In this document: positions 1 to 20,348 of the stretch, piece after piece
Position numbering within the stretch: position 1 is the stretch's first letter
Layout: each line of letters starts with the position of its first letter
DNA from: a virus
DNA length: 20,348 bases
Virus record (IMG/VR): IMGVR_UViG_3300033143_003152
Span: 1-20,348 of that record
Strand: one strand, 5' to 3'
The notes under the pieces: model-generated
The model's input: only the letters and a program-made list of their open reading frames with translations
Told to the model about the DNA's origin: nothing
Database searches by the model: none
Made by a program: the position numbers and the translations under genes

Positions 1-27
1 ACACATGGAGGCATGAAGGGAAAATGA
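1..27 (+). CDS. C-terminal end of an upstream gene (partial)
   Basis: The frame starting at base 1 reads T-H-G-G-M-K-G-K and stops at TGA 25-27. That stop overlaps the ATG of the next gene at 24-26 in the ATGA arrangement used repeatedly downstream, so this is probably the tail end of a gene that begins left of the window. Nothing can be said about its function. An alternative reading is a four-codon leader starting at ATG 13, which is less likely in such a compact operon. Confidence 0.4.
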   Translation, partial: THGGMKGK

Positions 28-1994
28 GTGAATTAATTACTACTAGTTCAAAGGTAGTAAGCCAGATCGTTGAGGATATGCAGCAGCAGAGATTGGAGAA
101 TAGGGAAAAACGGAGGCTTGTAAAACAGAACTGGGAGAGATTGCGGAAACAGAGCGAAGGCTTTTCACGATTTGATAGACAGCAGCCGATTCTTGATTAT
201 GAAAATACAAGGATGTTTTTTGATATTATGCCTGATAATTCCTGGAAAGATCAGCGGTGTTTTATCGTAGGAGGCGGCAAAAGCTTAAAGGATTTTAAAT
301 TTTCTAAGCTCAAAAATGAACTGGTGATTGGCATAAATAGAGCATATGAGAAGATTGATTGTACTGTTAATTTTGCAATGGATCACAGTCTTTATGAATG
401 GATAATAAACGGTGATTTGGGTATGGAATCGAAGAACAAGTTTAATGATTTTAGGGGTATCAAAGTCTGGCTTGATTCTGCCGGCTATGACTACCCAGAT
501 GGCATACATATTTTAAATAAATCAACCGGCAATGCCTTCAGTAAATCCTTAAAAGACGGTATTATCGGGGGGTCCAACTCTGGGTTAGGGGCTTTAAACT
601 TAGCCATATGCCTGGGGGCCAATCCCATATATTTGCTTGGGTTTGACATGAAGGGCGAGAATGGAAAACAAAGCTGGTGGCATAGTGGATATCCGGAAAA
701 ACAACGAGAGAAAGTATATAAACATTTTATCGAAAGTTTTAATAAAGCAGCTCCGGCTTTAAAAAGTCGAGGCATTGAGGTTATAAATCTTAATCCTGAA
801 AGTGAATTGAAGTGCTTTAAATTTGGAGATATCAATAATATTCCTGCTATAAAACGGCCAATAATCATATCATTTTATACGAAAAATACAGGTTATGAAT
901 CACAAGTTGAACATTTGAAAGCTTCAGTTAAGCGGTTTAATCTGGATAGCGACATTGTAGGCATTGTTGATAAGGGCGATTGGCATAAAAACGTGTATTA
1001 TAAGCCTAAATTTATTATGAGAATGTTGAAGAAACATGCAGGCCGCCCTGTAGTTTATGTCGATGCAGATGCTGTAATCAAAGCTAATCCAGTTTTATTT
1101 AACAATTATAATTGTGACTTTGCCTGTCATTTCTTCCAAAACCGGGAGTTGCTATCTGGTACTATTTATTTTGGCAATACAAGAGGATCTCGGTACATTG
1201 TTAATAAATGGCTTGAGGAAGACCGCTTGCATCCGAATACACATATGCCACAGAAGAATTTGAGGACTGTATTTGATAAACAGAAAAAGAATATCATATG
1301 GAAAAAGCTACCGGTTGAATATTGCCGGATTTATGATAGCCGGGACAAGCTAAATGGGAGACCGGTAATAGTGCATTATCAATTAAGTCGCATGTATAAA
1401 AAAACAAGAGCGCGGCGATTCAAATACACAATGAAGCAATCGCTTGTTGAGATCCAGGCATTTTGTAAGGATAAAAATATTTGTCTTTTAGGCAATGCAG
1501 ATTCTATATTACGCAGGGCGCATAATATAGATTCATTTGATATAGTTTGCAGAATGAACCGGGGATCACCAAAAGGAAAAGAAAAATATATAGGCAGCAG
1601 GACTGATATTCTATTCACATCAACCGGGATGAGTGGCCGGATGATCCAATCTGAATTTGACCCGAAGCATTTAGTCTGGATGACAGTTTGCTATAGGCTG
1701 GCCAGCCCCTATACTTTAAGAAATGCAATTCAGAATCCCACTGAGGATTGGAATGAACTTTATAAAAAGCTAAAAATGAATCCTACAACCGGACTTATGG
1801 CCTTATATTTCATTTTAAATCATATTAAATTCAAAAGCTTAACAATATATGGATTTGACTTTTTTGCCACAAAGACTTGGTACAATACCCATATCGATAG
1901 CGGTCAGAAACACAGCGGAAGGAAGGAGAAAGCCTTGTTTATGGATATGATAAAGGATAATCCGAAAATTAAGTTTAAGGGGAAGATAACATGA
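24..1994 (+). CDS. Three-domain glycosyltransferase: DUF115/MptE-like + GT-A sugar transferase-like + GT29 sialyltransferase-like
   Basis: This 656-residue protein looks like three sugar-related domains in one chain. Residues ~76-270 resemble the DUF115/MptE-like family seen in phage and flagellin-glycosylation loci: FIVGGGKSL at 80-88, GSNSGLGALN at 183-192 and LLGFDMKGE at 204-212. Residues ~280-455 resemble a Nucleotid_trans-type GT-A transferase, with YVDADA at 345-350 supplying a DxD-type metal/nucleotide site and IVHYQLSR near 449-456. Residues ~484-650 resemble GT29 sialyltransferases: ICLLGNADS at 486-494, CRMNRG at 509-514, GSRTD at 524-528, NPTTGLMAL at 586-594, YGFDFF at 609-614, then H623, H630 and E635. 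The first ~75 residues are charged and helical. GGAGG at 7-11 and GAAGGG at 15-20 lie upstream of the ATG. Its stop overlaps the next gene by ATGA. Family calls come from motif recognition only; substrate and acceptor are unknown. Confidence 0.8.
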   Translation: MSELITTSSKVVSQIVEDMQQQRLENREKRRLVKQNWERLRKQSEGFSRFDRQQPILDYENTRMFFDIMPDNSWKDQRCFIVGGGKSLKDFKFSKLKNELVIGINRAYEKIDCTVNFAMDHSLYEWIINGDLGMESKNKFNDFRGIKVWLDSAGYDYPDGIHILNKSTGNAFSKSLKDGIIGGSNSGLGALNLAICLGANPIYLLGFDMKGENGKQSWWHSGYPEKQREKVYKHFIESFNKAAPALKSRGIEVINLNPESELKCFKFGDINNIPAIKRPIIISFYTKNTGYESQVEHLKASVKRFNLDSDIVGIVDKGDWHKNVYYKPKFIMRMLKKHAGRPVVYVDADAVIKANPVLFNNYNCDFACHFFQNRELLSGTIYFGNTRGSRYIVNKWLEEDRLHPNTHMPQKNLRTVFDKQKKNIIWKKLPVEYCRIYDSRDKLNGRPVIVHYQLSRMYKKTRARRFKYTMKQSLVEIQAFCKDKNICLLGNADSILRRAHNIDSFDIVCRMNRGSPKGKEKYIGSRTDILFTSTGMSGRMIQSEFDPKHLVWMTVCYRLASPYTLRNAIQNPTEDWNELYKKLKMNPTTGLMALYFILNHIKFKSLTIYGFDFFATKTWYNTHIDSGQKHSGRKEKALFMDMIKDNPKIKFKGKIT

Positions 1995-2950
1995 AAATAG
2001 CAATCGTAAGGGATACTGTCCCGAAAAATGTTTGGGCTGTGTACTGGGAGCAGGCTTGCAAGGATAAGAAGCTTGATTATAAGAAATTTAATAGCCGGGA
2101 TCCTGATTTTATGAGCCAGATATTGAAATATCAGCCTGATCGGGTGCTATGGCGAAGTGGAAACAGCCCCCGCAATAAGATAAAAGACGAACCGCAACGA
2201 TATCTCCTTGAACAGAATGGGCTGAGAATTGTTCCAAATTGGAAAACCCATTGGCCTTATGACCATAAAGTAAGGGAAACGTATCTTTTTAATCTGCACA
2301 AGATTCCGCATCCTAAAACTACAATATTCTGGCAGGAGGAAGACGCGCGGGAATACGTTAAAAAGGCAGAGTATCCATTTGTGATAAAAGCTGATGGTGG
2401 GGCCGGCAGCAAAAGTTTTAAGTTTATAGAATCGAAAAAACAGGCTAAAAAAATGATTGAACAATCGTTTCAGGGGCCTGGGTGTTTTACGGGGCGAGGA
2501 CGGGAAAAGTACATTCTTTATACTCAGGAATATGTGAAGATAGATTTTGTCTGGAGAGTAATCGTAATGAAAGACGAAATCGGTATGGGATACAAAGCAA
2601 ATTTCCGGCCCGGTACGCTGAAAGCAAGCGGACAGGGATTCTTAACTCATGTTCTGCCACCTAGAAAATTATTCACTATGGCAAGAAATATAAATATTAA
2701 ACTTGGATTCGATTGGATGGCATATGATATCGTTTGGAACGATAAAGCAAAAGAATACCAGGTACTTGAAATGTGCGATACTGTAGGCCAGACAGGACAT
2801 GGGGGGCGCAGCGAAACGCTTTATTACCGCAGCGGCCGATGGTATGCGAGAAAGGAAACCAAAAAAATTCAGGAATATGTCTTTAAATTATTCGTATTAG
2901 ACGAAATGAAGCCTGAACCGGCAGAACCGGCAGAGGCTCCGGGGTGCTGA
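1991..2950 (+). CDS. ATP-grasp domain ligase
   Basis: A 319-residue protein with the layout of ATP-grasp carboxylate-amine ligases (RimK/glutathione synthetase-like). Residues ~100-135 carry the segment before the nucleotide-binding lysine and the motif PFVIKADGGAGSKSF (129-143), with K133 the likely ATP-binding lysine and the glycine-rich loop after it. DWMAYDIVW (241-249) and YQVLEMCDT (256-264) correspond to the C-terminal metal/ATP region; the usual E-x-N is E260-M-C here. Enzymes of this fold activate a carboxylate with ATP and join it to an amine, which would fit adding an amino acid or similar amide to a sugar or protein, but the substrate is not visible. The C-terminus ends in a Pro-Ala-Glu repeat tail (308-317). 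It overlaps both neighbours (ATGA at 1991, TGATG at 2948), so it is translated with the glycosyltransferases. Confidence 0.75.
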   Translation: MKIAIVRDTVPKNVWAVYWEQACKDKKLDYKKFNSRDPDFMSQILKYQPDRVLWRSGNSPRNKIKDEPQRYLLEQNGLRIVPNWKTHWPYDHKVRETYLFNLHKIPHPKTTIFWQEEDAREYVKKAEYPFVIKADGGAGSKSFKFIESKKQAKKMIEQSFQGPGCFTGRGREKYILYTQEYVKIDFVWRVIVMKDEIGMGYKANFRPGTLKASGQGFLTHVLPPRKLFTMARNINIKLGFDWMAYDIVWNDKAKEYQVLEMCDTVGQTGHGGRSETLYYRSGRWYARKETKKIQEYVFKLFVLDEMKPEPAEPAEAPGC

Positions 2951-3615
2951 TGAAAGTTACAGTAATTATCCCCAGCTGCTCATCTGAGCGGTTACCAATG
3001 CTTGTAAAAACGATTTGGTCAGTTCTGCAAGGACTATATAAATATGTTCATCCGGTTATTGTCGCTGATGGCAACGAGGAGATTTATAGCAGGATTAAAA
3101 AGGAATTTAAAAGGGATCAAGTCACTGTTATTTTAAATCCGAATAGAAAGGACTGGGTATATACGGTAAATAGTGTGCTAAAGCATATTGATTCTGATTA
3201 TTATATCTACGCTTCAGATGATCTTGTATTTCCTCCGGATTGCATAAAAAATGCTGTTAATGTTATGCAAAGGGATTATCCGGATGGTGATGGTGTGGTG
3301 AGTATAGGCCGAAAAAATCGTTGCGTATTCGGGCTTATGGGTAATAAATTTGTAAATAGATTCCCGGATAGGCAAGTTTTTTGTCCTGATTATATTCATT
3401 ATTGTTCAGATTCTGAGCTTTTAGGGACAGTTAAAAGGCTGGGAAAGCTGACATATCCGCCTGACAGGCAATGCCAGGTCAAGCATTTCAGGATGAAGGA
3501 TGAAACTTGGCGGCTGGCCCGGAGAGCCAGATCCAGGGATAGAGAGATTCACAGAGAGCGGCAGGAAAAAGGTTATCAATGGGGGATTGATTTTAATCGG
3601 GTAACAAGCAGATGA
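2950..3615 (+). CDS. GT2-family glycosyltransferase
   Basis: A 221-residue protein starting VTVIIPSCSSERL at residues 3-15, the classic N-terminal strand of GT-A fold family 2 transferases. VIVADGNEE lies at 36-44 and an acidic site YASDDLVFPPD at 87-97 replaces the DxD motif. The C-terminal part (KHFRMKDETW, then a charged helix and YQWGIDF) resembles the short GT2 proteins found in phage genomes. The chosen start is ATG 2950, which overlaps the previous stop as TGATG; an in-frame GTG at 2944 would add two residues. It most likely moves a sugar from a nucleotide donor in the cytoplasm; no membrane segment is seen. The length is that of a bare catalytic domain. Donor and acceptor are unknown. 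Confidence 0.8.
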   Translation: MKVTVIIPSCSSERLPMLVKTIWSVLQGLYKYVHPVIVADGNEEIYSRIKKEFKRDQVTVILNPNRKDWVYTVNSVLKHIDSDYYIYASDDLVFPPDCIKNAVNVMQRDYPDGDGVVSIGRKNRCVFGLMGNKFVNRFPDRQVFCPDYIHYCSDSELLGTVKRLGKLTYPPDRQCQVKHFRMKDETWRLARRARSRDREIHRERQEKGYQWGIDFNRVTSR

Positions 3616-4445
3616 TAAAGATATATTATGTCCCAGGCTATAGAATAACAAGGGAATATCGACTAATTCAACAAGGGTTGGAGAATAACCCCAGGGTAAA
3701 GCTTGTTAAAACTGCAAAAGAAAGTGATTTTATCTTCCATTTTTATTATGTATCGAAGCACTCAAAGCATTACAAGGCGAAATATGACCCGGAAAAAACC
3801 GTTTTAATTGATTATCATGATAGCCCCAGGTGGATGTCAGGAGTTCCATGTATGGCATATTTTAAACGGAGCTGGGTAAAATTGGCTATTAGAGGATATG
3901 GAGTTATCAAGGTTCCAATCAGCCGGCCTAAAAATTGCTATCCAATAAGCTTTGCAATCATGGATGAGTTTATAATTAAAGACAGTCCGAAAAGGGATAT
4001 CTGGCTGACCTGCACATTGCGAGAGCATGGCCGGCATTTAAACAGAGTCCGGGTTTCAGAACTGCTAGAGTCTATGAAGATAAAAGGAAAGGTACAGATA
4101 GGCGATTTAAATGATGGGTCTATGCGGGGCTTTAACGATGACAAGATGCGGGATTATTTCAAAATAATGAAAAGAAGTCGAATTGTTGTAACCTGCAATC
4201 CTAATCCCTGGGAAGGCGATCACAGGACTTGGGAAGCGTTTGCAAGCGGGGCGCTGGTGTTTATTGACAGGATGTTTACCCCGATAGACCACCCGCTTAT
4301 AGATGGAAAACATTGTATATTTTATGATATATCCGGGCCGGGATTTGAATTGTTGCAGGAGAAGATAAGATATTACATAGATAATCCGGCCAAAGCCGCT
4401 GCGATTGCCAAAACAGGCTATGATTTTACATCAATGAGCTTATGA
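3612..4445 (+). CDS. Glycosyltransferase, CgeB/exostosin-like GT-B type
   Basis: A 277-residue protein whose second half resembles the Glyco_trans_1_2 (CgeB/YkvP-like) or exostosin-like domain. The key stretch is VTCNPNPWEGDHRTWEAFA at 193-211, with E208 in the position of the conserved nucleotide-binding glutamate, followed by SGALVFID (212-219), DGKHCIFYD (231-239) and a C-terminal helix with IDNPAKAAAIA. The first half contains VLIDYHDSP (64-72) and looks like the smaller N-terminal Rossmann-like half of a GT-B enzyme, shorter than full-length members. ATGA overlaps join it to both neighbours. It probably transfers a sugar as part of the same glycan as the neighbouring enzymes. Whether it is GT4-like or exostosin-like cannot be settled by eye. 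Confidence 0.72.
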   Translation: MIKIYYVPGYRITREYRLIQQGLENNPRVKLVKTAKESDFIFHFYYVSKHSKHYKAKYDPEKTVLIDYHDSPRWMSGVPCMAYFKRSWVKLAIRGYGVIKVPISRPKNCYPISFAIMDEFIIKDSPKRDIWLTCTLREHGRHLNRVRVSELLESMKIKGKVQIGDLNDGSMRGFNDDKMRDYFKIMKRSRIVVTCNPNPWEGDHRTWEAFASGALVFIDRMFTPIDHPLIDGKHCIFYDISGPGFELLQEKIRYYIDNPAKAAAIAKTGYDFTSMSL

Positions 4446-4996
4446 AGATACGACCTTCACAGCATGTGACAGAATTTAGGACATATCTGGAGTTATGTGA
4501 GTTATATTTAAAACGCATGAAAATAAGAAATCCCCTGATTGTAGAATTGGGAGTATATAACAATGCTCAGAAGAAGTTTTACAAACAGCTTTTAAATGCT
4601 GAACATATCGGAGTTGACGCATCGAATAAGCGAAGTGAACCGGATATTTTAGGCAATACTCATGATCCTGAGACACTAAAGGCGCTAAAAGAAAAGCTTG
4701 GTGGCCGGCCAATCGATATCCTTTTCATTGACGCTGGACACGAATACGAAGATATAAAAAAAGATTATAAAATGTATGCTCCCCTCTGCTCTGGAATAGT
4801 TGCACTTCACGATACAGAATTGAGACGAAACACATCAAGAACATCGGCCCAAGTATGGCGATTTTGGGACGAACTAAAAGAAAAGGGGAGAAAAGCGATA
4901 GATGGACATGAAGATTATTTGTTTGTATCGTTGCATCAAAGACATTATGAAAAATGGAATAAAAACGTAGGATTAGGAATAATAATAAAACAATGA
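4442..4996 (+). CDS. Class I SAM-dependent methyltransferase, Methyltransf_24-like
   Basis: A 184-residue protein with the outline of a small Rossmann-fold methyltransferase. LIVELGVYNNAQ at 32-43 sits where motif I (the SAM-binding loop) is expected, followed by HIGVDAS (55-61). IDILFIDAGHEYEDIKKDY (91-109) and IVALHDTE (119-126) are typical of the Methyltransf_24 and cephalosporin-hydroxylase-like group that often accompanies glycosyltransferases and methylates sugars. Motif I is degenerate: the usual second and third glycines are replaced by Tyr-Asn-Asn-Ala, so SAM binding may be altered or the enzyme inactive. It overlaps its neighbours by ATGA at both ends, so it is co-translated with the cassette. 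Glycan O-methylation is the leading guess. Confidence 0.68.
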   Translation: MKIRPSQHVTEFRTYLELCELYLKRMKIRNPLIVELGVYNNAQKKFYKQLLNAEHIGVDASNKRSEPDILGNTHDPETLKALKEKLGGRPIDILFIDAGHEYEDIKKDYKMYAPLCSGIVALHDTELRRNTSRTSAQVWRFWDELKEKGRKAIDGHEDYLFVSLHQRHYEKWNKNVGLGIIIKQ

Positions 4997-5604
4997 AAAA
5001 GTTTGTAATCTATACCGGAGTTTTTGGAAAGCCTTGCCGGTCCCGTATCCCTGGTATATCCAGTCAGGATTATGATGCTTTTTGTTATACTGATATTGAG
5101 ATTGAGAATGATTTCTATGAAGTGAAACCTTTTTACAAAAGCAATCTTGACCCTGTACGCCGGAATCGGTTTATTAAGATTATGATTCCTGATGAGCTTT
5201 TCGATAATTACGAATACAGCTTATATATAGATTATAAGCATCCGCTGAAAGTTGACTTTGACTGGCTCATGAAATGCTTAGGAAATAAACACGATTTCCT
5301 GGTGAGTAAGCATCTGAAGCGCAACTGTATCTATGAGGAAGGCGAAGTCTGTCTTGCCAAAGGTAAGGGGGATAGGCTGGAAATATTAAATCAATTAGAG
5401 CTTTACCGGAGCAAGAACTATCCAAAAAATAATGGACTATATGCTAATTACTGGATATTCCGTAGGCATACGACCCGATTAAAAGCGATGATGATTATCT
5501 GGTGGGGGCATGTATTAAATTATTCCCATCGGGACCAACTGAGCTTGCCTTATGTTTTATGGGAGAATAACTATAAAATTTCTATGTATAAGAGGAGAAA
5601 ATAA
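4993..5604 (+). CDS. DUF616 (TOD1/MUCI70-like) glycosyltransferase domain protein
   Basis: A 203-residue protein matching the DUF616 / TOD1-MUCI70 glycosyltransferase-like pattern throughout. The order is YDAFCYTDI (27-35), RRNRFIKIMIP (56-66), YSLYIDYKH (75-83), NCIYEEGEVC (111-120), a Tyr-Pro-x-x-x-Gly-Leu stretch near 143-149, and SHRDQLSLPYVLW (178-190). Such domains occur in plant cell-wall enzymes and in bacterial and phage polysaccharide loci, and are predicted GT-A fold transferases. It is the last gene of the sugar cassette: it starts in an ATGA overlap and its TAA abuts the next ATG (TAAATG), with AGGAG just before. The acceptor is unknown. Confidence 0.75.
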   Translation: MKKFVIYTGVFGKPCRSRIPGISSQDYDAFCYTDIEIENDFYEVKPFYKSNLDPVRRNRFIKIMIPDELFDNYEYSLYIDYKHPLKVDFDWLMKCLGNKHDFLVSKHLKRNCIYEEGEVCLAKGKGDRLEILNQLELYRSKNYPKNNGLYANYWIFRRHTTRLKAMMIIWWGHVLNYSHRDQLSLPYVLWENNYKISMYKRRK

Positions 5605-5871
5605 ATGGCAATAAAACAAAAACTAAACGCCGCCTGGCAAACTAACGAAGCTATGGACGCCGTGTTTGAGGTACGGGCACAGGTTGAGAATGCCTATAAC
5701 GTACTTCAGGAGAGTATCGCAAGGATTAATGAGATTACCTCCGATGCAAGTTTTGCCAATGTAGACGCCGAGATTAAAACTGAGGGTGTGGCAATAATAA
5801 GCATTTTAAACCAGAGTAAGCAGGCTTTAGATGGACATCTTGGCTTCATAAACTGGAGGAAACCTGAATAA
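5605..5871 (+). CDS. Small helical phage protein of unknown function
   Basis: An 88-residue protein not recognised as a named family. It is almost wholly helical in appearance, with the pattern of a long amphipathic helix (roughly residues 5-45) and a second helix from 50 to 75. It has no signal peptide or membrane segment. AGGAG lies a few bases before its ATG, and its TAA overlaps the next gene's ATG (TAATG at 5869-5873). Its place just before a large fibre-like protein suggests a structural accessory or small decoration protein, but this is inference from position. Confidence 0.65.
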   Translation: MAIKQKLNAAWQTNEAMDAVFEVRAQVENAYNVLQESIARINEITSDASFANVDAEIKTEGVAIISILNQSKQALDGHLGFINWRKPE

Positions 5872-7943
5872 TGGCAATCAATTTCACCTATGACGAGGCG
5901 ACAAATAAAGTAGTCGTAACTGGAGGGACTTCTGGTACTCCTGCAACTTTTACCAACTTTGTAACATTTGACCGAGCAGGAGTAGATACAATATTGCTTT
6001 CCGCTGGCTCGCCCGCCTCAGACTTAGCCTTGACTTATGCGGTGCGACCCGTTGAGGATTTGGCTATTCTGGTTAAATGTGTAGTCGCCAACAAGACTGC
6101 CGAAGCTGATTTTATCTTTATCACTGGCAAGGATTGGAGAGGTGCAGCTCAGACTGAAAGCATAGATGTAACCGCAGGGAATGGAAGCTATACAACGACA
6201 AAATACTGGTCAGAAATAACTTCTCTTGATTGTTCAGACAATGCTGCTGGCGGTGGTGTGGTTTGGGCTGATGGTGATTTATCTGTTACTCAGGATGTAT
6301 GGGGAGTTATTTGGGATTATGGAAATAGGCAGTATCGGATAGATGCCAAATTTCCAATAGGAGACACCACTACCCCAACATATTTTAAGAGCATTGATGA
6401 AAGTGTATATTTTTCCTTTGAAACCTATGTTACAGATAATGCTGATTTAAAAATAGGTGAAAAAAGAGTTAATTATCCACAGAAGGGGTCTTATTGGGAT
6501 TTGCCTTCGGTAATTGGTTGGGATGCCTATATTTTAGCTAGTAGCGGGTCAGCACTTGGGATTTATGGCTCAGTTTTAAAATTCAGAGTCGCTGGTTGGG
6601 TACAAATTTATAACCCTGAAATTTATGATTCAGTAATTATGGGGGATACTGTAATAAAGAACCCCATCTTTCAGGGAAATAATATAAGGATATACAATAC
6701 TTATTTTACAAACTTTCAAAATAGTATTTCTATCTGGGCAAGTCCAGTTGCGTTTGATAATTGTCACATAGATGGTATCGGAATAGCAATTAATGGCAAA
6801 AATACAGCGACAGTAAAAGGTGTAGATATAACAGACCTTTTGGGGGGTCGTTGGCATTCAGATGTGGGGTCTAACGGCCCAAACACCTTAAATTTTCTTG
6901 ACCCCAAATTTATTTTAAGCGTAATTCGGCATAGCAATGTGGGGAATATTACAACGCATCAACTCACCTGCAACATCCATATTGCCGATAAAGATGGGGC
7001 TGATTTAGCTGGGGTAACTGTGGACTGTGAAGACCAATTTGGGGTTGCTGTTTGGGCTGCTGGCACTATCGCTACAAATGCAGGCGGAGATATAGCAGAG
7101 CAGATAATAACCTATAAGAAGTGGGAAGGGCTAGGAGACCCCCCTTCTGTAACTGAATACTCCCCCCATAAATTCACAATATCCAAAGCGGGCTATGAAA
7201 CAATGGTGCTGGATGCGGTGACGGTGGATGGGAAAATTGGCTGGCATTTAGAACTATTGGATGAATTAGCTGAAGGCGATGTAAGGGATGGGGTTGCATA
7301 TGGCGAAGATAGCGAGGGAAATCTTGAGCTTCCGGCTGCTGGGGATGTCGAGGATGGAGTAGGATTTGGTTCAAATGGTGTTGAATTTACCGGCGACTTT
7401 GAAGTACCCCCAGAGGCGGATGTAAGAGATGGGGAAGGCTATGGTGCGGGAGGTGCTGAATTTGAGGGAGATTTGGATTTGCCAGCTATAGGGGATGTTG
7501 AAAAAGGAGTCCAATTTGATAGCCTGACAAAGACAGGTACTTTCAAGAGTCCGGCTGAACCAGATGTAAGAGATGGCGAGGGGTACGGTGAAGATGATAC
7601 AGAGTTTACCGGAACTTTAGACTTGCCTGCGGAAGCTGATGTTGAAGATGGCGTAACATTTGACGGGGCAACTAAAGAGGGTAATTTTGAAGCTCCGGCG
7701 GAGGCAGATGTTGAGGATGGTGTAGGATACGGCTCAAATGGGGCAGAGTTTGAAGGCGACTTAGAGCTTCCAGCCGAGGAAGATGTTGAAGTCGGGGTTG
7801 GATATGGCTCATTGGGGACGGAATTTGAAGGAACTTATCTGGGCTTGAGGGGCAATAATTTAACAGCCGTATTAGAAAAAAGCGTTGCTCTAACAGGATA
7901 CTTGGAAAAGAAAGTAAGCCTTACAGGGGAGCTTAAATCATGA
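5871..7943 (+). CDS. Large beta-rich fibre-like structural protein with C-terminal DV/DG/YG repeats
   Basis: This 690-residue protein looks like a modular phage fibre or decoration protein. Residues ~1-330 are beta-rich and Gly/Thr/Asn-rich. Residues ~230-320 have a run of short strands with Asn-Ile/Val turns suggestive of a beta-helix. Residues ~365-465 resemble an Ig-like or carboxypeptidase-regulatory-like beta sandwich (DKDGADLAGVTVDC, then HKFTISKAGYETM). Residues ~469-660 hold eight ~24-residue repeats (separate entry). The last 27 residues repeat LTxxLEKxVx about three times. There is no signal peptide, coiled coil or enzymatic motif. GGAGG at 5855-5859 precedes the ATG. It is the first large structural gene after the sugar cassette, so it is a candidate glycan acceptor, though not an established one. 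It could be a tail fibre, head fibre or whisker. Confidence 0.72.
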   Translation: MAINFTYDEATNKVVVTGGTSGTPATFTNFVTFDRAGVDTILLSAGSPASDLALTYAVRPVEDLAILVKCVVANKTAEADFIFITGKDWRGAAQTESIDVTAGNGSYTTTKYWSEITSLDCSDNAAGGGVVWADGDLSVTQDVWGVIWDYGNRQYRIDAKFPIGDTTTPTYFKSIDESVYFSFETYVTDNADLKIGEKRVNYPQKGSYWDLPSVIGWDAYILASSGSALGIYGSVLKFRVAGWVQIYNPEIYDSVIMGDTVIKNPIFQGNNIRIYNTYFTNFQNSISIWASPVAFDNCHIDGIGIAINGKNTATVKGVDITDLLGGRWHSDVGSNGPNTLNFLDPKFILSVIRHSNVGNITTHQLTCNIHIADKDGADLAGVTVDCEDQFGVAVWAAGTIATNAGGDIAEQIITYKKWEGLGDPPSVTEYSPHKFTISKAGYETMVLDAVTVDGKIGWHLELLDELAEGDVRDGVAYGEDSEGNLELPAAGDVEDGVGFGSNGVEFTGDFEVPPEADVRDGEGYGAGGAEFEGDLDLPAIGDVEKGVQFDSLTKTGTFKSPAEPDVRDGEGYGEDDTEFTGTLDLPAEADVEDGVTFDGATKEGNFEAPAEADVEDGVGYGSNGAEFEGDLELPAEEDVEVGVGYGSLGTEFEGTYLGLRGNNLTAVLEKSVALTGYLEKKVSLTGELKS
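7276..7850 (+). repeat. Eight tandem ~24-residue protein repeats inside the fibre-like gene
   Basis: Translated in the gene's frame, the unit reads roughly D-V-(R/E)-D-G-V-x-(Y/F)-G/D, five or six variable residues, E-F-x-G-x-L-x-L-P-A-x-A. Eight copies start near residues 470, 492, 517, 542, 566, 591, 615 and 640. Copies alternate between a YG type with Glu-Phe-x-Gly and an FD type lacking it, such as VTFDGATKEG. At the DNA level the copies are well diverged, so this is an old protein repeat, not a recent DNA duplication. Similar DVR-G-YG repeats occur in other phage structural proteins. The repeat probably forms a beta-solenoid or chain of small beta units. Confidence 0.8.
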
Positions 7944-8299
7944 GTGAATGGACTATAAAAAAAGGTAATACAGCGGTTCAGGATATCCTGATAAAAGATG
8001 CGGATGGGGCTGCGGTTGACAACTTGGCTGCTGCTACAGAGATAAAATTCCATATAAAACTTCTCGAAACAGGGGCGGCTTTAGTGGAAAAGACCGTAGG
8101 TGCTGGGATTGAAGTTGACACGCCCTCGGAAGGATATCTGAGACTGACTCTATCAGCAGAAGATACTGACCAAATCCCTAAGACGTATTATATGGGATTG
8201 CAAATAAAATGGGCTGCGGAAGTAAGGGAAGTTATCTTGAAAGTGGATGGCATTGAGACGGAGAAATTCTTGATTACTCAGGATATAGTGAATACTTAG
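7940..8299 (+). CDS. Small beta-sandwich phage structural protein, BppU-N-like
   Basis: A 119-residue protein beginning with TIKKGNTAVQDILIKDADG (residues 5-23), the pattern of N-terminal Ig-like domains of phage baseplate upper proteins (BppU-N-like) and related small structural proteins: a conserved KKGD/N, then a strand and a D-x-DG turn, an EIKFHI strand near 44-49, and alternating strands to the end. No enzymatic motif is visible. It overlaps the fibre-like gene by ATGA at 7940, so the two are likely made together and may interact. The exact role (decoration, fibre attachment or baseplate) is inference. Confidence 0.6.
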   Translation: MSEWTIKKGNTAVQDILIKDADGAAVDNLAAATEIKFHIKLLETGAALVEKTVGAGIEVDTPSEGYLRLTLSAEDTDQIPKTYYMGLQIKWAAEVREVILKVDGIETEKFLITQDIVNT

Positions 8300-8305
8300 G
8301 AGGCA

Positions 8306-8611
8306 ATGATGAGCTTAGGATGGTTTAGTTCACTTAGTGAAGCAAACGAATATTTTATAAATGAACGGTTATCAATCACGGCATGGGAGGCGTTGACTGA
8401 TGATTCAAAAAAAGAAGCTGCGGTGAGGATGGCTTATAATCGTATTTATTACAGTCCTAAATTTGATGTTCCTACGTATGCAGATGCCACGGCTGCACAG
8501 CTTGTAACGCTCAAGAAAATAAATGGTGAAATGGCTTATTATTTAGCCCAGCACTTAGCTGATGAGGATAGACGGGTATTGTTAAAGAGGTATATGATAA
8601 GGATATGTTAA
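8306..8611 (+). CDS. Head-tail adaptor/connector protein (DnaT-like phage family), frame broken near its end
   Basis: A 101-residue reading frame. SLSEANEYFINERLSITAW, then a stretch of charged residues with KKEAAVRMAYNRI and GEMAYYLAQHLADEDRR, follows the phage head-tail adaptor pattern often labelled 'putative DnaT-like'. AGGAGG at 8298-8303 is too close to ATG 8306; the second ATG at 8309 is the better start. After Arg90 the sequence becomes VLLKRYMIRIC and stops at 8609-8611, while the frame one base back continues sensibly to 8733. Members of this family are usually near 140-170 residues, so the stop looks premature. The adaptor normally sits between portal and head-closure proteins, which fits the genes that follow. 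Confidence 0.6.
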   Translation: MMSLGWFSSLSEANEYFINERLSITAWEALTDDSKKEAAVRMAYNRIYYSPKFDVPTYADATAAQLVTLKKINGEMAYYLAQHLADEDRRVLLKRYMIRIC

Positions 8612-8733
8612 GCAAATTGCCAATTCCGCCTATAGTTGAGGAATTGCTGGCAGATTTTATAACAGGCGGATTTTATGCCATAGGGATAGAACGGAATGAG
8701 GACGATGATATAGACGAAGGGGAGGGAACTTGA
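8572..8733 (+). pseudogene. Displaced C-terminal part of the connector gene (-1 frame)
   Basis: The frame one base behind the connector frame opens at 8572 after a stop at 8569-8571 and reads GIVKEVYDKDMLSKLPIPP, then VEELLADFITGGFYAIG and an acidic tail, stopping at TGA 8731-8733. Joining it to the upstream frame by a single -1 step between 8572 and 8611 gives a 142-residue protein with a natural ending. The stop then overlaps a TTG start at 8730 (TTGA), matching the overlap style of the whole operon. A loss of one G at GGG 8574-8576 would explain it; a separate 42-residue gene from ATG 8605 is a weaker alternative. Confidence 0.55.
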
Positions 8734-8780
8734 CTAAAAAGTTTGCTTTAATCCCGAATAGGGAAGATAATCCCGAATAG
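8730..8780 (+). pseudogene. Cut-off 5' end of the MuF-like gene (natural TTG start)
   Basis: TTG at 8730-8732 follows GGGGAGGG (8719-8726), a strong ribosome binding site at good spacing, and overlaps the preceding stop. From it the frame reads MTKKFALIPNREDNPE and hits TAG at 8778-8780, inside the second copy of a 19-bp tandem repeat. If one repeat copy is removed, this frame runs straight into the MuF-like gene, giving 286 residues through to 9609. This is therefore probably the original start, separated from its gene by the duplication. Confidence 0.65.
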
Positions 8781-8786
8781 GGAAGA
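8749..8786 (+). repeat. Perfect 19-bp tandem duplication
   Basis: Bases 8749-8767 and 8768-8786 are identical (TAATCCCGAATAGGGAAGA). The unit length is not a multiple of three, so the second copy shifts the reading frame by one base. It falls eight codons into the open frame that starts at TTG 8730 and disconnects it from the MuF-like gene. Confidence 0.95.
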
Positions 8787-8796
8787 AATTGCTACG

Positions 8797-9609
8797 TTGT
8801 CAAGGATCTATTCTGCTGCTCAAAAAGAGATTACAGCGGAATTATTGCGGCTGGATTTTGCTGATTATAAAGAATTGGCAGCGATAAGTATTGAAAAGAA
8901 AATAGACATTATTTTAAGACGACTGAGCAGGCTTGCTATCCGGTGGACAAAAGACACAGTTCCGGTTGCCTATACAGAAGGCTACAGGAAATCAGCAGAA
9001 ATATTGGATAAGATTGGAGCGGATAAAGACCCATTTTTTGAATTGAAAAAGCATAGAAATTCAGTTGATAATTATATTGACCTTACAGCTAATGATTTTA
9101 GACAGAATGTATCAACCTATTTAATGTTGTCAAGGCAGGCAACCTCAGCAGCGCAGCAAATCCAAGCATTCGATTTAAGGAATGAGGAGATAATTGCCAA
9201 ATTGTTAGACGATGCTATCCGGGAAGGGGCATCAAGGCAGGCATTGCAGCAGAAGATTCGCATCCATTTTCAGCGAAAACTTTATGAGCAAAAATTTATT
9301 AACATAAATGGTAGAGATTACAACCTGATTAAATACGCCAAGATGGTTGCAAGGACAAGGCTCAGGGCTGTACAATCTGAGGCCGTTAAAAATACTTCAG
9401 AACAATATGAGAATGATTTAATTGAAATATCGGATCACGGGTGCGATTGTGATATTTGCAAGGAATTTGAAGGTAATGTTTATTCTATTTCCGGCAATAC
9501 TCCAGGCTATCCCATGATGATGGAATGGCCGCCTTACCACCCATCTTGTGAGCATTCCGCCAGCCCGACCTCTGAAATTGCCTTAGGCATAAGGGAGCAA
9601 TTCGCATGA
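8797..9609 (+). CDS. MuF-like minor head protein (SPP1 gp7 / Phage Mu F family), 5' end displaced
   Basis: The body of this 270-residue frame is a MuF-type minor head protein, which binds the portal and may be ejected with the DNA. The N-terminal ~140 residues are helical. MVARTRLRAVQSEA at 183-196 leads into the conserved C-terminal module with C216, C218 and C221, the Pro-rich PPYHPSCEH stretch (245-253) and H248, C251 and H253, a Cys/His set typical of this domain. No toxin domain is fused. TTG 8797 is the only available start in this frame, with a weak GGGAAG 11 bases upstream; the natural start is more likely TTG 8730, displaced by a 19-bp duplication. The stop overlaps the next gene (ATGA at 9606). 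Expression from the present sequence would need reinitiation. Confidence 0.75.
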   Translation: MSRIYSAAQKEITAELLRLDFADYKELAAISIEKKIDIILRRLSRLAIRWTKDTVPVAYTEGYRKSAEILDKIGADKDPFFELKKHRNSVDNYIDLTANDFRQNVSTYLMLSRQATSAAQQIQAFDLRNEEIIAKLLDDAIREGASRQALQQKIRIHFQRKLYEQKFININGRDYNLIKYAKMVARTRLRAVQSEAVKNTSEQYENDLIEISDHGCDCDICKEFEGNVYSISGNTPGYPMMMEWPPYHPSCEHSASPTSEIALGIREQFA

Positions 9610-9914
9610 TTAGATCATACGCAGTTGACGACTTAACAGTCCTTTTTGACGAAGAACATGATATTCATGGAGAGCCGGGCGCAACGCTGAATGTTGAAAT
9701 GAAAGGTTATGTGGATTGGAAAACTCATCTGATCAGGAATGCAGCCGGCGAACAGGTTATATCCAGAGGGATGGTATATGTTATTTATAGCAGAAAATTG
9801 AATCATAAGGATAGAATTTACAATATAAATGGCGATGGGATTGAATATGCTATTTTAGATGTAAGGCAAGGAAAGGATTTTGCAGAGAATCATCAAGAGG
9901 TGCATTTAGCATGA
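9606..9914 (+). CDS. Head closure (stopper) protein
   Basis: A 102-residue beta-rich protein with the pattern of small head-closure/head-tail joining proteins: KGYVDWKTHLIRNAAGEQV at ~33-51, SRGMVYVIYSRKL (53-65), DRIYNINGDGIEYAI (69-83), DVRQGKDF, and the final H-x-EVHLA. Such proteins seal the portal after packaging and receive the tail. The ATGA overlap with the MuF-like gene and the following neck genes fit the usual portal-to-tail gene order. The family assignment rests on pattern and position. Confidence 0.68.
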   Translation: MIRSYAVDDLTVLFDEEHDIHGEPGATLNVEMKGYVDWKTHLIRNAAGEQVISRGMVYVIYSRKLNHKDRIYNINGDGIEYAILDVRQGKDFAENHQEVHLA

Positions 9915-10321
9915 ATAAATCCGGCATGTCTTTTGATACAAGCGACTTTGATAAAGAATTCAAAGACGTAACAAAAAATGTTATTCCTTCTTTAGGTGGC
10001 AAAGGTTTATTTGACGCGGGGAACGAGGTAACACATGATGCAATTTCATTACCGCCCCAGGCCCCAAAATTACACGGTGATTTATGGGGATCAAGGATCA
10101 CAGAGAAAGCAAAAGAAGATCCCGGAGATATTTCAGTCACAGTAGGATTTAATATTGAATATGCAACTAAAATGCACGAAGCTGAACCTGGAAGATATAA
10201 CTATACTACTGATAGAGGAGCTTCAAGTCCTGGGCCAAAGTTTCTTGAAACTAAATTGAATTGGTTTAGAAATAAATATATGGCTATCGTTGCGGCAGTT
10301 ATAAAAGCAGGTGGTAAATAA
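9911..10321 (+). CDS. HK97 gp10-like neck / tail completion protein
   Basis: A 136-residue protein. FNIEYATKMHEAEPG at 80-94 and SPGPKFLETKL at 106-116 match the HK97 gp10-like family: a Tyr-Ala-x-x-x-His-Glu core and a Pro-x-x-Phe-Leu-x-x-x-Leu C-terminal helix. These proteins complete the tail or neck. The position between head closure and tail terminator is the standard one. The start overlaps the preceding gene as ATGA, and the stop overlaps the next ATG as TAATG (10319-10323). Confidence 0.78.
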   Translation: MNKSGMSFDTSDFDKEFKDVTKNVIPSLGGKGLFDAGNEVTHDAISLPPQAPKLHGDLWGSRITEKAKEDPGDISVTVGFNIEYATKMHEAEPGRYNYTTDRGASSPGPKFLETKLNWFRNKYMAIVAAVIKAGGK

Positions 10322-10737
10322 TGTTAAAAGAAATCGCAAAATTTATTGAGGACAAAACGGCTTCTTTAACAATAGGAACAAATCTATTTGAAGGCCATAG
10401 ATTACAGGACGCCCCGGATCGTTGCACTTGTATCTTGGAAACAGGGGGAGGAGGCCTTAACTTTGATCTAACAGATCGGGTTGATAAAATGATTCAAGTT
10501 TTAAGCAGAGCAAAGACATATTTTACGGCCAGGGATGATGCCTGGGAGGTATTTGACGCTTTGCATACTGGAGCTTATGGGATGTCAGGCCATACATTAA
10601 CTCATGTTCTTCCGGCTCTCCAGGATTACGAGGCTATGACTATTGAGGCTATATCAGACCCTCAATATATAGGCCAGGATGAAAAAAGAAGATATGAATT
10701 TTCTTGCAATTTTTTATTTAAAATTAGAAACGCATAG
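10321..10737 (+). CDS. Tail terminator / minor capsid 3-like protein
   Basis: A 138-residue protein resembling the Minor_capsid_3 / tail terminator family. An N-terminal helix is followed by FEGHRLQDAPDRCTCILE and a mixed alpha/beta core with SRAKTYFTARDDAWEVFDA at 62-80, where the R-A-x-x-Y-x-x-A-R-D-x-A-W pattern is typical, and a final strand RYEFSCNFLFKI. Terminators cap the tail tube and fix its length with the tape measure. It is followed by the tail tube gene after a 59-base gap, the usual order. A hairpin begins at its stop codon. Confidence 0.7.
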   Translation: MLKEIAKFIEDKTASLTIGTNLFEGHRLQDAPDRCTCILETGGGGLNFDLTDRVDKMIQVLSRAKTYFTARDDAWEVFDALHTGAYGMSGHTLTHVLPALQDYEAMTIEAISDPQYIGQDEKRRYEFSCNFLFKIRNA

Positions 10738-10762
10738 CAGGATAAATCGTTTTATGTCCTGC
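10737..10762 (+). other. Imperfect hairpin between tail terminator and tail tube genes
   Basis: GCAGGATAAA (10737-10746) can pair with TTTA...TCCTGC (ending 10762), leaving a two-base TG bulge and a short loop. It starts at the last base of the TAG stop. No U-run follows, so it does not look like an intrinsic terminator. It could affect mRNA stability or processing upstream of the highly expressed tube gene. Confidence 0.35.
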
Positions 10763-10785
10763 ATGAGTATAGATTTAAAATTTTT

Positions 10786-10792
10786 AGGAGGT
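10786..10792 (+). promoter_or_regulatory. Strong Shine-Dalgarno of the tail tube gene
   Basis: AGGAGGT at 10786-10792 lies four bases before ATG 10797. It is one of the strongest ribosome binding sites in the window and sits in the longest intergenic gap, consistent with the high tail-tube copy number needed per virion. Confidence 0.8.
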
Positions 10793-10796
10793 TAAA

Positions 10797-11312
10797 ATGC
10801 CAAATCCGAACAGAGATTTAGGGCCTTGCAGTGTTATTTGGGACCCGGCTGGAGCCAATGTTGAACTTAATCCAACCTTTGGAGGGGTAACATTCACGGA
10901 TGAAGTTCTGGACGTGGATATTCATGAAGATCAGGCAGGTGAAACTATTGTTGATGGAGTGCATACAGGTAGGACTGTTCAAGTTACTGTTCCTATGACT
11001 AGAAGCTCACTTGCACAGCTTGAGGTTGCTATTAAAGGATCAACAGCAGGGGCTACAAATTTAAAGGTTAAAAATTGGGTTGGGGGAAATCAGTTCCCAC
11101 TTTCAAAGGAGCTGAGAATAAAGCCAATAGTTGACAATGTTCCATCTGCGGATACAGAGGAATGGCTGCATGTTTTCAGAACATACCCGAAATCCAATCT
11201 TGAATTTGTATACAACAACGCTGACCAGCGGGTTACCAATGTAGTTTTTAAAGCTTTTCCAGATGATGAGAGTGGCAATGTACGGCAAATGTGGCGTATG
11301 GGACCAGCATAA
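10797..11312 (+). CDS. Major tail tube protein
   Basis: A 171-residue protein at the tail-tube position, between the terminator and the tail assembly chaperones. It is beta-rich: SVIWDPAGANVELNPTFGG near 12-30, then VTFTDEVLDVDIHEDQAGE, TVQVTVPMTRSSLAQLE, and RVTNVVFKAFPDDE near the end. This matches tail-tube-like families in which a two-sheet barrel polymerises into the hollow tube. No sheath gene lies beside it, pointing to a non-contractile tail. The AGGAGGT site supports strong translation. Identification combines position, size and fold-like pattern. Confidence 0.78.
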   Translation: MPNPNRDLGPCSVIWDPAGANVELNPTFGGVTFTDEVLDVDIHEDQAGETIVDGVHTGRTVQVTVPMTRSSLAQLEVAIKGSTAGATNLKVKNWVGGNQFPLSKELRIKPIVDNVPSADTEEWLHVFRTYPKSNLEFVYNNADQRVTNVVFKAFPDDESGNVRQMWRMGPA

Positions 11313-11324
11313 TAAGGAGCTGAA

Positions 11325-11651
11325 ATGTCAAAGTTTGTTGTAAGTACGAAAAAATCACTCTTTAAACCAATTGAAATTGAGGTTGACGGGAAAGTTTATT
11401 CAATCAAAACCATATCACCTACAATGTTAGAAAAGGCAGGCCAGGTTGAATCAGAAGCTCTTGATGGAGATATTAAAGCACTAATTGAACAGCTGCGGGT
11501 ATTAACAGGCATTAAAAAAGAAGTCGCTATGAAACTTGATGTACGGGATATTTCAGAACTGTTGAAATTTATTACAAATCTAATTTTTAATCCTGAGAAG
11601 GTAGAGGAACCAGAAGAAAAAAACGTGTCAAAGCCAGCGGCTCGCAAATAG
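11325..11651 (+). CDS. Tail assembly chaperone, short form (gpG-like)
   Basis: A 108-residue protein between tail tube and tape measure, the invariable place of the tail assembly chaperone. It has a beta N-terminus (FVVSTKKSLFKPIEIEVDG), a helical middle with LIEQLRVLTGIKKEVAMKL and a charged C-terminus. AAGGAG lies before the ATG. Near its 3' end the slippery sequence A AAA AAC at 11618-11624 is in phase with the reading frame, allowing ribosomes to shift to the -1 frame and make the longer form. It helps assemble tail tube around the tape measure and is not part of the mature virion in model phages. Confidence 0.82.
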   Translation: MSKFVVSTKKSLFKPIEIEVDGKVYSIKTISPTMLEKAGQVESEALDGDIKALIEQLRVLTGIKKEVAMKLDVRDISELLKFITNLIFNPEKVEEPEEKNVSKPAARK

Positions 11652-11929
11652 CAATCATCGCTAATGCTTTCCCTGGCTTATTTAGGTATGAAGATTTATT
11701 AAATCTTGATGTTAGAGACTTGATTTTTTGGACAAGGGAGGCGAAGAAGAGAAATATAGTTGATCGAATTGATCAACTTAAATCAGTTAGGATATCAACA
11801 GGAGCCTCAAATGAGGATTTTTTGAGTGTTATTAACAATTTACAGAATAGTTTATTTAAAGCAGAGGGAGTATTGAATAAGTTGGTTAAACAAAATTGGG
11901 AAAATCTTAAATTGAAGAGACGAGGTTAA
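11325..11929 (+). CDS. Tail assembly chaperone, -1 frameshift product (gpGT-like)
   Basis: Reading 100 codons from ATG 11325 to AAC 11622-11624 and then continuing in the -1 frame gives RVKASGSQIAIIANAFPGL and onwards, open without stops to TAG/TAA-free coding that ends at 11929; the product is 201 residues. The downstream part alone has a TTG at 11720 but no good ribosome binding site, so a separate gene there is unlikely. It contains RYEDLLNLDVRDLIFWTRE and a helical C-terminus. As in phage lambda G/GT, the long form is expected at a few percent of the short one and to contact the tape measure. Its stop is two bases before the tape measure ATG. Confidence 0.85.
11618..11624 (+). promoter_or_regulatory. 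-1 ribosomal frameshift slippery heptamer A AAA AAC
   Basis: The heptamer is in the correct phase (A|AAA|AAC with AAA 11619-11621 and AAC 11622-11624 as zero-frame codons). Eight bases after it, GCCAG (11633-11637) can pair with CTGGC (11673-11677), and TAGC (11649-11652) with GCTA (11660-11663), a candidate stimulatory fold that is weak by eye. Sites of this kind are common in tail assembly chaperone genes. Confidence 0.85.
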
Positions 11930-11931
11930 AG

Positions 11932-14406
11932 ATGTCATTCAATGCTGGCGCTATAGTATCAAAACTTACCCTTGATAAAAAGAGCTGGGATAAGTCTGTT
12001 CAAGATGTAAAATCGGGACAGAAAACTCTGGGTGGGTATGTACAGCAGAATTCTGCAAAATTCCGTAAGATGGGAATGGCCATGACAGTTGCAGGCGGAG
12101 CTATTGTTGCAACATTCGGGTTGATGATTAAAAAGTATGTTGCCGCCGGTGATCAGATCGATAAAATGTCAAGACGCACAGGCTTTGCCGCTGAAACATT
12201 GTCTGAATTGAGATACGCCGCTGAAATATCTGGTGCTAATATTGAGAGCCTTGAAAAGGGCATTAAACGAATGGCTAAAACTATTGTTGACGCTGGTGAT
12301 GGGATGGCTACTTATATCAGATCTTTTGACCGGATCGGGGTATCAGTTGAGGAATTGAAAACTTTGAATCCTGAAGAGCAATTTCTTAAAATAGCGGCAG
12401 CAATCGCTGAGGTTGAGGATCCGACTATAAGAGCAGCAACCGCACAAGATATATTTGGCCGTGCCGGAACTCAGCTTTTACCGTTATTTGCTCAAGGCGC
12501 TGATGGGTTGGATGCTCTACGAGAAAAAGCCCATGAATTGGGTATAGTATTTGACACAGAAGCGGCTGAAAAGGCCGCCAGATTGGCAGATGCTCAATTA
12601 ACCTTAACATCTGCCATGCGAGGCGTAACAATTTCCATAGCCGAGAATTTGGCCCCGGCTTTGTCTAAGCTTGCTGAAGATTTTGCAGATGTTGTCGCAA
12701 AAGTTGGGAGCTGGATAAAAGAACATCCAAAACTTACAAGTCTTATCGCAAAGGGAGTTTTAATATTAGGTAGTTTGATGACTGTTCTGGGGCCAATAGT
12801 AATGCTATTGCCTGGGATAGTTACGGCTTTACCGGCTATTGCTATTGGGATTCATGCCCTATTAGGCCCGCTTGGGGCGGTTACGGCTGCAGCGATTGCA
12901 GCCTATAAGATAATAAGCAAATTGACAAAAGCTAAAAGCGACATGGTGGATGCTGATTATGCAGCAGCAGAGGCGACTCATAAATTTGGACAGAAATTAA
13001 GGAAAATATCAGATGAAGCTGGGTTGAGCAGAAGGGAATTTATAGAGCTGACCAAGAAATATAAAGGCAACACACTTGCCCTTGCTATGGCAATTAAACG
13101 GGGAAAAGAAGGCGTTAAACTTCAAAAGGCGATGGTTAAGATTGGGAAAGAGAATGTTAAAGAATACGATAAACAAAAGAAAGGATTAAAAAAATTAGAC
13201 GAAGATGGATTTAAACCGCTTACGGTTACAATTCCTGAAGTGATGGAAGAGACAAAAACCTGGGTTGATTATATGGCTGATATGGGATTAAAAACGGTTG
13301 AGGAAAAAGCTGATAGAGTCGAAGAATTAGAGGGCTATATTGATGATTTAAGTAAAGCATATAAGGACGGGAAAATTGATCTTCAAGATTACACAAGAGC
13401 GATTAATAAGGCAAAGGGTGAAATAAAGAATTTATCAACTTCGATTTCAACAACTGCTCTTCCAGCCTTTAGAGATATGAGCGGGGTGTTTGATTCCGCT
13501 GTAGGGGAAATGGAAGATAGATTTCCAGATATAACAAAAACAGTTGATATAGAATCTGATAAAATTGCAGGGAGAAAAGACTCAATCTGGAATACTATGG
13601 CAGACGGCTTGCAGACTAAATGGGCCTCCACGATGGGTGAGCTTATAAGAGGAACAACGTCTTTAAAAGACGGATTAAAAGGAATTTGGGACACTGTATT
13701 GACTCAATTCACGGATATGATTGGGGCTATGGTCGCAAAATGGATAACCGGATTTATAGGCAATACTCTTTCATCACTTGTAAATAAATTTGTTCCCGGT
13801 GTTAAATCTGCTATGGGCTCAACTTCAGAGGCTGCGGCTGGAGCATCTACATCAATTGGGGCCAGTATGGCCGCCGCATTTAATGTTGCGGTTGTAGTTG
13901 CCTGGGCTGCCGCCGCTTGGAGCGTTATATCAGGTTGGGGCGATAAAGTAAATGAATTTTGGAAAGAACAACGGACTGAGATCGATAAATATATTGGCAG
14001 ATTAAAAGAAATGGGACGAACCTGGAGAGAGATTAAAGATATAATGGAAGGGCATTGGTGGGCAGAACCAAGACCCAGGCCGCCTATAGAACCAGAAGAA
14101 CCTGGGGGACCCGGTAAAGGCGGAGGTGGGGGCGGAAAATGGGCTGAGGGCTTTGAGGGGATAGTGACTGAACCTATAAGGCCGCTAATCGGAGAAGCTG
14201 GCCCGGAATGGGTGAGCGTGCAACCTTTATCAGGGGGGCGGTCACCTTCCTCATCTAATGTTACGGTTAATAATTATATTAATCTAAACGGAACTATCAT
14301 CACAGATCGGGATTATACCCGTAAAAGATTAATTCCGGAGATGCTTTCAGCCCTTGAAGCGAATTTTGAAAAGACAAAAATGAAACAAATATTAGGGATA
14401 GCATAA
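11932..14406 (+). CDS. Tape measure protein
   Basis: An 824-residue protein with the tape measure layout: helical N-terminus with a hydrophobic stretch at ~48-66 (TVAGGAIVATFGLMI), a long alternating helical body, a long hydrophobic block at ~270-325, and a third at ~645-666. KDGLKGIWDTVLTQFTDMIGAM near 579-600 resembles the lambda-type tape measure C-terminal domain. A Pro/Gly linker (711-735) follows, then GEAGPEWVSVQPL (754-766) and VTVNNYINLNG, the ending typical of these proteins. With the common rule of about 0.15 nm per residue the tail would be near 120 nm long. It determines tail length and leaves through the tail tip on infection. The chaperone genes immediately upstream confirm the role. 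The hydrophobic segments may insert in the host membrane. Confidence 0.9.
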   Translation: MSFNAGAIVSKLTLDKKSWDKSVQDVKSGQKTLGGYVQQNSAKFRKMGMAMTVAGGAIVATFGLMIKKYVAAGDQIDKMSRRTGFAAETLSELRYAAEISGANIESLEKGIKRMAKTIVDAGDGMATYIRSFDRIGVSVEELKTLNPEEQFLKIAAAIAEVEDPTIRAATAQDIFGRAGTQLLPLFAQGADGLDALREKAHELGIVFDTEAAEKAARLADAQLTLTSAMRGVTISIAENLAPALSKLAEDFADVVAKVGSWIKEHPKLTSLIAKGVLILGSLMTVLGPIVMLLPGIVTALPAIAIGIHALLGPLGAVTAAAIAAYKIISKLTKAKSDMVDADYAAAEATHKFGQKLRKISDEAGLSRREFIELTKKYKGNTLALAMAIKRGKEGVKLQKAMVKIGKENVKEYDKQKKGLKKLDEDGFKPLTVTIPEVMEETKTWVDYMADMGLKTVEEKADRVEELEGYIDDLSKAYKDGKIDLQDYTRAINKAKGEIKNLSTSISTTALPAFRDMSGVFDSAVGEMEDRFPDITKTVDIESDKIAGRKDSIWNTMADGLQTKWASTMGELIRGTTSLKDGLKGIWDTVLTQFTDMIGAMVAKWITGFIGNTLSSLVNKFVPGVKSAMGSTSEAAAGASTSIGASMAAAFNVAVVVAWAAAAWSVISGWGDKVNEFWKEQRTEIDKYIGRLKEMGRTWREIKDIMEGHWWAEPRPRPPIEPEEPGGPGKGGGGGGKWAEGFEGIVTEPIRPLIGEAGPEWVSVQPLSGGRSPSSSNVTVNNYINLNGTIITDRDYTRKRLIPEMLSALEANFEKTKMKQILGIA

Positions 14407-14407
14407 A

Positions 14408-15181
14408 ATGTCATTTAAATATGTTGCAACAAATTTATTAGATGTTGATTCATTGGATTCTGTATCAACAGAAGATGCTATATATGTTAAAGAGTTTTTA
14501 TACAATAATCGGCCTTCAAAGCCTTTCCGGTTTACAGATAAAAATGATGAGTGGATAAAGATTGATTTTGGGGCAGCTCAGAAGCTCACCCATGTTTCAA
14601 TATTTAATCATGATTTGACAGACGCTGTTGATTTGAGGTTGCAAGGAAACGCTGCGGATGCTTGGGGCGCCCCAACTTATAATCAGGCTTTGACCTGGCA
14701 GGCTTACTCGCTATATCGGCATTTCAGCGAAACTTTCCGCTGGTGGCGTTTATTTGTTGATGATCCAACAAATACGAGTTATCCGCAGATCGGAGAGCTT
14801 TTCATAGGTGAGCATTCAGAATTTTCAAACGGTTATGTTCAGCCGGATTGGCGGCAAAACTTATCATTTTCAAACGCTGAGGAACGGACATATTTCGGGC
14901 AGGATTGGGATTATTATTTATCAGACTGCAAAAGTTTTGATATTAAAATTCAAAATTTAAATGATCCGGCAAACATAGACGATCTCGAAACATTCTTTAG
15001 AAGTATTGGGGGAAGCGCGGGACGATTTATATTTATCCCAGATGACACAAAGCCCTATTGCTTTTTAGTCAAAATCACAAATAAGGATATACGAAATAAT
15101 CAAATAGTTAGAGGTACAAATGATTTAAACGAATGGACAATGACGCTTAAAACGCTTGTGCGGGGTATTCGATTGCTATGA
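14408..15181 (+). CDS. Distal tail-like protein with F5/8 type C (discoidin-like) N-terminal domain
   Basis: A 257-residue protein directly after the tape measure, the place of the distal tail protein. Residues ~20-137 resemble an F5/8 type C / galactose-binding-like beta sandwich: DEWIKIDFGAAQKLTHVSI at 47-65, a mid stretch of small strands, and RWWRLFVDDP...IGELFIGE at 111-135. Residues ~145-257 form a second beta domain with DWDYYLSDCKSFDIKI and KPYCFLVKITNKD, ending in a TMTLKTLVRG strand. A carbohydrate-binding fold here could help the tail grip host surface sugars. The stop and the next start overlap as ATGA at 15178. Its role as the tail hub rests on position. Confidence 0.62.
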   Translation: MSFKYVATNLLDVDSLDSVSTEDAIYVKEFLYNNRPSKPFRFTDKNDEWIKIDFGAAQKLTHVSIFNHDLTDAVDLRLQGNAADAWGAPTYNQALTWQAYSLYRHFSETFRWWRLFVDDPTNTSYPQIGELFIGEHSEFSNGYVQPDWRQNLSFSNAEERTYFGQDWDYYLSDCKSFDIKIQNLNDPANIDDLETFFRSIGGSAGRFIFIPDDTKPYCFLVKITNKDIRNNQIVRGTNDLNEWTMTLKTLVRGIRLL

Positions 15182-16746
15182 ATGTTGCAGATGAGATTAG
15201 ACGGATTGCGAAAGATTTATCCTATATAAAGATTCAATTATCTACTGTTAGAGCATATGGGACTAGCGATGTTACAGATATAACAAGATATGCTGATAGC
15301 CCTATGATTGTTACTGGGGCGGAATTTTCAGAAGGCACAAACGCTGGAACTTTAAAAGTTGGAGCCTTAACCGCTCTGCTCAGAAATGCTGATTCTGATA
15401 TAGCCCCTCTGGTTTATTTCACTTTAGCCGAGCAAGATAATCTGGTTATGGCTGCGGCTAATACACGATATCATGTAGTTTTAACCGATACCCCAGCTAT
15501 CGTTATCCAGGCTGCCAATGCCAATGGCACAACTGAAATAGGGATTGGTACGTGTATGAAAGAGGCTGATGATACAGTTCATTTTGCTGAGGCTGGGATG
15601 CGACTTCAAAATGGGGTGGCAAAACTACATAAACGTGCAGCTTCTTCGAGATATATTGAACTTGTTTCAGGCTGTACGATTACTGAAACTGGCGGGGCTT
15701 TAACGCTTGGGATTGATGCTGGTATAGTTTATGAGGGGATAAATCGTTTTACCCCTTTCTCAGCCGGTGCGTTTGACAGCAATACTGGTGATATCTTTAC
15801 TCGTGTTTATCGAGACGGCGGAGGGGGGTTCACAAAACAGGCAGGGCAAACCGTAATAGACAGTGATAATTATGATGACAATAGCGGTGGAGTTGTTCCC
15901 ATAACAGCTAATCAATACAGCGTGCATTTTATTTATTTACACCCTGATGATGAGCATGTGTTTTGCGTTTATGGGCGGAATACGTTTAAATTGGCCGCTG
16001 CGGTTGCAGAGCAGCCATATGGTGATTTACCGGATTATATTTCTAATTTCGCTGTTTTGCTTGGCAAGATAATCACAAAAAAAGGAACAGCGATATTTGA
16101 TGATGTGCAGATGGTTACGGATATGTTCTTTACCGGAACTGCTGTGGCTGACCATGCAAATTTAGCCAATCTTGCCTGGTTAAGTTCAGGACATACCGGC
16201 ACAGCAAGCCGATACATAGGATTTGACGGAGGAGGATTAGCACAAGAGCGGACATACGCTCAGGTTTTAGCTGATTTATCAGGTCAGGCAGGCGCAGCTT
16301 TTGACTGGAACGGTCAGAATCTTAATGGAATACACAGTTTAATAGCGTCTGGGGGCATGAATGTTGGTGATGTAATTAATGCTGTTGTTGCTGGGGGGAT
16401 AAGATTTGCAAGAGCAGGAGTATCTGAACCATTTCTTCTTTTAGAAAATGATGATGGAAACAACGCATTAAGTCAGCTTAGAGGGATAAATGGGGGAGGG
16501 ATAAAATTAACAAATGGTACTGGTGCTGTAAATTGGTTGGTGATAGCAAGTGATGGCAAAGCTGGTATAGGGCTTATTCCCACAGCAAATATGGATGGAT
16601 TATCTATTGAGGATGGTTTACTTACTTTAAAGGAAACCACAACCCCAACCGCAGATGCTAATTATGGGAAAATATATACAAAGAACGATAATAAATTATA
16701 TTTTCAAGATGGGGCTGGAGTAGAGCATGCATTGGCTTACGCATAG
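15178..16746 (+). CDS. Tail fibre / receptor-binding-type protein
   Basis: A 522-residue protein rich in Gly, Ala, Asn and Thr. A short helical N-terminus (DEIRRIAKDLSYIKIQLS, 5-22) is followed by beta-rich modules. The last third has the style of fibre proteins: SGGMNVGDVINAV, FLLLENDDGNNALSQLRG, GKAGIGLIP, and a final YGKIYTKNDNKLYFQDGAG close to the C-terminus, a motif commonly found at the ends of phage tail fibre and head-domain proteins. There is no peptidase or chaperone motif. It likely trimerises and contacts the host surface. The small coiled-coil gene following at 16755 may be a partner. Confidence 0.68.
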   Translation: MNVADEIRRIAKDLSYIKIQLSTVRAYGTSDVTDITRYADSPMIVTGAEFSEGTNAGTLKVGALTALLRNADSDIAPLVYFTLAEQDNLVMAAANTRYHVVLTDTPAIVIQAANANGTTEIGIGTCMKEADDTVHFAEAGMRLQNGVAKLHKRAASSRYIELVSGCTITETGGALTLGIDAGIVYEGINRFTPFSAGAFDSNTGDIFTRVYRDGGGGFTKQAGQTVIDSDNYDDNSGGVVPITANQYSVHFIYLHPDDEHVFCVYGRNTFKLAAAVAEQPYGDLPDYISNFAVLLGKIITKKGTAIFDDVQMVTDMFFTGTAVADHANLANLAWLSSGHTGTASRYIGFDGGGLAQERTYAQVLADLSGQAGAAFDWNGQNLNGIHSLIASGGMNVGDVINAVVAGGIRFARAGVSEPFLLLENDDGNNALSQLRGINGGGIKLTNGTGAVNWLVIASDGKAGIGLIPTANMDGLSIEDGLLTLKETTTPTADANYGKIYTKNDNKLYFQDGAGVEHALAYA

Positions 16747-16754
16747 GAGACAAA

Positions 16755-17009
16755 ATGAAAGAATTTAAAGCATTAACAGCATCTCAGCTTGAGCTTTTAG
16801 AGACGAAAGTCAGGCAGATTGACGATGTGCTAAGTCAGGCTACAGCGTTGCAGAGAAACAATATGGAGCGTATAGAGCGAATGAAGGTTGAGCTGGGAAT
16901 CCCAGAGCCGGAAGCTATGAAGTGGCAATTAAGCAGAGACGGCAAGGGATTTGAGCGGGAAAAGGAAGTCAAAAAGACTACGGTCAAGGGGAATAAGGGC
17001 AAGAAATAA
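16755..17009 (+). CDS. Small coiled-coil protein of unknown function
   Basis: An 84-residue protein. Residues ~8-50 form a heptad-like amphipathic helix (ASQLELLETKVRQIDDVLS and the helix that follows), and the C-terminus from ~60 is Lys-rich. GGAG lies a few bases before its ATG. It sits between the fibre gene and the tail-tip gene, where small fibre-associated or tail-tip accessory proteins are often found, but no family is recognised. Confidence 0.6.
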   Translation: MKEFKALTASQLELLETKVRQIDDVLSQATALQRNNMERIERMKVELGIPEPEAMKWQLSRDGKGFEREKEVKKTTVKGNKGKK

Positions 17010-17021
17010 GCGGATAATATT

Positions 17022-19241
17022 ATGACGATACCATATAGAGAGTGGGCTGATGTTTGTTGCAGGTCACTGAAATATCAAGATTCAGCAAATCGAACAGACA
17101 ATATTGCGTACTGGACTGATGATAATTATAATTATGGACAAATCGGACTTTATAATGATGGTTCGCTTTATCATGGTTTCCATATGCTTGCAAAACCTGA
17201 AGATACTTCCTTTAAATCCGAAAGCGGAGCAGATGAAATATTTAATTGTGAAATAAACGCTGCAATTACACCTATTAATGCGAATAATAAAACAAGTTTA
17301 CAATTTTATTTCGGGATTGGAAAATATCCAGCCGCCCCAAACGAATGGGATGAGGCTCTTTGCACTGGAAAATATTATGATGGGACAAATCAATGGGGAG
17401 CTTATCCGCCTATTGATATCCAAACAGTTTATGAAGAAAAACCAACAATCACTTATGCAGATTTACCAGCATCATATATTATAAATACATGTGCATATAG
17501 AGCAATAGTTAAGGCAGAATCAAACGAACACCAAGATTGTTTTTTTAGATTAGGGCTTGGTTTTATTCCAACAGGATATCAGCCTAGTGCTATTTTTGGG
17601 GGTGGCGATAGGATAAATATCGGGATTGCATTAAGTGAATTAAAGGTTAGATATCTTAATCCCGTTGTAAATTCTCTAAGCCTTATGAGATTTAATCCTC
17701 TTGGAGGGCAAGAATTAATTTTAACCGGCATTGGATTCCATAATAGTGATGCTGAAATAAAAGCCACAAATTCAAACAATGAAAATCCTACTCAGGTTGG
17801 TCCCGATGGTTGGTTTGCGTATGTTACGAAAATACAATTTATAGGACAACAGGGACAGGGAACAACAGAAATTACGCTGGTTGGGGGAGATTTTACGGTT
17901 GATTCTGACACCCAAATCACAATAGCTTCCATGCCTGCACTTGTTGAGGGAACGTATGATATCAAGTTAATAAAAGATCATGGAAAATTAATTAATGTAT
18001 TTGCTGGCGGGACATTTATCGAGGCGGCATCTTATGCTGGAGATTTTACTTGCGATTCAGATGGACTTATGACAGCCGGCGATAGATTCGTTTTGATGGT
18101 AGGTACTCCGGGAGCCAATGACCCAAACCGCAGAGACCCGCTATTCCTTACAAAATGGCGGTTCAAGGATGCAGACGGTAATATAATTTTCCGCTATTAC
18201 TCACCTATTGATGTGTGTGCTTCAGATACATTCTACGATGGCCGGATTATAGGCGTCTCAGGATTGCAACGTGCCTTAGATGACAACACAGGCTTATATT
18301 TATTGCCGGATATGACAGTTGAGATGTCAAACACTGATTTTGAGTTCTCAAAGTTACTGGCTCAATACATGGTTAAAAATCAGATAGTGGAGTTATTCCA
18401 CGCCTGGTCAGATGAGCCGCATGCCTGGCGGTCGCATTCATTTATAGGCATAGTTGATGATGTAGATTTTAAACATCCGGTAACGACATTTTATTTAAAA
18501 GATATTTTCAAGAAATATTTTGACAAAAAAGTCCCCCTATACCGGATTACAAATGAGGAGTTCCCAAACGCTCATGAGGTTGCAATCGGGCAATCTATGC
18601 CTGAAGTGCTGGGGCTTAATTATCTAAACGAAACAGATTGTAAAGGGGCTGTCCAGGCTCATTGTATTGATACGACTTCATTTATATATTTAGCTGCAAG
18701 GGGGAATTTACACAGCATAACTCAAGTTTATTCAGATGGCGTATTAAAATCCACTCCTGGGGATTATGCTGTATCATATGACGCTCTGGGCTATACTTTG
18801 ATTACATTTACAGCAAGCCAGGGCGATAATAAAGTTACGTTTAACTGTACAGGCTATATGTATGATGACTGGAATTCTGCAAATAGTTATGTTCAGAATC
18901 CGGCTTATATTATAGCTTTCCTTTTTGCCTTCCTTGCTGAGGTTCCGATTGCGCGTCTTGATATGGTATCGATTAATGCTTTAGCAGCTAAATTTGAAAC
19001 GGCCGGTTATGAGGAATCAGGACGGCTTATACTACAGGATGAGAAGGATTTTGAGGTTACACTAGCAGAGTTATTATTTACATACGGGACTAAGGGCTAT
19101 CCAACAAAGGAAGGGAAATTTAAGACAGAGAAAAAGGATATAACGGATTTCTTAACAGCAATGACAATCTGGGGTCAATTAGACGTAGAGGGGCAGGCAG
19201 AGCGGAAATATAATTATAGGGAAATGATACGCATGATTTAA
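17022..19241 (+). CDS. Large tail-tip / baseplate protein with IPT-like domain, probable N-terminal part of a split gene
   Basis: A 739-residue beta-rich protein. Residues ~213-325 look like an IPT/TIG (Ig-like) domain: SLSLMRFNPLGGQELILTG (218-236), GWFAYVTKIQF, TEITLVGGDFTVDSDTQIT, ALVEGTYDIKLI. Residues ~340-739 resemble a tail-tip/hub-type protein: GIVDDVDFKHPVTTFYLKD, then EVAIGQSMPEVLGL near 576-590, GVLKSTPGDYAVSYDA, and a helical section from ~680. The first 200 residues are a Trp/Tyr-rich beta region. The ATG has no clear ribosome binding site. The end reads YNYREMIRMI then TAA at 19239-19241, while the -1 frame carries a continuation with a similar style, so the true protein may be 910 residues. 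It follows the fibre genes and is the largest tip-region protein here. Confidence 0.65.
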   Translation: MTIPYREWADVCCRSLKYQDSANRTDNIAYWTDDNYNYGQIGLYNDGSLYHGFHMLAKPEDTSFKSESGADEIFNCEINAAITPINANNKTSLQFYFGIGKYPAAPNEWDEALCTGKYYDGTNQWGAYPPIDIQTVYEEKPTITYADLPASYIINTCAYRAIVKAESNEHQDCFFRLGLGFIPTGYQPSAIFGGGDRINIGIALSELKVRYLNPVVNSLSLMRFNPLGGQELILTGIGFHNSDAEIKATNSNNENPTQVGPDGWFAYVTKIQFIGQQGQGTTEITLVGGDFTVDSDTQITIASMPALVEGTYDIKLIKDHGKLINVFAGGTFIEAASYAGDFTCDSDGLMTAGDRFVLMVGTPGANDPNRRDPLFLTKWRFKDADGNIIFRYYSPIDVCASDTFYDGRIIGVSGLQRALDDNTGLYLLPDMTVEMSNTDFEFSKLLAQYMVKNQIVELFHAWSDEPHAWRSHSFIGIVDDVDFKHPVTTFYLKDIFKKYFDKKVPLYRITNEEFPNAHEVAIGQSMPEVLGLNYLNETDCKGAVQAHCIDTTSFIYLAARGNLHSITQVYSDGVLKSTPGDYAVSYDALGYTLITFTASQGDNKVTFNCTGYMYDDWNSANSYVQNPAYIIAFLFAFLAEVPIARLDMVSINALAAKFETAGYEESGRLILQDEKDFEVTLAELLFTYGTKGYPTKEGKFKTEKKDITDFLTAMTIWGQLDVEGQAERKYNYREMIRMI

Positions 19242-19246
19242 ATCTT

Positions 19247-19753
19247 GTGTCTAAAGAGGAAGAACATGTAAAATCTATTGAAGATTTTGAAACTGAAGTT
19301 GAAACTGATTCCCCCTTTGAGTTTCCCTGGACAAACTCAGTCGCATTAATAGCAGAACGATTGACTGAGGAATTAGTTAAAAGGGCTTATGGTGATAAGC
19401 GGTTATATATTAGGCTGCCTATGAAGTTTTTTGATGATTTAGATATTAATAAAGACTTTAGATTCCAGGACATTTGGGGCTTATCGCTTACGGGTGCAGG
19501 CGAGGCTGGGCGATATTATTATATTTCCTCATTAAATTATAATCCCGGAGGCCAGAGCATTGACATAGTGGCCATAGATTTGCAATACTTATTACAGGCT
19601 TATTTTATATTTGGTAGTGAGGCTGATCTTCCGGCAAACTGGACGGCAGCAACTTATGAACAGCGAATGTTTGGTTTTATGGCCAGAGAGTTAGATTGCA
19701 CAATGCCGGATGGGGAGCCGGGGAAAATATTAATCAGTGAAGATTTACCATAG
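19247..19753 (+). CDS. Tail-tip protein C-terminal part, frame-shifted from the 17022 gene
   Basis: A 168-residue reading frame. It begins with an acidic stretch, then FEFPWTNSVALIAERLTEE (24-42), a KRLYIRLPMKF strand and RFQDIWGLSLTGAGEAGRY, and GRYYYISSLNYNPGGQSID, a beta-rich pattern typical of the last domain of tail-hub proteins. The only start in frame, GTG 19247, has no ribosome binding site, and the frame is open back to 19220, so it can be read as the -1 continuation of the preceding gene. A loss of one T in the TTT run at 19237-19239 would reconnect them. As a separate gene it would be oddly placed. Confidence 0.55.
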   Translation: MSKEEEHVKSIEDFETEVETDSPFEFPWTNSVALIAERLTEELVKRAYGDKRLYIRLPMKFFDDLDINKDFRFQDIWGLSLTGAGEAGRYYYISSLNYNPGGQSIDIVAIDLQYLLQAYFIFGSEADLPANWTAATYEQRMFGFMARELDCTMPDGEPGKILISEDLP

Positions 19754-19764
19754 GAGTATTTAAA

Positions 19765-20037
19765 ATGGCACTAATAGATGGTGATGATGGTGTTTGGGGA
19801 AGTTGTTATACATTCGAGCATTTCAACCGGATAAAAAATGCCTGGCAGCAATCAGCCCCACAGATAAATCTGGCAAATCCGCAGCCTGGAATGATCGTGT
19901 CCGATTCTGATGATAATAGGCTTTGGCATAAGCTGGTAGCAGCCGGATTTGAGGAGCTGTTGCAAGCCGGAGGGGTGCTGACTTTTGAAAATGAGGTGCT
20001 TTGCTTTGAAGGCGAAGTATTAACTTGTGGAATATAG
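19765..20037 (+). CDS. Small tail-region protein of unknown function
   Basis: A 90-residue protein that begins MALIDGDDGVWGSCYTFE and continues HFNRIKNAWQQSAPQ, then a turn-rich NPQPGMIVSDSDDNRLWHK and a helix. The last 25 residues are strand-like (VLTFENEVLCFEGEVLTCG). A comparable 'GMIVSDSDDN+LWHK' stretch is seen in some phage fibre-type proteins, where it precedes a helical region. There is no obvious ribosome binding site beyond a partial GGAG. It lies among tail genes and is co-oriented. No function is assigned. Confidence 0.55.
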   Translation: MALIDGDDGVWGSCYTFEHFNRIKNAWQQSAPQINLANPQPGMIVSDSDDNRLWHKLVAAGFEELLQAGGVLTFENEVLCFEGEVLTCGI

Positions 20038-20046
20038 GAGAAATAA

Positions 20047-20348
20047 ATGGACGCAAAACAAAAAACTTTAGCTTTGCTGGCAACGGTTGATGATATTGAT
20101 TTAGACGCGGTTGCTGAAACTACACTTTATACCTGCCCGGCTGGGATGGTATGTTATGTAACCAGCGTTGTCATGCGGAAACCAGCCGGAGCCGGTTTGC
20201 CAATGAGTACAATTGAGGCTTCCTTTGGCTGGAATACCGGAAATGCTGATAATGTTATAGCAAATGCAGGCAGAGATTTAACCGATGGGACAAATTATTT
20301 AATCATTGGAGCGATAGACGATGCTGTTTATGGAGTTGCAGCCGGAAC
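20047..20348 (+). CDS. Phage structural protein, cut by the window edge (partial)
   Basis: ATG 20047 follows GGAG at 20037-20040 and opens a frame that is still running at the right edge, 100 codons long so far: MDAKQKTLALLATVDDIDL, then VAETTLYTCPAGMVCYVTS, a small-residue stretch, GWNTGNADNVIANAGRDL and AAG at the end. The beta-strand and Gly/Asn-rich pattern resembles small phage structural or fibre-tip proteins. Length and identity cannot be judged. Confidence 0.65.
   Translation, partial: MDAKQKTLALLATVDDIDLDAVAETTLYTCPAGMVCYVTSVVMRKPAGAGLPMSTIEASFGWNTGNADNVIANAGRDLTDGTNYLIIGAIDDAVYGVAAG

Follow-up and report, generated by a model that had tools for sequence, protein, structure and literature searches.

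Phages represented by a 20,348-base IMG/VR virus record carry, within the head operon, a cassette of glycosyltransferase and sugar-modifying genes whose first member keeps a fixed position behind a putative capsid gene and whose remaining members are exchanged between relatives. From the gene content, motifs, folds, fixed position and turnover observed, we propose as the likely reading a stepwise glycosylation of the phage's own capsid by the cassette in the cytoplasm, with a Maf-like start and a serotype-like swapping of the later steps. The initial annotation of this DNA had suggested that the phage builds a glycan on its own particle, and modification of the particle is indeed very probable; cassettes of this kind recur next to capsid genes in many phages. 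To our knowledge, phage particles with glycosylated proteins are known from few isolates.

Organization of the cassette

The window, by which we mean the whole 20,348-base record, is occupied on the plus strand by a siphovirus structural operon in which a minor head protein, connectors, a tail-tube-like protein, a tape measure and tail genes follow one another (Table 1). Because the window opens inside the head operon, the record is apparently a fragment. Six chained open reading frames had been described at 24-5604; all are present there and intact, on the plus strand, and are joined by four-base ATGA overlaps or by TGATG. Their assignment to a three-domain transferase, an ATP-grasp ligase, glycosyltransferases and a methyltransferase is borne out by Pfam matches for all six genes. 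Between g6 and g7 the reading frames do not overlap, the junction being TAA-ATG. On other viral contigs, five of the six genes have homologues in the same order, which excludes a chance arrangement.

Table 1. Features of the window and their support
Feature	Coordinates	Strand	Basis or remark
Cupin gene, 3' end	1..27	+	First cassette gene; remainder and putative capsid gene on contig L006
g1, 656-aa three-domain transferase, cassette anchor gene	24..1994	+	Pfam, AlphaFold model, structure matches
g1 N-domain, residues ~58-279, Maf/Cst-II-like (PF01973)	195..860	+	Fold and profile matches
g1 middle domain, residues ~275-464, GT-A fold, DAD motif at 347-349	846..1415	+	
g1 C-domain, residues ~471-656, GT29-type sialyltransferase, H630-x4-E635	1434..1991	+	
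g2, ATP-grasp ligase (RimK/GARS type)	1991..2950	+	PF08443 21.8 bits (cut-off 21); PF01071 7e-6
g3, GT2 glycosyltransferase	2944 (or ATG 2950)..3615	+	PF00535 55.2 bits, 1.1e-14
g4, GT1-like glycosyltransferase	3612..4445	+	PF13524 Glyco_trans_1_2 45.6 bits, 9.1e-12
g5, SAM methyltransferase	4442..4996	+	PF13578 Methyltransf_24 28.4 bits (cut-off 26.3), 3.1e-6
g6, TOD1/MUCI70-type glycosyltransferase	4993..5604	+	PF04765 56.1 bits, 4.7e-15
g7-g9, 88-aa protein, 690-aa fibre-like protein, 119-aa protein	5605..8299	+	Rare insert
Downstream border: g10, minor head gene, connectors, tail-tube-like gene	8306..11312	+	Conserved in relatives

The six-gene extent stands, but the cassette begins earlier, with an upstream cupin gene. 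Window positions 1-549 match the end of contig L006 (6055-6603) with 98.9% DNA identity, and the window start therefore falls just past the capsid gene and the cupin gene. On L006, g1 is preceded by a weakly portal-like gene, a cement-like gene, a 351-aa putative major capsid gene and the cupin gene, which matches the cupin family PF07883 and overlaps g1 by ATGA. At the other end, the claim that the cassette leads into virion genes is correct for the head-completion and tail genes downstream, but g7-g9, which lie in between, are a rare insert with homologues in just two other distinct relatives (L024/L060 and L117). The fibre-like gene g8 has no match in 50,697 phage records. A partnership between the cassette and the fibre-like gene, as initially envisaged, had to be abandoned: g7-g9 are absent from almost every relative, the constant neighbour is the putative capsid gene, and the fibre as a constant partner was rejected on these grounds.

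Within the cassette, g3 is conserved in L002, L003 and L005, g4 and g5 have homologues in L003 and L009, and g6 has homologues in L002, L003 and L009. The ATP-grasp gene g2 matches the GARS structure 2yw2 weakly and has no homologue in the viral loci retrieved or the 50,697 phage records. It was the sole basis for describing the glycan as possibly amide-decorated, a description that finds no support.

Domain composition of gene 1

The AlphaFold model of g1 (pLDDT 83) comprises three folded parts. The N-domain superimposes on the Maf glycosyltransferase 5mu5 with Z 15.3 and rmsd 3.8 over 196 residues, an alignment that pairs g1 residues 58-279 with residues 256-516 of the 5mu5 chain and thus covers the central Maf domain alone; beyond it, g1 continues as other glycosyltransferase domains. 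The N-domain also matches the phage family phrog_4603, an alpha-2,3-sialyltransferase, at 9.9e-25. The PF01973/MptE-like match of the window's own g1 lies below the Pfam cut-off; PF01973 matches 34 of 34 sampled N-domain homologues (E<0.01), and every other family occurs in at most five of these 34 proteins. D208 is one of the invariant residues of the N-domain. We presume that the N-domain is the first-step transferase. The best GT-A match of the middle domain is the PBCV-1 capsid-glycosylation enzyme 2p73 (Z 17.1, rmsd 3.0, 181 residues). For the C-domain, Pfam GT29 (PF00777) scores 32.3 bits against a cut-off of 23, the fold matches that of human ST6GALNAC2, and six homologues preserve the GT29-type motifs, H-x4-E among them.

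Linkage to the putative capsid gene

When IMG/VR was searched with nothing but the putative capsid protein as query, 46 loci were obtained, 35 of which were readable, the other 11 contigs ending too early. In every one of these 35 loci, a few of which are near-duplicates, an N-domain gene follows one to three positions after the putative capsid gene (+1 in 25, +2 in nine, +3 in one), and it is never replaced as the first gene. Searching in the opposite direction, with the N-domain as query, gave 325 viral loci; among the best 80 of 325, which were kept, most have the same capsid gene directly upstream on the same strand, commonly at a spacing of 60-100 bp. Two divergent homologues of the putative capsid protein have no N-domain gene behind them. 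A search for similar gene sets beside capsid genes in other phages had been recommended at the outset, and such cassettes recur in many, in IMG/VR contigs as well as in isolates.

We infer from gene order that the gene upstream of the cassette is the major capsid gene. A structure model of its product, built from a six-row alignment, reached pLDDT 33 and did not confirm a capsid identity; profile searches against the PDB, lambda E and the capsids of D3-like phages and S20 gave no match. Chains of annotated homologues extend only to Microcystis phage MACPNOA1, where the homologue (25-26% identity) is annotated as hypothetical.

Turnover of the remaining cassette genes

Across 57 distinct loci, the N-domain is conserved to the same degree as the capsid protein (median identity 0.42 versus 0.44), and their identities are correlated (rho 0.44; none of 300 permutations reached this value). 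This correlation is no stronger than that for other head genes, and it therefore shows co-inheritance, not contact. The rest of the cassette turns over. In 26 complete cassettes, pairs with a capsid identity of 0.3-0.7 have on average 9-15% of their other cassette proteins in common, and 35 of 123 such proteins are without a homologue in any other complete cassette. The domains fused to the N-domain are also subject to turnover: L002 and L003 retain the complete three-domain g1, L007 encodes its first two domains as separate genes, and L011 and L013 carry GT2 or GT9 domains fused to the N-domain instead. Between none and about ten genes separate the N-domain gene from g10 and the minor head gene in relatives. 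Such turnover behind a fixed first gene matches a serotype locus in which the first step is constant.

Among 150 cassette proteins, 30 match GT2, and the others include methyltransferase, GT1-like, sulfotransferase, rhamnosyltransferase-like, radical SAM, TOD1/MUCI70, cupin, epimerase, LicD and GT9 families. The L002 cassette additionally encodes a pyruvyl transferase and LicD, and some cassettes encode transketolase halves, radical SAM or DUF4254 proteins. So variable a content, together with the sub-threshold PF01973 score of the window, could be read as a general cargo site in which the N-domain is not a glycosyltransferase at all, for example an MptE-like pterin enzyme. We regard this as very improbable: the first gene is constant in the 35 readable loci, the N-domain has the Maf fold and is repeatedly fused to glycosyltransferase domains, and the contents are rich in glycosyltransferases and sugar-modifying enzymes.

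Other phage lineages

The arrangement extends beyond the window-type capsid gene. On contigs L107 and L084, N-domain genes lie a short distance downstream of genes that match annotated capsid genes of phages and are unrelated to the window-type one. D3-like Pseudomonas phages (Detrevirus) have the order capsid, sialyltransferase-like gene, connectors, GT9 and methyltransferase. In Tetraselmis viridis virus S20, a presumed capsid gene behind the protease is followed by two sialyltransferase-like genes, glycosyltransferases, a methyltransferase and head closure genes; its product shares 45% identity with the capsid protein of the D3-like phages. Both thus resemble the window in placing a sialyltransferase-like gene between the capsid and head-closure genes, with glycosyltransferase and methyltransferase genes nearby, but by profile comparison their capsid proteins are unrelated to the window-type protein, and the D3-like sialyltransferase-like gene encodes merely 135 aa versus the 656 aa of g1. 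The short D3-like gene could be a remnant.

In CcrColossus and similar jumbo phages, a related gene adjoins tail genes and not the capsid gene; the jumbo phages XacN1 and Bambus also carry related genes, no capsid gene being annotated in the stretches seen. That such genes neighbour tail genes in CcrColossus and Bambus, and that g8 lies behind the cassette in one operon in the window, would suit a cassette that glycosylates a tail or fibre protein, g8 for instance, and thereby alters host binding. A target of this kind appears unlikely, given the rarity of the g7-g9 insert and a putative capsid gene that is near the g1 N-domain in all 35 readable loci, and the capsid remains our preferred acceptor.

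A candidate sugar donor

One cassette, that of L093, encodes NeuB (4.9e-80) and a CTP_transf_3 cytidylyltransferase of the CMP-sialate-synthetase type (1.3e-29). Enzymes of these two types catalyze the last two steps toward a CMP-nonulosonate. The g1 homologue of L093 consists of the N-domain and a GT-A domain only, so that within this gene the N-domain is the recognised candidate user of the CMP-nonulosonate. NeuB is found in one of 24 viral relatives and in the host genome G001, and two other genomes showed none. A CMP-nonulosonate is a candidate donor, and relatives without NeuB would have to take it from the host or use another sugar. Maf proteins, whose PF01973 domain is similar to Cst-II, O-glycosylate serine and threonine residues of flagellin with nonulosonic acids (PMC11339370).

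Proposed mechanism

In the mechanism that we propose, the N-domain of g1 would act in the cytoplasm and attach the first sugar to newly made capsid protein, the presumptive glycan acceptor. The two other domains of g1, GT-A and GT29-type, and the separate enzymes g3, g4 and g6 would lengthen the chain directly on the protein without a lipid carrier, and methyltransferase, ATP-grasp and cupin enzymes may edit the glycan. Exchange of the extension enzymes between phages would give rise to capsid 'serotypes', and the need to recognise the capsid protein may be why the first enzyme is retained. Shielding, or changed surface contacts, may be the selective reason. A more specific version, in which a widespread group of uncultivated tailed phages forms antigen-like, rapidly swapped capsid glycans in the manner of flagellin, a Maf-type transferase encoded beside the capsid gene O-links a sialic-acid-like sugar to the capsid protein, a hypervariable cassette extends it and some phages make their own CMP-nonulosonate, is put forward tentatively, as somewhat less than an even prospect.

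The enzymes might alternatively glycosylate hypermodified bases of the phage DNA, and phage glycosyltransferases of such a kind exist, among them those that PMC12619734 cites. The initial annotation saw no base-synthesis enzyme in the window, an observation that now extends to the large relatives: a thymidylate-synthase-family gene was detected in none of 24 viral relatives of 33-73 kb, records that may be incomplete, in a search that detected its controls. Base hypermodification is therefore unsupported, adjacency to a capsid gene fits it poorly, and DNA-base glycosylation was rejected as very improbable.

Comparison with known glycosylation systems

Glycosylation of virions has been described for the mycobacteriophages Che8, Corndog and Myrna (Freeman et al. 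2023, as reported in PMC12363180 and PMC12619734). As these citing papers describe them, the mycobacteriophages also encode their own glycosyltransferases, whose targets are capsid and tail-tube proteins, the capsid being the presumed target here; by the same descriptions they have one or a few glycosyltransferases, whereas the window type combines a Maf-like gene behind the capsid gene, fused glycosyltransferase modules and a swapped cassette. The Maf flagellin glycosyltransferases have in common with g1 the N-domain fold, PF01973 and, presumably, action beside the gene of the acceptor. They differ in that their neighbour is flagellin, while g1 neighbours the putative capsid gene, is matched to the central Maf domain only and has other glycosyltransferase domains fused to it. 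Chlorovirus PBCV-1, the source of the best structural match of the g1 middle domain, likewise glycosylates its capsid stepwise with virus-encoded enzymes, but it is a eukaryotic algal virus, sequence identity is 10-11%, no Maf-like enzyme is implied, and the likeness is one of GT-A fold alone and so shows no common function.

The literature searched, with Freeman et al. represented through citing papers, contained no description of a Maf-like gene locked to a capsid gene and followed by a swapped cassette. Virion glycosylation as such is already known from the mycobacteriophages, and it is the capsid-locked modular form, spread across several capsid lineages, that sets the present cassettes apart. 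If the proposal is correct, shell glycosylation would be a constitutive and diversifying trait of whole phage lineages, the pair of capsid gene and transferase would be a simple genomic marker for it, and the D3-like Pseudomonas phages would offer a possible bench model. It would also call for an explanation of why selection favours changeable sugars on the capsid when the phages infect environmental bacteria, for which animal antibodies are an unlikely cause.

Related loci in bacterial genomes

Whether the cassette occurs mainly in bacterial capsule loci, as had been considered initially, was looked at in GTDB. Full-length g1 has no match there, the N-domain has three, all in phage-type loci, and the reading as a bacterial capsule locus was rejected. 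O-antigen and capsule loci do resemble the cassette in their fixed position, conserved borders and swapped genes of glycosyltransferase, methyl-, pyruvyl-, LicD and nonulosonate types. The window cassette differs in lying inside a viral head operon and in that no lipid-carrier, flippase or polymerase family is seen.

The Candidatus Aminicenantes genome G001 contains two prophages of this type, each with a capsid gene and then the N-domain. In 396 genomes of the phylum, three strong N-domain matches (E below 1e-60) all lie behind a capsid gene, and the remaining matches are weak and generic. LicD and pyruvyl transferases are also known from surface polysaccharides. Their presence in the L002 cassette, and the occurrence of relatives as prophages in Ca. 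Aminicenantes, would be in keeping with remodelling of the host surface, through lysogenic conversion or the exclusion of other phages. We judge this quite improbable, because the genes sit inside the late head operon and are unaccompanied by gtr-type, lipid-carrier, flippase or polymerase families; these families, and GtrA/GtrB with a serotype-specific membrane glycosyltransferase in particular, are found neither among the window cassette genes nor among the 25 commonest families of the 150 cassette proteins.

The contig of one of the G001 prophages also holds BREX-like, restriction and sigma-54 regulator genes.

Cassette contents and neighboring genes

The cassettes of sugar-enzyme genes in L093 and L077, two viral contigs related to the window phage, encode transketolase halves together with radical SAM, B12-binding and DUF4254 proteins, a gene content that points to unusual sugar precursors that would be made by the phage itself. 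In the D3-like Pseudomonas phages (L167, L168), a GT9/methyltransferase pair lies close to 'PmgO', a gene for which no discussion was found in the literature searched.

In the window, g10, the gene preceding the minor head gene, encodes 101 amino acids versus 154-156 in relatives; its C-terminal part runs on in a different frame, and a tandem duplication of approximately 19 bases is present at the minor head gene start. Relatives possess unbroken copies of this region. The frame break and the duplication may be either true lesions or assembly errors. The minor head protein of another related contig, L009, contains an intein-like insertion that is absent from relatives. Finally, a single Aminicenantes contig (G001 contig 10; loci L144 and L147) carries a related prophage as well as BREX-like, Eco57I-type and GmrSD-type defence genes.

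Coordinates and basis of the features described
Feature	Locus	Position	Basis or remark
Minor head protein with intein-like insertion	L009	3153-4853	PF14890, residues 292-545
Cassette with transketolase halves, radical SAM, B12-binding, DUF4254 proteins	L093	8303-19773	Pfam
Cassette with the same kinds of protein as L093	L077	11359-20098	resemblance
g10 and start of minor head gene	window	8306-8800	shortened g10, tandem duplication
Short sialyltransferase-like gene 'PmgO'	L167	3981-4385	between capsid and connector genes
Short sialyltransferase-like gene 'PmgO'	L168	6881-7285	between capsid and connector genes
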